A stretch of DNA of 64,000 bases, taken from the NCBI RefSeq assembly GCF_003010935.1, contig NZ_PGGN01000005.1:62001-126000 (forward strand), written 5' to 3'. Source of the stretch: Phyllobacterium endophyticum (GTDB taxonomy: Bacteria; Pseudomonadota; Alphaproteobacteria; Rhizobiales; Rhizobiaceae). The notes under the pieces were generated by a model. The model was not told where the DNA came from. It searched no databases and saw nothing but the letters and a program-made list of their open reading frames with translations. The first letter of the stretch is position 1. Each line of letters starts with the position of its first letter. Positions 1 through 64,000 of this stretch are shown in pieces. The translations under genes and the position numbers were made by a program.

Positions 1-817
1 ATTTCTTGCCCTCGGTATCGGCAGCCTCGACCTTGACATCCTCGCCGGGCCGGGCGTCGAATTCGAAGCGGAAGTTCGGGTCTTCCGAGATCGAAATGCC
101 GCCCTCCATGGACATGATCAGCCGGTCGCCCTGCGTGACCGTCAGGCCCTGGATAAAGTGCGCGGGGATATAATAGCGCGTGACCTGATCCATCTGCAGC
201 CCGGAATTGTTCGGGTGGCGGATCATCAGCTGCATCTCCGTTGCGCGGGTCATCGGCTCATTGCCGGGCGTCTTCGAGGTGAAGACGCGCAGCTTCATCT
301 TGCCAAGCGAAGCCAGTGCTTCATCCTGATTTTTCATGGCGGGAGCCGAGCAGCCGCCCGATGCCTTGACGAAGGCCTGTGTCATGTGAAGCTTGCCATC
401 CTCTGTTTCCGCGATGGCGCGAACGTAGGAATAGGCATTGACCCGCAGGCGCGTCGCGAGGTGCGTCACCCCGGCGTCGGGTCCGAATTTGAACACGGCG
501 GCAACCGGTGCCGGGTTTTCATCGACGATGAGCGTTACTGCCTTGATGCGGCCGGTGGCGGCATCTGTCTTGAAGTGCAGATCGACCGGGACGATTGCCG
601 CATCTTCAGCGCGCTTCGGCGCTTCGATCGTAACCAGACCGCCCGCATCCTCGATCGGCTTCTGGCCGAACACGTCGCCCTTCAGCCCGTCCCATGTCTT
701 GCTATCGGGCAGACTGGTAGATTGAGCGCCAGCGGATAACGGCATCGCCGCTCCGATGAGCGCCAGGAAAACAAGCGCAATCGTCCGGCTGCGCGGCCGT
801 TTCGCTTTCATCGTCAT
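1..817 (-). CDS. SoxYZ-like carrier protein of quinoprotein relay (3' end cut by window)
   Basis: The reading frame enters from the left edge and starts at the ATG at 817, which has GGAGG 7 bases upstream; a second in-frame ATG lies at 811. The N-terminus is a signal peptide (basic KAKRPRSR, then a hydrophobic stretch ending near AGAQS), so the product is periplasmic. The middle carries a SoxY-like motif KASGGCSAPA in the swinging-arm position, and the C-terminal half looks like a SoxZ immunoglobulin-like fold. This architecture fits the 'quinoprotein dehydrogenase-associated SoxYZ-like carrier' family, single-chain relatives of the sulfur carrier SoxYZ found beside PQQ dehydrogenases. Its exact biochemical role is not established. 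It is the last visible gene of the minus-strand operon starting at 4605. The C-terminal stop is outside the window. Confidence 0.8.
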   Translation of the reverse strand, partial: MTMKAKRPRSRTIALVFLALIGAAMPLSAGAQSTSLPDSKTWDGLKGDVFGQKPIEDAGGLVTIEAPKRAEDAAIVPVDLHFKTDAATGRIKAVTLIVDENPAPVAAVFKFGPDAGVTHLATRLRVNAYSYVRAIAETEDGKLHMTQAFVKASGGCSAPAMKNQDEALASLGKMKLRVFTSKTPGNEPMTRATEMQLMIRHPNNSGLQMDQVTRYYIPAHFIQGLTVTQGDRLIMSMEGGISISEDPNFRFEFDARPGEDVKVEAADTEGKK

Positions 818-894
818 ATTCTGCCTCCACCAAAATCGGCGGTGCCCGGCCATCCCTACTATATCACCCCGGCTGCCAAACTTGCAAACGCCGT

Positions 895-1854
895 TCATTC
901 CCACTCAAGCTCGGCAAAAGCGGCCGTGGCGTTGCGCATATTGTACTCGTCGAACAGACGCCACCTGTCCCGCTCGCTTGCCGCCGCTGTCTTGACGGCC
1001 TCAGCCATCGGCACGCCATCGGCGATTGCCTTGCGAATGTCGCTCGCGAGTGTATCGAAATAGCGTTGCTCCGGCTCAAGCGCCTGCGGCCATGGCGAGG
1101 GCGCCGGGCCGTGCCCGGGAACCGCGGAACTCGCCTTGACGGCGCCCAGTTCCTCCAGTTGAGCGATCCAGCCCAGCAGCGACCCGTCCATTGTCGGCAA
1201 GTGATCGATGAAACACAGATCGCCAGTAAAAAACGTGCCCGATCGCTCGTCGAAAATGGTGAGGTCGTTGTCGGTATGCGCCGGCTTCCAGGCTTTCAAG
1301 GTCAGTACACGCTTACCGAGGTCGATCTGTTCCTCGCCGCTTATCAGCTTCGTCGGCGGAACGATCCTGATATCCGCCATCAATTGGCTGCCCATGGCAT
1401 CGCGATAACTTTGAAGATAATAGTCGCCCCGGCCGGCAAGGGCGCGCGGCAGGTTGCGATGGCCGACGATTTCGACGCCCGTGCCATCGAAGGCGGCGTT
1501 CCCAAAGATGTGATCCGGGTGCATGTGCGTGTTGACGAGATAGCGGATCGGCTTGTCCGTCCTTTCGCGTATGGCACGAAGCAATCCCCTGCCCTCCGCG
1601 ACACTGCCGCCGCTATCGATGACGGCAACCGCTTCGTCGCCAACGATAAAGCCGACATTGCATATTTCGCCCTCGTTCGCGGCGTTCATCATCTCGGGCC
1701 TGCCCGAAAAGACCCACACTCCGTCGGAGATCTCCCTGACTGGCAATTGCCCGGCGACGGCCGATTGCGCCCGCGCGAGGCGATTATGGACCAGGCCGCA
1801 GCAGGCGGCGAATGCCCCGGTCTTGAGAACGCTGCGCCGGGTTGGCTGGCTCAT
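895..1854 (-). CDS. Quinoprotein relay system zinc metallohydrolase (MBL fold)
   Basis: This is a 319-residue exported metallo-beta-lactamase-fold protein. The N-terminus TRRSVLKTGAFAACC resembles a twin-arginine signal. The zinc motif HMHPDH is at about residues 110-115, and further ligands sit in TGDLCFIDH and PGHGPAPS. The family is the 'quinoprotein relay system zinc metallohydrolase', found next to PQQ or lanthanide alcohol dehydrogenases; it is probably the type 2 member because a SoxYZ-like gene follows. It overlaps the upstream ATPase gene by 4 bases, so the two are probably translationally coupled. The substrate is unknown. The MBL fold is certain; assignment to the relay family rests on context and overall similarity. 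Confidence 0.8.
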   Translation of the reverse strand: MSQPTRRSVLKTGAFAACCGLVHNRLARAQSAVAGQLPVREISDGVWVFSGRPEMMNAANEGEICNVGFIVGDEAVAVIDSGGSVAEGRGLLRAIRERTDKPIRYLVNTHMHPDHIFGNAAFDGTGVEIVGHRNLPRALAGRGDYYLQSYRDAMGSQLMADIRIVPPTKLISGEEQIDLGKRVLTLKAWKPAHTDNDLTIFDERSGTFFTGDLCFIDHLPTMDGSLLGWIAQLEELGAVKASSAVPGHGPAPSPWPQALEPEQRYFDTLASDIRKAIADGVPMAEAVKTAAASERDRWRLFDEYNMRNATAAFAELEWE

Positions 1855-2609
1855 GGCACGCCCCCCGGGCCGGCAAATCTCGTATTGAAAGAGCGCAGCA
1901 AATCAGCCTTGACCTGTTCATTGCGATAATTGCGCGGCAGGCGGATATCGAACGTACCGATCACATGGGCAGGCCGATCCGAAAGCACTATTATACGATC
2001 GGCAAGCATGATCGCCTCCTGGAGATTATGCGTGACCATCAGCGCGGTAGTCGGGCGCTCGGACCAGACGGATAAAAGCATATGGCGCAATTGTTGCGCT
2101 GTGGGCTCGTCAAGGGAGACAAACGGCTCATCAAGCAGGAGTATGTCCGGTTCGATCGCCAGCGCCCGCGCAATAGCCGCACGGCGGGCCAGCCCGAGTG
2201 AAAGCTCTCCCGGATAAAAATTGCGCATTTTCGATAGGCCGAGCGTGCTGAACAGGCCGTCGAGATTGGCTTCACGCAAATGTTTCGGCATGGCGAGGCG
2301 GACATTCTGCTCAACCGTGCGCCATGGCAGCAGCATAGGCTCCTGGAATACTGCGCCGATGCTGGCTTCCGACAATCCGGGCAGTTGGACTGACCCCTGA
2401 TATTCGCGATCGAGCCCGAGTAGAATTCGCAGCGTGGTCGTCTTGCCGCACCCCGAAGGACCAAGAATGCAGGCGAATTCACCCTGCCCCACCTCAAACC
2501 GAAGATCGCGCAGGACTTCGATCGTCGCGCCGTTGGACGTGCGAAACGCCTTTTCCTCGATATCGACCTTAAGCCGAGCGCCGACGCCAGCGATTTGATG
2601 TGTGTTCAA
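1851..2609 (-). CDS. ABC transporter ATP-binding protein, NitT/TauT type
   Basis: This is the cytoplasmic ATPase of the transporter formed with the next two upstream genes. It has Walker A GPSGCGKTT, a Q-loop FQEPMLLPW, a signature-like GELSLGLARRAAIARAL (canonical LSGGQ degraded to LSLGL), Walker B DILLLDEPF and the H-loop VTHN. The reading frame is open as far as 2687, but that would overlap the permease by about 119 bases. I chose the TTG at 2609 (LNTHQIAG), which overlaps by 41 bases; no ATG or GTG lies nearby. The family usually imports nitrate, sulfonates, taurine or pyrimidine-like compounds. In this quinoprotein context the substrate is unknown. Confidence 0.8.
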   Translation of the reverse strand: MNTHQIAGVGARLKVDIEEKAFRTSNGATIEVLRDLRFEVGQGEFACILGPSGCGKTTTLRILLGLDREYQGSVQLPGLSEASIGAVFQEPMLLPWRTVEQNVRLAMPKHLREANLDGLFSTLGLSKMRNFYPGELSLGLARRAAIARALAIEPDILLLDEPFVSLDEPTAQQLRHMLLSVWSERPTTALMVTHNLQEAIMLADRIIVLSDRPAHVIGTFDIRLPRNYRNEQVKADLLRSFNTRFAGPGGVP

Positions 2610-3384
2610 GCGGTTGCACCACGACAAGTTCGATGAAGAGCATGACGGCGACGAAGGCCAGCGTATAGGCAAGTATCGCCGCGACATCGAACAGTTGAAA
2701 AAACAGGTTGATCTGAAAACCGACGCCGTTGGACCGGCCGAGCAACTCGACCACGAGCACGATTTTCCAGATCAGTGAAACGCCGGAACGCGCTGCGGCG
2801 GCGATATAGGGCTGCAGTTGCGGCATCAATACATGCCGCAAGCGGTCGAGCGCGCTGAAGCGATAAACCTGCGCCATTTCTCCGTAGCGCGGATCGAGCG
2901 CCCTGGTTCCCTCGCGCAGGGTGACCACCACGTTGGGGATCTTGTTGAGGGCCACTGCACCGATGGCTGCAGCTTCATTGAGGCCGAACCATATATAGGC
3001 GAGGACGATGATGACCAAGGCCGGTATGTTGAGGAAGAGAATGACCCACGGATTGAAGAACTGGTCGGCGCGCCGATAGAGGCCAAGCAGGACACCGATG
3101 ACCGAGCCTACGACCATCGCCAAAAAGAAGGCGGCAGCAACGCGCCACAGGGTAATTGCAAGATTATATGGCAGATCGCCGCTTGCCGTTTCGCTGATGA
3201 ATGTTTGCAGGACCAGCAAAGGTGCGGGAAAAGAACGGCTGGGCCATAGCGTCGCTCCGGCGTGCCACGCAAGAAGCAGCGCGGCAAATGACAGGAACAC
3301 CATCAGCGGCGAGGACCATTGCCGCGCTGAAGGCGCGGTGGAGACGATCTTGCCCGACTGCTGTTGGCTGGATGCAAAAGCCAA
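2569..3384 (-). CDS. ABC transporter permease, NitT/TauT (SsuC-like)
   Basis: This is a 271-residue inner-membrane permease with about six hydrophobic segments, the first being VFLSFAALLLAWHAGATLW. A cytoplasmic EAA-type loop can be seen as LREGTRALDPRYGEMAQVY, followed by HVLMPQLQPYIAAA, as in the BPD_transp_1 family. The start appears to be a TTG directly after the TAA stop of the binding-protein gene; a GGAGG sits 9 bases upstream of it, which supports this choice over the later ATG (MVFLSF). The C-terminus overlaps the ATPase gene. It works with the ATPase and binding protein on either side. Confidence 0.82.
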   Translation of the reverse strand: MAFASSQQQSGKIVSTAPSARQWSSPLMVFLSFAALLLAWHAGATLWPSRSFPAPLLVLQTFISETASGDLPYNLAITLWRVAAAFFLAMVVGSVIGVLLGLYRRADQFFNPWVILFLNIPALVIIVLAYIWFGLNEAAAIGAVALNKIPNVVVTLREGTRALDPRYGEMAQVYRFSALDRLRHVLMPQLQPYIAAAARSGVSLIWKIVLVVELLGRSNGVGFQINLFFQLFDVAAILAYTLAFVAVMLFIELVVVQPLEHTSNRWRRRSA

Positions 3385-4371
3385 TTAATCCGTCCTCCAG
3401 AAGGTGCCCGGTGCCAGAGTTTTTCCGGGACCGACGAGGCGCTCGCCTCCAAGCTCGGCGAGAATGGCATAGAGCCTGATCGCATCGGCCTCTTCATCCT
3501 CGACCGATCGCGCAGGAATCCCCTCACGATAACGATCGCGCAGTATCTCCAGAGCGCGGCCCTCGGCCTTCACCACGGGCGCAAGCCGCTGCCATTCCTC
3601 ATTGGAGCTGCCGAGCAGAGCTTTCGCCTCCCTGCTTGCCTTGATGAAACCCGCGATGGCATCCGGATGTGCATGGGCCCATTTCTCATGAAAAATATAC
3701 CCTATTGCAGAAACGTTCCCGGTGGCGCCAAGCGCACGGGCCGCATCGCTGGTGCTGACCAGCCGGCGAAAACCGTTTGCTTCGAGCCTTGCGCAAAAAT
3801 TCCAGAAATTCAGAACGGCCTCAAGCTCGCCCTGCTGCGCCTTCTCAGCAAGCAGCGGCGGCGTACCATAAATTATTTCGCTATTGGCAGGCAAATCGAG
3901 GGAGAACTGGTGTTTGGCGTAGCCCTGCATGAGCAGCCAGCTCTTGTCGAGCGGCCCACCGGCGACGCCGATCTTCCTGCCCTTGAGGTCAGCCAGGCTT
4001 TTGATCGGCGAATCAACCGGGACCATCAATGCCCCGACCGAACTCGAATAGGGCACGAAGGTGAGATCTTCGCCCGACTGGCGTTGCCGCGATACCCAAA
4101 GCCAGTCTGTCACGATGATATCCACGTCGCCGGCCATCATGGCGACGTTGGTCGCGTCCTCGCTGGCAAAGAAGCGGACATCAACATCGATACCGTGCTT
4201 CTCGTCGAACTTGTGATGTTTGATCGTGTCCAGCTCCCAGTTTACGGTGCCGAATTTAAGGACGCCGACACGAATGGTCTCGGCGGCTGCGCTCGCATGG
4301 GTGCTGAAGCCAAGCGCCAACAGGAGCACGAATGAGAGGCAGAGAAACCTTCGATAGAACCTTGTCGCCAT
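3385..4371 (-). CDS. ABC transporter periplasmic substrate-binding protein, SsuA/NMT1-like
   Basis: The protein is a signal-peptide-bearing periplasmic binding protein of about 328 residues. After the signal (RRFLCLSFVLLLALGF, cleavage near ASAAAE) it begins ETIRVGVLKFGTVNWELD. The core shows the features of the SsuA/THI5-like fold: GDVDIIVTDWLW, SLADLKGRKIGVAGG and AVLNFWNFCARL. I chose the ATG at 4371 because it gives a normal signal peptide. A GTG at 4395, directly after the stop of the upstream small gene, is an alternative with a weak GGAG upstream. The ligand is unknown; aromatic residues near NWEL and TDWLW could line the pocket. Confidence 0.8.
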   Translation of the reverse strand: MATRFYRRFLCLSFVLLLALGFSTHASAAAETIRVGVLKFGTVNWELDTIKHHKFDEKHGIDVDVRFFASEDATNVAMMAGDVDIIVTDWLWVSRQRQSGEDLTFVPYSSSVGALMVPVDSPIKSLADLKGRKIGVAGGPLDKSWLLMQGYAKHQFSLDLPANSEIIYGTPPLLAEKAQQGELEAVLNFWNFCARLEANGFRRLVSTSDAARALGATGNVSAIGYIFHEKWAHAHPDAIAGFIKASREAKALLGSSNEEWQRLAPVVKAEGRALEILRDRYREGIPARSVEDEEADAIRLYAILAELGGERLVGPGKTLAPGTFWRTD

Positions 4372-4395
4372 GTCTTGCCGGAACGAGCTTTCCAC

Positions 4396-4605
4396 CTAGA
4401 GCTCCAGGTCCTTCGACGGGTAATCGCAGCGCCAGCGAACAACCTTCACCTTGGGATGGTCGCCGGACCATTTTGCAATTTCCGTAGGCGCGAGAAACAT
4501 GCAGTTGTGGAGGCCGCCGCGACTTTCGAAATGCAGTCGCTCCTCCCGGCAACTCGTCGGATCGGACAGAAGGCAGATGGTCAAGACGAGATCGACAACT
4601 TCCAT
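4396..4605 (-). CDS. Small conserved four-cysteine protein
   Basis: This is a 69-residue protein starting MEVVDLVLTICLLSDP at the ATG at 4605, with a good GGAGGT 8 bases upstream. The frame is open further upstream to 4698, but no ribosome-binding site was seen there. Four cysteines (in LTIC, TSC, HNC, WRC) and the C-terminal pattern VVRWRCDYP resemble a short family that I recall in alphaproteobacteria, without known function. No clear signal peptide is present, although residues 3-13 are hydrophobic. The stop TAG abuts the region of the binding-protein start, so it appears to be the first gene of the operon. The cysteine arrangement would allow disulfides or metal binding, but this is inference. 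Confidence 0.6.
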   Translation of the reverse strand: MEVVDLVLTICLLSDPTSCREERLHFESRGGLHNCMFLAPTEIAKWSGDHPKVKVVRWRCDYPSKDLEL

Positions 4606-4930
4606 GCAGGCGCACCTCCAATCCTCCGGCCCGTTTGCCTGCACCGCCGCAACACGATGCAAGCGACAGGACCCAAGGCCTTCAAAGGGTTTTCTCAAGG
4701 TGCCCGATGAGAAAATGTAGCTCTAAATTACGGTTGTCATCCGCTGGCGTCAATCGCGCCGCGCGACTAAAACACAATCGTGAAGCTGCGGCGTTATATC
4801 CAGCCGAGGCAATTGACTTATCGGGGGCTGAAGGTACCTTCTGGAAGTGTTCTAATTTGGTGGCGTCAATGCATGGAAGATTGGCGCCAGTCTTCGTCCA
4901 GGGCACCCTTGGCGAAAATGAGGAGATGCC
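4606..4930. other. 325-bp divergent intergenic region between relay operon and cytochrome c gene
   Basis: No convincing gene is present. This stretch must hold promoters for both the minus-strand relay operon and the plus-strand cytochrome gene. A sigma70-like candidate for the cytochrome gene is TTGACT at 4813-4818 followed after 16 bases by TACCTT at 4835-4840; the match to the -10 consensus is weak. GGTGGCGTCAAT and GTTGCCA-like segments recur but form no clear operator. The small open frames in the region lack ribosome-binding sites. Confidence 0.4.
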
Positions 4931-5317
4931 ATGCGTTATTCTACCGTTTTGATTGGACTGTCAGTTGCAACACTGGCTGTTGCCGGAGCCCGCGCCCAGG
5001 AGGCGGGTGACGCAGCGGCAGGGGAGGTAGTGTTCAAGAAATGTGCGGTCTGTCATGTGGCGGACAGCGACAAGAACAAAGTCGGTCCATCCTTGAACAA
5101 GTTGATGGGCAGAACTGCGGGGACGCATCCCGGCTTCAGTTATTCACCAGCGATGAAGGCAGCAGGCGCTGCTGGGCTCGTGTGGGACTCGGCAAACCTG
5201 CGTGATTATCTGCACGATCCGAAGGCGAAAGTGAAGGGCACGAAAATGGCCTTCGCCGGGCTGAAGGACGACAAGGATATCGCCAATCTGGAAGCCTATC
5301 TCAGCCAGTTCAAATAA
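4931..5317 (+). CDS. Class I c-type cytochrome (c2/c550-like), periplasmic
   Basis: A 128-residue soluble cytochrome c. The signal peptide (MRYSTVLIGLSVATLAVAG, cut after ARA) is followed by the haem motif CAVCH at residues 38-42. KVGPSLNKLMGR is a typical cytochrome c2 pattern, and the probable axial methionine lies in VKGTKMAFAGLK. The start has GAGGAG 6 bases upstream. It sits next to the quinoprotein relay operon and the Calvin operon. A role as electron acceptor for a PQQ alcohol dehydrogenase (XoxG-like), or as a general carrier to a terminal oxidase, is therefore plausible but not shown. Confidence 0.85.
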   Translation: MRYSTVLIGLSVATLAVAGARAQEAGDAAAGEVVFKKCAVCHVADSDKNKVGPSLNKLMGRTAGTHPGFSYSPAMKAAGAAGLVWDSANLRDYLHDPKAKVKGTKMAFAGLKDDKDIANLEAYLSQFK

Positions 5318-5353
5318 AGCCATCGCCGCCGGTATGCTGCCGGCGGCATTCGG

Positions 5354-5911
5354 CTAGGAAAGCTCCCGCCATTTGATTGAACACCCGACCGACGCGATCT
5401 GCTCGCGCGGCCCTTGACCCGTACGTGCAACTTCAATCATCGCTTCGTAGAGATCACGCCTTGTGCCGGGAGCCGCTGTTTCCTTGCGGGATGCGTCCAG
5501 GCGCCCTCGGTACTGTAGCTCGCCGGCACCGTTGAACCCGAAGAAATCCGGGGTGCAAACAGCCCCGTAAAGCCGGGCAACGCTCTGGTCGACGTCGTGC
5601 AGATAAGGGAACGGAAAGTCGTTCTCCCGCGCGAAGACCTGCATATTTTCAAAAGAGTCGGAAGGATAGGCTGCTGCATCATTGGCGTTGACGGCAACGA
5701 AGCCGACGCCAAGTTGCCTCAAGTCCCGGGCATCCCGGACAATGCGCTGGATGACGGCCTTCACGTAAGGACAGTGATTGCAGATAAACGCGACAACCAG
5801 GCCTTTTTCGCCGGCCTGCGCCAGAAGCGAGTGATCCTTCCCATCCGTTCCGGGCAGTACCGCGTCCACGGCCTTCCAGCCAAAATCACAAAGGGGTGGT
5901 ATCGCCGCCAT
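5354..5911 (-). CDS. Thioredoxin-fold AhpC/TSA-type protein
   Basis: A 185-residue protein starting MAAIPPLCDFGWKAVD at the ATG at 5911, preceded by GGGGAGAAAGGC. The CxxC-type motif is in FICNHCPYVKA (about residues 45-55), and the fold continues with LGVGFVAVNANDA and YGAVCTPDFFGFN, where the cis-proline TP motif can be seen. The combination CNHCPYVKA is typical of a cytosolic thioredoxin-family clade in alphaproteobacteria and cyanobacteria; no signal peptide is visible. It could be a peroxiredoxin-like or redox-regulatory protein. It lies downstream of the Calvin operon on the same strand and could be cotranscribed, but a perfect palindrome separates them. Confidence 0.7.
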   Translation of the reverse strand: MAAIPPLCDFGWKAVDAVLPGTDGKDHSLLAQAGEKGLVVAFICNHCPYVKAVIQRIVRDARDLRQLGVGFVAVNANDAAAYPSDSFENMQVFARENDFPFPYLHDVDQSVARLYGAVCTPDFFGFNGAGELQYRGRLDASRKETAAPGTRRDLYEAMIEVARTGQGPREQIASVGCSIKWRELS

Positions 5912-5946
5912 TGCCTTTCTCCCCGTTAGATCACATGGCCAACCCA

Positions 5947-5968
5947 ACCCTCCCCTCGAGGGGAGGGT
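5947..5968. repeat. Perfect 22-bp GC-rich palindrome downstream of rpe
   Basis: The two halves ACCCTCCCCTC and GAGGGGAGGGT are exact reverse complements centred at 5957.5. It begins 8 bases past the rpe stop codon on the minus strand. It could fold as a stem-loop that ends or stabilises the cbb transcript, but the T-tract is poor. Similar CTCCCC/GGGGAG palindromes are common between genes in rhizobia, and another set occurs at 34936-35097. Confidence 0.55.
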
Positions 5969-5975
5969 AAAAGGC

Positions 5976-6665
5976 CTAGGCTGCCGCCCGATGCCTTGCA
6001 TTATTCGCCGCATGACGGATTGCGGCGATATTGTCAGCATAGGCCGCTTTGCCGTTTCCCTTGAAGACGGCGGAGCCTGCGACAAGCACGTTTGCTCCTG
6101 CCGCCGCGACGAGCGGAGCAGTCTCCGGTGTCACACCGCCGTCGATCTCTATGTGAATTGGACGATTGCCGATCAGCGCTTTCACGCGGCGGACCTTATC
6201 TACAACAGACGGGATGAACGCCTGCCCGCCAAAACCCGGATTGACAGTCATGAGCAAGACCAGATCGAGCCTGTCGAGAACATATTCGATGACGCTCTCA
6301 GGCGTTGACGGATTGAGAGAAACACCGGCCTTCTTGCCAAGATTGCGAATGGCCTGCAACGAACGGTCAAGATGCGGACCGGCCTCCGCATGCACGGTGA
6401 TATAGTCGCACCCGGCATCGGCAAAAGCGCCAAGATAGGCATCCGCCGGCGCGATCATCAAATGGCAATCGAAAATAGCGGCCGTGCGATTGCGAATGGA
6501 TTTTATGATCTGCGGCCCGAAAGTGATGTTGGGCACGAAATGCCCGTCCATCACGTCGAGATGCACCCAGTCTGCCCCGGCGGCCATGACGTCTTCAACC
6601 TCCTGACCGAGGCGGGAAAAATCCGCGGAAAGCACCGATGGCGCTATGAGTACATTGCGGTTCAT
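5976..6665 (-). CDS. rpe: Ribulose-phosphate 3-epimerase
   Basis: A 229-residue TIM-barrel enzyme that interconverts ribulose 5-phosphate and xylulose 5-phosphate, feeding ribulose 5-phosphate back to phosphoribulokinase. Diagnostic segments are [12 protein letters not shown] (residues 8-19), [16 protein letters not shown] with the metal ligands, [13 protein letters not shown] and [13 protein letters not shown]. The length is normal for the family. Its ATG overlaps the stop of cbbX by 4 bases (ATGA type), so it is translationally coupled and clearly the last cbb gene; cbbE or ppe are names used for this position. Confidence 0.93.
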
Positions 6666-7600
6666 GGCGTTTTCTCCTCCCTTGGTGATCCGGAAAACAC
6701 CCGGCTGACCCTGATATCGTCCGCGGTGATGGTGGAAAGCGCCATTGCGTCGGTTGGTCCGTTCGAAGCTTCGAACAGCCGGTTGGCGTGGCGCAGCCTC
6801 GCCCTGTCGAGCGCATTGCGGATCGACCGCGCATTGGCGAAATGCGGCTGCTGGCGCCGCCTTTCGATATAGTCGGACATGATGGCGCGGCCCTGCGCAT
6901 CGAAACTATAGTTCTGTTTCGACAGCATCGTATCGGCGATGCTCAGCAATTCGTCGGAGCTGTAATCCGGAAAGTCGATATGATGGGCGATACGCGAGCG
7001 GAAGCCCGGATTGCTCTCGAAGAACTTGTCCATGCGATCGGCATAACCGGCGAGGATGACCACGAGATCATCGCGCTGGTTCTCCATCACCTGCAGCAGG
7101 ATTTCGATCGCTTCCTGCCCATAGTCGCGCTCGTTCTCCTGCCGGTGCAGATAATAAGCCTCATCGATGAACAATACGCCGCCCATGGCCTTCTTCAGGA
7201 TCTCCTTGGTCTTCGGTGCCGTATGCCCGATATATTGGCCGACGAGATCATCCCGGGTGACGGAGACAAGATGACCTTTGCGGATGTAACCGAGGCGATG
7301 CAGAAGGTCCGCCATACGTAGCGCCACCGTCGTCTTGCCCGTGCCCGGATTGCCGCTGAAGCTCATGTGCAGCGTCGGCGTGTCATGCGCGAGACCCATG
7401 CGTCGCCGAGCCCGCTCGACCAGCAGCAAGGCGGCTGTCTCCTTGATGCGCTGCTTGACCGGCTTCAGGCCGATCAAGTCGCGGTCGAGCTCGTCGAGCA
7501 CCTCCTTGACGCCGGATTCGATATATTCGGCGCGCAAGTCGATGGCAGCCGGAATCTCCACTGGAGGTTCCTCGAGTTGGGTAATGCTGGCATCAGCCAT
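6662..7600 (-). CDS. cbbX: RuBisCO activase CbbX (AAA+)
   Basis: This red-type RuBisCO activase of 312 residues starts at MADASITQ (ATG at 7600); the open frame extends further upstream into cbbS but without a suitable start. Walker [10 protein letters not shown] is at residues 83-91, Walker B is [12 protein letters not shown], and the pore-loop YIGHTAPKT and sensor region [14 protein letters not shown] follow. CbbX forms hexamers, is stimulated by ribulose bisphosphate, and removes inhibitory sugar phosphates by pulling on the C-terminus of the large subunit. It overlaps cbbS by 8 bases and rpe by 4, as expected for a form IC operon. Confidence 0.95.
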
Positions 7601-8012
7601 AGCGCTGCCCCACTGGCTTGTCGGTTGCGTAGGACCTTGTGGTGTAACGAACGACGCGTCCCTCACCCTCCTGACGGGCAAGATGGAAGCCGGGCTCTTC
7701 AGCCGGGCGATTGACGAGAAACGACAGCTTGACGGACTCCCACCCATGAGTGTTGTCGAAGGCGACGAAGCGGATGTAGCAATCGCCGTAGACCTTGCGG
7801 CATTCCTTGAGCTCCATCATGAGTGCGGCCGCATCCGGATTGTCGAACATCGGATGTCCCCACATGTCCCAGTAGGTGTTGCGCGGGTGCGGGTCGTCGG
7901 TGAATTCGAGGCTCACCGCCCAGCCATTGTCGATGCAATACTGCACCTGCCTGGAAATCTGCTCGTCGGTCAGGTCGGGCAGGAACGAGAATGCTCCCTG
8001 TGTGATACGCAT
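7593..8012 (-). CDS. cbbS: RuBisCO small subunit, form IC
   Basis: A 139-residue small subunit starting [19 protein letters not shown]. The length and the C-terminal extension after [18 protein letters not shown] are typical for red-type (form IC/ID) small subunits, whose tail forms a beta-hairpin in the central solvent channel. [13 protein letters not shown] is a conserved segment. The gene lies 11 bases downstream of cbbL and is cotranscribed with it. Confidence 0.96.
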
Positions 8013-8023
8013 GTCGGTACTCC

Positions 8024-9514
<1,491 letters not shown>

Positions 9515-10594
9515 TCAAGCAGCCTTGGCTGCAGCGATTTGCGGGTCGAGCTTCCCTGCGGCATAGCGTTTGGCCATGTCATCAAGGCCGATCACCTTGA
9601 TCTTCGAGGCGTTGCCTGCGGTGCCGAAGCGCTCAAAACGGTCGCGGCACAGGTCGCGCATGGCGTCCATGGCCGGTTTGAGGAATTTGCGCGGATCGAA
9701 CTCGGCCGGGTTTTCCGTGGCGATCCGCCGAAACTGTCCGCTCATGGCCATGCGGCAGTCCGTATCGATATTGACCTTGCGCACGCCGTGGCGGATGCCC
9801 CGCTCTATCTCCTCGACCGGCACACCATAGGTTTGCGGCATCTCGCCGCCGAAGCGGTTGATGATGTCCTGCAGGGGCTGCGGCACCGACGACGAGCCAT
9901 GCATGACCAGATGCGTATTCGGCAGCTTGCGGTGGATTTCCTCGATGACGCCCATCGCCAGAATGTCGCCATCGGGCGCGCGGGTGAACTTGTAGGCGCC
10001 GTGCGATGTGCCGCAGGCGATGGCGAGTGCATCGACCCTGGTGCGCAGGACGAAATCCACCGCCTGGTCGGGATCGGTCAGGAGCTGATCGTGGCTGAGA
10101 ACGCCGCTGGCACCATGACCGTCTTCCGCCTCGGCCTCGCCGCTTTCCAGCGAACCCAGCACGCCAAGCTCGCCTTCGACCGATACGCCCACCCAATGGG
10201 CAATGGTTGCGACCCGCCTGGTGATCTCGACATTGTATTCATACGAGGCGGGCGTTGCCGCATCGGCTTCGAGCGAGCCGTCCATCATCACGGATGTGAA
10301 GCCATGGCGGATCGCCGTCAAACATGTGGCCTCGTCATTGCCGTGATCCTGGTGCATGCAGACCGGTATGGACGGATGGATTTCCACGAGCGCGTCGATC
10401 ATCCGCGTCAGCATCAAATCCTTGGCGTAGGACCGTGCGCCGCGCGAGGCCTGCAGGATCACGGGCGCATCACAGGCTGCCGCAGCTTCCATGACGGCAA
10501 GTCCCTGTTCCATGTTGTTGATGTTGAATGCGGGAACGCCATAGCCATACTCGGCAGCATGATCGAGCAGTTGTCGCAAGGTAATCCGGGCCAT
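9515..10594 (-). CDS. cbbA: Class II fructose/sedoheptulose-bisphosphate aldolase, Calvin cycle type
   Basis: A zinc-dependent 359-residue aldolase. [30 protein letters not shown] opens the fold (shown in part: [14 protein letters not shown]). Zinc-site residues are in CMHQDHGND (about residue 80), EGELGVLG and MHGSSSVPQ, and [12 protein letters not shown] carries the phosphate-binding region. In the Calvin cycle it makes fructose 1,6- and sedoheptulose 1,7-bisphosphate. It lies 18 bases downstream of cbbT and 30 bases upstream of cbbL. Confidence 0.95.
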
Positions 10595-10612
10595 GATCGA
10601 TGTCCTTTCAGC

Positions 10613-12625
10613 TCAGTTGATGAGTTTGCGTGCGGTGGCGACGATGTGTTCGGGCGTGATGCCAAAATGGCGATAGAGATCCGGGGCCGGCGCGCTGGCG
10701 CCGAAGCCCTGCATGCCGATGAAGGCACCCTTTTCACCAATCCAGCGGTCCCAGCCGAGGCGTGCCGCAGCCTCGATACCGATGCGGGGCGCCGCAGCGA
10801 GAACCGAACGGCGATAGGCAGGAGTCTGGGCCTCGAACAGTTCCCATGAGGGCATCGACACGACCGCGGCCGGGATCTTGTACTGTCCCCGAAGCATGTC
10901 CGCAGCAGTACAGGCGATCTCCACTTCCGAGCCTGTCGCCAGCAAGGTGATGGCGCGCGGTTCCACAGTTTCACGCAAGACATAGGCGCCCCGGCTGGAC
11001 CGGTTTTCCTCGGAATGGGCAGCGCGCAGCATCGCAAGGTTCTGACGCGACAGGACGATGACGCTCGGCCGGTCAGTGTACTTGAGCGCAAGCTCCCAGC
11101 ATTCGGCCGTCTCGATGATATCGGCGGGCCGGAAAACATTGATACCGGGGGTTGCACGCAGCATCGCCAGATGTTCGATCGGCTGATGCGTCGGACCATC
11201 CTCGCCAAGGCCGATCGAGTCATGAGTCATGACGTAGATCACCTGCTGGCCCATGAGAGCCGAGAGACGCATGGCGCCCCGCGCATAGTCGGCAAAGGCC
11301 AGGAAGGTGCCGCCATAGGGAATGAACCCGCCATGCAGCGCAAGACCGTTCATCGCCGCCGCCATGCCATGTTCGCGAATGCCGTAGTGAACATAGCGGC
11401 CCGAGAAGTTCTGCGGGGTAACGTCCCGCATTCCCGGAGTGACCGTCAGGTTGGAATGGGTCAGGTCCGCCGAACCGCCTATCGTCAGATCGGTGGCCCC
11501 GTTGATGACCCCGAGCGCCATTTCCGACGCCTTGCGCGTCGCAACCTTGGTGGCTTTTTCCACATGTTCGCGCCTGAATGCGGCAAGGTCTTCGAACAGT
11601 GCTGCCGGCAATTGCTTCTGAACCGCCTGCCTGAAATCGTCGCCACGCGGCGATGCCGCCACGCGTACACACCATTCGCGCCGTTCGTCAGCACCGCGGC
11701 GGGCAACATCGCGCCATGACTCGGAAATGTCTTCCGGAACTTCGAACGCCGGGTGCGTCCAGCCGATGGTCTGGCGAGCCGCCGCGATTTCGACGTCCCC
11801 CAAGGGAGCACCATGGGTCTTTTCCGTTCCTTGCAGGTTCGGCGCACCCTTGCCAATGATAGTCCGGCACGAAATCAGCGAGGGTCGGTCGGAGGTCCTG
11901 GCGCGGGCAATCGCCCCGGCGATCTCCTCATAATCATGACCGTCGATTTCCTCCACGTCGAAACCGGCCGCCTCAAACCGCTTCAACTGGTCCATGGACG
12001 TCGACAAGGATGTCGGCCCATCGATCGAGATGGAGTTGTTGTCCCAGAAGACGATGAGCTTGGACAGCCTCAAATGACCGGCAAGATCGATCGCCTCATG
12101 GCTGATGCCCTCCTGGAGGCAGCCATCACCGGCAATGACGTATGTATGATGATCGACGATATCCTCGCCAAAACGCTGAACCAGCAAGCGCTCGGCCAGC
12201 GCCATGCCGACGGCCGTCGCTATGCCCTGCCCCAGCGGACCCGTCGTCATCTCGATACCCTGGGCATGACCATATTCCGGATGGCCTGCCGTCTTTGCAC
12301 CAAGCTGGCGAAAGCGCTGAAGTTCTTCTATCGGCATATCCGGATAGCCAATCAGGTAGTGCAAAGCATATTGCAGCATGGAGCCGTGTCCTGCCGACAA
12401 GACGAACCTGTCACGGTCGGGCCATTGCGGATGCAAGGGATCGAGCTTGATAAAGCGGTTGAAAAGTACCGTTGCGACGTCGGCCATACCCATGGGCATC
12501 CCGGGATGACCGGAATTGGCCTTCTGGACGCTGTCCATGACCAACGCGCGGATAGCATTTGCCATATCGCGTTCCGATACGCTCTCGATCTCGGGAGTTT
12601 CTTGCAGCAAAGCTTGCGTGTTCAT
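10613..12625 (-). CDS. cbbT: Transketolase
   Basis: A thiamine-diphosphate enzyme of 670 residues, the normal transketolase length, starting [15 protein letters not shown] at the ATG at 12625 with AGGAG upstream; the open frame runs far into cbbP and was not used. Landmarks are [17 protein letters not shown], the ThDP motif [14 protein letters not shown] to DNNSISIDG, and the second-domain segment [19 protein letters not shown]. It transfers two-carbon units to regenerate ribulose 5-phosphate. Spacing to cbbP is 11 bases. Confidence 0.95.
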
Positions 12626-12636
12626 CGCTATCTCCT

Positions 12637-13509
12637 TCACGAGGCTCTGTTCTTGCGCTCGATCAACTGCATGATCAGCGGCGTCAGGATGAGTTGCATG
12701 GCGAGGTCCAGCTTGTTGCCTGGCACGACGATCGAATTTGCCCGCGACATGAAGGAATTGTTGATCATCGACAGCAGGTAGGGGAAATCGATCCCCCGTG
12801 GCCGGGCAAAACGAATGACCAGCATCGACTCGTCCGGTGTCGGTATCCACCGCGCGATGAACGGGTTCGACGTATCCACAATGGGAACGCGCTGGAAATT
12901 GATGTCGGTCAATGTGAATTGCGGCGTGATGTAGCGGACATAATCGGGCATCCGCCGCAGGATCACGTCCATCACAGCCTCGGTTGAATAACCGCGCGTC
13001 GATCGATCCCGGTGGATCTTCTGAATCCATTCGAGGTTGATGACGGGCACAACGCCGATCTTCAGATCCGCATGGCGGGCAAGATTGACGCCTTCGGTTA
13101 CGGCGCAGCCGTGCAGCCCCTCGTAGAACAGCAGGGTGCTGGGCGGGAAATCGCGCCAATCGGTGAATGTACCGGCTGGAGCATTGTATTGCGCGGCTTC
13201 CTCCTCGTCATGGATGTAGGTCCGGGTCTGGCCGGTACCGCGACGGCCATACTCCTCGAAGACTTCATCGAGCTTGTGCAACTCGTTGGCGTCGACATGG
13301 AAATGCGTGAAGTTCGGATTGCCCTTCGCTTCCTCCTCCGCGACCTTCGCCTTCATGGAATTGCGGTCATACTTGTGGAACGCATCGCCCTCGATGAAGG
13401 CCGCTTCGATGTTCTCGCGCCGGAAAATCTGTTCGAAGATGCGCTTGACCGAGGTCGTTCCCGCGCCTGACGATCCAGTGATGGAGATGATGGGGTGCTT
13501 TGCTGACAT
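12637..13509 (-). CDS. cbbP: Phosphoribulokinase, proteobacterial type
   Basis: The 290-residue kinase makes ribulose 1,5-bisphosphate from ribulose 5-phosphate and ATP. The P-loop is GSSGAGTTS at residues 12-20. Other conserved segments are [36 protein letters not shown] (Walker-B region) and [14 protein letters not shown]. The length and sequence are of the octameric, NADH-activated proteobacterial class rather than the plant class. It is the committed, Calvin-specific enzyme together with RuBisCO. Confidence 0.96.
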
Positions 13510-13524
13510 GAACGTCTCCTCCGC

Positions 13525-14574
13525 CTAAACCCTGAACAGGCCGCGATTGCTGAAGAGCGGAGCGCGCTCGCCAATATTGCTTGGTTCGGAGTGATACCGG
13601 CCGATGCGGGCCACCTCCCTTGCCGACCCGAAGATGAAAGGCACCCGCTGGTGCATCGTCTTCGGTGTCAGATCGAGTATCCGGCCCACCGTGTCGGTTG
13701 CGGCGCCGCCTGCCTGCTCGATAATGAACGCAATGGGGTTGGCTTCATAAATGAGGCGTATGCGGCCATCGCCATATCCCTTGCGCTTGTCGCCGGGATA
13801 GAGAAACACTCCGCTGCGCATGAGGATGCGATAGGTTTCCGCGACCAGGGAAGCGATCCAGCGCATGTTGAAATCGCGCTCGCGCGGTCCTTCCGAACCC
13901 TTGAGGCAATCATCGACATAGAGCTGCACTGCCTCGTCCCAATGGCGGTAATTGGCGGCATTGATGGCAAATTCATGGGCGCGATCAGGCACCGCAACAC
14001 TCGCGTAGGCCTGAACGAACGTGCCGAGCCGAGCGGAAAAAACAAAAACATGCGTGCCGCTGCCAAGCGTCAGGACCAAGGCAAGCTGAGGTCCGTAGAT
14101 AAAGAAGCCGGCAGCGAGCTGGCGATCGCCTTTCTGGAAAAACGATGCGCCAGGCTCGCTGTCGGGCTGGCCAACCACCGGGAGGATGGAGAAGATTGTC
14201 CCTATGGAGACATTGGTGTCTATGTTGGATGAACCGTCCAGCGGATCGATCGCCAGTGCCAGCGGTGCGCCCGGATCGAGCAGCGCGGGGTGCGCGAGTT
14301 CCTCGGATCCGTAAAGTGCAACCGGGGCCTGACGCATGGCTTCCAGGAACATGTCGTCGGCGAAGATATCCAGGTCCTTCTGAGCGTCGCCATCGGCGTT
14401 CTTGCCGCCCTGGCTGCTGGCGAATGCCTTGCCCAGCGCGCCTTGATTGATCGTGTTGCGTATCTTGACCGCAGTCAGGGAAAGCTGGCGAACCACCAGC
14501 GAGACGGCACCGCGAAGCGTTTCTCCGCTTTCTGCATAGGATCCAAGAAACGCGTCCAGGGTCGCCGTTGTCAT
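13525..14574 (-). CDS. cbbF: Class I fructose-1,6-bisphosphatase
   Basis: The 349-residue phosphatase starts MTTATLDAFLGSYAESG (ATG at 14574), preceded by CGGGAGGAAGTG. An ATG at 14631 is in frame but would place the start in the regulatory region and lacks a better ribosome-binding site. The metal-binding signature DPLDGSSNIDTN is present, with YGSEELAHP upstream and GVFLYPGDKRKGY downstream. It is the first gene of the operon and probably hydrolyses both fructose and sedoheptulose bisphosphates. Confidence 0.95.
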   Translation of the reverse strand: MTTATLDAFLGSYAESGETLRGAVSLVVRQLSLTAVKIRNTINQGALGKAFASSQGGKNADGDAQKDLDIFADDMFLEAMRQAPVALYGSEELAHPALLDPGAPLALAIDPLDGSSNIDTNVSIGTIFSILPVVGQPDSEPGASFFQKGDRQLAAGFFIYGPQLALVLTLGSGTHVFVFSARLGTFVQAYASVAVPDRAHEFAINAANYRHWDEAVQLYVDDCLKGSEGPRERDFNMRWIASLVAETYRILMRSGVFLYPGDKRKGYGDGRIRLIYEANPIAFIIEQAGGAATDTVGRILDLTPKTMHQRVPFIFGSAREVARIGRYHSEPSNIGERAPLFSNRGLFRV

Positions 14575-14642
14575 CACTTCCTCCCGTGCCTGACTTTCTC
14601 TCCGCATCAGGCTTCGGAGGCATGGAACCATGGGAGGTTGAT

Positions 14643-14686
14643 TTAGTAAAATTTATTATATTTACGTGATCGCTAAATTATATTAA
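14643..14686. promoter_or_regulatory. Probable CbbR binding dyad between cbbF and cbbR
   Basis: Two TNA-N7-TNA elements are arranged as an exact mirror: TTA 14643-14645 with TTA 14653-14655, and TAA 14674-14676 with TAA 14684-14686. All four triplets are symmetric about 14664.5. The segment is very AT-rich in otherwise GC-rich DNA and ends 8 bases before the cbbR start. TNA-N7/8-TNA is the reported CbbR recognition pattern; the position, between divergent cbbF and cbbR, suits both activation of the operon and autoregulation. Confidence 0.65.
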
Positions 14687-14694
14687 CTGTAGCC

Positions 14695-15633
14695 ATGCGC
14701 AATCTCAACTTGAAGCAGCTTCGAGCCGTCCAGGCGATCATGAAACACAATACGATCGCCGGGGCGGCCAACGCTCTTGGATTGACACCCCCTGCGGTCA
14801 CGATTCAGCTCAAGCTCGTCGAAGAAGATGCGGGGGTCATCCTCTTCGACCGAACCAATGAAGGCCTGCGCCCTACGGCTGCCGGGCTGGCTTTTCTCGA
14901 TGCTGCGCAGATGGTCGAAGAAAGGTTGCGGCTTCTCGACGACGAAATCGACGCGATCAAGGGCTTGCGGGTGGGCAGCCTGACCCTCGGGGTCGTCTCG
15001 ACGGCCAAATATTTCGCTCCGCAACTGATGGCGATTTTCAAGAAGGAACATCCGGATATCGCCATCAAGCTCGCAATCGGCAACCGGGCGGAAACGATCG
15101 CCGGTCTCAAGAGCCATTCCGTCGATCTTGCAGTGATGGGCCGCCCTCCAAGGGACGTTCCGCTGCGCTCGGCGGTATTCGGCGATCACCCGCTGGTGAT
15201 GATCGCAGCGCCGGATCATCCGCTTGCCGGCGCCCGCGATATCACGAAAGAGCGGATCGCCCAGGAGCATTTCCTCATCCGCGAACCGGGATCCGGAACG
15301 CGGATATCTCTCGAGATCTTCCTGAGCGAACTACCCGGGCGGCTCGACGATCTCGGCACGGAAATGTCCTCCAACGAGACGATAAAGCAGGCGGTGATGG
15401 CGGGGCTCGGCATTGCCTTCATCTCGGCTCACACGATCGCGCTGGAACTCGAAGTCGGCAGACTGGTGATGCTGGACGTGATCGGCATGCCCATACGCCG
15501 TCAATGGTTTTCCGTCGTGCGCACGGATAGGACCATGTCTCCGGCCATGCGGGCCTTCCAGGAATTTCTAAGCCGCAAGGGCGCGCAGTGCCTGCCTTCC
15601 ATAGACCGGCTCTATCCGGCAGCCCCGGTTTGA
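14695..15633 (+). CDS. cbbR: LysR-type regulator of the Calvin operon
   Basis: A 312-residue LysR-family activator, divergent from cbbF. The N-terminal winged helix spans about residues 1-60 (MRNLNLKQLRAVQAIMKHN, TIAGAANALGLTPPAVTIQLK), and the effector domain follows (LTLGVVSTAKYFAPQLMAIF). The location and the HTH sequence fit CbbR, which senses metabolites such as ribulose bisphosphate in relatives. The ATG lies directly after the AT-rich operator, with little room for a Shine-Dalgarno sequence, which suggests a very short leader. Confidence 0.92.
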   Translation: MRNLNLKQLRAVQAIMKHNTIAGAANALGLTPPAVTIQLKLVEEDAGVILFDRTNEGLRPTAAGLAFLDAAQMVEERLRLLDDEIDAIKGLRVGSLTLGVVSTAKYFAPQLMAIFKKEHPDIAIKLAIGNRAETIAGLKSHSVDLAVMGRPPRDVPLRSAVFGDHPLVMIAAPDHPLAGARDITKERIAQEHFLIREPGSGTRISLEIFLSELPGRLDDLGTEMSSNETIKQAVMAGLGIAFISAHTIALELEVGRLVMLDVIGMPIRRQWFSVVRTDRTMSPAMRAFQEFLSRKGAQCLPSIDRLYPAAPV

Positions 15634-15742
15634 CGGGTACTGCTGCCGCTGGCCTGATATCAACGCTTTGAAATGCCCTCCGGTGGCCTTATATTGCAAG
15701 GAACCGCGCCTGATCTGTGCCGGTTAACTGGGGGCAATTTCC

Positions 15743-16285
15743 ATGGATTCAATGGCGGGGATATTTCGCGCGGCGGTGGCGCTGGGCGTTGTTTTCATGC
15801 TGGGCACGGGAAACAGCTCGGCTCAATCCGGCAATAGTGCCAGCAATTCAGGTTGCATTCTGACCGAGGTAGGCGGGACCGGAAGGCAGGTTCTGAAATG
15901 CCGGGGCGGGCTGACCATCACCGCAGAGCGCGGGGCGCGCTACACGCTGCTCGATCGCAGCCGGGACGGGATCGTCGATGCAGTCCGGGCAAGGAGCAAG
16001 GCGATCCTGCTCGACGCACCGAAGGTACCCGGAGGATTTGTCGTCGATACACCGCAGGCAATAGCGGCAGTTCGCGGCACAAGATGGGCTGTCGATGTAA
16101 GCGCCGGGAAGACGGCGGTCTTTGTCGTGCGGGGCGCAGTCAGCGTTCGCAGGCAGGCGAACCGCGCCGAAGTGGTGCTTGGGCCCGGTGAAGGCGTCGA
16201 CGTGGACGAAAGCACCGACGCGCTTGTTGTGAAGCGCTGGCCCCGGCCGCGCGTCAACGCATTGATGGCGCGCCTCGGTCAATAA
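15743..16285 (+). CDS. FecR-domain exported protein
   Basis: A 180-residue exported protein. A signal peptide (IFRAAVALGVVFMLGTGNSSAQS) precedes a FecR-like beta-rich domain recognisable from TPQAIAAVRGTRWAVDV, KTAVFVVRGAVSVRR and VVLGPGEGVDVD. Unlike classical FecR there is no adjacent sigma factor or TonB receptor and no cytoplasmic anti-sigma domain. Only 6 bases separate it from the CHASE2-cyclase gene, so the two form an operon; FecR-CHASE2-cyclase pairs occur in other proteobacteria. A role as a periplasmic partner of the sensor is inferred. Confidence 0.8.
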   Translation: MDSMAGIFRAAVALGVVFMLGTGNSSAQSGNSASNSGCILTEVGGTGRQVLKCRGGLTITAERGARYTLLDRSRDGIVDAVRARSKAILLDAPKVPGGFVVDTPQAIAAVRGTRWAVDVSAGKTAVFVVRGAVSVRRQANRAEVVLGPGEGVDVDESTDALVVKRWPRPRVNALMARLGQ

Positions 16286-16291
16286 TCACCC

Positions 16292-18157
16292 ATGACCCGT
16301 CGTGCACGCCAGATATTGGTCGCGCTGATTCTGGCCGGCGTCTGGGGCGCAGGTATCGGGCTGATGCACGTGCGTGGCAACACGTGGTTCCTGGAACGGG
16401 TCGAGGCAACACTGACCGATCTGCGCACGATCATTCGCGGCAGATTGCCCGCACCGGACACGGTAACGATCATCGCCATCGATGACCCGGCAGTGTCACT
16501 GGTCGGGAGCTACCCTGTTCCCCGCTCGACGCTTGCCACCCTCATCGATGAAATTGCCAGGTTCGATCCCAGGGTCATCGCGATGGACCTGCTTCTGGTC
16601 GATCGCAGTCGCCCGGATGACGACCGCAGGCTCGCAGCATCGCTCGCTAAAACCACGACGCTGCTTGCTGGCGCAGCCGTGTTCGCCAGCGGCAAACAGC
16701 TGACAGGACCGGCAAACGGCAGCACGCTCGATCGAATCCCCGATGCCGCCAGTTTCTTGCTGCCGCAGCAGGAATTTGCCGGCGTGTCGGCGGTCGGAAT
16801 CGTCAATGTCGCGACAGACCAATCCGGAACGCCGCGATTTATTCCGATGCTCTTCAAAAAGGGTGATGAAGTCCAGCCATCCTTTCCACTTCGGGCAGCC
16901 GCCCTCGCGGCGAAGGCCGATCCGCTTTTCGTCCCGGGCGGGATCACGCTCGGCGACCGGCACGTGCGTACGGATATCGGCCAGACTTTCCCGCTGACCT
17001 TCTATGGTCCGCGCGGCACGATCAAAACCATCAGTGCCGCGCAGGTGCTGGATGGCCAACTTCGAAAAGAGGACATCGCAGGCAAGATCATCGTGATTGG
17101 TGCAACAGTGACGGGAGGCGGCGATGTATTCCCGACACCCTTCGACCAGGTGCTTCCCGGCGTCGAGGTCATCTCCACGGCCATCACGCAGCTGGTGGCG
17201 GGCGACGCCATCGTTCGCGACCGCCATATCCGGCTTGTCGACTCGGGCTTTGCCGTCGGGCTGCCGCTCGTTCTGGTGGGACTGCTCGCGTGGCGGCGAA
17301 GTGTCATCGGACTTGCCGCAATAATCGCAGTCGTCTGCACATGGCTGGCAATCAATATGGTCGCCTTCGCAAATGGCATCTGGCTGAGCGCCGCGATTCC
17401 CATTGCCGCCGCAATTCCCCCGCTGCTTTTGTTCGGCGCAAGCCAGCTTTTGCTCGACCGGCGGCGCGCGCAGCATTTTGCCACTCAAAGCAAGATGCTG
17501 CAGAGCGTGCAGGCGCCTGGTTTGGGAAAATGGCTGGCGAGAAACCCTGATTTTCTGGCTGAGCCGGTGCGCCAGGACGCCGCCGTGGTCTTTATCGATC
17601 TGTCCGGCTTCACCGGCCTCAGCGAGGTTCTTGGACCTATTGCTACAAGAGAACTCCTGAATGGTTTTTACGACTTCGTCGACGCGGAAGTCGCCGCCTG
17701 CAACGGAACGATCACGAGTTTCATGGGCGACGGCGCGATGATCCTTTTCGGCCTGCCGGAGCCGACGTCGCAAGATGCTGCCAACGCCATGCTCTGCTGC
17801 GTAAGACTGTGCAAGCGAACCAAGCTATGGCTCGCCTCGCTTCCGGCATCGACCGCTTCGCGCGTTGGTTTCAAACTGGGTGCACATTTCGGCACCGTCG
17901 TTGCGTCACGGCTCGGTGGCGGCGATCGCCAACAGATCACAGCTACGGGCGATACAGTCAATGTCGCGAGCCGGTTGATGGAAGTGGCCAAGAAGCACGG
18001 GGCGGAACTCGCGCTCAGCGCCGAGATTCTGCACGTGGCGGGACAAGGCAATGACCTCCATCGAACCGGCACGCTGGAGGGCCCGCTGGAAACGGAAATC
18101 CGCGGCCGCTCCGGTTCGATAACGATCTGGCTATGGCGCAGCGAGGACAAAACTTGA
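16292..18157 (+). CDS. CHASE2-domain adenylate/guanylate cyclase (class III)
   Basis: This 621-residue membrane sensor has an N-terminal transmembrane helix (ILVALILAGVWGAGIGLM), a periplasmic CHASE2 domain from about 30 to 310 (TVTIIAIDDPAV, RVIAMDLLLVD, LPGVEVISTAITQL), three further membrane helices at about 320-390, and a C-terminal class III cyclase domain from about 430. Metal-binding aspartates are in VVFIDLSGF and SFMGDGAMILFG, and the transition-state residues are in GDTVNVASRLME, so the domain looks active. The ribosome-binding site is weak, consistent with coupling to the FecR gene. The product is probably cAMP; the signal is unknown. Confidence 0.88.
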   Translation: MTRRARQILVALILAGVWGAGIGLMHVRGNTWFLERVEATLTDLRTIIRGRLPAPDTVTIIAIDDPAVSLVGSYPVPRSTLATLIDEIARFDPRVIAMDLLLVDRSRPDDDRRLAASLAKTTTLLAGAAVFASGKQLTGPANGSTLDRIPDAASFLLPQQEFAGVSAVGIVNVATDQSGTPRFIPMLFKKGDEVQPSFPLRAAALAAKADPLFVPGGITLGDRHVRTDIGQTFPLTFYGPRGTIKTISAAQVLDGQLRKEDIAGKIIVIGATVTGGGDVFPTPFDQVLPGVEVISTAITQLVAGDAIVRDRHIRLVDSGFAVGLPLVLVGLLAWRRSVIGLAAIIAVVCTWLAINMVAFANGIWLSAAIPIAAAIPPLLLFGASQLLLDRRRAQHFATQSKMLQSVQAPGLGKWLARNPDFLAEPVRQDAAVVFIDLSGFTGLSEVLGPIATRELLNGFYDFVDAEVAACNGTITSFMGDGAMILFGLPEPTSQDAANAMLCCVRLCKRTKLWLASLPASTASRVGFKLGAHFGTVVASRLGGGDRQQITATGDTVNVASRLMEVAKKHGAELALSAEILHVAGQGNDLHRTGTLEGPLETEIRGRSGSITIWLWRSEDKT

Positions 18158-18225
18158 GGGATGTTGTAGGATTTCCGCTTGGCCAAACGTCCTCTGGCCG
18201 TTCAATGAAACAGGAGGTCCCCCGC

Positions 18226-18579
18226 ATGTCTTATGTCGATGGTTTCTTACTTGCCGTCCCCAAAGAGAAACTTGAAGCCTACAAGGAACTCGCCAGCATG
18301 GCGGGAGAGGTCTGGAAAGAGCACGGCGCGCTCGCCTTTGTCGAGTGCGTCGCCGATGACGTACCCTATGGTGAACTTACTTCCTTCCCGCGCGCTGTGC
18401 AGGCAAAAGACGACGAGACCGTCGTGTTTTCGTGGATCGTTTATGAATCGCGCGAAAAGCGTGATGCCATCAATGCGAAGGTGATGGCGGACCCTCGCCT
18501 GAAAGGCGACATGGCCAGCATGCCCTTCGACGGCAAGCGCATGATCTTTGGCGGATTTTCACCTATCGTGGAGCTATAA
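18226..18579 (+). CDS. DUF1428 family protein
   Basis: A 117-residue cytosolic protein starting MSYVDGFLLAVPKEKLEAYK, with AGGAGG ahead of the ATG. Conserved segments are WKEHGALAFVECVADD and VFSWIVYESREKRDAINAKVM, ending PFDGKRMIFGGF, the normal pattern of DUF1428 (a ferredoxin-like, dimeric alpha+beta barrel family related to YciI/antibiotic-biosynthesis monooxygenase folds). The biochemical function is unknown. It appears monocistronic between the cyclase and the oxidase operon. Confidence 0.85.
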   Translation: MSYVDGFLLAVPKEKLEAYKELASMAGEVWKEHGALAFVECVADDVPYGELTSFPRAVQAKDDETVVFSWIVYESREKRDAINAKVMADPRLKGDMASMPFDGKRMIFGGFSPIVEL

Positions 18580-18790
18580 CCGGGCGGATATTCCCGCTCA
18601 GGCGCCGCGCCGGCGATGACGGCGCGGCGATGAAACGATAGTAATTTCCAGCGACGATTCAGATATTCAGTGCACCGATACTTTCGATGGGACGACTACC
18701 TGTATTTCTCGTTTATGAAATGCTAGGGTAGGGTTCTACGGATTGCGAGTTCATGTCCACAGCCGATTCCGGCAGGGAGGGGACAATAGA

Positions 18791-19606
18791 ATGGCTGTAG
18801 TCGTTATTCTTGCTCTTGTTGCAGTTGCGTCGGTTCTTTTTCATCTTCTGAGTCCCTGGTGGTGGACGCCAATAGCGTCTAATTGGCAGTACATCGACAA
18901 TACAATCATCATTACTTTCTGGATTACCGGCTTCGTTTTCGTGGCGGTGGTGCTGTTTGTCGCCTATTGCGTCCTCCGTTTCCGGCACAGGCCCGGGACC
19001 CGCGCGGACTATGAGCCGGAGAACAGAAAGCTGGAATTCTGGCTCGCCACGGTGACCACTATCGGCGTGGTCGCCATGCTGGCGCCAGGTCTTTTCGTCT
19101 GGGATCGCTTCGTCACGGTTCCGGACGACGCGACGGAGGTCGAAGTTGTCGGGCAGCAATGGCTGTGGAGCTATCGCCTGCCGGGAGCCAACGGCAAGCT
19201 CGGGACGTCGGAAACCCGCGATGTCACCGCGGAAAATCCGCTGGGTGTCAACAAGAACGATCCCGCAGGCCTCGATGACATCATCATCCAGGGCGGCGAA
19301 CTGCACCTTCCCATCGGCAAGCCCGTGAAGATGCTCCTGCGTTCGATCGATGTGCTGCACGATTTCTACGTGCCCGAGTTCAGGGCCAAGATGGACATGG
19401 TGCCGGGCATGGTAACCTATTTCTGGATTACTCCCACGAGAACGGGAACTTTCGAGGTCCTATGCGCCGAACTTTGCGGCGTCGGGCACCCGCAGATGCG
19501 CGGGACAGTCATCGTCGACAACGAGGCCGACTACCAGACCTGGCTCGAGCAACAGCAGACATTCACACAGATGATGGCATCGGGAGAGACACCGACGGCG
19601 AATTGA
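18791..19606 (+). CDS. coxM: Cytochrome c oxidase subunit II (CoxM-like)
   Basis: The 271-residue subunit II has two membrane helices (VVVILALVAVASVLFHLL and the segment around WITGFVFVAVVLFVAY), then a periplasmic cupredoxin domain. CuA ligands are visible: the histidine in SIDVLHDFYVPEF and the cluster CAELCGVGHPQM. The ATG at 18791 has GGGAGGGG upstream. Unlike most coxB, gene order is II-I-III-III-IV, matching the alternative aa3-type coxMNOP operon of bradyrhizobia. It receives electrons from soluble cytochrome c; whether it is the cytochrome at 4931 is unknown. Confidence 0.88.
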   Translation: MAVVVILALVAVASVLFHLLSPWWWTPIASNWQYIDNTIIITFWITGFVFVAVVLFVAYCVLRFRHRPGTRADYEPENRKLEFWLATVTTIGVVAMLAPGLFVWDRFVTVPDDATEVEVVGQQWLWSYRLPGANGKLGTSETRDVTAENPLGVNKNDPAGLDDIIIQGGELHLPIGKPVKMLLRSIDVLHDFYVPEFRAKMDMVPGMVTYFWITPTRTGTFEVLCAELCGVGHPQMRGTVIVDNEADYQTWLEQQQTFTQMMASGETPTAN

Positions 19607-19657
19607 GTGATACCGCTCTTTTGAGGAGAGGAGCGACGGAGCCAGGGAGGGCACAGA

Positions 19658-21436
19658 ATGGTCAACATACCGTCCAGCATCAACGACCCCATACCGCCGG
19701 CCGAAGTCGAAGATGTGGAACTTTACCACCCGCATAGCTGGTGGACGACCTATGTCTTCAGCCAGGACGCAAAAGTCATTGCCATCCAATATTCCTTGAC
19801 GGCAATCGCGATCGGCCTCGTGGCGCTCGTCCTTTCCTGGCTGATGCGGCTGCAACTTGGTTTCCCCGGCGTCTTCACGTTCATCGATGCCGACCGCTAC
19901 TATCAGTTCATCACCATGCACGGGATGATCATGGTGATCTATCTCCTCACTGCGCTCTTTCTCGGCGGTTTCGGCAATTACCTCATCCCGCTGATGCTCG
20001 GTGCCCGCGACATGGTGTTCCCATACGCCAACATGCTGAGCTACTGGATCTATCTGCTTGCCGTGCTTGTGCTCGTCGCCGGCTTCTTTGCTCCGGGTGG
20101 ACCTACCGGCGCCGGCTGGACGCTATACCCGCCGCAAGCCGTGCTTTCCGGTACGCCGGGCGGGCAGGATTGGGGCATCATCCTGATGCTGAGTTCGCTT
20201 ATCCTGTTTATCATCGGTTTCACCATGGGCGGGTTGAACTATGTCGTCACGGTCCTGCAGGGACGTGCACGCGGCATGACGTTGATGCGGATGCCCTTGA
20301 CGATCTGGGGAATTTTCACCGCGACCGTAATGGCGCTCCTCGCCTTTCCCGCGCTCTTCGTTGCTTCGGTGATGATGCTGTTCGACCGCGTTCTTGGTAC
20401 AAGCTTCTTCATGCCGGCCATTGCCGAGATGGGCGCCCAGCTGCAATATGGCGGCGGCAGTCCAATCCTCTTCCAGCACCTGTTCTGGTTCTTCGGCCAT
20501 CCCGAGGTCTATATCGTGGCGCTGCCTGCGTTCGGCATCGTATCCGATCTCATCAGCGTTCACGCGCGCAAGAATATTTTCGGCTATCGCATGATGGTCT
20601 GGGCCATCGTCGTCATCGGAGCCCTCAGCTTCGTCGTCTGGGCCCACCATATGTATGTCAGCGGCATGAATCCCAATTTCGGGTTCTTCTTCGCAACCAC
20701 AACCCTGATCATCGCGGTTCCGACGGCCATCAAGGTCTACAATTGGGTGCTTACCCTGTGGCGCGGCGACATCCACCTGACAATACCGATGTTGTTCGCC
20801 CTCGGCTTCATCGTCACCTTCGTCAATGGCGGATTGACCGGGTTGTTCCTCGGCAACGTCGTCGTGGACGTTCCGCTGTCGGACACGATGTTCGTGGTCG
20901 CGCATTTCCACATGGTGATGGGCGTCGCACCGATCATGGTCATCTTCGGGGCGATCTACCACTGGTATCCCAAGATCACCGGTCGAATGCTGGACGAGAC
21001 CATGGGGCGGGTCCACTTCTGGGTGACGTTCCTCGGTGCCTACCTGATCTTTTTCCCGATGCACTATCTCGGCCTCTTGGGAGCGCCGCGCCGCTACCAC
21101 GAAATCGGTGAATCCGTCGTCAATCCGCCCTCCGCGCATGACCTGAACGTCTTCATAACCGTGATGGCTCTGATCGTGGGGGCTGCGCAAATCCTGTTCC
21201 TTTTCAATGCAGCCTGGAGCCTTCGCAGGGGCAAGGACGCGGGGGGAAATCCCTGGCGTGCAACCACGCTGGAATGGCAGACACCAACGACCCCGCCGCC
21301 CCACGGCAATTTCGGCAAGGAATTGCCGGTGGTCTATCGCTGGGCCTATGACTACAGTGTCCCCGGCGCACCCGAGGATTTCATTCCGCAGAATGAACCG
21401 GATCCCGAACACCGGTCGAGGGAGCATGCGACATGA
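19658..21436 (+). CDS. coxN: Cytochrome c oxidase subunit I (CoxN-like)
   Basis: The 592-residue haem-copper oxidase core subunit has 12 or more transmembrane helices. FITMHGMIMVIYLL carries a haem ligand, WFFGHPEVYIVALPAFG holds the CuB histidine and cross-linked tyrosine, HHMYVSGMNP the two further CuB histidines, and VVAHFHMVMG the haem ligands of helix X. The tyrosine in the HPEVY motif indicates an A-type oxidase. A GGGAGGGCACAGA leader precedes the ATG. It reduces O2 to water and pumps protons. Confidence 0.95.
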   Translation: MVNIPSSINDPIPPAEVEDVELYHPHSWWTTYVFSQDAKVIAIQYSLTAIAIGLVALVLSWLMRLQLGFPGVFTFIDADRYYQFITMHGMIMVIYLLTALFLGGFGNYLIPLMLGARDMVFPYANMLSYWIYLLAVLVLVAGFFAPGGPTGAGWTLYPPQAVLSGTPGGQDWGIILMLSSLILFIIGFTMGGLNYVVTVLQGRARGMTLMRMPLTIWGIFTATVMALLAFPALFVASVMMLFDRVLGTSFFMPAIAEMGAQLQYGGGSPILFQHLFWFFGHPEVYIVALPAFGIVSDLISVHARKNIFGYRMMVWAIVVIGALSFVVWAHHMYVSGMNPNFGFFFATTTLIIAVPTAIKVYNWVLTLWRGDIHLTIPMLFALGFIVTFVNGGLTGLFLGNVVVDVPLSDTMFVVAHFHMVMGVAPIMVIFGAIYHWYPKITGRMLDETMGRVHFWVTFLGAYLIFFPMHYLGLLGAPRRYHEIGESVVNPPSAHDLNVFITVMALIVGAAQILFLFNAAWSLRRGKDAGGNPWRATTLEWQTPTTPPPHGNFGKELPVVYRWAYDYSVPGAPEDFIPQNEPDPEHRSREHAT

Positions 21437-22137
21437 GCGTGATCCTCATCTTCCTGGCGGGACTGGCCTCCATCATCATCTGGTGGATGGCGCAGCAACG
21501 CCTGACGTCCAAACCATGGCTCGAAGCCGGGCGCGCCAGCGAGATTTCCGCAATCACGCGATCGCCGCTGCCAACCGCAAAGATCGGCCTCGGCGTATTT
21601 CTTGCCGTCGTCGGTGCGTTGTTCACGCTGTTCATCAGCGCCTACTTCATGCGGATGGGCTTGCAGGACTGGTGGGCAATACCGCTTCCCAGCGTCCTAT
21701 GGGCAAATACGGCAGCGCTCGTCATCAGCAGCGTCGCCCTGGAGAAGGCGAAGTCCTCGGCATTGCAGAACGATGCCAGCACCATGAAACTGGCCCTTCT
21801 GATCAGTTTCGCAACGGCGATCGGCTTTCTGCTCGGACAAGCATTTGCGTGGCGCGAATTGGTGTCGGCTGGCTATGTCCTCGCCGACAACCCGGCAAAC
21901 AGCTTCTTCTACATGATCACTGGAATGCACGGGTTGCACATTCTTGGCGGTCTGCTGGTACTCGGCCGAACGACGTTGAGAGTTTGGCAAAACGAGACAC
22001 CCGGTCATGCGCAACTCAGCATCGATCTGTGTGCGATGTACTGGCACTTCATGCTCATCGTCTGGCTGATCATTTTCGCGTTGTTCGCGGGCTGGGCCAA
22101 TGATTTCGTCGAAATATGCCGGCAACTCTTGTCCTGA
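21433..22137 (+). CDS. coxO: Cytochrome c oxidase subunit III (CoxO-like)
   Basis: A 234-residue subunit III-family membrane protein whose ATG overlaps the coxN stop (ATGA). The C-terminal signature HGLHILGGLLVLGRTT and the last helix region MYWHFMLIVWLIIFALF match COX3. A long N-terminal part with two helices precedes the COX3 core. The presence of a second COX3 gene directly downstream is the hallmark of the coxMNOP arrangement. Confidence 0.85.
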   Translation: MSVILIFLAGLASIIIWWMAQQRLTSKPWLEAGRASEISAITRSPLPTAKIGLGVFLAVVGALFTLFISAYFMRMGLQDWWAIPLPSVLWANTAALVISSVALEKAKSSALQNDASTMKLALLISFATAIGFLLGQAFAWRELVSAGYVLADNPANSFFYMITGMHGLHILGGLLVLGRTTLRVWQNETPGHAQLSIDLCAMYWHFMLIVWLIIFALFAGWANDFVEICRQLLS

Positions 22138-22148
22138 GGGTGGTGAAA

Positions 22149-22871
22149 ATGACCGACGTTGTGGAAACCGAAACAAGATTACCCCCTCCCCGGCCCGGCG
22201 GGCTGCGCGGCTTCGCCTCCGACTGGGCCTCCGACCAGAGAACATTCAAGAATGTCTCCTGGGGCAAGGCCATGATGTGGATATTCCTGCTCAGCGACAC
22301 ATTCGTTTTCGGATGTTTTCTACTTGCCTATATGAGCGCGCGCATGTCGACATCCGTTCCCTGGCCCAATCCAAGCGAGGTCTTCGCCCTGCACATTGGC
22401 GGCCAAAACGTCCCGCTCATTCTGATTGCCATCATGACGTTCGTGCTCATCAGCAGCAGCGGAACGATGGCCATGGCAGTGAACTACGGCTACCGCCGCG
22501 ACCGCCGCAAGACGGCGCTCCTGATGCTCCTGACGGCGATCTTTGGCGCAGCTTTTGTTGGCATGCAGGCTTTCGAATGGACCAAGTTGATCTCGGAAGG
22601 TGTCCGGCCATGGGGAAACCCCTGGGGTGCCGCACAATTCGGTTCGACTTTCTTCATGATCACCGGCTTTCACGGCACACACGTGACGATCGGTGTCATC
22701 TTCCTGCTTATCGTGGCCCGCAAGGTCTGGCGCGGCGATTTCGATACGCAGAAGCGCGGCTTCTTCACGAGCCGGAAGGGCCATTACGAGATTGTCGAGA
22801 TCACGGGCCTCTACTGGCACTTCGTCGACCTGGTCTGGGTTTTCATCTTCGCGTTTTTCTATCTGTGGTGA
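22149..22871 (+). CDS. coxP: Cytochrome c oxidase subunit III, second copy (CoxP-like)
   Basis: A 240-residue subunit III with helices starting at MMWIFLLSDTFVFGCFLL. The signature segments are FMITGFHGTHVTIGVIFLL and ITGLYWHFVDLVWVFIFAFFYLW. I chose the ATG at 22149 (MTDVVETETRL) because GAGGGTGG lies just upstream; an earlier in-frame ATG at 22116 would overlap coxO by 22 bases. It sits 11 bases after coxO in the same operon. Confidence 0.88.
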   Translation: MTDVVETETRLPPPRPGGLRGFASDWASDQRTFKNVSWGKAMMWIFLLSDTFVFGCFLLAYMSARMSTSVPWPNPSEVFALHIGGQNVPLILIAIMTFVLISSSGTMAMAVNYGYRRDRRKTALLMLLTAIFGAAFVGMQAFEWTKLISEGVRPWGNPWGAAQFGSTFFMITGFHGTHVTIGVIFLLIVARKVWRGDFDTQKRGFFTSRKGHYEIVEITGLYWHFVDLVWVFIFAFFYLW

Positions 22872-22877
22872 GGTCAC

Positions 22878-23213
22878 ATGGCACAACCAGCAGCACATAC
22901 CGAACACCAGGAACATCCGATCAGGCTCTATCTCGTTGTCTGGGGACTGCTCTTCGTCCTTAGCCTGTTCTCGTACATGATCGATTATATCGGCCTGCAT
23001 GGTTATCTCAGGTGGTCGCTGATCCTGCTTTTCATGATGCTCAAAGCAGGTCTGATCGTCGCCATCTTCATGCATATGGCCTGGGAAAGGCTTGCGCTTA
23101 TCTATGCGATAGTGCTTCCACCACTCATGGTACTCGTCTTCGTCGCGATGATGGTGTCGGAATCACACTACGTCCTTTTGAGCCGATTGACCTTCTTCGG
23201 CGGCCCGCAATAA
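22878..23213 (+). CDS. Prokaryotic cytochrome c oxidase subunit IV
   Basis: A 111-residue protein with three hydrophobic helices (LYLVVWGLLFVLSLFSYMI, SLILLFMMLKAGLIVAIFMHM, IVLPPLMVLVFVAMMV) in the COX4_pro pattern, including the conserved KAGLIVAIFMHM. A GAGGTCAC sits in front of the ATG. It is the last gene of the oxidase operon and is followed by a strong terminator. It is an accessory structural subunit without redox centres. Confidence 0.82.
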   Translation: MAQPAAHTEHQEHPIRLYLVVWGLLFVLSLFSYMIDYIGLHGYLRWSLILLFMMLKAGLIVAIFMHMAWERLALIYAIVLPPLMVLVFVAMMVSESHYVLLSRLTFFGGPQ

Positions 23214-23215
23214 AA

Positions 23216-23245
23216 AAAACGCGGTGCTTTTCCGCACCGCGTTTT
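23216..23245. terminator. Bidirectional Rho-independent terminator
   Basis: AAAACGCGGTGC (23216-23227) pairs perfectly over 12 bases with GCACCGCGTTTT (23234-23245), with loop TTTTCC. The stem begins 2 bases after the stop of the subunit IV gene, is flanked by A-runs and T-runs on both sides, and lies between convergent genes, so it can serve both strands. Confidence 0.9.
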
Positions 23246-23259
23246 CTTTGACCTGCACT

Positions 23260-24102
23260 CTAGCGGCGGGAGCGGGGTTTCTTCAGGTTTTGAACTTCCG
23301 CGACCGGCAGGGGCGCCACGACCTTGCGGTACAGGTGCCATGTTGCGTGCCCCAGCACCGGAATGAAGATCGCGAGACCGACGAACAAGGTAAGGAAGCC
23401 GACGACCAGCAATGCCGCTACGATCAGGCCCCACAAAAGCATCGGTATCGGATTAGCAAAGACAGACTTCACCGAAGTGGTGACCGCGGCCAGCGCGCCG
23501 ACGTCCCTGTCAAGCAGCAGCGGAAACGTGATGACGCTTATCGAAAGGACGATGACGGAGAACACGAAGCCTATGGCATTGCCCAGGACGATCATGCGCC
23601 AGCCTTCCGAAGTGTTGAACACCTGGTTGACAAAGGCGCCGATCGAGGCCGGCGCTGCCGGACCGAACAGGCTGACGTAAAGTGCCTGGGCGGTGAGCAG
23701 CCACACGATGAAGATCGCAAAGAGCAAAACGCCGACCGCAAAGATGGAGGGCATGGCTGGAGAACGCCTGACCTCAAGTGCGTGTTGCCATGATGTATCC
23801 AGTCCAAGTTCCCGCCTGCGGCTGATCTCGTAGAGACCGATGGCGGCAAACGGCCCGATCAGGGCAAAACCCGACATCAGCGGAAAAAGTATCGGCAGAG
23901 CATTTGCCCCCGCCGACCAGCGCGCAAGGACAAGCCCGGCGACGGGATAAATCAGGCAAAGAAAAACATAGTGAGAGGGCTTCTCCCAAAAATCGTCGAG
24001 CCCTTGACGCAAAGCAGCAAAAACATCTGCCACGCCGATCTTACGCACCTCAGGATAGACGCTGGTTTCGTTTGCACCAGCGATCACATGAAATTGTGCC
24101 AT
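23260..24102 (-). CDS. DUF2189 multi-pass membrane protein
   Basis: A 280-residue inner-membrane protein starting MAQFHVIAGANETSVYPEVRK, with GGGAGAATTG upstream of the ATG at 24102; the frame is open upstream without a better start. About six hydrophobic segments are visible, with RKIGVADVFAALRQGLDDF as a conserved N-terminal amphipathic region and GFALIGPFAAIGLYEISRR typical of DUF2189. In other bacteria this family is often found near cytochrome oxidase genes, as here, but its function is not known. It is convergent with the oxidase operon. Confidence 0.8.
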   Translation of the reverse strand: MAQFHVIAGANETSVYPEVRKIGVADVFAALRQGLDDFWEKPSHYVFLCLIYPVAGLVLARWSAGANALPILFPLMSGFALIGPFAAIGLYEISRRRELGLDTSWQHALEVRRSPAMPSIFAVGVLLFAIFIVWLLTAQALYVSLFGPAAPASIGAFVNQVFNTSEGWRMIVLGNAIGFVFSVIVLSISVITFPLLLDRDVGALAAVTTSVKSVFANPIPMLLWGLIVAALLVVGFLTLFVGLAIFIPVLGHATWHLYRKVVAPLPVAEVQNLKKPRSRR

Positions 24103-24255
24103 GAGCAATTCTCCCAATCTCGTTTCGAGCGGGAAAGGCACCAGTGGCACCATGCTAGAGGCGGTACCAATGGACCTAAACCTGCACAAGATAAAACATA
24201 CGCGAATTGGGGAAATTAAGCCAGAGACAACGGCAAGCGGCCAATAGCGCCGCAA

Positions 24256-25026
24256 CTAATTCTCGCTGGTCGCCCGAGCGATCCAGGAACGCACATCAGA
24301 GGCAGATTCCAGCTTGAATTCGGCAATGCTCTCGAAGGGCGGATCGCCGACCCTGATCGAGCGTCCGCCCGCCTCCCTGGCGTAGTGGAACATGGTTTCA
24401 TCGGTCAGGTCGTCGCCAATAACCAGGAACTTCCTTCCCGCATAGGGCGCCGTTTCCATGAAATGCGCGACCGCGACGCCCTTGCTGGTTCCCGCCGGCC
24501 CGATCTCGACAACCATCTTGCCATCCTGCCGCTTCCACCCGTAGCCGAGATCCTTGACGAGGCGGTCAACCGCATGCGCGGCAGCGGTTGCTGCTTCGGG
24601 TGCCTGCCGGTAATGTACCGACAGCCCAAGACCCTTGTCTTCGATCACCATGCCGGGCCAGTGGCGGGCGAAGTCCTGCAACACAAGACGCGGGCGGTCG
24701 AGCGCTTCTGCATTGAGACCATGTCTGAGTATATCCGCGTTTTCCCTGCGGATTTCGGCGCCATGAAGGCCCGCCACGGTGAAATGGTGTGGCGCGAACA
24801 TCGTATCCACGGCGGCGATCGAACGCCCAGTGACAAGAGCGAGCGCGCCACCGACTTTCCGAGAGAGTTTCATGAGTTGATCGGGCAGATCAGGGGGAAC
24901 GACGATGCTCTCGGGGGTCGTTGCAAGATCGATGAGGGTACCATCGATGTCGATGAAAAGCGCCCAGCCGTCCAGGCTGGAAGGCAGAGGTCCATCCGCG
25001 TTGTCACATGCCGTATCAGGCTGCAT
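24256..25026 (-). CDS. otsB: Trehalose-6-phosphate phosphatase
   Basis: A 256-residue HAD-superfamily phosphatase starting MQPDTACDNADG at the ATG at 25026, with GGAAAGAG upstream; an earlier ATG at 25086 has no ribosome-binding site. The HAD motif I is FIDIDGTLIDLA (nucleophile and acid/base aspartates), motif II is in LALVTGRSI, and motif IV is VIGDDLTDETMF. It dephosphorylates trehalose 6-phosphate made by OtsA. It is divergent from otsA, unlike the otsBA operon of enterobacteria. Confidence 0.92.
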   Translation of the reverse strand: MQPDTACDNADGPLPSSLDGWALFIDIDGTLIDLATTPESIVVPPDLPDQLMKLSRKVGGALALVTGRSIAAVDTMFAPHHFTVAGLHGAEIRRENADILRHGLNAEALDRPRLVLQDFARHWPGMVIEDKGLGLSVHYRQAPEAATAAAHAVDRLVKDLGYGWKRQDGKMVVEIGPAGTSKGVAVAHFMETAPYAGRKFLVIGDDLTDETMFHYAREAGGRSIRVGDPPFESIAEFKLESASDVRSWIARATSEN

Positions 25027-25113
25027 ATCTCTTTCCTTCGATCGAGGGCACTCATCGGAAAACTCAGCGGGCGGGAAATCGTTCAACGAAAATCCAACAT
25101 CGCGGGTTTTTCT

Positions 25114-25138
25114 GGAACCATCACGTTCCCGGGGAGTT
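25114..25138 (+). promoter_or_regulatory. Candidate EcfG (general stress sigma factor) promoter for otsA
   Basis: GGAAC at 25114-25118 is followed after 17 bases by GTT at 25136-25138, matching the alphaproteobacterial EcfG/RpoE2 promoter pattern GGAAC-N16/17-CGTT except for A instead of C at the first -10 base. The distance to the otsA start (about 37 bases) suits a short leader. GGAAC also forms an inverted repeat with GTTCC at 25125-25129. Trehalose genes are known members of the EcfG regulon in rhizobia. Confidence 0.5.
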
Positions 25139-25175
25139 GGTTAGAGTCCTGACTGCATGAAGGGACATCTATTTT

Positions 25176-26579
25176 ATGGGACGGCTAGTCGTAATCTCAA
25201 ATCGCACCGCGAATTTGGGGAAGAATACGCAAATCGGTGGACTTGCTGTCGGTATCGTGGACGCGCTTAGAAAACAGGGAGGACTCTGGGCCGGGTGGGA
25301 CGGCAGCGTCGTGGACGATGCGGCGGCGGCTACAACGAAGATCCAGACCCACGGCAATGTGACCACCCTGACAACCGCACTGACAAGCGAAGAGCACGAG
25401 AAATACTATCTCGGCTTTTCCAACCGCGTGCTTTGGCCAGCCTTCCACTACCGGCTCGACCTTATGGACTACCGGATGGAATTTGCCGACAGTTATTCGG
25501 CGACGAACGAGAAGTTCGCGGAACTCATCCGCGGGCACCTGCGCGACGATGATGTGATCTGGGTGCACGACTACCATCTCATTCCGATGGCCGCCGAACT
25601 CCGCAAGCGCAATTGCAAGAACAAGATCGGCTTTTTCCTGCACATACCCTTTCCCTCGGCTGATATCTTTTCCGCGGTGCCTCGTCACGAGTGGCTGCGA
25701 TATTGCCTTTTGCAATTCGACCTGATCGGATTTCAGACGGTCAACGATGTCCATAATTTCCATCGCTATCTCAAAGAGCATTCCGACGCGGCCATTATTT
25801 CCCCAGAGGTCGTGCGCGTGAACGATCGCACCATCAATATCGGGCATTTCCCCATCGGAATCGATGTCCAGCAATTCGCCAAGGCGTCCGCGAGAACCGA
25901 CGATACGATCGAACTCGAGCGTATGCGCCGCAAGGTCCTGCAACGGTTCCAGGTCATATCCGCGGATCGGCTCGACTATTCGAAAGGACTGCCGCACCGC
26001 ATGAAGGCGTTCAGGAAATTCCTCGAAATCTGCCCGGAGTATCAAGGGCACGCGGACTATCTGCAAATAGCCTCGCCCTCCAGAGAGGATGTCACCGCCT
26101 ATTCGGATATCAAGGCTGAACTCGAACAGCTTGCAGGGGCAGTCAATGGCAGGTTCGCCGATTTCAACTGGGCACCCATACAATACATCAATCGCAATAT
26201 TCCACGCGAGAAACTCGCGCCGCTTTTCCGCTCGAGTCTCGTTGGCCTGATCACGCCCCTGCGGGACGGGATGAACCTCGTGGCCAAGGAATATATTGCA
26301 GCTCAAGACGACAAGGACCCGGGCATCCTCATTCTTTCCAAGTTCGCGGGTGCCGCCGAGGAACTCAGCGAGGCGCTGATCGTCAATCCCTATGACATCA
26401 GCGAGGTGGCAGGGGCGTTGAAAACTGCCGTCGCCATGCCGCTTGAAGAGCGTCAGTTGCGCCATCGCAAGCTCCTGAAACGCATTACGGATCATGACGC
26501 GCAATGGTGGCAGCGCCAATATCTTCAGGCGCTGCAGCGCGGCGATCAGCACCCTACCGCCAACGAACGGGTTGCATGA
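25176..26579 (+). CDS. otsA: Trehalose-6-phosphate synthase (GT20)
   Basis: The 467-residue glycosyltransferase joins UDP-glucose and glucose 6-phosphate. N-terminal LVVISNRTAN and GGLAVGIVDALRKQGG form the UDP-glucose loop. DVIWVHDYHLIPMA holds the active-site aspartate; SADRLDYSKGLPHRMKAF contains the phosphate-binding arginine and lysine; and LRDGMNLVAKEYIAAQD binds the nucleotide ribose. All key residues are present. The stop overlaps the start of the TreY-like gene, so the two are probably coupled. With OtsB it makes the osmoprotectant trehalose. Confidence 0.95.
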   Translation: MGRLVVISNRTANLGKNTQIGGLAVGIVDALRKQGGLWAGWDGSVVDDAAAATTKIQTHGNVTTLTTALTSEEHEKYYLGFSNRVLWPAFHYRLDLMDYRMEFADSYSATNEKFAELIRGHLRDDDVIWVHDYHLIPMAAELRKRNCKNKIGFFLHIPFPSADIFSAVPRHEWLRYCLLQFDLIGFQTVNDVHNFHRYLKEHSDAAIISPEVVRVNDRTINIGHFPIGIDVQQFAKASARTDDTIELERMRRKVLQRFQVISADRLDYSKGLPHRMKAFRKFLEICPEYQGHADYLQIASPSREDVTAYSDIKAELEQLAGAVNGRFADFNWAPIQYINRNIPREKLAPLFRSSLVGLITPLRDGMNLVAKEYIAAQDDKDPGILILSKFAGAAEELSEALIVNPYDISEVAGALKTAVAMPLEERQLRHRKLLKRITDHDAQWWQRQYLQALQRGDQHPTANERVA

Positions 26580-29236
26580 CGAGGATGACCACGCCCATTT
26601 CCGCCTATCGCATCCAGCTTAGAAACGGTTTGTCCTTCAGCGATATCGCCGCCATCGTGCCCTATCTGAACGATCTCGGTATCGACACGCTCACGGTATC
26701 TCCGATCTTCAGCACGATCGAGGTCAGCAGCGGCAAGAAATCCTACAATCCCACCAAGCTCGACGGCGAGGCTGGGGGTGAATACGGCTTCGCCGTCCTC
26801 GATACAGCGCTGCGGAAGCTGGGCATGGGACTTGTCGTCGATATCAATCCCAACCAGATGCCGGCGACCCATCACAATCCGTGGTGGTTCGATGTCCTGG
26901 AATGGGGATCCGAAAGCCGGTATGCCGGTCATTTCGACGTGGACTGGAAAAAGCGCCTGACCCTGCCTGTTCTTCAACGGCCGCTTGTCGAAGAAGTCCA
27001 GGCCGAAACGCTGCAACTCCACTTCCATCAGGGCAAGCTTGCCTTCGGCATCACTTACGGCGACGTGTTCTACCCACTACATCCACGGTCCTACGAAGTT
27101 GTTCTTCGCGGCGTGGGCAACGCACTATCGATTGATTTCCTTGACGCCGCGAACAAGGCGGACGCGCAGCGGTCGGAGGAATTTCATTTCCGCTTGCGCG
27201 AAATATACGAGAGCAGTGAACTCGCTCATCGTCTTGAACTTGCGGCCTGGCTGAAGGAGCTTTCGCAGGATATGGATGCAATCGACAAAGTGTTGTCGAT
27301 GCAGAAATGGCGCCTGATGACCCGCCAAAAAGCGCGCCGCCGGATGAATTACCGCCACGCGTTCGATTCAGTTCATTCGGTCGGCGTCCAGGTTGAGAAA
27401 CCCCAGCCGTTCAAGGATTTTCATGAGGTGCCGCTTGACCTGCTCGAGATCAGCCAGATCATCGGTTTCCGGGTGAATCAAATCGACGGACTGGCCGACC
27501 CCGAAGCTTATCTCCGGCAACTGCGTGCAAACGCCGGCGAGAACGCTTATCTCGTGACGGACAAGATCCTTCTGGATGGTGAAAAACACCCTGCCTTGTG
27601 GCATGCCGACGGAACGGCCGGCTATGAATTCATCTCGGCGACGGCAAATGTTCTTATCGATCATGATAAGCTTGCGGCGCTGGAAAAGCTGTACAGCGAT
27701 ATTGGCGGCCCGGGCCTCCTGCATTATCGCGGGGCGAAATCCGCCGTCCTGCACAGAAGGTTCGCTGCGGAGTTGCAGGCGCTGGTGGACCTCATCATTT
27801 CCATAGATCCGGATGCGGCTACGGGGCTCGACCTGACCCGCGCCGTGACTGACCTCGTCATAGAACTCCCGGTGTTCCGGACCTATTCCGATGGCCGCGG
27901 CGTTCTTGAACCTTACCGGTCTATCCTGCGCTCCACGATTTCAGAAATCAAAAGCCGTGCCGACGCCACTGACGCCCGCGCACTCGAATTTTTGCAGAAG
28001 ATATTGGAGACGTCCGATGGCCTGGGCGGCAAGAGGGCTCGGTCCATAACAAAGTTTCAGCAATTGACCGCTGCTGTCATGGCCCAGGCGATCGAGCAAT
28101 CCCACCGCTATGGGCGCGGTCCCATCGCTCTCGACGAGGTCATCCTGCACGGAGCCGATTCAGGCGACCCCGTCCAGGCTTTCCATGACAAGATGCTCAA
28201 CAAGGCTGCCGCGGCGCCAAGGGGCATGCTGGCGACGACATTCTCCTATACGACCAAATTCGGCGAGGACGCCAGGATGCGGCTCCTCGCTCTGTCCGAA
28301 GCCCCGGAGCCATGGTGCGAAGCCGTCCTCCGGTGGCGTCAAAAGCATGCCCAGCATGTGGCGACCATCGAGGAGACACCGGCGCCCGATCCCCAGACGG
28401 AATGGCTCATCTTTCAGACCCTCGCCGCGATCTGGCCCTTGACGCTGCCGCTTGACGATGAGACCGGACTGAACGCGGTACGTGAAGATCTTTCGGTGTT
28501 TATCCAGAAGGCGATCAGCGAAATCCAGAGGGATGCATTCTGGACAGAGATAAACAGGCCATACGAACTGGCAGTGATGGACTATATAAACCAGCTTTTC
28601 GCCGACCGTTCCTTCCTTCAGGATTTCGTCGAGACCATGCGTCCCTTCTGGGTGGCCGGGGCAATCAACAGTTTTTCACAAACGGTGCTCAAAGCCACAG
28701 CACCCGGAGTGGCCGTAGTTTATAATGGCGCCGAATGCTGGGATTTCGGAGTGTCCAACATCCCCGCATCGACCGACGTGAACTTCGAAGCGCTGGCCAC
28801 CCGCCTCTCCTATGCGGACCAGTCGCCGTTGAACATATTGCTAGAGGATTGGCACACGGGCGCGATAAAACAGCGGCTTGTTTCGACACACTTGCGGGCT
28901 CGAAAACGCAAACCCGGCCTGTTTACCGGCGGCGAGTATGTGCCCCTGAAAGTGACCGGCAAGAAACGGAGAAATGTCATTGCCTTCCTGAGGAAGGACG
29001 GCAGCGACGTTTGCATGGTCGCAGTGCCCAGGCATCCGTTCGACGCTGTGAGGCGATTCAACACGCCATTCATGCCGATCCCCGGCTGGGGTGACACCGC
29101 TATCCAGGTCCCCCAGGAGATCAGAGGGCTGGAACTACAGGACCTCATGACAGGAAATAGAACAATCCTTGCTGACAAGTGCCTTATCGCCGATGCGATG
29201 CGCGGATTTTCAACGGTTTCGCTGATGACGGACTAG
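26576..29236 (+). CDS. TreY-like GH13 protein with substituted catalytic residues (probable pseudoenzyme)
   Basis: The 886-residue protein is homologous to maltooligosyltrehalose synthase (TreY) over its length: YRIQLRNGLSFSDI, NPWWFDVLEWGSESRYAG, GFRVNQIDGLADPEAYL, LEDWHTGAIKQRLV and a C-terminal domain ending VSLMTD. The GH13 catalytic positions are changed. Region I reads DINPNQM (usual DIVPNH; Q94). The nucleophile position in GFRVNQ is Asn301 instead of Asp, followed by Gln for His. The acid/base position in LVTDKILL is Asp329 instead of the Glu of VEKIL. The usual VDPDNRRPVDF is replaced by VSNIPASTDVNF. The start is the ATG overlapping the otsA stop; an ATG at 26585 is an alternative. 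No TreZ gene is nearby. A glucan-binding, regulatory or altered catalytic role is possible. Confidence 0.8.
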   Translation: MTRMTTPISAYRIQLRNGLSFSDIAAIVPYLNDLGIDTLTVSPIFSTIEVSSGKKSYNPTKLDGEAGGEYGFAVLDTALRKLGMGLVVDINPNQMPATHHNPWWFDVLEWGSESRYAGHFDVDWKKRLTLPVLQRPLVEEVQAETLQLHFHQGKLAFGITYGDVFYPLHPRSYEVVLRGVGNALSIDFLDAANKADAQRSEEFHFRLREIYESSELAHRLELAAWLKELSQDMDAIDKVLSMQKWRLMTRQKARRRMNYRHAFDSVHSVGVQVEKPQPFKDFHEVPLDLLEISQIIGFRVNQIDGLADPEAYLRQLRANAGENAYLVTDKILLDGEKHPALWHADGTAGYEFISATANVLIDHDKLAALEKLYSDIGGPGLLHYRGAKSAVLHRRFAAELQALVDLIISIDPDAATGLDLTRAVTDLVIELPVFRTYSDGRGVLEPYRSILRSTISEIKSRADATDARALEFLQKILETSDGLGGKRARSITKFQQLTAAVMAQAIEQSHRYGRGPIALDEVILHGADSGDPVQAFHDKMLNKAAAAPRGMLATTFSYTTKFGEDARMRLLALSEAPEPWCEAVLRWRQKHAQHVATIEETPAPDPQTEWLIFQTLAAIWPLTLPLDDETGLNAVREDLSVFIQKAISEIQRDAFWTEINRPYELAVMDYINQLFADRSFLQDFVETMRPFWVAGAINSFSQTVLKATAPGVAVVYNGAECWDFGVSNIPASTDVNFEALATRLSYADQSPLNILLEDWHTGAIKQRLVSTHLRARKRKPGLFTGGEYVPLKVTGKKRRNVIAFLRKDGSDVCMVAVPRHPFDAVRRFNTPFMPIPGWGDTAIQVPQEIRGLELQDLMTGNRTILADKCLIADAMRGFSTVSLMTD

Positions 29237-30987
29237 GTCGCGTCCAGGGCCTGATTGCGCTTCCTGCGCGAAACGTTTCTCGCCTTGCGTTCCTTGGCCA
29301 TGTCGCTGACGGCAGCCAGGAGCGCAGGATGTTTGGCCATGAACACATTGAAATCGCGGCGCTCTAAAACCAGGAAATGGCAAAAATCAACAGCAATGAC
29401 GTCGGCCGTGCGTCTGCCACCGCTCAGCAGAGCCATTTCGCCGAAAAATGCGCCCGCCTCGAGCCGGATCGATTCGTTCTCCAGTCGGACCTCGACGGCG
29501 CCGGATGAGATGAAGTACATGCCGTCGACACGATCTCCGATACGGATGACGCGCTCGCCCGGCGACGCCACCTTGGGCCGGAACAGGAGCAGGAGTTCTT
29601 CCTGGGAATTCTCGTTCACCTGCGCAAACATCGGGAAGGTTTCTATCAGTTGCTGCATTTCCAGCTGATGCTGCCTGTTCCTGTCATCGCTGATCTTCCG
29701 GATCCTTGCCAGCTCGCGGCAAAGTGCATCGTGCTTCTGCTGGCCATAATTGGCGGAAAGGGATGGATATTTGCTGTGGATTGCCTTTTGCAGCCAATCT
29801 CCCGCGAGCAGAACGAGCGGGTTCACAGTGATCGACAGGATGGCGCCGGCAAGAATGAGATCCTGCCCCTCGCGCGGCAACAGGCCGAGCGAAACGCCGA
29901 GACCTGCCAGGATAAACGAGAACTCGCCGATCTGCGCCAGTCCGGCAGCGACAGAAAGGCCCATGGCGATGGGATAGCGCAGCAGCACCACTATCAGGAA
30001 CGCGATTATCGATTTGCCGAAGATGATCAGCGCGAGCACGCCGGCAACGGCAAGCGGTTCGCGAATGATGACATAGGGATCGAAAAGCATGCCGACCGAA
30101 ACGAAAAACAGCACGGCGAAGGCATTTTGCAAAGGCAGGGAGTCGGCCGCGGCACGATGACTGAGGTGCGATTCGCTCATGACCACACCCGCAAAAAACG
30201 CACCGAGTGCAAAGGATACGCCGAAGATTTCCGCGGAGCCGAAGGCGATACCGAGCGCAACGGCAAGAACAGAAAGCGTGAACAATTCCGGTGACCCGGT
30301 CCGCGCCACCAATGTCAGTATCCACGGAACGACTTTCGGACCAAAGAATATCGCCATGACCGTGAAGGCGCCAACTTTGAGCAGGGTCACTGCTATGGTC
30401 AAAGCGATCGCGAGGCCTCCCGCAGCTTCGGCTCCCGCAGCCGTGGCATCGACATGACCGCCCAGAACGCCGGAAAATGCGGGCAACAGCACAAGAGCCA
30501 GCACCATCGCCAGATCCTCGACGATGAGCCATCCCACCGTGACACGACCATTTACGGAGTCGACCTGATTATGCTCCTCGAGCGCCTTGAGAAGCACGAC
30601 AGTACTGGCGACCGACAGGCTGAGACCAAATACGATCCCGGCCCCAAGCCCCCAGCCCCATAGTGAGGTGAGGCCGATGCCAAGCAGGGTTGCAAGCAGG
30701 ATGCGCCCCAGTGCGCCCGGGACCGCCACCCCTCGGACCGCGAGCAAATCAGACGCGGAAAAATGCAGGCCTACGCCAAACATCAACAGGATGACGCCCA
30801 TCTCGGCAAGCTGGGATGCGAGATCGCTGTCCGCTACAACACCAGGTGTATAGGGTCCCATCACGATACCGGCGACAAGATATCCGACCAGCGGCGGCAA
30901 GCGCAGACGATCGGCCGCGTAGCCGAAGACGGCGGCAAACACGAAGCCGAGGGCAACCGTCGCTAAGAGTGAGACCTCTTGATGCAC
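29233..30987 (-). CDS. CPA2 cation:proton antiporter with C-terminal cyclic-nucleotide-binding domain
   Basis: A 584-residue transporter starting at a GTG (VHQEVSLLATVALG) with GGAAAGAGA upstream; the open frame runs further to a TTG without a better site. About 12-13 helices form a KefB/YbaL-like exchanger (LPPLVGYLVAGIVMGPYTPG, GLSLSVASTVVLLKALEE, GWLIVEDLAMVLAL). Instead of the usual TrkA-N NAD-binding domain, the C-terminus (about 450-560) is a CRP-type cNMP-binding fold: FPMFAQVNENSQEELLLLF, GMYFISSGAVEV, and FGEMALLSGGRRTADV with the phosphate-binding Glu and Arg. It probably exchanges K+ or Na+ for H+ under cyclic-nucleotide control. Its stop shares CTAG with the convergent TreY-like stop. 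Confidence 0.85.
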   Translation of the reverse strand: MHQEVSLLATVALGFVFAAVFGYAADRLRLPPLVGYLVAGIVMGPYTPGVVADSDLASQLAEMGVILLMFGVGLHFSASDLLAVRGVAVPGALGRILLATLLGIGLTSLWGWGLGAGIVFGLSLSVASTVVLLKALEEHNQVDSVNGRVTVGWLIVEDLAMVLALVLLPAFSGVLGGHVDATAAGAEAAGGLAIALTIAVTLLKVGAFTVMAIFFGPKVVPWILTLVARTGSPELFTLSVLAVALGIAFGSAEIFGVSFALGAFFAGVVMSESHLSHRAAADSLPLQNAFAVLFFVSVGMLFDPYVIIREPLAVAGVLALIIFGKSIIAFLIVVLLRYPIAMGLSVAAGLAQIGEFSFILAGLGVSLGLLPREGQDLILAGAILSITVNPLVLLAGDWLQKAIHSKYPSLSANYGQQKHDALCRELARIRKISDDRNRQHQLEMQQLIETFPMFAQVNENSQEELLLLFRPKVASPGERVIRIGDRVDGMYFISSGAVEVRLENESIRLEAGAFFGEMALLSGGRRTADVIAVDFCHFLVLERRDFNVFMAKHPALLAAVSDMAKERKARNVSRRKRNQALDAT

Positions 30988-31180
30988 GTTTCTCTTTCCA
31001 TGAATTTTCGCAAAGCCAAGCGGTTTTACAAAAGGTCGATCTGCTGGAAATTGCAATAGATCGTTCGATTATCCGTTCAAACCACACACTTGCAACTGTT
31101 CACACCTAAATATCATCCAAGACTGGAAAAGCTCATCTTCATCTCGGTGCCGAACGTGGCAAGCGAAGCTAAAGCCTAAT

Positions 31181-31190
31181 ACCAGTTGGT
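31181..31190. promoter_or_regulatory. Candidate GntR operator upstream of the regulator gene
   Basis: The 10-base ACCAGTTGGT, with ACC and GGT as mirrored ends, preceded by TAAT, lies 64 bases before the GntR-family gene. TAATACCAGTT recurs exactly in front of the NanE-kinase gene at 32001-32011. The shared sequence suggests autoregulation and joint control. Confidence 0.45.
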
Positions 31191-31253
31191 TTATCAAAAG
31201 AATAATGCGAGGGTGATCGCGCGATGCTGGAAGACTGCAGCCAAGGAGAAGAT

Positions 31254-32003
31254 ATGGAGCGTGAGCAGCTGTTTGTGGAAGTCCTTTCCCGGATCGGCGC
31301 ATATGAACCGGGGATACCGCTGCACAAGAAATTGAAGATGGCGCTGCAGGAACTTATCGTCAGCAACAGAATAAGAAGGGGGGCCACCCTTCCTGGCGAG
31401 AGGACGATGGCGGAAGCCCTGTCGCTTTCGCGCGTAACGGTCAGGAAGGCGATCGAGCTTCTCATAGAGGACGGCCATCTGCGGCGACGCCACGGCGCGA
31501 AAACCGAGGTGAGCGTTCCCGTCGAGAAATCGTTGTCAACGCTGGCAAGCTTCTCCGAAGACATGATAGCGCGAGGGCTCGAACCCGGATGTATATGGAT
31601 TTCCAAGGAAATAGGAAGGCCATCGCCGGCGGAAGCAATGGCGCTTGCACTTCCGCCGAATGCGCAGATCATTCGCCTGAAACGCATTCGGACCGCCGAT
31701 GGAAACCCCGCCGCCTACGAGACGGCGGTCGTCCCGGCAAGGTTTCTACCCTCGCCCGATCTCGTCAGCAACTCGCTCTACGAGGCATTGGCGAAGCGGA
31801 ACGTCCTGCCACAGCGGGCAATCCAGCGGCTGCGCTCGCGCCCGGCCTCGGCGCAGGATAGCGAATTGTTGAAATGCACAGTGGGCTCGCCCCTGATCAT
31901 CATCGAGCGGCGCTGTTTCCTCCCTGACGACCAGCCGGTCGAGTTCACCGAGACAAGGTATCGCGGCGATCTCTATGACTTCGTCACCGAGCTAAGTCGA
32001 TAA
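31254..32003 (+). CDS. GntR/HutC-family transcriptional regulator (UTRA domain)
   Basis: A 249-residue regulator starting MEREQLFVEVLSRIG at the ATG at 31254 with AAGGAG 6 bases upstream; an in-frame ATG at 31224 lacks one. The N-terminal winged helix includes LHKKLKMALQELIVSNRI, LPGERTMAEALSLSRVTVRKAIELL and LRRRHGAKTEV. The UTRA effector domain follows (about 95-245), with IRLKRIRTADGNPAAYETAVV and VEFTETRYRGDLYDFV. Such regulators of amino-sugar genes usually respond to a phosphorylated sugar such as GlcNAc-6-P. It precedes and probably controls the downstream amino-sugar operon. Confidence 0.88.
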   Translation: MEREQLFVEVLSRIGAYEPGIPLHKKLKMALQELIVSNRIRRGATLPGERTMAEALSLSRVTVRKAIELLIEDGHLRRRHGAKTEVSVPVEKSLSTLASFSEDMIARGLEPGCIWISKEIGRPSPAEAMALALPPNAQIIRLKRIRTADGNPAAYETAVVPARFLPSPDLVSNSLYEALAKRNVLPQRAIQRLRSRPASAQDSELLKCTVGSPLIIIERRCFLPDDQPVEFTETRYRGDLYDFVTELSR

Positions 32004-32004
32004 T

Positions 32005-32021
32005 ACCAGTTTTTAACTGGT
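32005..32021. promoter_or_regulatory. Inverted-repeat operator before the amino-sugar operon
   Basis: ACCAGT (32005-32010) and ACTGGT (32016-32021) are exact reverse complements around TTTTA. A further half site CTGGTAT follows at 32028. The stretch lies between the GntR gene and the NanE-kinase gene, and shares TAATACCAGTT with the site at 31181. It is the best operator candidate for the GntR protein. Confidence 0.6.
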
Positions 32022-32072
32022 TGCAATCTGGTATGATCTGGATATCGTTCTCGTCACAAGCGAGGAACAAGT

Positions 32073-33617
32073 GTGAAAATCGGGGATCTCAAAGGCAAAC
32101 TTATCGTATCCTGCCAGCCCGTGCCGGGCGGTCCAATGGACGATGCCAGGATGGTGACGGCATTTGCCCTGGCAGCGGTTGCCGGTGGTGCCAGCGCGCT
32201 TAGAATAGAATCCCTTGATTATGTGCGTGCGGTCCGCGCCGCGACCGATGTGCCGATCATCGGGATCGTCAAGAAGGACCTTGAGACATCGCCGGTTCGG
32301 ATCACGCCGCATGTAGCGGACGCGGTCGCCCTGGCGAGGGCCGGCGCGCAAATCGTGGCGTTCGATGCGACGCTGCGTTCGCGCCCGGATACAATTGCGA
32401 ATATCATAGCGGCCATTCACGCGAATGGCGCATTGGCGATGGCGGATTGCTCGTCGGTCGAGGATGGCCTTGCGGCTCTCAAGGCCGGCGCCGACTGCGT
32501 TGGATCGACTCTCTCCGGTTACACGGGCGGCCCCGTGCCTGACGAACCCGACTTCGACCTGATTACGCAGCTGCACGATCTTACCCCCCATGTAATCGCG
32601 GAGGGCCGTATCAGAACACCGGAGCAGGCAATCGTAGCGTTGCGCCGGGGTGCATCCAGTGTCGTGGTCGGCTCGGCAATCACCCGTACCGAACATGTCA
32701 CCTCATGGTTTAAACAGGCAATCGCTGCAGAAACTGCGAATAAAGCCAGCAAGGGCGTGCTCGCGATCGACATCGGCGGTACCAAGACGCTGGCCTGTCT
32801 GGTCAAGGACGGCAAGATCGCGAGGGAGCTGCATTTCCCAACTGATCACACGCTTGGGCCCGACGGCTGGGTTGAAGCTGTCGCCGCGACGACCTTGGGC
32901 TGGAAAGGCTTGTATGACCGGGTGGCGGCTGCGGTGACCGGCATCGTCGTGGATGGCCATTGGGCAGCGTTGAACCCGGCGACGCTCAAACTTCCTGCAA
33001 GTTATGCACTCGCCGACAAGTTGCGCGACACGTTCGGCGTGTCGGCTACGGCATTCAACGACGCGCAAAGCGCAGCCTGGGGCGAGCACCGCTTTGGCGC
33101 CGGTGCTCGCGAGGACATGGTGTTCCTCACCATCTCGACGGGCATCGGCGGCGGCATCGTCCTCAACGGCCGGCTCCTGCAGGGTACTGCCGGTCATTTC
33201 GGCCTGTTCCAGGGCTATTTCGAATGCTCAAACCGGCCGTTGGAAGACAGCGTTTCTGGCCACTGGATGAACGGAGAAGCCCGCAAGGCCGGATTCGATT
33301 TGGAGGCCCGGGAGATTTTCGCGGCAGCACGATCGGGCGCTCCATGGGCATCGCACATCATTTCGATCTCGGCCAAGCGCGCGGCGATGCTTTGCCAGAA
33401 CATCCAGCTGGCGCTCGATCCCAGACGCATCATTATCGGAGGCGGCATTGGCCTTGCCGAAGGTTATATCGACCAAGTACGCAGTGCATTCACCTTTCCC
33501 GCCTTGTCGCTTCGCCCCACCCTTGTGCCTGCCGGTCTCGGCCGCCACGCAGGTGTGATCGGCGCAGCGGATCTAGTTGCACAGTCCCGCTCAATCCCTG
33601 GAGGCTATAATGCTTAG
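32073..33617 (+). CDS. Bifunctional N-acetylmannosamine-6-phosphate 2-epimerase / ROK kinase (NanE-NanK fusion)
   Basis: A 514-residue fusion. Residues 1-225 are a NanE-type TIM barrel (LIVSCQPVPGGPMDD, IIGIVKKDLE with the catalytic lysine, HVIAEGRIRTPEQA with the catalytic glutamate, VVVGSAITR). Residues about 230-505 are a ROK sugar kinase: LAIDIGGTKTLACLV phosphate loop, TAFNDAQSAAWGE with the catalytic aspartate, and ISTGIGGGIVLNG. The usual ROK zinc motif (GHxxx..CxCGxxGCxE) is replaced by GHFGLFQGYFECSNRPLED, leaving one cysteine. The predicted route is ManNAc to ManNAc-6-P to GlcNAc-6-P. The kinase substrate is inferred from the fusion. Confidence 0.87.
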   Translation: MKIGDLKGKLIVSCQPVPGGPMDDARMVTAFALAAVAGGASALRIESLDYVRAVRAATDVPIIGIVKKDLETSPVRITPHVADAVALARAGAQIVAFDATLRSRPDTIANIIAAIHANGALAMADCSSVEDGLAALKAGADCVGSTLSGYTGGPVPDEPDFDLITQLHDLTPHVIAEGRIRTPEQAIVALRRGASSVVVGSAITRTEHVTSWFKQAIAAETANKASKGVLAIDIGGTKTLACLVKDGKIARELHFPTDHTLGPDGWVEAVAATTLGWKGLYDRVAAAVTGIVVDGHWAALNPATLKLPASYALADKLRDTFGVSATAFNDAQSAAWGEHRFGAGAREDMVFLTISTGIGGGIVLNGRLLQGTAGHFGLFQGYFECSNRPLEDSVSGHWMNGEARKAGFDLEAREIFAAARSGAPWASHIISISAKRAAMLCQNIQLALDPRRIIIGGGIGLAEGYIDQVRSAFTFPALSLRPTLVPAGLGRHAGVIGAADLVAQSRSIPGGYNA

Positions 33618-34935
33618 ACTAGCCAAAATCACGCTATCGGCTCTTGCGCTGCTTGCCGGATCCTTCGGTGCAGCCAACGCTACCGTCACAGTTCTCGGCT
33701 GGCCGGGCGGCTCCGAAGAGACGGCATTGCGCGCCGCCGCGGAAGCTTACAACGCACAAAGCGGAATGGCAGACGAGGACAAGGTCGAACTGTTGTTCTA
33801 TAGCCGCGACGGCTTCTACGACAAGTTGCAAGCCGACATGGCTGCAGGTTCGAGCGCTTTCGACATCAACCTGCTCGCGACCTATTCGATCGGCCGTTAC
33901 GCACCCTATATGGAGCCGGTCGACCTTGGGCCGGATGCGGCAAAAGTCTTCGGGGATTCCGTGCTGAAGACGATGCAGTTCGATGGGAAACAATATGGTG
34001 TTCCCACCGACCTTTCGTTGCATTTCATGTACTATCGCAAGGACCTCGTTGACGCCCTGCTCGCTGATCCGGCGGCGAAGGCAACCTATGGCGAGATCAG
34101 CCAGAAATACCTCGGCAAATCACTGGAGCCAAAGGCACCGGACAGCTGGACGTGGGACGACTGGGCGGCCACTGCGCTCTATTTCACCAAGGCGGTAAAC
34201 CCCGACAGTCCTGTGCGTTACGGCACTGTCCTGCAGATGAAGAACCTGCTCTTCAACATCATGGTCTGGCAATCCGTCGCGCGTGCCAATGGTGGCGACT
34301 GGATGGATGCCTCGGGTAATGTCTCCATCGACTCGCCTGCCTACCGGACCGCGCTGGAGCTATACAAGAAGCTCTACGACGCCGGTGCATCGCCCAAGGA
34401 TTCCCTGTCTTACGAATATGCTGAAACGAACGCTGCGTTTGGCTCCGGCCAGGTGGCGACAGCCTTGCAATGGAACGCCGCAGCGAGCGAATTGACCGAC
34501 CCTGCCAAAACTCCAGCAATCGCGGAAAATGTGGGAATCGTTGCGCCGCCAGCCGGTTCAGCGGGTCGGGCAGACCATATCCATGGCCTCGGGCTGGGGA
34601 TAAACAAGAATGCCAGCAACAAGCCCGGTGCCGAGAAGTTCCTGCGATGGCTCGCGACCGAGGACGCCGCGCTGCTCTACGCCCGCAGCGGTGGCTCTCC
34701 GGCGCTGATGCCTGATGTCGCGGCGAAGATCGCGACAGAGCGTCCGGATCTCGTGACGCTTGGCCAATATGCGGCTGCCTATGGCTATGTGATGACAGGC
34801 GCAACATCGGCCAACGCCTTCCCGGTCTACGAACTGCAGGCAAAGGAATTCACCGGCTACTGGTCCGGCCAGTCGACGCTTGACGAGGCACTTGCCAATA
34901 CGAAAACCGGTATGGAAAAGCTGCTTAAACCTTGA
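33610..34935 (+). CDS. ABC transporter sugar-binding protein (SBP family 1)
   Basis: The 441-residue periplasmic binding protein has a signal peptide (MLRLAKITLSALALLAGSFG, cut near ANA) and then TVTVLGWPGGSEETALR. MAAGSSAFDINLLATYSIGRY, YGVPTDLSLHFMYYRKDL and GLGLGINKNASNKPGAEKFLRWL are typical for carbohydrate SBPs. The ATG at 33610 has GGAGG 6 bases upstream and overlaps the kinase gene by 8 bases. Its partner permeases follow after a 162-bp gap with stem-loops. An amino sugar such as ManNAc is the likely ligand, by context. Confidence 0.87.
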   Translation: MLRLAKITLSALALLAGSFGAANATVTVLGWPGGSEETALRAAAEAYNAQSGMADEDKVELLFYSRDGFYDKLQADMAAGSSAFDINLLATYSIGRYAPYMEPVDLGPDAAKVFGDSVLKTMQFDGKQYGVPTDLSLHFMYYRKDLVDALLADPAAKATYGEISQKYLGKSLEPKAPDSWTWDDWAATALYFTKAVNPDSPVRYGTVLQMKNLLFNIMVWQSVARANGGDWMDASGNVSIDSPAYRTALELYKKLYDAGASPKDSLSYEYAETNAAFGSGQVATALQWNAAASELTDPAKTPAIAENVGIVAPPAGSAGRADHIHGLGLGINKNASNKPGAEKFLRWLATEDAALLYARSGGSPALMPDVAAKIATERPDLVTLGQYAAAYGYVMTGATSANAFPVYELQAKEFTGYWSGQSTLDEALANTKTGMEKLLKP

Positions 34936-35097
34936 GCCACCCTCGTTATCTCTCCCCTTGCGGGAGAGAAAGCGATTTCAGCATCTTAGCCCTTGCCAAG
35001 CGCTAGAGAGGGGATTTGCCTTACTGAACTACCCCCTCTCTTGGATTTTCCCCACAAAGGGGGAAATAAGTGAAGCTAATTCTTGCAAAGGAAAAAC
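34936..35097. repeat. Stem-loop-rich intergenic repeat between binding-protein and permease genes
   Basis: Two short stem-loops are visible: CTCTCCCC-TTG-CGGGAGAG (imperfect) at the left, and TTTTCCCC-ACAA-AGGGGGAAA at the right. The element also contains TGCCTTACTGAAC at 35017-35029, repeated exactly at 36844-36856 beyond the two permeases. It resembles a rhizobial intergenic mosaic element. In ABC operons such hairpins often raise the level of binding-protein mRNA over permease mRNA. Confidence 0.55.
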
Positions 35098-35973
35098 ATG
35101 GTCGATTTGGACCACAAAGGATGGAGAGTTTTTGCGAGCCCGCTCGTCGGCTTTCTCCTGCTTTTCCTCGGATTTCCAATCCTGATCGATCTCGTCTATA
35201 GCCTCTCGCGCGTCAGTTTCACAAATTTGCGCAGCCCGGAAATCGTTGGTTTTGGAAATTATAGCGACGTTCTCGGCGATTCACAGTTCTGGCGCGCCAG
35301 CTGGTTTTCGCTGCGCTTCGGCGTGATCACGGCGGTTCTCGAATGTGGGCTCGGTCTCGGCCTCGCGGTGTTCCTGTCGCCGCTGATGGAGAAGCGCTCC
35401 TGGCTCATGGCGCCACTCATGCTGCCCCTGATGGTTGCACCGGCAATGATCGGGCTCATGTACCGGCTTGTACTGCACGAGTTTGTCGGTCCCGTCCCGT
35501 ATTATCTTTACCTGTGGTTCGGTGACAGTCCTTCATTTCTCAACGCGGAAAACGCATTCTGGACGCTTGTGGTCGTCGAAACATTGCAGTGGACGCCATT
35601 TGCCCTGCTGCTTTTCTACACCGCCTATCGCGCTATCCCGAACGATGTGCGCGAAGCCTCTGCGATCGACGGAGCCTCCTCCCGCCAGATATTGATGGCC
35701 ATTGAATTGCCGCTGATGCTGCCAACCCTCGTCTTTACTTTCTTCATCCGGTTCATCGACGGATTTCGCGTCTTCGATAACGTGTACACGCTCACAGGAA
35801 GTGGTCCCGGCGGCTCGACCACATCGCTGCCGATCTACATTTACGAGGCCTTCTTCAAGCAGGGGGCCATTGGCAAGGCGATTGCCGCATCGGTCCTGCT
35901 GTTTGCGGCGTCCTTCATAGGACTATACGTCCTGACATGGCTTTCGCGCCGCAGGAAAGGCGCAATATCATGA
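35098..35973 (+). CDS. Sugar ABC transporter permease (MalF/UgpA type)
   Basis: This 291-residue inner-membrane permease has six helices, the first VFASPLVGFLLLFLGFPILI. The EAA loop is EASAIDGASSRQILMAIELP. Start: ATG at 35098 (MVDLDHKGWR), with AAAGGA upstream; an earlier in-frame ATG at 35083 lacks a site. It pairs with the next gene. The operon contains no ATPase, so a shared MsiK/UgpC-type ATPase from elsewhere must be used. Confidence 0.88.
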   Translation: MVDLDHKGWRVFASPLVGFLLLFLGFPILIDLVYSLSRVSFTNLRSPEIVGFGNYSDVLGDSQFWRASWFSLRFGVITAVLECGLGLGLAVFLSPLMEKRSWLMAPLMLPLMVAPAMIGLMYRLVLHEFVGPVPYYLYLWFGDSPSFLNAENAFWTLVVVETLQWTPFALLLFYTAYRAIPNDVREASAIDGASSRQILMAIELPLMLPTLVFTFFIRFIDGFRVFDNVYTLTGSGPGGSTTSLPIYIYEAFFKQGAIGKAIAASVLLFAASFIGLYVLTWLSRRRKGAIS

Positions 35974-36824
35974 ACAGAGAAAAATTCAGTCATAGTGGAT
36001 CTCGCTCTGATGTTCTGCGCTGGATCATCTATGCGTTTGCGGTTCTCGCCCTCAACTTTCCCGTCATCGTCACGCTCATCACATCATTCAAGAGTGGCAA
36101 GGAAATCTCCGTAAATCCGGGCTTCTGGATTTCGGACCCGACCCTTGCCAACTACGCACAGATTCTTCAGGTCACCGACCGGCTGAATATATTCGCCTAT
36201 CTCTTCAACAGCCTGGCGGCATCGCTGATTGGCACCGTGCTCGCCATGCTCGTCACATTCCCCGCAGCCTATGCCATCGCGCGCGGAGAATATGGCCGCA
36301 AGGTGCTCATGCCGTTGATCGTCAATTTGCGCGCCGTGCCGTTGATCATCTTCGCGATCCCGCTTTACATGATGTTCCAGTTCGCCGGCTTGCTGGACAC
36401 GCAGCTTGGCCTCGGGCTGATCCTGACGATCGTCAACCTGCCGCTTTCGCTGATTGTGTTCGTCAACGCCATAGCGGACGTGCCTTTCGAGATCGACGAG
36501 GCCGCCAAACTGGATGGCCTGAGCAACTGGGGAATCATGAAACAGGTGATATTGCCGGTCTGCCGCCCGGCTTTAGCCACCGTATTCATCTTCGGTTTTA
36601 TCACCGCGTGGAACGAATTCCTCTTTGGATTGATGCTGACCTCCAACAGGGCGGTGCCGATGACGGTCGGAGCTTCCTTCTTCTTTGCCGCCAGCGGCGG
36701 CGGTATCCAGTGGGGAGCGGCATCGGCCGTCATGATCGTCGGCGCCCTGCCACCGATGCTGATCGGCATCATCATGTACCGGCAGATAAGCGGCTCGATG
36801 ACGGCAGGCGCCGTGAAGGGCTAG
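35970..36824 (+). CDS. Sugar ABC transporter permease (MalG/UgpE type)
   Basis: The 284-residue second permease overlaps the first by ATGA. The EAA loop EIDEAAKLDGLSNWGIMKQVILP is visible (motif core EAAKLDGLSNWG). About six helices are present, the first around WIIYAFAVLALNFPVIVTLI. It is the last gene of the amino-sugar transport operon; no ATPase gene follows. The calcium exchanger downstream is unrelated. Confidence 0.88.
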   Translation: MNREKFSHSGSRSDVLRWIIYAFAVLALNFPVIVTLITSFKSGKEISVNPGFWISDPTLANYAQILQVTDRLNIFAYLFNSLAASLIGTVLAMLVTFPAAYAIARGEYGRKVLMPLIVNLRAVPLIIFAIPLYMMFQFAGLLDTQLGLGLILTIVNLPLSLIVFVNAIADVPFEIDEAAKLDGLSNWGIMKQVILPVCRPALATVFIFGFITAWNEFLFGLMLTSNRAVPMTVGASFFFAASGGGIQWGAASAVMIVGALPPMLIGIIMYRQISGSMTAGAVKG

Positions 36825-36829
36825 AGCTT

Positions 36830-36867
36830 CTAAAAGTGGGCCCTGCCTTACTGAACACCTCTTTTAG
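36830..36867. terminator. Possible stem-loop after the permease operon
   Basis: CTAAAAG (36830-36836) is the reverse complement of CTTTTAG (36861-36867), enclosing the repeated TGCCTTACTGAAC. There is no clear T-tract, so it may be a weak terminator or the end of a repeat element rather than a true terminator. Confidence 0.3.
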
Positions 36868-36937
36868 CCCTATAGAATTATGGCTGCGCCGGGTCAGGCA
36901 AGCTACGCTGGTAATCTCTCATTCGGGATTTGCGACC

Positions 36938-38047
36938 ATGATCTCCCATCAAATGCCGGCTTCCTCATATCTGGTGCCGCCAGCAGCTCTGGCCCTTGCG
37001 GCGGGCGTACATTTGTTTGGCGTTCCTGACGGCCAAGGCCATGCCTGGGTCACAATCCTCATTTCGACCGTCACCCTGTGCGTTCTGCTCGTCACCGTCT
37101 TTGTCGTCCTTGAACATGCGGAAGCACTTGCATTCCGTCTTGGCCAGCCCTACGGAACCCTGCTGCTCACCTTCGCCGTCACGACGGTAGAGGTTTCGAT
37201 CATCGTCTCGATGATGCTGCACGGCGAAAACAATCCCACCCTGGCGCGGGAGTCTGTTTTCTCGACCGTGATGATCGTCTGTGCAGGCGTCGTCGGCCTA
37301 TGCCTCACCCTTGGAGCATGGCAGCATCGCCAGCAGGATTTGAAGCGCCAGGGCACCAGCGCCATCCTTTCGGTATTAACCGCATTGACGGTTCTGACAC
37401 TCGTCTTGCCCAACTACACGCTTTCCACCGATCCAGGCAGCTTCTCGCCGATTCAGCTCGTCTTCGTCAGTCTTTGTTCAGTGCTGCTCTACGCAAGCTT
37501 CGTGTTTGCGCAAACCGTACGGCACCGCGATGATTTTCTCGACGAGAGCACCTCCTATTCCGGCATTCACGCCGGAAAGGCATCCAGGACATCGCTTTAT
37601 GCGAACGCAATCCTGCTGGTGATCGGTCTGGTTGGAATCGTGCTGCTGGCGGAACAGGTCGCTGTCGGGATCGAGGAAGGCCTTGCCGCTCTCGATGTCA
37701 AACAGAGCGACTCGATCGTCGGCGCTTTCATCGCGACGCTTGTTCTTCTGCCGGAAGCCCTCGCCGCCATTCGCGCCGCTCTCAACAACGAACTGCAACG
37801 AAGCTTGAACATCGCGCTCGGGTCGGCGCTGGCAACCATCGGACTGACAATTCCCGCGGTCGGGGCGGCAAGCCTGATTACAGGACGAGAGCTCATGCTC
37901 GGCCTGTCCTCCGGCGATACTGTCCTTCTGGCACTGGTTCTTTCCATCAGTATCCACAGCTTCGGAACCGGCCGCACCACGGTGTTGACCGGGATGGTGC
38001 ATCTGGTCGTCTTCATCGCATTCCTGCTTTTGCTGGCAGTTCCCTAG
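36938..38047 (+). CDS. Calcium/proton exchanger, ChaA type (CaCA family)
   Basis: The 369-residue membrane protein starts MISHQMPASSYLVPPAAL at the ATG at 36938. About 11 helices are visible. The two alpha repeats are TFAVTTVEVSIIVSMML (with the acidic residue in the conserved position) and GAFIATLVLLPEALAAIRAALNNE, as in ChaA. It exports Ca2+ or Na+/K+ in exchange for H+. Because it follows an operon after a stem-loop and has its own GGGA site, it is probably separately expressed. Confidence 0.85.
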   Translation: MISHQMPASSYLVPPAALALAAGVHLFGVPDGQGHAWVTILISTVTLCVLLVTVFVVLEHAEALAFRLGQPYGTLLLTFAVTTVEVSIIVSMMLHGENNPTLARESVFSTVMIVCAGVVGLCLTLGAWQHRQQDLKRQGTSAILSVLTALTVLTLVLPNYTLSTDPGSFSPIQLVFVSLCSVLLYASFVFAQTVRHRDDFLDESTSYSGIHAGKASRTSLYANAILLVIGLVGIVLLAEQVAVGIEEGLAALDVKQSDSIVGAFIATLVLLPEALAAIRAALNNELQRSLNIALGSALATIGLTIPAVGAASLITGRELMLGLSSGDTVLLALVLSISIHSFGTGRTTVLTGMVHLVVFIAFLLLLAVP

Positions 38048-38154
38048 ACGAGCATTTACCGTATCGTAGCTGTATATTTCCGGCGCGCCGGTTTGCTGCG
38101 GGTGGCAGGGTGTCTATCGTCGCCTGAAGTGAAACGGATCCCGGAGTGATTTCA

Positions 38155-38568
38155 ATGAACAGCACGGTCAGCAAAATGATAGTGACGGGCGGCATTGGCC
38201 TGTGCCTGACGACAGGCGCCATGGCCGAAACGATCAAGGATCTGCAAGGTGCCTGGACCATGAACGGCACCAGGTGCGAAGACACGTTCAAGAAAACAGG
38301 CAAAACGATAGAGTTCAAGGACCGGACCGCATCGACGTCGACAGGATTGCTGATCAGCGGCAGCAAGGTGACGGGACCCAATGCCGTGTGCACCACCGAA
38401 AGCGTTACGAAGCAAAAAGACCGGCTTTCTGCGAAGTTGTCATGCACCGATTCCATGATCGTGAGCGACGTCAGTCAGACATTCAAGATCGTCGATGCAA
38501 ACACGTTCCAGCGCTTCGATCCTTTCGGCGACGACATGTATGTCACCTACAAGAAGTGCGACATGTAA
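38155..38568 (+). CDS. Small exported protein of unknown function
   Basis: A 137-residue protein with a signal peptide (MNSTVSKMIVTGGIGLCLTTGAMA, cleaved near AMAE; long segment abbreviated). The mature part LQGAWTMNGTRCEDTF to TFQRFDPFGDDMYVTYKKCDM contains four cysteines (RCEDT, NAVCTT, KLSCTD, KKCDM), probably in two disulfides. The ATG at 38155 has CGGAGTGATT upstream. I do not recognise a named domain; it looks like a small lipocalin-like beta-structured periplasmic protein. It is convergent with the next gene. Confidence 0.65.
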   Translation: MNSTVSKMIVTGGIGLCLTTGAMAETIKDLQGAWTMNGTRCEDTFKKTGKTIEFKDRTASTSTGLLISGSKVTGPNAVCTTESVTKQKDRLSAKLSCTDSMIVSDVSQTFKIVDANTFQRFDPFGDDMYVTYKKCDM

Positions 38569-38592
38569 TCGCCGGCCTCGCCTTCGGGTCGA

Positions 38593-39381
38593 TCAGAAAC
38601 GCATGACGACGCCGAAGATCGGGCCTTGCTGGACGACATCCATGACAAACCCGTCGCTGCTATAGTCGACGCCCAGCGCCCTGTAGCCAGCGACTGCGGA
38701 TAGTTTTTCGTTGAAGCTGTAGCCGATCCCGGCCGCGACATCCCAGTCGATATCGGCCCCGCCGCCGCCGACAAGGCCCCACCCGGTGAGGTAGACCTTG
38801 TCGGTGATGGAATATCTCGCCCGGATGCCTGCCAGGCCATCGACCCAGGTCGCGCTGTCTTCCCGGCTGACGCCATCGAGAATGCCGCCGCCGAACGAAA
38901 TTTCAGTGCTCGCGTGCCACACCCTCAAACCGGCAACGACATCAAGGTTTCCCCTGTCGCTCTGCAGGACCGAATAGCCGGCACCGACAAGCCCGGCAAA
39001 GGTTTCCGAGGTTACGTCGACATCGTCCGCGATAATGCCTCTTGGCGTCGCCCTGCCACTGGAAATCTTCGTATACATGATGTCTGTGAAGATGCTGTAG
39101 CGATCGTAGCGCGCTTCGCCGATTGCCATGGCAGCAAAATCGAGCTCATCGAGAATATCGCCAAAGTCCATGTCCATGTGCACTGTCGGCAGTCCGAACA
39201 GGCCCGTGTCGCCGGACATGCCCGCCGCCCAGAAATATGGGCTGAATGCGAAGGTCCAGCCTTCCTTTTCGACCTGGTTGAGCTCAGGTGCCATCGGCGA
39301 GGCGATATCAGCCGCCCGCACAGGCATGGCGGTTAAAAGTCCGGCCGCAAGCATGGTTGCAAACGCGATGGAATGTCTCAT
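38593..39381 (-). CDS. Outer-membrane beta-barrel protein
   Basis: The 262-residue protein starts MRHSIAFATMLAAGLLTAM, a signal peptide cleaved after VRA, with GGGGGAAC upstream of the ATG at 39381. The mature part alternates hydrophobic and polar residues in short strands (WTFAFSPYFWAAGMSG, YSIFTDIMYTKISSG, YSFNEKLSAVAGYRALGVDY) and ends in FGVVMRF with terminal phenylalanine, the outer-membrane insertion signal. The sequence resembles an uncharacterised porin-like family of alphaproteobacteria. Function is unknown. Confidence 0.72.
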   Translation of the reverse strand: MRHSIAFATMLAAGLLTAMPVRAADIASPMAPELNQVEKEGWTFAFSPYFWAAGMSGDTGLFGLPTVHMDMDFGDILDELDFAAMAIGEARYDRYSIFTDIMYTKISSGRATPRGIIADDVDVTSETFAGLVGAGYSVLQSDRGNLDVVAGLRVWHASTEISFGGGILDGVSREDSATWVDGLAGIRARYSITDKVYLTGWGLVGGGGADIDWDVAAGIGYSFNEKLSAVAGYRALGVDYSSDGFVMDVVQQGPIFGVVMRF

Positions 39382-39409
39382 GAACGTTCCCCCAGTTTTG
39401 AGCACATAT

Positions 39410-40342
39410 TCATTCTTCGACAGGCTCCCAGCTCTTGTCGGGATTGAACGACCTTATCTCCTTGACTGCCCTGTCGGTAGCCCGGCCAAAGTCTTTTTCA
39501 TAGATGACGCCCTGATGGCTGAGGACGAACGTCATGATTCCGGTTTCCCCGTAGATTGCCGGCCAGGCAATCAGCGCATGTCCGGCGATCATGTTGCCAT
39601 TGATCACATAGTCATATTTGCCGCCGGCGATATTGCTGCCCTGTGATTTGAGGATACGGAACCGATAGCCGTAATAGCCATGATCAGTTGCGGCACTGCC
39701 TTGAACCTTGCCCGGGTCGCCGAAGCTGCCCGCCGGGCTCTCCTCACCATCGGTGGCAGGCCAATAGAGCCCGTTTCGCGTGCCCTCGTCGCTGATGACC
39801 TGCTGGGCAAATTCTTTGACACTATCGCCGTCCCGGTCCTGGAGCGCGTAGGCCATTTGCGCGATCAGGTAGTTCTCGAGGGTCCGTATAGCTTCGAGTT
39901 CATTCTCGCCGACGCGTCGTGCCAGAACCTCCTCCAGCCCACGCAGAGTGTCGAATTGCCAGCGATTTCCCTCCTGAACCAGGGGAAACGGAAATGGCCA
40001 TGCGAGATCACCCAGAATGACATCCTTCGAGCCATCTTCCTCGTCTTCGAGTGCCGCCTTCTGCTTGGCTGCCTGCTGCAATTCCATCAACCGCTGGTCG
40101 AAGTCCTCGGATTTTCTCGCCGCATCCACGTTGAGGCCGAGGAGCTTGGCCAAACCCTCGACGTCCGCCTTGTCCAGGCCCTGCTTGAGCGCCTCCAGAG
40201 CCTGGTCTGGCTCGGCGAACGTTTCCGGCTTTGCGCCAACGAATTTCTGCAGGGCGGGGTCGGCAGCGAATGACGGCGTGATTGCGCTGATCATTGCCAG
40301 GCCAACGAGAGCGAGAATAACCTTGAGAGATGCGTGATACAT
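39410..40342 (-). CDS. DUF2950 exported protein
   Basis: A 310-residue exported protein (signal VILALVGLAMISAITPSFA). The DUF2950 family shows as VILGDLAWPFPFPLVQEGNRWQFD, YLIAQMAYALQDRDGD, GYYGYRFRILKSQG and MTFVLSHQGVIYEKDFG. It starts with GGAAC before the ATG. DUF2950 genes are regularly paired with a DUF3300 gene, as here 41 bases upstream, indicating a common but unknown envelope function. Confidence 0.85.
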   Translation of the reverse strand: MYHASLKVILALVGLAMISAITPSFAADPALQKFVGAKPETFAEPDQALEALKQGLDKADVEGLAKLLGLNVDAARKSEDFDQRLMELQQAAKQKAALEDEEDGSKDVILGDLAWPFPFPLVQEGNRWQFDTLRGLEEVLARRVGENELEAIRTLENYLIAQMAYALQDRDGDSVKEFAQQVISDEGTRNGLYWPATDGEESPAGSFGDPGKVQGSAATDHGYYGYRFRILKSQGSNIAGGKYDYVINGNMIAGHALIAWPAIYGETGIMTFVLSHQGVIYEKDFGRATDRAVKEIRSFNPDKSWEPVEE

Positions 40343-40383
40343 TTCATGTTCCTTCGAAAGGAGCTTGTTTTTTCGATCGGCGG

Positions 40384-41715
40384 TCAGCGATGAAAGCGCC
40401 CGCCACCGCCCCCTCTGCCACCACCGCCGCCTTCGATCCTGCGTCCGCCGCCTCCACCGCCAAGGCTGCCATTGCCACGCTGTGACGCGACGCGGGTATC
40501 CCGGCCCGGGCTATAGTTGCCAAGTGCGCTCGGCTGACGCGGACGGTTATCGGCACGGGCGGCGGGCTTTTGACGGGGTGTTTGCGGCCGCGATACATTG
40601 GCTTTGTTCGCGTTCGGACGGTTGGCCGCGGCTTGACCCTGATTGCGGTTGGCCGCGGCTTGGCCCGCGTTTCGACTGGCCTGATTGGGCAGGCTGCGGG
40701 CGGCATTTGCCTGACCACCCTGTTTCAGCTGGTTCTGCACGTCGCGGCGAACATCGCTGCTCTGGACTCTCGAGCCGTTACTGCCAGCCAATCCGCCAAG
40801 ACTGCCAAGCTGAGTGCTGCCCTTGAGATCGAGCCGGTTGGCGTTGTTCTGGCGCAGATTATTCTGGATCGAAGTGCTGTCGAAATTGAAGTTATTCTTG
40901 TCGAAGTTGAGATTGTTTATGTTGGTCCTGTCGAAGTGGTAGTCGTTTCTGTTGAAATTATTCACGTTGATGTCGATGTCGTTTCCACCCCAGCTGTTCC
41001 AGCGGTTCCAATCGACAGCTGCACCCCATGCGACGCCCGTCACGAACCCGGCCCAATAGGGTGCATATGGGTAGTAATAGGATGGATAGGGGTCGCCGTA
41101 GATGATCGGGGCTGCTGCGACGTATGTCGGGCTGGTCAGGATAACGGGATCATAGTCAGGAACGTAGGTTACTTCCTTTTGTGCCGGACGTATGACGATA
41201 TTATTATTCTGTTTTTCGACGATGACCTTGTCGTTGGACTTGATGACGCCATTGGCTACAGCCTTGTCGCGCAACTGCTGTATCGCCATCAGCACGTCCT
41301 TCTGCTGATTGACGACCGCATCTCCAAGCTGCTGCGTCCAGTCGAGATCATCGTTCATCATTTTCAGAACTGTCGGATAGTTCAAAAGCGAGATGATGCT
41401 GCCATCCCATGAGGCGTCGGGCTTGGCGTCGGGTTTCGCCTTCGATTGATCGAGGAAACGTTGCGCCTGAACGATTTCCAGCGGATTGAGAGCGGCCGAC
41501 AGAACCAGCGCCACTAGATCATCCGGATAGAGAGCGATGCGAGCGACAAGTATGGCGAGATCATCGGCCGAAAGAAGCGCCGGCGCGGCTGATGCCGCGG
41601 CGGCAGGCGCTGGTGCCGCGGCGGGGGTTTGCGCCCGGGCGGGCACCCCTGACCCGGAAATCAGTAACAATGCCACTGAGGCAACGATGACGATCGTCCG
41701 CTGGTGCAATGACAT
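40384..41715 (-). CDS. DUF3300 exported protein with Asn- and Gly-rich tail
   Basis: A 443-residue exported protein starting MSLHQRTIVIVASVALLL at the ATG at 41715, with AGGAG upstream. After an Ala/Pro-rich linker, the DUF3300 core is LVALVLSAALNPLEIVQAQRF to VLKMMNDDLDWTQQLGDAVV. Then comes a Tyr/Pro segment (YGDPYPSYYYPYAPYW), an asparagine-rich stretch, a Gln/Arg/Asn-rich linker and a C-terminal glycine-rich tail (GGGGGGRRIEGGGGG...). The low-complexity tail suggests peptidoglycan or surface association, but the function is unknown. It is upstream of the DUF2950 gene. Confidence 0.82.
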   Translation of the reverse strand: MSLHQRTIVIVASVALLLISGSGVPARAQTPAAAPAPAAAASAAPALLSADDLAILVARIALYPDDLVALVLSAALNPLEIVQAQRFLDQSKAKPDAKPDASWDGSIISLLNYPTVLKMMNDDLDWTQQLGDAVVNQQKDVLMAIQQLRDKAVANGVIKSNDKVIVEKQNNNIVIRPAQKEVTYVPDYDPVILTSPTYVAAAPIIYGDPYPSYYYPYAPYWAGFVTGVAWGAAVDWNRWNSWGGNDIDINVNNFNRNDYHFDRTNINNLNFDKNNFNFDSTSIQNNLRQNNANRLDLKGSTQLGSLGGLAGSNGSRVQSSDVRRDVQNQLKQGGQANAARSLPNQASRNAGQAAANRNQGQAAANRPNANKANVSRPQTPRQKPAARADNRPRQPSALGNYSPGRDTRVASQRGNGSLGGGGGGRRIEGGGGGRGGGGGRFHR

Positions 41716-41741
41716 GGTTGCTTCTCCTGAAATGTTTCGGC

Positions 41742-42047
41742 TCAAGCCTTTTCCAGCGACAGCACGGCTCCCGTGGAGTCGATCAGACAGGTCGAGCGCT
41801 GCCCCCTGGAATCAAGAATGATTTGATATCTGCCGCCATCTACCGCGGCCGAGCTGACTGGCAGGATAGACGCATTGTCGCCGCCAAACTTGGTAGCCGC
41901 AGCGCTGGCGCAGGCGAGTTGCAGATCCGCAGGCGCCGTCTGGGCCGTGTTACGCGCCATGTTCTCCGGCGCCGGGCTGGAGACGCATCCTGCGAATATC
42001 GAACAGGCAGCGAGCGCTGCGGCCTTCTTTGGCAGGTTCCCAATCAT
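41742..42047 (-). CDS. Small predicted lipoprotein
   Basis: The 101-residue product starts MIGNLPKKAAALAACS with GGGGGAAAAC before the ATG at 42047. The lipobox IFAGC is followed by VSSPAPEN. The mature part is short and contains two cysteines (QLACASAAA and RSTCLIDST) that may pair. No family is recognised. It lies between the L,D-transpeptidase gene and the DUF3300 gene on the same strand with short spacing, so these may be cotranscribed envelope genes. Confidence 0.65.
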   Translation of the reverse strand: MIGNLPKKAAALAACSIFAGCVSSPAPENMARNTAQTAPADLQLACASAAATKFGGDNASILPVSSAAVDGGRYQIILDSRGQRSTCLIDSTGAVLSLEKA

Positions 42048-42066
42048 GTTTTCCCCCGTTTTGACG

Positions 42067-42753
42067 TCAAACGCCCTTGTAGAGCGATGCACCCTGCATG
42101 AGCACAATCACCTTCGCGCCAACCGCGATCTGCGAGTGGAGATCGACGATGTCCTCGTTGTTCATCCTGATACAACCGGACGATACGTTGAGCCCTATGG
42201 ACCAGGGTTCGGGCGTGCCGTGGATGCGGTAAATCGTGTCCTGATCCCCCTCGTAGAGGTAGAGCGCACGGGCTCCGAGCGGATTGTCGGGACCTCCGGG
42301 CATACCGCCTGCGAATTTCAGCGCCTTGGGGTCACGAGCCACCATTTCCGCCGGCGGTGTCCAGGTTGGCCATTCGGCCACCCGACCAACGCGGACGATG
42401 CCGGCCCAGCCGAAACCGTCACGTCCGACTCCGATACCATACCTGACAGCCTGACCACCGCCCTTTACGAGATAAAGGAAGTGCTGATTGCCATCGATAA
42501 TGATGGTCCCCGGTTTTTCAGCTGTCCGAAAGGGTACGACCTGCCTGCGGAAAGCTTCCGGAACCTGGCCATTGGCCGCATAATATTTGCGGGCCTTCTT
42601 GCTGTCATAGGCGATCCAGGTCCGGGTTTTTGTGTCATATATCTGCGTCTTCGGAACCTGTGCGTATCCGCCGGCGATACTGCCAAGCAGCACAGCCGCG
42701 GCCATGAAATATGCTGATCCCAAGCTCAGGCAGGAGACGGAACGCGTGGTCAT
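42067..42753 (-). CDS. L,D-transpeptidase (YkuD domain)
   Basis: A 228-residue enzyme starting MTTRSVSCLSLGSAY at the ATG overlapping the stop of the binding-protein gene (ATGA). It has a signal peptide (AYFMAAAVLLGSIAGG), then a YkuD domain: GTIIIDGNQHFLYLVKGGG, GPDNPLGARALYLY, and the catalytic motif HGTPEPWSIGLNVSSGCIRM with the nucleophilic cysteine. It forms 3-3 crosslinks or attaches proteins to peptidoglycan, a common enzyme type in Hyphomicrobiales. AAGGAT lies 8 bases before the start. Confidence 0.88.
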   Translation of the reverse strand: MTTRSVSCLSLGSAYFMAAAVLLGSIAGGYAQVPKTQIYDTKTRTWIAYDSKKARKYYAANGQVPEAFRRQVVPFRTAEKPGTIIIDGNQHFLYLVKGGGQAVRYGIGVGRDGFGWAGIVRVGRVAEWPTWTPPAEMVARDPKALKFAGGMPGGPDNPLGARALYLYEGDQDTIYRIHGTPEPWSIGLNVSSGCIRMNNEDIVDLHSQIAVGAKVIVLMQGASLYKGV

Positions 42754-43721
42754 TTCGCCGTATCCTTCATCCATTTCGCTACCCGGTCGCCATGTTTTGC
42801 GACCCACGCGCTGGCGTAGTCGGCGGGCGGCTGACGGTCCACCTCGACCGCATAGCTCATTTCGGTGATTTCATCCGGCGTGAAGTCGATATTGTCCAGG
42901 AACTTCGTTATTTCCGGCTTGCTCGTGGCCAGTGCCTTCGAATAGGCGACGTGGAAGCGCGCGGCGTCCCAGGCAACGGGTGCATTCGATTTGGTCAGCC
43001 ATTCGGGATCATCGGCGGGCAGGATGACATTCCACTTGGATGCGTCATGGGCAGGCTCATCCAGCTTGACGATGTCATGCAACTTGAACACGACGTGAGG
43101 GCTGTAGCAGGCAAAGATAATCGGTTTGTCCGTCGCCTCGGCAGCATCGACGGCGGCCATGCCCATTTCCTCCGGCATTTCGAGGAGCCGCATCGTCTTG
43201 GCATATCCGTAACTCTTGGCGCGAATGCGTTCGATCACTGTCGATGACCACGTCTCCGCACCGATCCACATCTCCCCCTGTCCATCGCCATCCGTGTCGA
43301 AAGCAGCAGTCTTCTTTGGATCGAGCAGGTCGCCAACCGCATGAATGCCGGTTTTGTCGGCGGTTTGCCTGGTCGTACAAAGCCCTTGCCATGCGGAAAC
43401 GCCAAAATCTGCGAGTTGGACCTTCTCCGAGTATTTCTTGACCAGCGAATCGAGGTTGGGCAGCCAGACCTCCGGGTGTATATCGACTTCCCCGGAAGCG
43501 AGGCCAGCGAACGCCGTCATCGTGCCCATCTCCTCGACATCCACGCTGAGCTGCAGGTTCTTCTCGAGACTGGTCTTGATGATGTTCGCCGTCACTTGTC
43601 CCGACGGCCAGTTAGGCATCGCGACGACAAGATCGGCGGCCATCGCGGCCCCCGGCATCGTCATGCAGATTGACAGGGCCAATCCTGCAAATTGACCGAT
43701 GTTTATTGATCGTTGCCGCAT
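42750..43721 (-). CDS. Orphan glycine betaine/choline-type ABC substrate-binding protein (ProX-like)
   Basis: A 323-residue periplasmic binding protein starting MRQRSINIGQFAGLALSI, signal cleaved after AMA. The OpuAC domain shows as DLVVAMPNWPSGQVTANIIK, EVDIHPEVWLPNLDSLV, WIGAETWSSTVIERI and FACYSPHVVFKLHDIVKL. Tryptophans in these segments could form the aromatic cage for a quaternary ammonium ligand. No permease or ATPase gene is adjacent, so it must pair with a transporter elsewhere. Unusually it is coupled by ATGA to the L,D-transpeptidase gene. Confidence 0.85.
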   Translation of the reverse strand: MRQRSINIGQFAGLALSICMTMPGAAMAADLVVAMPNWPSGQVTANIIKTSLEKNLQLSVDVEEMGTMTAFAGLASGEVDIHPEVWLPNLDSLVKKYSEKVQLADFGVSAWQGLCTTRQTADKTGIHAVGDLLDPKKTAAFDTDGDGQGEMWIGAETWSSTVIERIRAKSYGYAKTMRLLEMPEEMGMAAVDAAEATDKPIIFACYSPHVVFKLHDIVKLDEPAHDASKWNVILPADDPEWLTKSNAPVAWDAARFHVAYSKALATSKPEITKFLDNIDFTPDEITEMSYAVEVDRQPPADYASAWVAKHGDRVAKWMKDTAK

Positions 43722-43871
43722 ATGCCAGGCTCCCACATTATTTGGCGCCATTAGCAATGATCGGCTGCATTATCGTAAGTACGTAACTGTTAATTTTTGC
43801 CGGAACCGCCAATACGATGTAGGATTGCAGCGTCTCGCCGGGGTTTGCCGGCAGGACGCCGGGGGAAGTCC

Positions 43872-44504
43872 ATGACACGTATTCTGATTGCGGATGACCA
43901 CGAGATTGTCCGGCAAGGCGTCAAGGCGATCCTGTCAAAGCGGGAGCGCTGGGAGGTTGTCGGAGAGGCTGCCAATGGGCGCGATGCCGTTGAACAGGCG
44001 CGGGCGACGCAGCCGGAAATTGCGATACTCGACTATGCGCTCCCCTTCATCAACGGTGTCGAGGCCGCCCGGCAAATTCGCCTTCACAGTCCGAAGACCG
44101 AGGTACTGATCTTTACCCAGCACGACAATGAAGCGCTGCTGCGCAATATCCTGGAAGCCGGCGTCAGGGGTTATCTGCTGAAGACCGATGCCACCCAGTA
44201 CCTCGTTCAGGCAGTCGAGGCGCTGGAACACCGCCAACCTTTTTTTACGAAAACGGTGTCCGACATGCTGGTGTCATCCTATCTTGCCAAAACGGACAGC
44301 TCACCCAGCATTCTCACCTCCCGCGAAACATCTGTGGTCAAATTGATTGCCGAGGGGCACAGCAACAAGGAGACGGCGGCGGTGCTCGGACTGAGCGAGA
44401 AGACCGTCGAAACCCATCGCGCGGCTGCCATGCGGAAACTTGACGCCAAATCCACGGCGGCCCTCGTCCGGTATGCTATAAGAAACCGGCTGATCGAGGC
44501 TTGA
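43872..44504 (+). CDS. NarL/FixJ-family response regulator
   Basis: A 210-residue two-domain regulator starting MTRILIADDHEIVRQG at the ATG at 43872, with GGGGGAAG upstream. The receiver domain has DD at residues 8-9, the phosphorylation site in EIAILDYALPF, and lysine in YLLKTDA. The LuxR-type HTH covers about 148-205 (LTSRETSVVKLIAEGHSNKE, LGLSEKTVETHRAAAMRKL). It is divergent from the ProX-like gene. The histidine kinase at 48937-50649 is of the HisKA_3 type that partners with this class and could be cognate. Confidence 0.9.
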   Translation: MTRILIADDHEIVRQGVKAILSKRERWEVVGEAANGRDAVEQARATQPEIAILDYALPFINGVEAARQIRLHSPKTEVLIFTQHDNEALLRNILEAGVRGYLLKTDATQYLVQAVEALEHRQPFFTKTVSDMLVSSYLAKTDSSPSILTSRETSVVKLIAEGHSNKETAAVLGLSEKTVETHRAAAMRKLDAKSTAALVRYAIRNRLIEA

Positions 44505-44577
44505 CAATGTTTTCATGCGCAATAGTCAATCCTTCCTCTGTTCACCTGAAGCTGTCCTCTTGAGCGAAAGCGCCGAC

Positions 44578-45864
44578 ATGGATCACAGAACTTGCGCAAG
44601 TCAGCAGTCGCAACCGGTCCGCCGGCGCTCGACAGGGGCTGGTCCAATGGCTGGCCTCGTGCTGGCTCTCATGGTGGCGGGTTGCGCTGGACACGCCAAG
44701 GGCGTGATGGCGCCTGTGATGGTGACGGGCCCCACGGGGGCATCGACAGTGGACATGCTCGTGGTCACCAGTCGCGTGCCATCCGACGACCCGGCGACGT
44801 TGTTTACGGGCGAGCGAAGCCCGACGCCCTACCTGACCGATATCACCATATCGATCCCTCCGGACAGCAAGCGGAAGCCCGGAACAGTCCAGTGGCCGAA
44901 AAAGGTGCCGCCCAATCCGGCCACGGATTTTGCGGTGACGCGCGTGAAGCAATTGAATTCGCCGGAAGAGGGTCGCGCCTGGTTCCGCCAGCACGTCGTC
45001 AATGGACACGCCATGGTCTTTGTTCATGGTTTCAACAATCGCTACGAAGATTCCGTTTTCCGCTTTGCCCAGATCGTCCACGATTCCAAGGCGCCGGTAA
45101 CGCCGATCCTGTTTACCTGGCCGTCAAGGGCGCGCGTGTTCGACTATAATTATGACAAGGAGAGCACAAACTTCTCCCGTACGGCGCTGGAACAGGGTCT
45201 GCAGACGCTTTCCAAGGACAGGGATGTCAAGGAAATCACAGTAATGGCCCATTCCATGGGAACGTGGCTGGCCATGGAATCGCTTCGGCAGATGGCAATA
45301 CGTGACGGCAGAGTCCAGCCCAAGATCAAGAACGTGATTCTCGCTTCGCCCGACATCGACGTCGATGTCTTCGCACGCCAATGGAACGAGCTAGGCAAGG
45401 ACAAGCCGAAAATCACCATCTTCGTATCGCAGGATGACAGAGCGCTGAAAGTGTCGCGATTGATCTCGGGCGATGTCGACCGCCTTGGCGCGATCAATCC
45501 GGCAGCGGAACCCTACAAGACCAAGCTCGAAGCGGCCGGCATAACTGTCGTGGATCTTACGCAGGTCAAAACTGGCGACGGGCTCCGCCACGGAAAATTC
45601 GCAGAGAGTCCGGATATCGTGAAGCTCATCGGTCAACGCCTCGTAACCGGCCAGACCCTTACCGATTCCGACGTTTCGTTCGCCGATGGCGTGACAGCTG
45701 TCGTTGCCGGAAGTGTCGGTACAGTGGGCAAGGTGGCAGCGACGACGGTGAGTGCGCCGATCACGATACTCGAAGGCAAGAAGATCGAGTACAAACGTCC
45801 AAAATCGGACAGGGTGCACGAGACGCTGAACAGCAAACCTCCGACGTCCGAACTGAGCTACTAG
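44578..45864 (+). CDS. Alpha/beta-hydrolase lipoprotein (DUF900 type)
   Basis: The product (428 residues from the ATG at 44578) has an N-terminal basic region, then hydrophobic LVLALMVAGC with a lipobox. The start is uncertain; ATGs at 44515 and 44647 are in frame. The hydrolase domain (about 120-330) shows GHAMVFVHGFNNRYEDSVFR (oxyanion region), TPILFTWPSRA and the nucleophile elbow MAHSMGTWLAMESL. ILASPDIDVDVFARQ carries the probable acid and LTQVKTGDGLRHGKF the histidine region. This is the DUF900 family of esterase-like proteins; the substrate is unknown. Confidence 0.78.
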   Translation: MDHRTCASQQSQPVRRRSTGAGPMAGLVLALMVAGCAGHAKGVMAPVMVTGPTGASTVDMLVVTSRVPSDDPATLFTGERSPTPYLTDITISIPPDSKRKPGTVQWPKKVPPNPATDFAVTRVKQLNSPEEGRAWFRQHVVNGHAMVFVHGFNNRYEDSVFRFAQIVHDSKAPVTPILFTWPSRARVFDYNYDKESTNFSRTALEQGLQTLSKDRDVKEITVMAHSMGTWLAMESLRQMAIRDGRVQPKIKNVILASPDIDVDVFARQWNELGKDKPKITIFVSQDDRALKVSRLISGDVDRLGAINPAAEPYKTKLEAAGITVVDLTQVKTGDGLRHGKFAESPDIVKLIGQRLVTGQTLTDSDVSFADGVTAVVAGSVGTVGKVAATTVSAPITILEGKKIEYKRPKSDRVHETLNSKPPTSELSY

Positions 45865-45889
45865 AGCCTGACGGAGCATTTCGAAGCGG

Positions 45890-45909
45890 AGCCCGGGCGC
45901 AACCGGGCT
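45890..45909 (+). terminator. Possible terminator hairpin after hydrolase gene
   Basis: AGCCCGG (45890-45896) pairs with CCGGGCT (45903-45909), loop GCGCAA, starting 26 bases after the stop of the hydrolase gene. There is no T-run, so termination strength is uncertain. Confidence 0.35.
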
Positions 45910-46035
45910 GTCCGGCTTCGCGGTTCGGTGCAAGGGAGAGCGAAAACGTCAGCAGCCGGTCCCGCCCGGGCAGGCGACCGGGAAGGGCAGCACCCTGTCG
46001 CCCTCGATAAAGCTGGTCGAAAACGACACTCGCAG

Positions 46036-46060
46036 CAACGATGTTACAGTAACATTGTTG
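46036..46060. promoter_or_regulatory. 25-bp near-perfect palindrome, likely repressor operator
   Basis: The core ATGTTAC-A-GTAACAT (46041-46055) is a perfect palindrome. It extends to CAAC at 46036-46039 and GTTG at 46057-46060, giving 11 of 12 paired positions around a central A at 46048. It lies 82 bases before a small exported-protein gene, in the region expected for its promoter. The symmetry is that of a dimeric TetR- or GntR-type operator; the cognate regulator is not in the vicinity. Confidence 0.5.
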
Positions 46061-46141
46061 CATGCCATCCAGCCTCGACGCATCGTTGCGGCCCGGGCAG
46101 TGTATTTTGCGCGTTCCCTTGAACACAGACAGGCTTGTCCG

Positions 46142-46426
46142 ATGAATCGCATTCTCATGGCACTCTTGGTATTCTTCTCCGCCTCGGAGTTCGCGGCCGG
46201 TCAAACGCTGGAGTCACGCATGCTCCAGCGGCAGACGGCCCGCGCGATACGAAATGCAGGCTTCTGGTGCGACAGGATAACGGATGCGAGGATCGATAAG
46301 GCGAGGTCCGCCGGCGGCCCGACCATTGTTCGGGTGACGTGCGACGACAAAACCACATTCGCCCAGTACAGGCTTACGATGGACGCGGCCAACAGCAAGA
46401 TCGCGAAAATCGAACCATGGAGATGA
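46142..46426 (+). CDS. Small exported protein, conserved hypothetical
   Basis: A 94-residue product with signal peptide MNRILMALLVFFSASEFAAG. The mature part (RQTARAIRNAGFWCDRITDA, VRVTCDDKTTFAQYRLTMD) carries two cysteines about 28 residues apart, probably a disulfide. It resembles short periplasmic proteins common in rhizobia without known function. The preceding palindrome suggests regulated expression. The start has no strong Shine-Dalgarno sequence (TTGTCCG upstream), so the exact N-terminus is uncertain. Confidence 0.6.
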   Translation: MNRILMALLVFFSASEFAAGQTLESRMLQRQTARAIRNAGFWCDRITDARIDKARSAGGPTIVRVTCDDKTTFAQYRLTMDAANSKIAKIEPWR

Positions 46427-46431
46427 ATCCG

Positions 46432-48207
46432 CTACGGCGCCGGTCGAGGCCGCATTCCCTCAATACGACCTGTCGGGGGCGAAGAGGGCAGTGGAAAACC
46501 GGCCTTTTCCAATCCGGCGGCGAGCTTTTCGACAATTTCATGCGCGTAGTGCCGATGGGCCATCTCGGAACGGAATGATCGTGCAAACTCGTCGCGCTGA
46601 GCGTTCAGCCGCTTAGCCGCTTCCCTCGCCCCGGCTGCATTCTGAATTTGTCCCGCCGCCGCCAGTTCAAGTATGTTGGCGACATAGTCGTCAGACCGGC
46701 CCATCTGCTGCACGCGAAGCAAGGCTTGCGCGAAGTCCTCGCGTCGGTAGGCGTCCAGTGCCAGGGTAAGCACCGCATCACCGGGCAAGACGCCCTCGAT
46801 CATGCCGGACTTGATTGCCATCCCTGCGCCTTCCGCCCACCTGCCATGGGAAAACAGCATCGCGCCGAGGCGGGCTGCTATAAGGCTGTTGTTGGGATTG
46901 AGACCGAGCGCGCGATAGCCGGATACGAAGGCCGCCTCGTTCAGGCCGTTACGGCACTGCGCCAGCATTTGCGCGTATGCCGCGCGATCCGATGTGGGGG
47001 AGAGCGACACAGCCCTTTTTGCGAGGTTCAGTGCGCGTGCCGTAGCTTCGTTCGGGACCCCCGGCGTAGCCAGCTCAAGATTGACTATGGCAAGCTCGGC
47101 GTTGATATCGGCATCGTCGGGCGTAGCCGCCAGCGTTTTTTCAAGGCAGGTTCGCGCTTGCTGCAACTGGGTCGCGTCTCGTTGCCTCAAGGCCATCGCC
47201 GACCGAAGAACACAGCCATTGCCAAGGGCGGGCGACGCCAACTCGCGCGTCAGTTCCAGGCCATTGAGCACGCCGTTCATATCGGCAAAGCGGTTTGCCA
47301 GCCGTACGACAAGTTCGCGCCGTACATCCGTGGCCCGCTTGTCGTCGACGGCAACCTGTTCCACTCCTGAGCGGAGAGCTTCGCCCGTCACGGGATCGAC
47401 GACTTGCCACCACACGGAACGAGCGTCCTCGGCAGTATGATATTTGAGGATCACCTTGTAGGAAGCGCTTGTTCGGCGGTTTGACCAAAAGAAAGAGCTC
47501 GCAGCGCGGATGACGCTACCACCTGTATTGTCGGGGAATTCTTCTGCCGCCAGCTTTAGCGTTTGGTACTGGGAAAGTGCCGTCATCAGATAATCGCGGA
47601 TGAAACCGGCTTCGTTATCGGAGCCATTCCCGGCAGATTTCATCTCGATGGCAACATTCGGCTTTTCTGAGAAGACAGGCGCCCTCCCCGAGATGAGCCA
47701 CAAGAAAGCGCAGACGACCGCACCAAGTGCTGCGAGGCCAAGCCTCCGGCGGATCACAGCTTTTCTCCACCCAGAATAAGTGTCTTTATCCTCTGCAATT
47801 TCGACAAACTCGGCTTCGTAGAGATTCTCGGCTTGTGGAGGAGCCTTCGTGAAAACCGGGATATAGCGTCCCCGAGGCAATTCGATACGAACGCTGCCTT
47901 CATCGTCGTGAGTCTCATAATATTGGGCCAGGGAGGCGCGGAGCCGTGTGGCTTCGATGCGGACGATCGGGTCGGTCGTGGGGTCGAAGCTGCATGGGCG
48001 GCCGAAAACATCCACGGCGATCGTATAGGCCTTTACCGCAGCGGCGCGGCCTTCGAACATTTCCGTTGCGACGAAGCGTAGAAAATTTCTGTTGCGATCC
48101 GTCGAATGAAATTGCGGATCGGACAGGAGCCTGTCCAATTCCCGCTTCGCCTCAAATTCGGTGACCCCTTCTAGAGCACGTGCGTCGACGTTGACGTCAA
48201 CTTCCAT
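46432..48207 (-). CDS. Membrane-anchored protein with cytoplasmic N-terminal regulator-like domain and periplasmic TPR region
   Basis: A 591-residue protein starting MEVDVNVDARALEGV at the ATG at 48207, with GGGGTCTG upstream. The N-terminal 120 residues (LDRLLSDPQFHSTDRNRNFL, YTIAVDVFGRPCSFDPTTDP, VRIEATRLRASLAQYYE, VRIELPRGRYIPVF) match a module seen at the start of many rhizobial TPR or cyclase-like proteins. A single transmembrane helix follows (LGLAALGAVVCAFLWLI, about 175), then a TolB-like region and TPR-like repeats (ALNLAKRAVSLSPTSDRAAY, GYRALGLNPNNSLIAARLGAML). Function is unknown; the layout suggests transmembrane signalling. Confidence 0.7.
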   Translation of the reverse strand: MEVDVNVDARALEGVTEFEAKRELDRLLSDPQFHSTDRNRNFLRFVATEMFEGRAAAVKAYTIAVDVFGRPCSFDPTTDPIVRIEATRLRASLAQYYETHDDEGSVRIELPRGRYIPVFTKAPPQAENLYEAEFVEIAEDKDTYSGWRKAVIRRRLGLAALGAVVCAFLWLISGRAPVFSEKPNVAIEMKSAGNGSDNEAGFIRDYLMTALSQYQTLKLAAEEFPDNTGGSVIRAASSFFWSNRRTSASYKVILKYHTAEDARSVWWQVVDPVTGEALRSGVEQVAVDDKRATDVRRELVVRLANRFADMNGVLNGLELTRELASPALGNGCVLRSAMALRQRDATQLQQARTCLEKTLAATPDDADINAELAIVNLELATPGVPNEATARALNLAKRAVSLSPTSDRAAYAQMLAQCRNGLNEAAFVSGYRALGLNPNNSLIAARLGAMLFSHGRWAEGAGMAIKSGMIEGVLPGDAVLTLALDAYRREDFAQALLRVQQMGRSDDYVANILELAAAGQIQNAAGAREAAKRLNAQRDEFARSFRSEMAHRHYAHEIVEKLAAGLEKAGFPLPSSPPTGRIEGMRPRPAP

Positions 48208-48359
48208 GGCAGACCCCCGTACATGACAGCCAGCAACAGAATTGAACGGAACCGGCCAAGAAGCCATAGGGTGAATACCCTAGGTTGTATCGGAATAGTA
48301 CTGACACGCTTGATTTAAGCTAATATTCATTAGGTGTCGCTTGCTGACCTGGTCGTGTG

Positions 48360-48626
48360 TCACGGTTTCTGGGTGCGCCCCACGATGCAGATGTCGATCA
48401 CTTCATTCTCGATCTCGGAACAGAGAGACTCGTATTCCAGCAGCAACTTGTCGTCGGTGGAACCGTTGCGCCGCAGGCGATCGAGTGTAGAACTTGCTTC
48501 ATCGAAGGCGTCGCACAGGCTCACCAAGGTAGAACTTCGGGCGCTTAGCATCTGCAACTGGCCACGCATGGCGGGCAGCTTCAGCATCAGCTTCCAGAGC
48601 CCCCGTTGGGATGAAACGGTCGACAT
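48360..48626 (-). CDS. Small helical protein, hypothetical
   Basis: An 88-residue open frame starting MSTVSSQRGLWKLMLKL and ending CIVGRTQKP. It is predicted to be largely alpha-helical (MLSARSSTLVSLCDAFDEAS, LLLEYESLCSEIENEVID), with no signal peptide. A good Shine-Dalgarno sequence is lacking. Position and composition resemble small rhizobial helical proteins, but I cannot name a family. The frame may start later at MLKLPAM. Moderate confidence that it is real. Confidence 0.5.
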   Translation of the reverse strand: MSTVSSQRGLWKLMLKLPAMRGQLQMLSARSSTLVSLCDAFDEASSTLDRLRRNGSTDDKLLLEYESLCSEIENEVIDICIVGRTQKP

Positions 48627-48936
48627 TGACTATGCTGACCCCCGCTTTCACCAGAACTAATCTATTGGAGCTATACGCTGGACTACCAATCAGTCGAGAC
48701 GGCAACAATCCGGCGCAGTTGCAACCCGGCGATAATGCATGATTGGAGGTTTCCAAGGGAGTACGTAACGGTAAAGGCCTGCAGGTTGTGTCTCAAGTGC
48801 CGGAAAATATTTCACTCACGTTCGACGACGGGTAGCGTTTTCACACGTTCCACGACGGTTGCTGTTACCGTTACGATCTGACGCCGGAATGTCATCGGCC
48901 AAGGCGTTTCAAGTCCGGACGTCGTGACCCATATTA
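48627..48936. other. 310-bp gene-poor region with spaced 10-bp inverted repeat
   Basis: No supported gene was found. GTAACGGTAA at 48765-48774 and its exact reverse complement TTACCGTTAC at 48865-48874 are about 90 bases apart. The left copy is part of AGTACGTAAC (48760-48769), which occurs identically upstream of the response-regulator gene at 43778-43787. A short minus-strand frame crossing this stretch lacks a ribosome-binding site. Confidence 0.4.
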
Positions 48937-50649
48937 CTATCCACGCACCCTGACGGAAATGGTTGTGCCCATTCTACCGGTCGAAATGTGGATACTGCCA
49001 TCGAGCGGCCGCAAGCGCGCATCCATTCCAGAAAGACCAACGCCGACGTGTTGGCGCCTGCGCCTCTCGATACCGACACCATCATCCTTCACGGTCAACG
49101 ACAGGATCGTATCGGGTTCGCTGCCCTGGCGTACCAGCCTGATCGTCGCCTTGGCGGCGTGTGCGTGCCGGTAGATATTCGTCAAAGCTTCCTGCACTAT
49201 ACGGAATACGGTCAGCTCCACATCCGCGGGCGGGCGCTTGGTCGCCAAAGCCGGATCAACTCTCAATTCGATCTCAAGTCCGCTTCGCTCCTCGAAGCCC
49301 GCCACGAGAAGCTCCAGCGCATTGGGCAGGCCCGACTCATCGAGCATCGGCGGGTGCAACAGATAGGATAGGGTTCGCAGTTCCTCATTGCTCTGCGAAA
49401 TGAGCTGCGCCGTGCGGGCCAAGGCCCTCGACGTGTCGCCGTCGCTGTCCGGCAGGAGGGACTTGACGTTTGCGAGTTCCATCGCCGCGCCGATCAGATG
49501 CTGGCCGGTCGAATCGTGGAGGTCCCTTGCTATGGAACGGCGCTCCTCGTCCTGCGAAACCAGAAGGCGCTCGCTGACCTCACGCAAAGATTCGTTGGAT
49601 GCCATCAGAGCGATTGAACGGCGCCTTGCCAGCCATGCAGTAATCAGAAATGCCCCCAGCGCGATGGCGAGCACCGTGCCGTATACCCGGACGGACTGCC
49701 TCCAGCCTGCAAGCAGTGCTTTTTCATCGATTCCATAGGTCACGTAAAACGGAAATGCTTCTACTTTGCGGTAGGCTATCAGCCGGACCACGCCATCGGA
49801 GAAGGGAGCATGACGTAGCTCTCCCGCAATCGGATTTTCCGCAATAGCCTGCTGGAACCAGTCAGGGACGGTCGCACCGCCCTCCGATAGTGGCACGTTT
49901 ACCACAACCTGGCCGTCCTGCCTCAGAAACTGGGCAGCGTCTGAAGGGTTGGCGGCCCCGTCGAACAAGCGGGTAAAGTATTCGACCGGCATCGTGATCA
50001 AAATCAGCCCGCCGAACTCTCCGCCGGTTCCGAGCAGGGCCTTGCTCATCGTGAGAGACGGTTTGTCGTATACCCGGCCGATTAGCTGTTCGCCGACGAA
50101 GGTAACGTTCGAGGGGTGATCCCGGTGGTGCCGGAAGTAATCCCGGTCGCTCACATCAAGCGAGCGGTCCCGGAAATTTTCGCTTGTAGAAACGAGTTTC
50201 CCATCTCTGCCTACTATGGCGATGTACGCTGAATGCTTCAGATATTTCTTCTGGGTCCTCAGAAGCCCTGTCACTTGCTCGGTGGGTTCGATTCCCGTGT
50301 CCCGGATGGGCTCAACTTCAGAAGCGATGCCCTGAAGCACCATATCGTTGGCTTCGAGTATCTTGCTTACATAGGCTTCGAGCAGAGCAGTCTTTTGACG
50401 CAGCTGAATCTTCGATTGCGCGACCATCCGGTCCCGGCTCTCCGAGACGCCGATAATGAAAACGACAATGATGACGCCGACGCTCATCAGCAGCAACAGG
50501 CCGTAAGGCACAAGAGGGAGTGACGGATTCCGCATTTGCGGCCCGGTTGACAGCGCTCTTCCCAATGGAAGCATGAGGCCGAGACGGCGCAGCAACGCGG
50601 GAATGGCCGCGATGCTCCAGCGGTCGTTGTATCGGCGCAGAATTCTCAC
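48937..50649 (-). CDS. PDC/Cache sensor histidine kinase, HisKA_3 (NarX/DegS-like)
   Basis: A membrane histidine kinase of about 570 residues. I used the GTG at 50649, which has GGAAGGACC upstream; ATGs at 50754 and 50574 are in frame, so the start is uncertain. It has one helix (PYGLLLLMSVGVIIVVFIIG), a periplasmic PDC/Cache domain (LSDRDYFRHHRDHPSNVTFVG-like, KALLGTGGEFGGLILITMPV), a second helix (VYGTVLAIALGAFLITAWLA), then a dimerisation domain with the H-box ARDLHDSTGQHLIGAA and an HATPase domain (VFRIVQEALTNIYRHAHA, KDDGVGIE, GVGLSGMDARL). It signals to NarL-type regulators; no cognate gene is adjacent. Confidence 0.85.
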   Translation of the reverse strand: MRILRRYNDRWSIAAIPALLRRLGLMLPLGRALSTGPQMRNPSLPLVPYGLLLLMSVGVIIVVFIIGVSESRDRMVAQSKIQLRQKTALLEAYVSKILEANDMVLQGIASEVEPIRDTGIEPTEQVTGLLRTQKKYLKHSAYIAIVGRDGKLVSTSENFRDRSLDVSDRDYFRHHRDHPSNVTFVGEQLIGRVYDKPSLTMSKALLGTGGEFGGLILITMPVEYFTRLFDGAANPSDAAQFLRQDGQVVVNVPLSEGGATVPDWFQQAIAENPIAGELRHAPFSDGVVRLIAYRKVEAFPFYVTYGIDEKALLAGWRQSVRVYGTVLAIALGAFLITAWLARRRSIALMASNESLREVSERLLVSQDEERRSIARDLHDSTGQHLIGAAMELANVKSLLPDSDGDTSRALARTAQLISQSNEELRTLSYLLHPPMLDESGLPNALELLVAGFEERSGLEIELRVDPALATKRPPADVELTVFRIVQEALTNIYRHAHAAKATIRLVRQGSEPDTILSLTVKDDGVGIERRRRQHVGVGLSGMDARLRPLDGSIHISTGRMGTTISVRVRG

Positions 50650-50847
50650 CGGTCCTTCCCGGAGAAATATCGTGCGCTGCCCATGGCGGATCTGAATTTT
50701 TGCCCGATCATCGTGCCCCCGATTGTAGCATTCCGCCGCATGATACCTCATCATGCGGGAACACTATATCAGAAACACCAGTGGAAAGCCGCGCTGGTTC
50801 AAGTGCGTCAGGCAAGCAGTCACCAACATGACAAGAGGATCAACTCC

Positions 50848-52293
50848 ATGCCCACCACGGAGAGCGGCAAGCCTGCCATCGTTCTGTTCCGTTACGATCT
50901 CAGGCTGGCTGACAACCGCGCGTTGCATGCGGCATCCGAGAGCGGCAAGCCCGTCATTCCGGTTTTTGTCTGGGATGAGCAGACGAGCCCGCATGCGCGG
51001 CCGCTCGGCGGTGCGAGGAAATGGTGGTTGCACCACTCGTTGAACGCGCTTTCGGCGACCATGAAAGCCCGCGGCGCTACCCTGGTCCTGAAGCGCGGGA
51101 AGACAGAGGCGATCGTGGACGGTCTTATCGACGAAACAGGCGCCGACCTCGTCTTGTGGAACCGGCGTTACGACCCGCAAGGTGTCGAGGTTGACACCGG
51201 CCTGAAGGCTGAGCTCGCTCGCCGCAATGTCATGGCTGAAAGCTTTGAAGGCCATCTCCTGCATGAGCCCTACGCGCTTCGGACTGCGTCCGGGGGATAT
51301 TACCGTGTCTACACTCCATTTTGGCGCGCCTTGGCAGGACAGCCGGAACCGCGCGATCCCGTTGCGGCCCCCATCGGATTGAAAAGTTGGCACGGCGAGA
51401 TCGCGTCGGAGACCCTGGACGACTGGAATTTGTTGCCGAAGCATCCGGACTGGTCGAAAGGCTTCACGGACTGGACTCCGGGCGAAGAGGCTGCGCATCA
51501 GCGCCTCGCGGACTTTCTCGATGGAGCAATCGGGCATTATTCCCGGGAGCGGGATCGTCCCGACATTGAAGCAACATCGCGGCTCTCGCCACATCTTGTC
51601 CATGGCGAGATTACACCGGTTCAGATCTGGCATGCACTCAAGGCGCCGAAGCTCCGGGACCATGGAGCCGACGTCGCAAAATTCCGCCGCGAGATGGCCT
51701 GGCGCGAATTCTGCTACCATCTGCTGTTCCACAACCCGGCGCTGCACACTGAAAACTTCAATGCAAGCTTCAACGCCTTTCATTGGAACGACCGGCAGGA
51801 TCATTTCGATGCCTGGAAACAGGGCAAGACCGGCTACCCTATCGTCGATGCCGGGATGCGACAGCTATGGCAAACGGGTTGGATGCACAATCGGGTGCGC
51901 ATGATCGTTGCGTCGTTCCTCATCAAACATCTGCTCATTGACTGGCGCAAGGGCGAAGAATGGTTCTGGGACACGCTCGTCGACGCGGACCCCGCCAACA
52001 ACGCCGCCGGTTGGCAGTGGGTTGCCGGCACAGGTGCGGACGCGGCGCCATACTTCCGCATTTTCAACCCGATACTGCAGGGCGAAAAGTTCGATCCTAA
52101 GGGCGACTATGTACGGACATTTGTCCCTGAGCTGGCGGCGCTTCCCGGTAAATACCTGAACCAGCCGTGGACTGCGCCGCAAAGGGTTCTGGACGATGCC
52201 GGCATCATGCTGGGAGAGACGTACCCTCATCCGATCGTCGATCATCGATCGGCCCGCAGGCGGGCACTTGGAGCCTATGCCGAGACGCGTTAG
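50848..52293 (+). CDS. phr: Deoxyribodipyrimidine photolyase (CPD class I)
   Basis: The 481-residue DNA repair flavoprotein starts MPTTESGKPAIVLFRYDLRL at the ATG at 50848, with AGAGGATC upstream; the open frame runs back to 50683. The N-terminal domain has LVLWNRRYDPQGVEVD. The FAD domain shows SRLSPHLVHGEITPVQIW, AWREFCYHLL, GKTGYPIVDAGMRQLWQTGWMHNR, and a tryptophan-rich electron path (WDTLVDADPANNAAGWQWVAGTG). It repairs UV-induced cyclobutane dimers with blue light. Confidence 0.93.
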   Translation: MPTTESGKPAIVLFRYDLRLADNRALHAASESGKPVIPVFVWDEQTSPHARPLGGARKWWLHHSLNALSATMKARGATLVLKRGKTEAIVDGLIDETGADLVLWNRRYDPQGVEVDTGLKAELARRNVMAESFEGHLLHEPYALRTASGGYYRVYTPFWRALAGQPEPRDPVAAPIGLKSWHGEIASETLDDWNLLPKHPDWSKGFTDWTPGEEAAHQRLADFLDGAIGHYSRERDRPDIEATSRLSPHLVHGEITPVQIWHALKAPKLRDHGADVAKFRREMAWREFCYHLLFHNPALHTENFNASFNAFHWNDRQDHFDAWKQGKTGYPIVDAGMRQLWQTGWMHNRVRMIVASFLIKHLLIDWRKGEEWFWDTLVDADPANNAAGWQWVAGTGADAAPYFRIFNPILQGEKFDPKGDYVRTFVPELAALPGKYLNQPWTAPQRVLDDAGIMLGETYPHPIVDHRSARRRALGAYAETR

Positions 52294-52321
52294 ACATCAG
52301 ACCAGTTTTACGAGCGCTTTG

Positions 52322-55300
52322 TCAGCTGACTTCGCTGTCGAGAACTTTCTCCGCGACCGGCCGCTTGCGCGCGGCGCGCCACTCTTCGAAACGCTGCAGC
52401 ACCACGAAAAATGACGGCACGAAGAGGACTGCAAGGCATGTGGAAGCAATCATGCCACTAAATACGGTGATGCCTATCGACCTGCGCGCGCTGGCCCCTG
52501 CCCCCGTTGCAAAGACGAGGGGAGCCACGCCGAGGATGAAGGCGAACGATGTCATCAGGATCGGCCGGAAACGGGACCGGGCAGCGCCGGTCGCAGACTC
52601 GATGATCGACTTGCCGGAGGCACGCAATTCTCGCGCCATCTCGACGATGAGAATGGCGTTCTTGGCCGAGAGAGCGAGGAGCAGGATAAGGCCGATCTGA
52701 ACGTAAAGATTGATCGCGACATGCAGGCCCAGGAAAATCGAAACGGGACCAATCAATGACAATGGGGCGGCGAGCAGCACTGATACCGGGGCGATCCAGC
52801 TTTCATATTGCCCCGCCAGCACCAGATAGACCAGCAACAGTGCAAGGGCGAAGACAAGGATCATCTGGTTGCCCACAAGCTTCTCCTGGAACGAGAGCGC
52901 CGTCCACTCGAAGCTGGAGCCATTAGGCAGCGTGGCGGTCGCGATTTCCTCCATGAGCTTCATTGCTTCACCCGACGAGAATGTCGCCGCAGGTACGCCG
53001 ATGATCGAAGCTGAAGGATAAAGGTTGTAGAGGCTGATGAGGGAGGGTCCGACGCTCGGTGTGATCGTTAGCACCGTACCGAGCGAAATCATGTCGCCAT
53101 TCTTGTTCCGCACGGTCAGGCTGTTGATGCTTTCCGGCGTCAGGCGAAATTGCGCATCCCCCTGGGCATAGATCTGGAACACTCGCCCGAACTTGTTGAA
53201 TTGAGCGACATAGCTGGAGCCGAGATAGCTCGCCAGCGCGTCGAATACCTGATCGGTTGTCAGCTGCAGGTTTTCAACCTTCTCGCGATCGATCGCTACA
53301 TCATACTGCGGTGCAGTCGCCCGGAAGGGGGCATTGATACTCTGTATGCCCGATTGAGATTCAGCAGCTTTCACCACGGCATTGGTCAAGCTCTGCAACT
53401 TCGCAAGATCGAAACTGCCGTCGCGCAGCTCCGTCTGCATGGTGAAGCCGCCGGCATTGCCGATCCCCTGGATCGGCGGCGGGGGCAGAACGAGCACCCT
53501 GCCCTCGCCAACGTTCTTCAATTTGGCGTTGAGCGTCGTGTAAAGCGAAGCCAGGTCTTCGCCCTTGCCGCGCTCACTCCAGTCGTTGAGCATGATGTAG
53601 GCAAGTCCCGCATTGGCGAGCGCGGAATTATTGTCGAGGGCGGAGACGCCGGCGATCGTAATGACCTGGGCGACGCCGGGCGTTTCCTTCGCAACCCGCC
53701 CCAGTTCCTCCAGCGACGCTTGCGTTCGGCCAAGGGCAGCGCCGTCCGGCAATTGCACCGCTGCCAGCAGATAGCCTTGATCCTCTATCGGCAGGAAGCT
53801 TGTTGGCGCACGTGACATGCCATATCCGGCGGCGGCTATGATGAGCAGCGCGATTGCCGCCATGGTTCCGCTACGCGCGACCATGGAGCCGATCACGCGG
53901 ACATAGCCATTTTCAAGTCTCTGATAGACTGAATTGAAGCCGCGAAAGAAGAAGTTACGCCTCTCCGGCGGTACGGGTGGCCGCAGCCACATGGCGCACT
54001 GCGTCGGCTTCAATGTCGCGGCGTTGATGGCACTGATCAGCGCGGTCGCCGCGATTACCAGCGCGAATTGCGCGAATATCTGTCCCGTGATGCCCGGGAG
54101 GAATGCGGCAGGCAGAAACACCGCCATAAGGACAAGCGTGATCCCGACGATCGGTCCGAAGAGCGTATCCATGGCGCTGATCGCTGCATCATGGCCGGAC
54201 ATGCCCCGTTCCATATTATGCGCGGCACTCTCGACTACAACGATGGCATCGTCGACGACGATGCCGATCGCCAGCACAATAGCGAACAGGGTGGAAAGAT
54301 TGACCGAGAAGCCCATTGCCGCCATCGCGGCGAAAGCGCCGATGATCGTCACTGGCACAGTTGTCGCCGGCACCAGCATCGCCCGCCAGTCCTGCAGGAA
54401 AACGAGGATGACGATCAGAACCAGAAGCGCGGCTTCCAGCAAGGTTTTGTACACTTCGCCGATTGCCTGGCTGACGAAGGTGGTCGTATCGAAGGGAATG
54501 GAATACGTGACGCCCTGGGGAAATTCGCCGGCCAGCGTCTTCATCCTGGCGCTTACTCGTTGAGCGACATCAAGTGCGTTGGCGCCCGGAGAAAGGAAGA
54601 TCGCAAGCCCCGCCGAATCTGCGCCGTCGAGCTTGAACACCTGGCTATATGTCTGCGCGCCGAGTTCCACCCGGCCTATATCGCGCACGCGCGTCATGCC
54701 GCCATTCGTATCGGTCTTGACTATGACGGCAGCAAACTGCTCTGGATAGTCAAGGCGGCTCTCGACATTGATCGTATATTGGAAGGATTGGTTTTCCGGT
54801 GCCGGTGGCATGCCCACCTGACCCGCCGTAACCTGCTCGCTTTGCTGCTGCAGCGACTGAATGACATCCTGAGCGGTAAGGCCCCGCGCCTGCATCTTGT
54901 TCGGGTCGAGCCAGATGCGCATGGAATATTGTCCGGCGCCAAATACCGTGACGTTGCCGACGCCGGGGATGCGGGCAATCTCGTCTTTGAGCGCTATCGT
55001 GGCGTAATTGCTGAGATAGAGACTGTCGTGGCTTTTGTCCGGCGAGGTCAGAGTGACGATCTCGAGAATCGACGTCGATTTCTTCTGCACGTTGACGCCC
55101 TGGACCTGCACGGATTGCGGCAGCGATGCCAAGGCGGCGGAAACGCGGTTCTGTACCAGGACCTGTGCTGCGTCGAGGTCGGTGCCAATCGCAAATGTTA
55201 CGGTAAGCGAGTAGCTGCCGTCCGAAGCAGAATAGGACTGCATGTAGAGCATGTCCTCGACGCCGTTTACCTGTTGCTCGATCGGCAACGCCACCGTATC

Positions 55301-55477
55301 GATCAGCGTACGAGCACTGGCTCCGGGATAACGGGTCGTGACCTGCACGGTTGGCGGCACGACATTCGGATACTGAGCGACCGGCAGCGAATAGAGCGAA
55401 ACAAAACCGATGACCACCATGAGAATGGCGATTACATTGGCCAGTACCGGCCGTTCTATGAAGAACTTCGAGATCAT
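52322..55477 (-). CDS. RND multidrug efflux permease (AcrB/MexB type)
   Basis: The 1051-residue HAE1-family proton-driven pump starts MISKFFIERPVLANVIAILM. Conserved features are SLPVAQYPNVVPPTVQVTTRYPG, the TM4 proton-relay aspartates in LAIGIVVDDAIVVVE, and twelve helices with two large periplasmic domains. Length is typical. The ATG overlaps the adaptor gene stop by 4 bases, so they are translationally coupled. No outer-membrane factor and no TetR regulator are adjacent. The C-terminal half has LVYLVLAGQYESWIAPVSV and FAFILGVAPLVFATGAG. Confidence 0.94.
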   Translation of the reverse strand: MISKFFIERPVLANVIAILMVVIGFVSLYSLPVAQYPNVVPPTVQVTTRYPGASARTLIDTVALPIEQQVNGVEDMLYMQSYSASDGSYSLTVTFAIGTDLDAAQVLVQNRVSAALASLPQSVQVQGVNVQKKSTSILEIVTLTSPDKSHDSLYLSNYATIALKDEIARIPGVGNVTVFGAGQYSMRIWLDPNKMQARGLTAQDVIQSLQQQSEQVTAGQVGMPPAPENQSFQYTINVESRLDYPEQFAAVIVKTDTNGGMTRVRDIGRVELGAQTYSQVFKLDGADSAGLAIFLSPGANALDVAQRVSARMKTLAGEFPQGVTYSIPFDTTTFVSQAIGEVYKTLLEAALLVLIVILVFLQDWRAMLVPATTVPVTIIGAFAAMAAMGFSVNLSTLFAIVLAIGIVVDDAIVVVESAAHNMERGMSGHDAAISAMDTLFGPIVGITLVLMAVFLPAAFLPGITGQIFAQFALVIAATALISAINAATLKPTQCAMWLRPPVPPERRNFFFRGFNSVYQRLENGYVRVIGSMVARSGTMAAIALLIIAAAGYGMSRAPTSFLPIEDQGYLLAAVQLPDGAALGRTQASLEELGRVAKETPGVAQVITIAGVSALDNNSALANAGLAYIMLNDWSERGKGEDLASLYTTLNAKLKNVGEGRVLVLPPPPIQGIGNAGGFTMQTELRDGSFDLAKLQSLTNAVVKAAESQSGIQSINAPFRATAPQYDVAIDREKVENLQLTTDQVFDALASYLGSSYVAQFNKFGRVFQIYAQGDAQFRLTPESINSLTVRNKNGDMISLGTVLTITPSVGPSLISLYNLYPSASIIGVPAATFSSGEAMKLMEEIATATLPNGSSFEWTALSFQEKLVGNQMILVFALALLLVYLVLAGQYESWIAPVSVLLAAPLSLIGPVSIFLGLHVAINLYVQIGLILLLALSAKNAILIVEMARELRASGKSIIESATGAARSRFRPILMTSFAFILGVAPLVFATGAGASARRSIGITVFSGMIASTCLAVLFVPSFFVVLQRFEEWRAARKRPVAEKVLDSEVS

Positions 55478-56679
55478 TGCGCGGCGCCATTTGCCGCAAA
55501 GGCGCTGATTTCCATCAGCTGCGGCTCGATCTTTTGACCGGGTATGGCCGAGAGCAGACCTGTAACAACGACACGGTCCTCCGGTTGCAGACCTGTCGTT
55601 ACCACCCGCAGTTCACCGACCAGTTGACCGATCTCGACCTTCCGCTGCTCGACGATATCGTCCTTGCCGGCAACCAGCACATAGCGCCCGCTCTGATCGC
55701 TGCCGATGGCGCGATCGGGCACAAGCAACATCCCAGGCTCTTCGAACAAGGGAACGCGCACGCGGACGAAATAGCCGGGCAGCAATTGCCGATCCGCATT
55801 GGGCAGCACAGCGCGGACGGCCAGCATGCCAGTCGACGCGGTTATAGTGGGTGCCACATAGTCGAGAGTGCCGGCGTGCGGGTAACCGGTCTCGGTTTGC
55901 GTTCCGACTTCCGCGGGCACTTTCTTAAGGTCCTGCGCGGTCATCCCGCGTTTCACCATATCACCGCGGATACGCAGCACATCCTTTTCGCTGATATTGA
56001 AATCGACATAGATGGGATCGAACTCGACGATAGAGGCAAGCGTCGTGGTCGACGCACCAACAAGCTCGCCGACGGAAACCAGCCGAGCCGTGACGACGCC
56101 ATCGAAGGGCGCTTTCACCTTTGTATAGCTGAGGTTGAGCTCGGCTTGTTTGACATTCGACGCCGCCTGCTGCTGAACGGCAAGATCAGCTTCGCGTTGG
56201 GCCTCGGCCTTCTGCAGGTCCTGTTGCGTGGCAAAGGTCTTGGCAACTAGCGCCGCCTGCCGCTCGTATTCCGCTTGCGAAAGCTTGACGGCAGCGTCTG
56301 CCGATGCCTTTGCGGCATTTGCCTGGTCGAGTGCCAATTGATAGGGCTCGGGTTCGATGACGAAGAGCACGGTGCCGGCCTTTACCGCATCGCCATCCTT
56401 ATAGTCGATCTCCTCGACAAAACCCTGCACCCGCGCCACCAGCGCAGTCTCATTGACGGCCGCCGTATTGCCCGTCGCTTCGAGATAGGGGGTAACGTTC
56501 TGCTTTACCGGATGCGCGACATCGACCTTGGGCGGTGGCGGCGGAACGTAGCTGTTCTCTTGGTTGCAGCCGGCCAGTCCCAGCGCGATCAATGCAGCGC
56601 AAACCATTGCCGTCCTTCGGCCCGCGCTTGAAACGCGTTGCTGTCGCCGCCTGTGCAGGTTGCTGAATCCGGCCATCAT
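55474..56679 (-). CDS. RND efflux periplasmic adaptor lipoprotein (AcrA/MexA type)
   Basis: A 401-residue membrane-fusion protein starting MMAGFSNLHRRRQQR, with CGGGGGAC before the ATG. A signal with lipobox IALGLAGC anchors it to the inner membrane. The barrel-sandwich half motifs are VARVQGFVEEIDYKDGDAV and SYTKVKAPFDGVVTARLVSV, and the coiled coil lies between (KASADAAVKLSQAEYERQAAL). The C-terminus (QPEDRVVVTGLLSAIPGQKI) forms the membrane-proximal domain. It links the RND pump to an outer-membrane channel encoded elsewhere. Confidence 0.92.
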   Translation of the reverse strand: MMAGFSNLHRRRQQRVSSAGRRTAMVCAALIALGLAGCNQENSYVPPPPPKVDVAHPVKQNVTPYLEATGNTAAVNETALVARVQGFVEEIDYKDGDAVKAGTVLFVIEPEPYQLALDQANAAKASADAAVKLSQAEYERQAALVAKTFATQQDLQKAEAQREADLAVQQQAASNVKQAELNLSYTKVKAPFDGVVTARLVSVGELVGASTTTLASIVEFDPIYVDFNISEKDVLRIRGDMVKRGMTAQDLKKVPAEVGTQTETGYPHAGTLDYVAPTITASTGMLAVRAVLPNADRQLLPGYFVRVRVPLFEEPGMLLVPDRAIGSDQSGRYVLVAGKDDIVEQRKVEIGQLVGELRVVTTGLQPEDRVVVTGLLSAIPGQKIEPQLMEISAFAANGAAQ

Positions 56680-56774
56680 GTCCCCCGGTTGGCCTTTGCA
56701 GAAAATGCATTTTCGATGCTACGTTATTCCACATCGGAGAGAAAGCTCTCCATCAAAAATTGTGGGAGGTTGCA

Positions 56775-56990
56775 GTGCGGCTCATTGTGGCAGTTTTCGC
56801 AGTTGCGTTTTTCTCCACCGCCGCCATGGCACAGACGGCAGCCGAGCGCACGGCCTGCATGGCCGACTTCGAAAAATATTGCGCCGGCGTGATACCGGGC
56901 GGCGGCCGGGTCATCGAATGTTTGGCCAAGCAAGTGGACAAGCTCACCCCGGAATGCAGGAAGGTCGTGCAGTCGCACGCTCCGAAATAG
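56775..56990 (+). CDS. Small exported Cys-rich-repeat protein
   Basis: A 71-residue product starting at a GTG at 56775, just after GGGAGGT. Signal peptide MRLIVAVFAVAFFSTAAMA, then one cysteine-rich repeat (CMADFEKYCAGVIPGGGRVIEC...LTPEC) of the type found in GLG1/Cys_rich_FGFR proteins: four cysteines in the spacing C-x7-C-x12-C-x11-C. Such small periplasmic proteins are common in Hyphomicrobiales; function unknown. It is divergent from the RND operon and convergent with the DapA-like gene. Confidence 0.72.
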   Translation: MRLIVAVFAVAFFSTAAMAQTAAERTACMADFEKYCAGVIPGGGRVIECLAKQVDKLTPECRKVVQSHAPK

Positions 56991-57002
56991 CCCGCGGCGA
57001 AC

Positions 57003-57932
57003 TCAGATCATGATCTCGCCCAGTTCCCGCCGGGCAACGATGCGCAGGCGATCCGCTTCACTGTCGTCGATCCATCGGTAAGGAAACCGTAAGCGTGTAC
57101 TTACCGGCCCCCATTTGCCGATTGCGCAGAGCAATTTATCCAGCGCAGCATTTGAATAGCCGGCCTTCTGCCTGAACGGAACGATATGCTGGTCCATGAA
57201 TTTGCAGATGCGTTTTTCGGTTTCGATTGCGGCGCCAATGTCCGTCCGCATCAGGTCGCTCCAGCGTTGTGCGCCGCGAGGATTGAGGCAGGCGACGTTT
57301 GAGAAAGAACCTGCGGCTATCCCTTCCCTGATCCCCGTCGCAAGATGATGTCCCGGCACGAAAAGTGCCGTGCGCGACAGATGCTCCCGGGCTTCCGCGT
57401 ACCAGGCCGAGTCACCATCTGCGAGTTTCACACCAATCACGCCCGGTGTTTCAGCCAATATCCCACCGAGTTCCCTCGGTGAAAGAACGCGTTTTGCATG
57501 CGGTGGATTATAGAGAATGAGCGGAATGCCGTTGGATATCTCCATTGCCCGGTTGAGATAGTCGATCGCCTCTGTGTCGGTCAGCGGCCACCAGTCCGGC
57601 AGGATAAGCTGGATGGCAGCTGGTTGCAGCGAAGCGGCGCGTCTCACACGGTTCAGCATGATCGTTGAGTCGGGCTGACAGGCACCGATAACGAAAGCCA
57701 TGCCCGCTTTATGGCAGCGCTCGGCCAGCATCAGCTGAATGCGATCGAATTCTTCTTCGCTCTGGTTGTGGAATTCGCCTGCTGTGCCATTGGAGTAGAT
57801 ACCATCGACCTTCGCCTCGATCAAAATGTCGATCTCGTCCCCCAGCTTGCCGAACTCGATATTATCGTCCGCCTCGATAGGCAGGAGCAAGCTTGCCCAA
57901 TTGCCCCTGATCGCAAATTCTCCGGATTTCAC
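57003..57932 (-). CDS. DapA-superfamily lyase/aldolase (non-DHDPS)
   Basis: A 309-residue class I aldolase-type TIM barrel. The Schiff-base lysine is in GVIGVKLADGDS, and the tyrosine is in LILYNPPHAKRVL. The carboxylate-binding motif, GTTGE in true dihydrodipicolinate synthase, is GTAGE here (YSNGTAGEFHNQSEEEF), and the DHDPS arginine after YNxPxR is absent. It is therefore more likely a sugar-acid or amino-acid lyase. It lies 9 bases after the OppF-like gene as the last gene of a peptide-type ABC operon, next to a second paralogue at 59926. Confidence 0.8.
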   Translation of the reverse strand: MKSGEFAIRGNWASLLLPIEADDNIEFGKLGDEIDILIEAKVDGIYSNGTAGEFHNQSEEEFDRIQLMLAERCHKAGMAFVIGACQPDSTIMLNRVRRAASLQPAAIQLILPDWWPLTDTEAIDYLNRAMEISNGIPLILYNPPHAKRVLSPRELGGILAETPGVIGVKLADGDSAWYAEAREHLSRTALFVPGHHLATGIREGIAAGSFSNVACLNPRGAQRWSDLMRTDIGAAIETEKRICKFMDQHIVPFRQKAGYSNAALDKLLCAIGKWGPVSTRLRFPYRWIDDSEADRLRIVARRELGEIMI

Positions 57933-57941
57933 CTCGAGCTC

Positions 57942-58898
57942 CTAGTTCAGATCGTCGCGGATACAAGCCTTGAAGCGGCCGGGAGCTATTTCACGCAATT
58001 CCGGCACCGTATGGGCGCACGCCTCAAGCGCCACCGGACAACGCGTACGAAACACGCAGCCGCTCGGCGGATTGGCCGGGCTTGGAATATCGCCCTTGAG
58101 TATCTGCCGGTTGCGCTGTGCGTCGGGATCAGGCGATGGGATCGCCGACAGAAGCGCCCTCGTATAGGGATGTTGCGGCCTCGCATAGAGATCAGCACTG
58201 GGCGCAATTTCCATGATGCGGCCGAGATAGAGAACGATCACCCGGTCGCATATATATTCCACAACCGCGAGATCATGCGAGATGAACAGCATGGTCAGGC
58301 CGAGCCGCTGCTGCAGGTCGCGCAGGAGATTGATCACCTGTGCCTGGATCGATACATCGAGTGCGGAGACGGGCTCGTCCGCAACGATGAATTCCGGCGC
58401 AAGCGTCAGGGCGCGAGCGATGCCGATGCGCTGACGCTGCCCGCCGGAAAACTCATGCGCGTATCGGTTGACTGCTTCGGCAGGAAGATCGACCTGTTCC
58501 AGTGCGGTTCTGGCCCGGTCGAGCCGATCCTTGCGCGTGCCGATTCCCTGGATGTTCAAACCTTCGGTCAGTATCTCGCCAATTGTCATGCGCGGTGACA
58601 GGCTGGCAAAGGGATCCTGGAATATATACTGCATTCGGGGCCGCGTCCGTCGCATCTGCGCGGCAGAGAGCGTCGTCAATTCGGTTCCGTCGAATGTTAC
58701 GCTACCCGAAGAAGGCTCGACCAGACGCAGTACCGAACGGCCGATGGTGGTCTTGCCGCTGCCCGATTCACCGACAAGACCGACAACTTCGCCCTTCGCT
58801 ATCTCGAATGAGATGCCTTCCAGGATATTGAGTCTTTTGCCGCGGGAAACGTAATGTTTTGCCAAATCGCGGACGACGAGGAATGGTGCAGCGCTCAT
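57942..58898 (-). CDS. Peptide/opine ABC transporter ATP-binding protein (OppF/DppF type)
   Basis: A 318-residue ATPase starting [18 protein letters not shown] at the ATG overlapping the OppD-like stop, with AGGAGGTG upstream. Walker [11 protein letters not shown]-loop [10 protein letters not shown], signature [15 protein letters not shown], Walker [13 protein letters not shown] and H-loop FISHD are all present. The C-terminal region ([17 protein letters not shown]) carries the cysteine cluster of the Opp/Dpp extension that may bind an iron-sulfur cluster. It heterodimerises with the OppD-like protein. Confidence 0.92.
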
Positions 58899-59917
58899 CG
58901 ACTCACCTCCTGCCAGCGGATGCAGCGGCTTCGGTGCATCGCATTCACCGCAAGGAGCGGCGGCACCGCCTGCCGGCAGGCATCGATGGCATAAAGGCAG
59001 CGCGGGGAGAATGCACATCCGTCCGGCATGTCGGCAAGACTGGGTACAACACCGGGGATTGCTGCAAGCTGTTCGCCTGCCTGCTTCATGCGCGTGGCAT
59101 CGCCTAGCCTTGGCATGGAAGCGAGAAGACCGAGTGTATAAGGATGGCGCGGATTGCGGAACACCTCCGCGACTGGCCCTTCCTCGACGATCCGCCCCGC
59201 ATACATGACCGCGACGCGATGGGCGATCTCGGCGACCACGCCCAGGTTGTGAGTGACGAAAAGCATGCCCATGCCCCGCTCGCGCTGGAGCTTGAGCAAC
59301 AGATCCAGGATTTGCGCCTGTATGGTCACGTCGAGCGCCGTCGTCGGTTCGTCGGCGATCAGCAACGTCGGATCGCAGGCAAGCGCCATGGCGATTGTAG
59401 CGCGCTGCCGCATGCCGCCGGAGAGTTCATGCGGATACTGACCCGCCCGGCGTCTCGCATCGGGGATGCCCACCTGATCCAGAAGCGCCACTGCTACGTC
59501 CATCGCGCTTTTCCGGTCAGCACCGCGATGGATGCGAATGGGTTCGGCGATCTGGTCTCCGACCGTAAACACCGGGTTGAGGCTCGACATCGGCTCCTGG
59601 AACACCATGCCGATCTCATTGCCGCGAATTCTCCGCATCTGCTCTTCGTCGAGCGTGACAAGATCACGAACCGCTCCATCCTTGCTCTTGAAGCGGATGC
59701 TTCCTGCGGCAATCGACCCGACGTTGCGGGTCAACAGGCGCATGACCGACAGGCTGGTCACGGATTTTCCGGAACCGGATTCGCCGACAAGTGCCACCGT
59801 TTCGCCGGCTGCAACAGCCAGGTCGAGACCATTGACGGCCGTGATCTCGCCGCCGCGGGTGCGGAAGATTGTCCGCAGCCCGTGAATATCGAGAATTGGT
59901 TCCAGGCGCTTGTCCAT
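58895..59917 (-). CDS. Peptide/opine ABC transporter ATP-binding protein (OppD/DppD type)
   Basis: A 340-residue ATPase with Walker [11 protein letters not shown]-loop [16 protein letters not shown], signature [15 protein letters not shown], Walker [13 protein letters not shown] and H-loop VTHNLG. The C-terminal oligopeptide extension shows [15 protein letters not shown]. It starts [18 protein letters not shown], 8 bases after the DapA-like gene. It partners with the permeases encoded at 60862 and 61739. Confidence 0.92.
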
Positions 59918-59925
59918 GTCCGATC

Positions 59926-60849
59926 TCAGCCAAGCAGTCCCGTTGAGCGCAAAATGGCGTCGATCTTTGCCGCCTCTGCATCGTTGAGCGCCTGTCTTGG
60001 TCTCGGCATGAGATTGGTGTCGATAATGCCGAGGTTGCGCATGGCGGTCTTGAACCCGCCAACGCCGGACGCGCCGCCACTGACGCGGTTTTGTCCAACC
60101 CAGACGATCTCAAACAGGCGGCAGAGCCTTTCCTGTTCCTTGCGCGCGGCTGTCCAGTCGCCACGCTGTGCGGCATCCCACAAGCGGACATAGCCGTGCG
60201 GATCCACGTTGGCGAGACCGGGGACAACGCCATGCGCACCCATGGACAGCGCGTTGTCCACGACGATCTCGGAACCGGTCATCAGGAAAAAATCACTATG
60301 CTCAGCAAGGTCGAGGAGCGCGTAGCGGAAATTTCCGTCGTCGCCGCTCGAATCCTTGAGACCGATAATGGTGCCTTCCCTGGCCAGCGTCGTCACTGTC
60401 GAACGGGCCAGCTTGGCGTGAACGCAGACGGGGATGTCATAGGCGACGAGCGGAATGTCGACGGCATCCTTGATATAGCGGAAGTGGTCGATGATCTCGG
60501 GCTGGCTGGTGACGGTGTAGTATGGTGCCGTTACGACGGCTGCAGCAGCACCTGCTGCCTTCGCTACCCTGGCATGCTCGATGACATTGTCGGTCGTTGC
60601 ATCGAGAACGCCTGCAATGACCGGCACGCGGCCATTGACGATCTTGACGGAGTGTTCGAGGATTTCACGACGTATTTTCTCGTTGTGGAACACCACTTCA
60701 CTCGTCGAGCCGAGCACGAATACGCCCTGGCAGCCCGCGCCGATCAGATGTTCGAGAACCCGCGTATAGGACGGATAGTCCACCGTGAAGTCCGCGTTGA
60801 GAGGTGTTACGACAGGAGGAACAACCCCATGAAATTTTGTCATTTTCAC
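59926..60849 (-). CDS. DapA-superfamily lyase/aldolase, second paralogue
   Basis: A 307-residue class I TIM barrel starting [18 protein letters not shown]. The Schiff-base lysine is in [12 protein letters not shown] and the tyrosine in [14 protein letters not shown]. The DHDPS motif GTTGE is GSTSE here ([17 protein letters not shown]), and the YNxPxRTG region is [10 protein letters not shown], so it is not a lysine-pathway enzyme. It sits between the permease and ATPase genes, so it must act on the imported compound or its breakdown product. It differs clearly from the 57003 paralogue, suggesting two consecutive or alternative cleavage steps. Confidence 0.82.
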
Positions 60850-60861
60850 TTTCTTTCTTTG

Positions 60862-61737
60862 TCAGTTCAGTTCGGCGCGAGGATCGAAGGCATCCCTCAG
60901 ACCATCGCCAATAAAGTTGATTGCAAGGACGGCAAGGACCAACGCTCCACCCGGGAACAGCCATTGCCAGGGGAATTGTTCGAGAACGGCCGTCGAGCGC
61001 GCTGCGTTGAGCATGTTGCCCCAGCTCGCGGCGGGTGGCGCGATGCCAAGACCGAGAAAGGACAGTCCTGCTTCCAGTAGAATCGCATTGGCAATCTGCA
61101 GCGTCGCATAGACGACAAGGATGTCGATGGAGTTCGGCAGGCCGTGCCGGAAAAGGAGATGCCCAAGGCCTGCTCCCATGCCACGTGACGCAAGCACGAA
61201 GTCCCGCTCGCGCAATTCGAGCAGACGCGAGCGGATCATGCGCGACAGGAGCGGCCATGACAGCAGAGATATGACGAGCACGGTTGGCCAGATGCCGGTA
61301 CCGGCAATCGACGCCAGTACCAGCAGGAAGATGACCGGCGGCAGCGTCATGACGAGATCGACAAAGCGCATGCTCACGGCGTCGACCCAGCGACCGGCAA
61401 ATGCCGATATCGCACCGACCAGAAATCCTATGATCGCGGAAATGGCAGTCGAGGCCACGGCCACCAGCAGAGAGATGCGGCCGCCCTCCATGACACGCAC
61501 GAATACATCGCGGCCTACTCCATCGGTTCCGAACCAGTGGCTGGCGCTTGGACCGCTGTTCATGGCAAGCAGGTCAATGTCGTTTGGCTTGAAAGCCCAC
61601 CACAGCGGGTAGGACAGGATCATCGCGAGCATCGGCACGATGACGCATACGCCGAAGAGCGCGGCCTTGTTGTGACCGAAGCGGTGAAGGGCCCGAGCCA
61701 TGGGACCGGGGCTGCGGGAGGGGGTGCGTGCAAGCAT
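60862..61737 (-). CDS. Peptide/opine ABC transporter permease (DppC/OppC type)
   Basis: A 291-residue permease starting [20 protein letters not shown], 1 base after the DppB-like stop. N-terminal segment [20 protein letters not shown] is the first helix. The conserved [20 protein letters not shown] of the OppC family precedes the membrane domain; the EAA-type loop is [20 protein letters not shown], and the C-terminus ends [17 protein letters not shown], the usual OppC ending. Confidence 0.93.
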
Positions 61738-61738
61738 C

Positions 61739-62698
61739 TCAGCCCACCTTTATGCGCGGATCGATGACCGCGTAGGTGATATCGGTCAGTAGGTTCACGA
61801 TGATCACGCAGGCGCCGATGATCAATGTCGCGCCCATGATCACCGGATAGTCACGCGTCTCCACCGCGTTCACCAGCAAGAGACCCATGCCCGGCCAGTT
61901 GAACACGCTCTCGATGAAAATCGCCCCGCCTATTGCAAGGCCGATGGTGGAGCCGATTACCGTCACTACCGGTAACAGTGCGTTGCGCAAGGCATGTTTG
62001 GCGATGACCCAGAATTCCTTGACGCCTTTCGCCCGAGCCGTGCGCACATAATCCTGATTGAGAACTTCGAGGAGTGACGAGCGCATGTAGCGCATGATCA
62101 ATGCGGCCTGGGCGATCGAGAGAAGCGCTGCGGGCAAGATGAGATGATGGAGCAGATCGCCGATGGAAAACTCCGCGCCCGGCGTCAGCATGCCGCCCGA
62201 GGGAGCCAGCTTCAGGCGAACCGCGAAGATATACAGTCCGATCAGCGCGCTCAGGAATGCCGGGCTCGAAATGCCGACAAGCGCAAACACGGAAAACGCA
62301 AGATCGACGGACGTGTTTCGCCGCACTGCGCTGACAACGCCGGTGACGATTCCCGTGACGATGGCGATCAGCAATGCCGATCCCATCAACAGGACCGTCG
62401 GTCCGATGCGCGACAATACCAGATCCAGCACCGGCTGGTCCTGGCGCTTGATCGAATAACCGAGATTTCCCGAGATGGCCTGTTGCAGCCAGGCCAGATA
62501 TTGGGCAGGCAATGGCTTGTCGAGTCCAAGCTGACTGCGCAATTGTGCAAGCTGCTCCGGCGACATGGGAATGTTGGGATCGATATAGGCATCGATCGGG
62601 TCGCCGGGGGTAAGACGCAGCAGGATGAAGATCAGCATGCTCAGCGCGAGGAGCATGCCAACTCCCACCAGCAGACGTCGAAAACTGTATTGAAGCAT
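61739..62698 (-). CDS. Peptide/opine ABC transporter permease (DppB/OppB type)
   Basis: A 319-residue permease starting [20 protein letters not shown] at the ATG at 62698, with ACGGAACC upstream. The OppB hallmark [14 protein letters not shown] follows the first helix. The membrane domain includes the EAA-like loop [20 protein letters not shown], and the end is [19 protein letters not shown]. It forms the translocation channel with the DppC-like subunit. Confidence 0.93.
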
Positions 62699-62761
62699 AT
62701 CGGTTCCGTTTTGCCGGGGTGGCCGCTTGCCACCCCTCAAACTGGGATCAGTTGGTTGCGT

Positions 62762-64000
62762 TCACTCGCCGGTCGACCACTTTTCCGGATGAGCCTGATA
62801 GGGGCCGCCGCCCGGCGCCGGTGTCCAGATGAAATCCTTGACCTTCGCCGAAACGACGCCGTAGCGATTGGCGACCCAGAGAGTTGCCCAGGGCAGATCG
62901 GTATTCATGACCTTGCATACTTCCTGATAGCGGCTGTCGCGCTTGGTAGCGTCAATCTCGGCAAGGGCAGTGTCGAGCGCCTTGTTGAGTTCGGGCATTC
63001 GCGCGCGCACCACGTTGGGACCCGCTGGCGGTATCTGCTTTTCGTTGAGCCCGACATTGATGCTTCCCGCATCCGGACCGTTCTGCAAGCCGGCATAGAC
63101 CATCTGAAACTGTCCGATATCCGGCTGCGGATTCAAGACGATGCTATTATAGGTCGGCGTATCGACTGCACGCGGCACGACATTGATTCCTACCTGCGCG
63201 AGCATTGCCTGAACGGCAGCAAGAACGTTGGTGGCGAGCGGAGTGGTGTAGTAGGTCAGGAGCGTGATCGGCTTGTCGCCATTGATTTGCGCCCATCCCG
63301 CTTCATCGAGCAATTGCTTGGCTTTTTCCGGATCATACGCGTAAGGATCAATGCCCTGCGGGATCAGCCGCTCTGCCACATAGGCGCAGTTGGCTGGCTT
63401 GGCCGCACCGGCGTAGAGGCTCTTGATGATGGCGTCGCGGTTGATCGCGTACATCACCGCCTTGCGAACGCGCACATCTTTCCAGATCGGCGACTCATGA
63501 TTGAATCCAAGATAGTTGACGACGAAGCTGTCGCCTTCGATGACCTTGAACGCTTCGTCGTCCTTGAATGTCGAAACATCATTGGAGTCGACATAGGTGA
63601 ACTGGATCTCACCGGCGCGAAGCGCAGCAATCGCCGCTGCTGGGTTGGCGAAATAGCGGTTGATCACCCGCTCAAGCGCCGGTTTGCCGTCGCGATAGTC
63701 TGTATTGGCGGCGAGTTCGACATATTGATCGGTGACGTATTTGGTGAACTTGAAGGGTCCCGTGCCGATTGGCGCGGTCGACCACCAGGCGTTCTTGGCG
63801 AGTTGATCCGCCGGTATCGATGCCAATGCGTGCTCGGGCAGCATCATCACCTTGGTCATTGTATCGAGGGTGCTGGCGCTTGGGGCACTCAGCTTGACCA
63901 CCAGCGTGCGATCATCCGGGGCTTCCACCGACGAGACTGCTTTCAATCTCGCGGCAAGCACGGAGCCCGACTTTGCGTCCATGGCAAGGCTCATCGTGAA
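62762..64000 (-). CDS. Peptide/opine ABC transporter substrate-binding protein (5' end beyond window)
   Basis: The frame is open to the right edge, so the N-terminus with signal peptide is missing; at least 413 residues are present. The SBP_bac_5 fold is evident from KLSAPSASTLDTMTKVMMLP, APIGTGPFKFTKYVTDQYVEL, VRKAVMYAINRDAIIKSLY, and PYAYDPEKAKQLLDEAGW. The visible part is followed, 63 bases after its stop, by the permease genes. The ligand could be a dipeptide, an opine or a sugar-acid conjugate; the two lyase genes in the operon argue against simple peptides. Confidence 0.9.
   Translation of the reverse strand, partial: FTMSLAMDAKSGSVLAARLKAVSSVEAPDDRTLVVKLSAPSASTLDTMTKVMMLPEHALASIPADQLAKNAWWSTAPIGTGPFKFTKYVTDQYVELAANTDYRDGKPALERVINRYFANPAAAIAALRAGEIQFTYVDSNDVSTFKDDEAFKVIEGDSFVVNYLGFNHESPIWKDVRVRKAVMYAINRDAIIKSLYAGAAKPANCAYVAERLIPQGIDPYAYDPEKAKQLLDEAGWAQINGDKPITLLTYYTTPLATNVLAAVQAMLAQVGINVVPRAVDTPTYNSIVLNPQPDIGQFQMVYAGLQNGPDAGSINVGLNEKQIPPAGPNVVRARMPELNKALDTALAEIDATKRDSRYQEVCKVMNTDLPWATLWVANRYGVVSAKVKDFIWTPAPGGGPYQAHPEKWSTGE

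Follow-up and report, generated by a model that had tools for sequence, protein, structure and literature searches.

Trehalose is a stress sugar whose routes of synthesis include OtsAB, and TreYZ, which draws on glycogen. Besides TreY itself, two described systems offer the closest parallels to the locus considered here. In plants, ISA2 is a GH13 paralogue in which the nucleophile and other catalytic residues have been lost across the lineage but which is maintained by selection (PMC12510319); in yeast, Tsl1 and Tps3 are described as putative regulatory proteins of trehalose synthesis (PMC9635654). Among the open-licence papers listed in literature searches, titles and opening lines of abstracts mention neither an inactive TreY nor a TreY-OtsA partnership, which is weak evidence of absence. 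The locus lies in the window, the 64,000-nucleotide stretch of a Phyllobacterium endophyticum contig (NZ_PGGN01000005.1), and its TreY-like gene is best explained as coding for a GH13-fold paralogue of TreY, no longer capable of TreY catalysis and probably retained to assist or regulate OtsA by non-catalytic means.

The preliminary description of this DNA had reported an intact, full-length TreY homologue overlapping otsA by ATGA, and all of this holds (Table 1): the reading frame has no internal stops across its 886 residues, and the overlap is present as described. The NCBI start in the P. zundukense orthologue is 5 bases beyond the otsA stop, equivalent to M4 here, and with either start choice the two genes are still adjacent. 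The window protein matches the TreY model TIGR02401 at 599.4 bits (cut-off, 498.65) over residues 7 to 881; 13 of 13 clade members match the model at E ≤ 1e-5, with the score compared to the cut-off for the window protein only. Identity by blastp to the canonical TreY sequences read is 30 to 38%, and the sequence also matches solved TreY chains (PDB 1iv8, 6lcu, 3hje, and 5zcr). An AlphaFold2 prediction from the window protein and four homologues has a mean pLDDT of 34.7 and a pTM of 0.27. The neighboring OtsA aligns nearly end to end with a solved OtsA chain, 5v0t_A (E 1.6e-130; residues 1 to 454 of 467).

Table 1. Features of the otsA/TreY-like locus, in window coordinates
Feature	Position	Strand	Basis or remark
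otsB, trehalose-6-phosphate phosphatase, divergent from otsA	24256..25086	-	TIGR00685 148.6 bits, cut-off 68.05
otsA, trehalose-6-phosphate synthase (GT20)	25176..26579	+	PF00982 422.4 bits; TIGR02400 547.9 bits, just below cut-off 564.85
TreY-like gene, predicted pseudoenzyme	26576..29236	+	886 aa; alternative start 26585
ATGA overlap, otsA stop/TreY-like start	26576..26579	+	
Region I, N91-P-N-Q94 (canonical V-P-N-H)	26846..26857	+	Clade vs canonical residue counts
N301 codon, at canonical Asp nucleophile	27476..27478	+	N 13/13 clade; D 50/50 canonical
D329 codon, at canonical Glu acid/base	27560..27562	+	D 13/13 clade; E 50/50 canonical
Y558-T559 codons, at canonical His-Asp of region IV (transition-state Asp)	28247..28252	+	HD 50/50 canonical
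Residues 725-739, former VDPDNRRP loop, relaxed	28748..28792	+	Constraint shift
Residues 744-885, with three of eight listed top constraint-gaining windows (744-760, 816-836, 870-885)	28805..29230	+	Constraint shift

Homologues of this type number 13 and are carried by 13 of 20 genomes of the genus Phyllobacterium. They form one side of a branch in a quick tree (SH-aLRT, 100; stem, 0.93 changes per column), and the tree together with the motifs of all 13 sequences bears out the proposed monophyletic, otsA-linked clade with common N/D substitutions; six of the genes are closely related, and the 13 copies do not represent 13 independent events. Comparisons of the clade with canonical TreY, the tree, and the motif counts leave out loci whose sequence is a duplicate or that span other genes (L016-L019, L062, L063, L067, L090, L091, L094, L077-L089, and L047-L061). 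Outside the genus, the window protein found no further clade member in 247 family genomes, and a profile found none by score in 397 order (E ≤ 1e-30), 394 family (E ≤ 1e-180), 289 class, or 299 phylum genomes (E ≤ 1e-150 for the last two), these sets overlapping; the best non-genus profile match is 730 bits, compared with 1390 or more for each of the six clade members listed. Plasmid records with a match number 342, of which one, a Phyllobacterium, reaches at least 60% identity; the other 341 fall below 60%, with a top value of 37% among the 30 listed. No relative was found among viral contigs. With canonical motifs read in 50 distinct homologues, a separate loss of the acids elsewhere is conceivable.

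The motifs DINPNQM, GFRVNQ (N301), VTDKIL (D329), and VSNIPASTDVNF, to which attention had been drawn earlier, are all found in the window protein, and they were compared with canonical readings from 50 distinct homologues returned as loci. All three GH13 acids are changed in the window protein, the Asp to Asn301, the Glu to Asp329, and the region IV His-Asp to Tyr558-Thr559. By computed numbering, the canonical TreY counterparts in PDB 1iv8 are the catalytic residues D228 (nucleophile), E255 (acid/base), and D443 (in the region IV THD). Position 558 is Tyr in 12 clade members and His in one, and position 559 is Thr in seven and Ala in six. Because the acids are lost in 13 of 13 homologues and in none of the 50 canonical TreY sequences, chance is not a plausible explanation. 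The preliminary description had placed the third acid in VDPDNRRPVDF; it sits instead in the region IV THD, which reads SYT here, so that the catalytic loss is more complete than had been held. A further correction concerns region I, whose Asp (D89) is retained. What region I has lost is the His at position 94, now Gln in the window protein (Q in 11 members, H in one, and R in one; H in 50/50 canonical sequences), and position 91 is N throughout the clade and V in 50/50 canonical sequences. Most of the -1-subsite residues of TreY are lost too, and of the 132 columns conserved in canonical TreY the clade has lost 44, many within active-site motifs.

TreY catalysis is almost certainly gone. That the protein is nonetheless a maltooligosyltrehalose synthase, with other residues performing catalysis, would agree with its score above the TIGR02401 cut-off and with the treY label that NCBI gives its 76%-identical P. 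zundukense orthologue; we consider this exceedingly improbable given the replacement of three catalytic acids in all 13 sequences and the presence of TreZ over cut-off in just two of the 13 carriers. The label on the orthologue is probably wrong. With the window protein scoring above the cut-off of the TreY equivalog model and its orthologue called treY, pathway reconstructions would assign to these genomes a share of the TreYZ pathway, which is seemingly missing from 11 of the 13 carriers; this points to a database error.

The genes are under strong purifying selection. In 10 of 10 close pairs dN/dS is 0.059 to 0.080, compared with 0.030 to 0.072 for otsA in the same pairs, the TreY-like protein evolving faster, and with 0.077 to 0.238 in ten canonical TreY pairs (an eleventh is saturated). 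That the gene is a decaying pseudogene or a mere passenger of the otsA operon might be argued from this faster evolution and from one genome (G008) whose otsA has no TreY-like gene beside it, but the absence of internal stops in 13 of 13 copies, dN/dS values at or under those of canonical TreY pairs, and the invariance across all 13 of 66 of the 70 retained canonical columns make it hardly credible. The earlier judgment in favor of selected function is thereby supported, and, as far as can be told from the sequence, the usual Asp/Glu/Asp do not occur elsewhere in the fold and the changes are not erratic or unselected. A clade in which catalytic residues have been lost for good while purifying selection persists is what one expects of a pseudoenzyme, and we take these proteins to be probable pseudoenzymes.

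The connection with OtsA comes from genetic linkage: otsA is immediately upstream of the TreY-like gene in all 13 cases, with otsB divergent. Among the 20 genus genomes, none has the TreY-like gene without otsA, six lack both, and only G008 has such an otsA alone; no TreY-like remnants are evident beside it (best tblastn E, 0.048, taken as chance). OtsA of this type can therefore do without the partner. The OtsA and TreY-like trees share three main groups, and a grouping of G010 with G014 is rejected by each (p-AU, 4.6e-43 and 9.2e-53, respectively), whereas rpoB recovers one of the three groups and rejects the remaining pair (p, 0.00024 and 0.039). With the two trees concordant and partly unlike that of rpoB, the pair looks to have been inherited as a unit.

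OtsA itself gives no clear signal of a co-evolving interface when partnered sequences are compared with that of G008 (leave-one-out, six genomes): positions deviating from residues invariant in the other 13 sequences number nine in partnerless G008, and 10, 8, 5, 2, and 1 in partnered G010, G014, G018, G005, and G000. This comparison excludes L129, which has one internal TGA, and places L061, a second otsA of the genus, among 28 comparison rows. The missing interface signal and the existence of a partnerless OtsA are what could be said for a role unrelated to OtsA, such as a regulator or chaperone of another process sharing the operon; we think this unlikely, as otsA is adjacent in 13 of 13 whereas the gene on the opposite side, as read by eye, varies among divergent genomes. 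A scaffold or regulatory partner of OtsA, one of the earlier suggestions, is the best reading in light of the linkage, albeit one with no clear interface signal in OtsA. The TreY-like protein would be translated together with OtsA and may act as a non-catalytic subunit that stabilizes it, regulates it allosterically, or serves as a sensor.

The distribution of constraint, measured against one canonical TreY set (n = 9) of equal mean identity (0.51), is consistent with such a partner. Two active-site loops, residues 44-58 and 725-739, are relaxed, the sites of canonical H52, Y54, and H302 vary within the clade, and constraint is gained elsewhere, mostly past residue 617. On this view the GH13 barrel would serve as a scaffold with its old substrate loops free to vary, new contacts would be borne by segments mostly beyond residue 617, and, more speculatively, a small ligand occupying the remodelled pocket could modulate the action on OtsA. 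Twenty-four clade-invariant residues are present in 10% or less of canonical TreY sequences, among them the acids D37, D329, and D520 and also N91, N301, A348, S557, and F562; conservation within the clade is mildly higher at the 44 lost columns than at variable ones (permutation, 0.029); and among 15-column windows conservation peaks at TKFGEDARMRLLALS (560-574), directly next to the lost catalytic Asp. The invariance of N301 and D329 and the mild conservation of the lost columns could mean a working pocket. It is possible, and we propose it tentatively, that a rebuilt GH13 active site (N91, N301, D329, D37, D520, and F562) acts on the product or substrate of OtsA, either as a new enzyme or as a ligand-sensing gate of the GT20 synthase; if so, two normally separate trehalose pathways would be merged, with the enzyme of one turned into the controller of the other.

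The stricter version, in which a pocket of N301, D329, D37, D520, and the retained R299 carries out new chemistry on one of the small sugars or sugar phosphates in the OtsAB pathway, draws on the same rare invariant acids and on the peak of conservation at the lost Asp, but sits poorly with the relaxed loops and the variable H52, Y54, and H302 sites, and we know of no GH13 chemistry that employs Asn and Asp in such a manner. New chemistry had been raised as an alternative from the start; N301, D329, D37, and D520 are indeed invariant in 13 of 13, but nothing positive has emerged in its favor, and we rate it as rather improbable.

The genomic background bears on whether glucans are involved. 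The preliminary description had found no TreZ gene nearby, which is correct locally, but TreZ is present on another contig of the same genome, in a canonical GlgB-GlgX-TreZ-MalQ-TreY cluster. TreZ and GlgB exceed their model cut-offs in two of the 20 genus genomes, both of them carriers with canonical TreY; in the other 11 of 13 carriers no canonical TreY was found, nor GlgB or TreZ over the cut-offs, so that TreY chemistry or glycogen binding is unlikely as a common role. The glucan binding proposed earlier is not supported by these observations, taken with the relaxed loops and the loss of 44 of 132 columns. A glucan-binding scaffold anchoring OtsA on glycogen or maltodextrin would agree with the full-length TreY-like sequence and has a precedent in ISA2, a non-catalytic GH13 paralogue in ISA1/ISA2 complexes with modelled glucan sites (PMC12510319); with GlgB missing over cut-off from 11 carriers and the active-site loops lost or relaxed, we regard it as very unlikely, even though imported glucans could still serve.

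If the partnership with OtsA is correct, OtsAB has come to be served by a TreY-derived protein, in genomes most of which seem to lack the glycogen route. The carriers are soil and root bacteria, and they provide a natural test of the passage from enzyme to regulator, with 13 diverged copies in the same operon, one genome (G008) with otsA and no partner, and two that hold canonical TreY. Compared with TreY itself (TIGR02401), the protein shares full-length homology, whereas three catalytic acids are replaced and the gene is paired with otsA instead of treZ. Yeast Tsl1 and Tps3 are of GT20/phosphatase architecture, unlike the GH13 type of the TreY-like protein. What they have in common is that both are presumed non-catalytic partners in the trehalose-6-phosphate pathway. 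ISA2 binds its paralogue ISA1 in complexes modelled with glucan sites (PMC12510319), whereas the partner presumed here is a GT20 enzyme and the glycogen pathway is mostly missing; in both, a GH13 paralogue that has lost catalytic residues has been kept by selection.

The window's TreY-like gene forms an intact frame and starts inside the otsA stop codon, so that both the uninterrupted frame and the ATGA overlap claimed in the preliminary description hold. Its product exceeds the cut-off of the NCBI TreY model (599.4 bits against 498.65) and matches solved TreY chains in a sequence search (best E, 8.7e-54). The adjoining OtsA scores 547.9 bits against the OtsA equivalog model, just below the cut-off of 564.85; a solved OtsA aligns to residues 1 to 454 of its 467 residues, and its substrate-binding motifs look intact by eye. 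A cation:proton antiporter gene adjoins the trehalose genes in the window and at two further loci (L087 and L088), and the C-terminal part of the window antiporter resembles, by eye, a cyclic-nucleotide-binding domain.

Features of the trehalose locus and its surroundings, in window positions
Feature	Position	Strand	Remarks
otsB	24256-25086	-	divergent from otsA
otsA, GT20 trehalose-6-phosphate synthase	25176-26579	+	family-model matches
TreY-like gene	26576-29236	+	886 residues, zero internal stops
Antiporter, CPA2/YbaL-type, cation:proton	29233-31056	-	
N-acetylmannosamine-6-phosphate 2-epimerase and N-acetylmannosamine kinase	32073-33617	+	single frame; residues 5-218 and 229-504, respectively

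In the TreY structure 1iv8, the motif Asp, Glu, and Asp fall at residues 228, 255, and 443 (computed numbering), which we take to be the catalytic residues; their equivalents in the window protein are N301, D329, and T559. All 13 members of the clade of TreY-like homologues have Asn, Asp, and Thr/Ala at these positions, whereas Asp, Glu, and Asp are present in each of the 50 distinct canonical TreY homologues read, which are only part of the matches outside the clade. The loss of the nucleophile and acid/base residues proposed earlier is thus seen in 13/13 clade members and 0/50 canonical homologues. VDPDNRRPVDF, where a third change had been placed, has indeed disappeared, but the third catalytic Asp belongs to a different motif, THDTKRGED, which reads SYTTKFGED in the window protein. 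Region I had also been described as altered; its Asp (D89) is retained, and it is the His that is replaced, by Gln94. Among the 13 members, one keeps His at position 94 and another at 558. Conservation in at least 96% of the 50 canonical proteins defines 132 columns. At 70 of these the canonical residue is retained by at least 12 of 13 clade members; at 44, counted as lost, by no more than one; the remaining 18 are mixed. Many lost columns, named here by canonical letters at window-protein numbers, are within motifs that presumably line the GH13/TreY active site: H38, Y40, S51-H52, Y54-D55, H94, D301-H302, E329, T348, K504, D508, R513, T557-H558-D559, R562, D714, and VDPDN at 727-731. Judged from these residues, the window protein has almost certainly lost TreY catalysis.

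The gene is nonetheless under strong purifying selection. By Nei-Gojobori counting, ten pairs among five close clade members have dN/dS ratios of 0.059 to 0.080, which bears on the dN/dS check proposed in the preliminary description; the ratios are 0.030 to 0.072 for otsA in the same pairs, and 0.077 to 0.238 for ten pairs of canonical TreY, with an eleventh pair saturated. The TreY-like gene evolves faster than otsA. More distant clade pairs give 0.092 to 0.143 where dS is computable, with dS >1, and are given no weight. A further comparison set nine clade representatives (mean identity, 0.510) against nine canonical TreY proteins (0.511) picked from 3,000 random draws to equal the clade mean, a single matched set without significance values. 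Mean column entropy is the same (1.17 and 1.17 over 840 columns). Among the top eight windows listed for each direction, constraint is lost most at 725-739 (the former VDPDNRRP loop), 44-58 (the former SHGYD loop), 250-264, 266-280, 10-24, 454-493, 74-88, and 368-382, and gained most at 744-760, 816-836, 617-631, 870-885, 130-144, 654-668, 691-705, and 219-235. Within the clade, lost columns are mildly better conserved than variable columns (permutation, 0.029), and 24 clade-invariant residues, including D37, N91, N301, D329, D520, and F562, are found in no more than 10% of canonical TreY. Part of the pocket may have been rebuilt, not simply released.

The window's genome falls in the group known from named records as Phyllobacterium. 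The TreY-like gene is present in 13 of 20 sampled genomes of this genus (one of which is 88% complete), with close relatives contributing six of the 13. In a quick tree these genes are one side of a branch (SH-aLRT, 100) whose stem is 0.93 changes per column long, and otsA is directly upstream in all 13, a monophyletic, otsA-linked clade sharing the N/D substitutions as had been envisaged. Judged by score, no additional member was found with the protein among 247 family genomes, or with the clade profile in sampled genomes of the order (397), family (394), class (289), and phylum (299), samples that overlap; in the profile search the best match outside the clade reached 730 bits, and the clade members listed, six in number, all had 1390 or more. 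The P. zundukense orthologue (NZ_CP104969.1, 213663-216317; L150) carries the NCBI label treY, malto-oligosyltrehalose synthase, which is probably a wrong transfer because its counterpart at the corresponding position in genome G019 lacks the catalytic acids.

The window's genome additionally carries a canonical TreY in a GlgB-GlgX-TreZ-MalQ-TreY cluster. TreZ (TIGR02402) and GlgB (TIGR01515) are above cut-offs in G000 and G009, which are also the two genus genomes with canonical TreY, and in no others; G014 has weak partial matches to both. Most of the genus seems to lack glycogen metabolism, since 18 of 20 genomes are without GlgB and TreZ above cut-off. Because neither is above cut-off in 11 of the 13 carriers, a glycogen-linked shared function, whether catalytic or the glucan binding suggested in the preliminary description, is unlikely; a role involving imported glucans is possible.

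otsB is divergent in all 13 carriers and in G008, whereas among 28 OtsA loci from other family genera, 20 have an otsB match, which is upstream on the same strand in 18 and downstream in two (L138, opposite strand; L143, same strand). Thus, otsA and otsB of this genus point away from each other, and what follows otsA is instead the TreY-like gene. The far-side neighbour of the TreY-like gene varies, by eye, among divergent genomes. Both otsA and the TreY-like gene are missing in six of the 20 genomes, and G008 alone has otsA without the TreY-like gene, a natural partnerless case with divergent otsA/otsB (L077; G008:C5:34000-48000) beside which tblastn detected no TreY-like remnant. A second Phyllobacterium otsA (G002:C37:12752-14119; L061, L089; 53% identical) has a co-directional otsB-like frame upstream, and its contig stops at 14473, beyond this otsA.

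Three main groups are common to the OtsA and TreY-like trees. The rpoB tree recovers one of them (G000 and its five close relatives), rejects that of G002, G010, G011, and G018 (p-AU, 0.00024), and weakly rejects that of G005, G012, and G014 (p-AU, 0.039). The pairing of G010 with G014 suggested by rpoB, in which G014 has an unusual base make-up, is rejected by both OtsA and the TreY-like protein (p-AU, 4.6e-43 and 9.2e-53); the placement of G010 in the TreY-like tree carries a long-branch flag. The pair looks to have been inherited or transferred as a unit.

Loss of the catalytic acids, selection, linkage to otsA, and agreement of the two gene trees support a non-catalytic, OtsA-related role, which we consider rather probable. 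The best reading is of a pseudoenzyme that would be co-translated with OtsA, contact it, and serve it as a non-catalytic subunit or regulator. Against this, G008 lives without the TreY-like gene, and leave-one-out counts of OtsA deviations at invariant positions in six genomes (nine in partnerless G008; 10, 8, 5, 2, and 1 in partnered G010, G014, G018, G005, and G000, respectively) do not clearly point to an interface on OtsA that co-evolves with the partner.

Among the matches listed from the open-licence literature, as far as their text is accessible, no case of a GT20 synthase with a GH13-fold partner was found, and in the available part of one review TreY figures solely as a catalytically active member of the TreYZ route (PMC11046441). 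There are parallels for the proposed pseudoenzyme, in the accessible portions of two further sources. Yeast Tsl1 and Tps3 are described as putative regulatory proteins in trehalose production (PMC9635654), and plant ISA2, which is bound by ISA1, is like the TreY-like protein a GH13 paralogue that has lost catalytic residues (PMC12510319).
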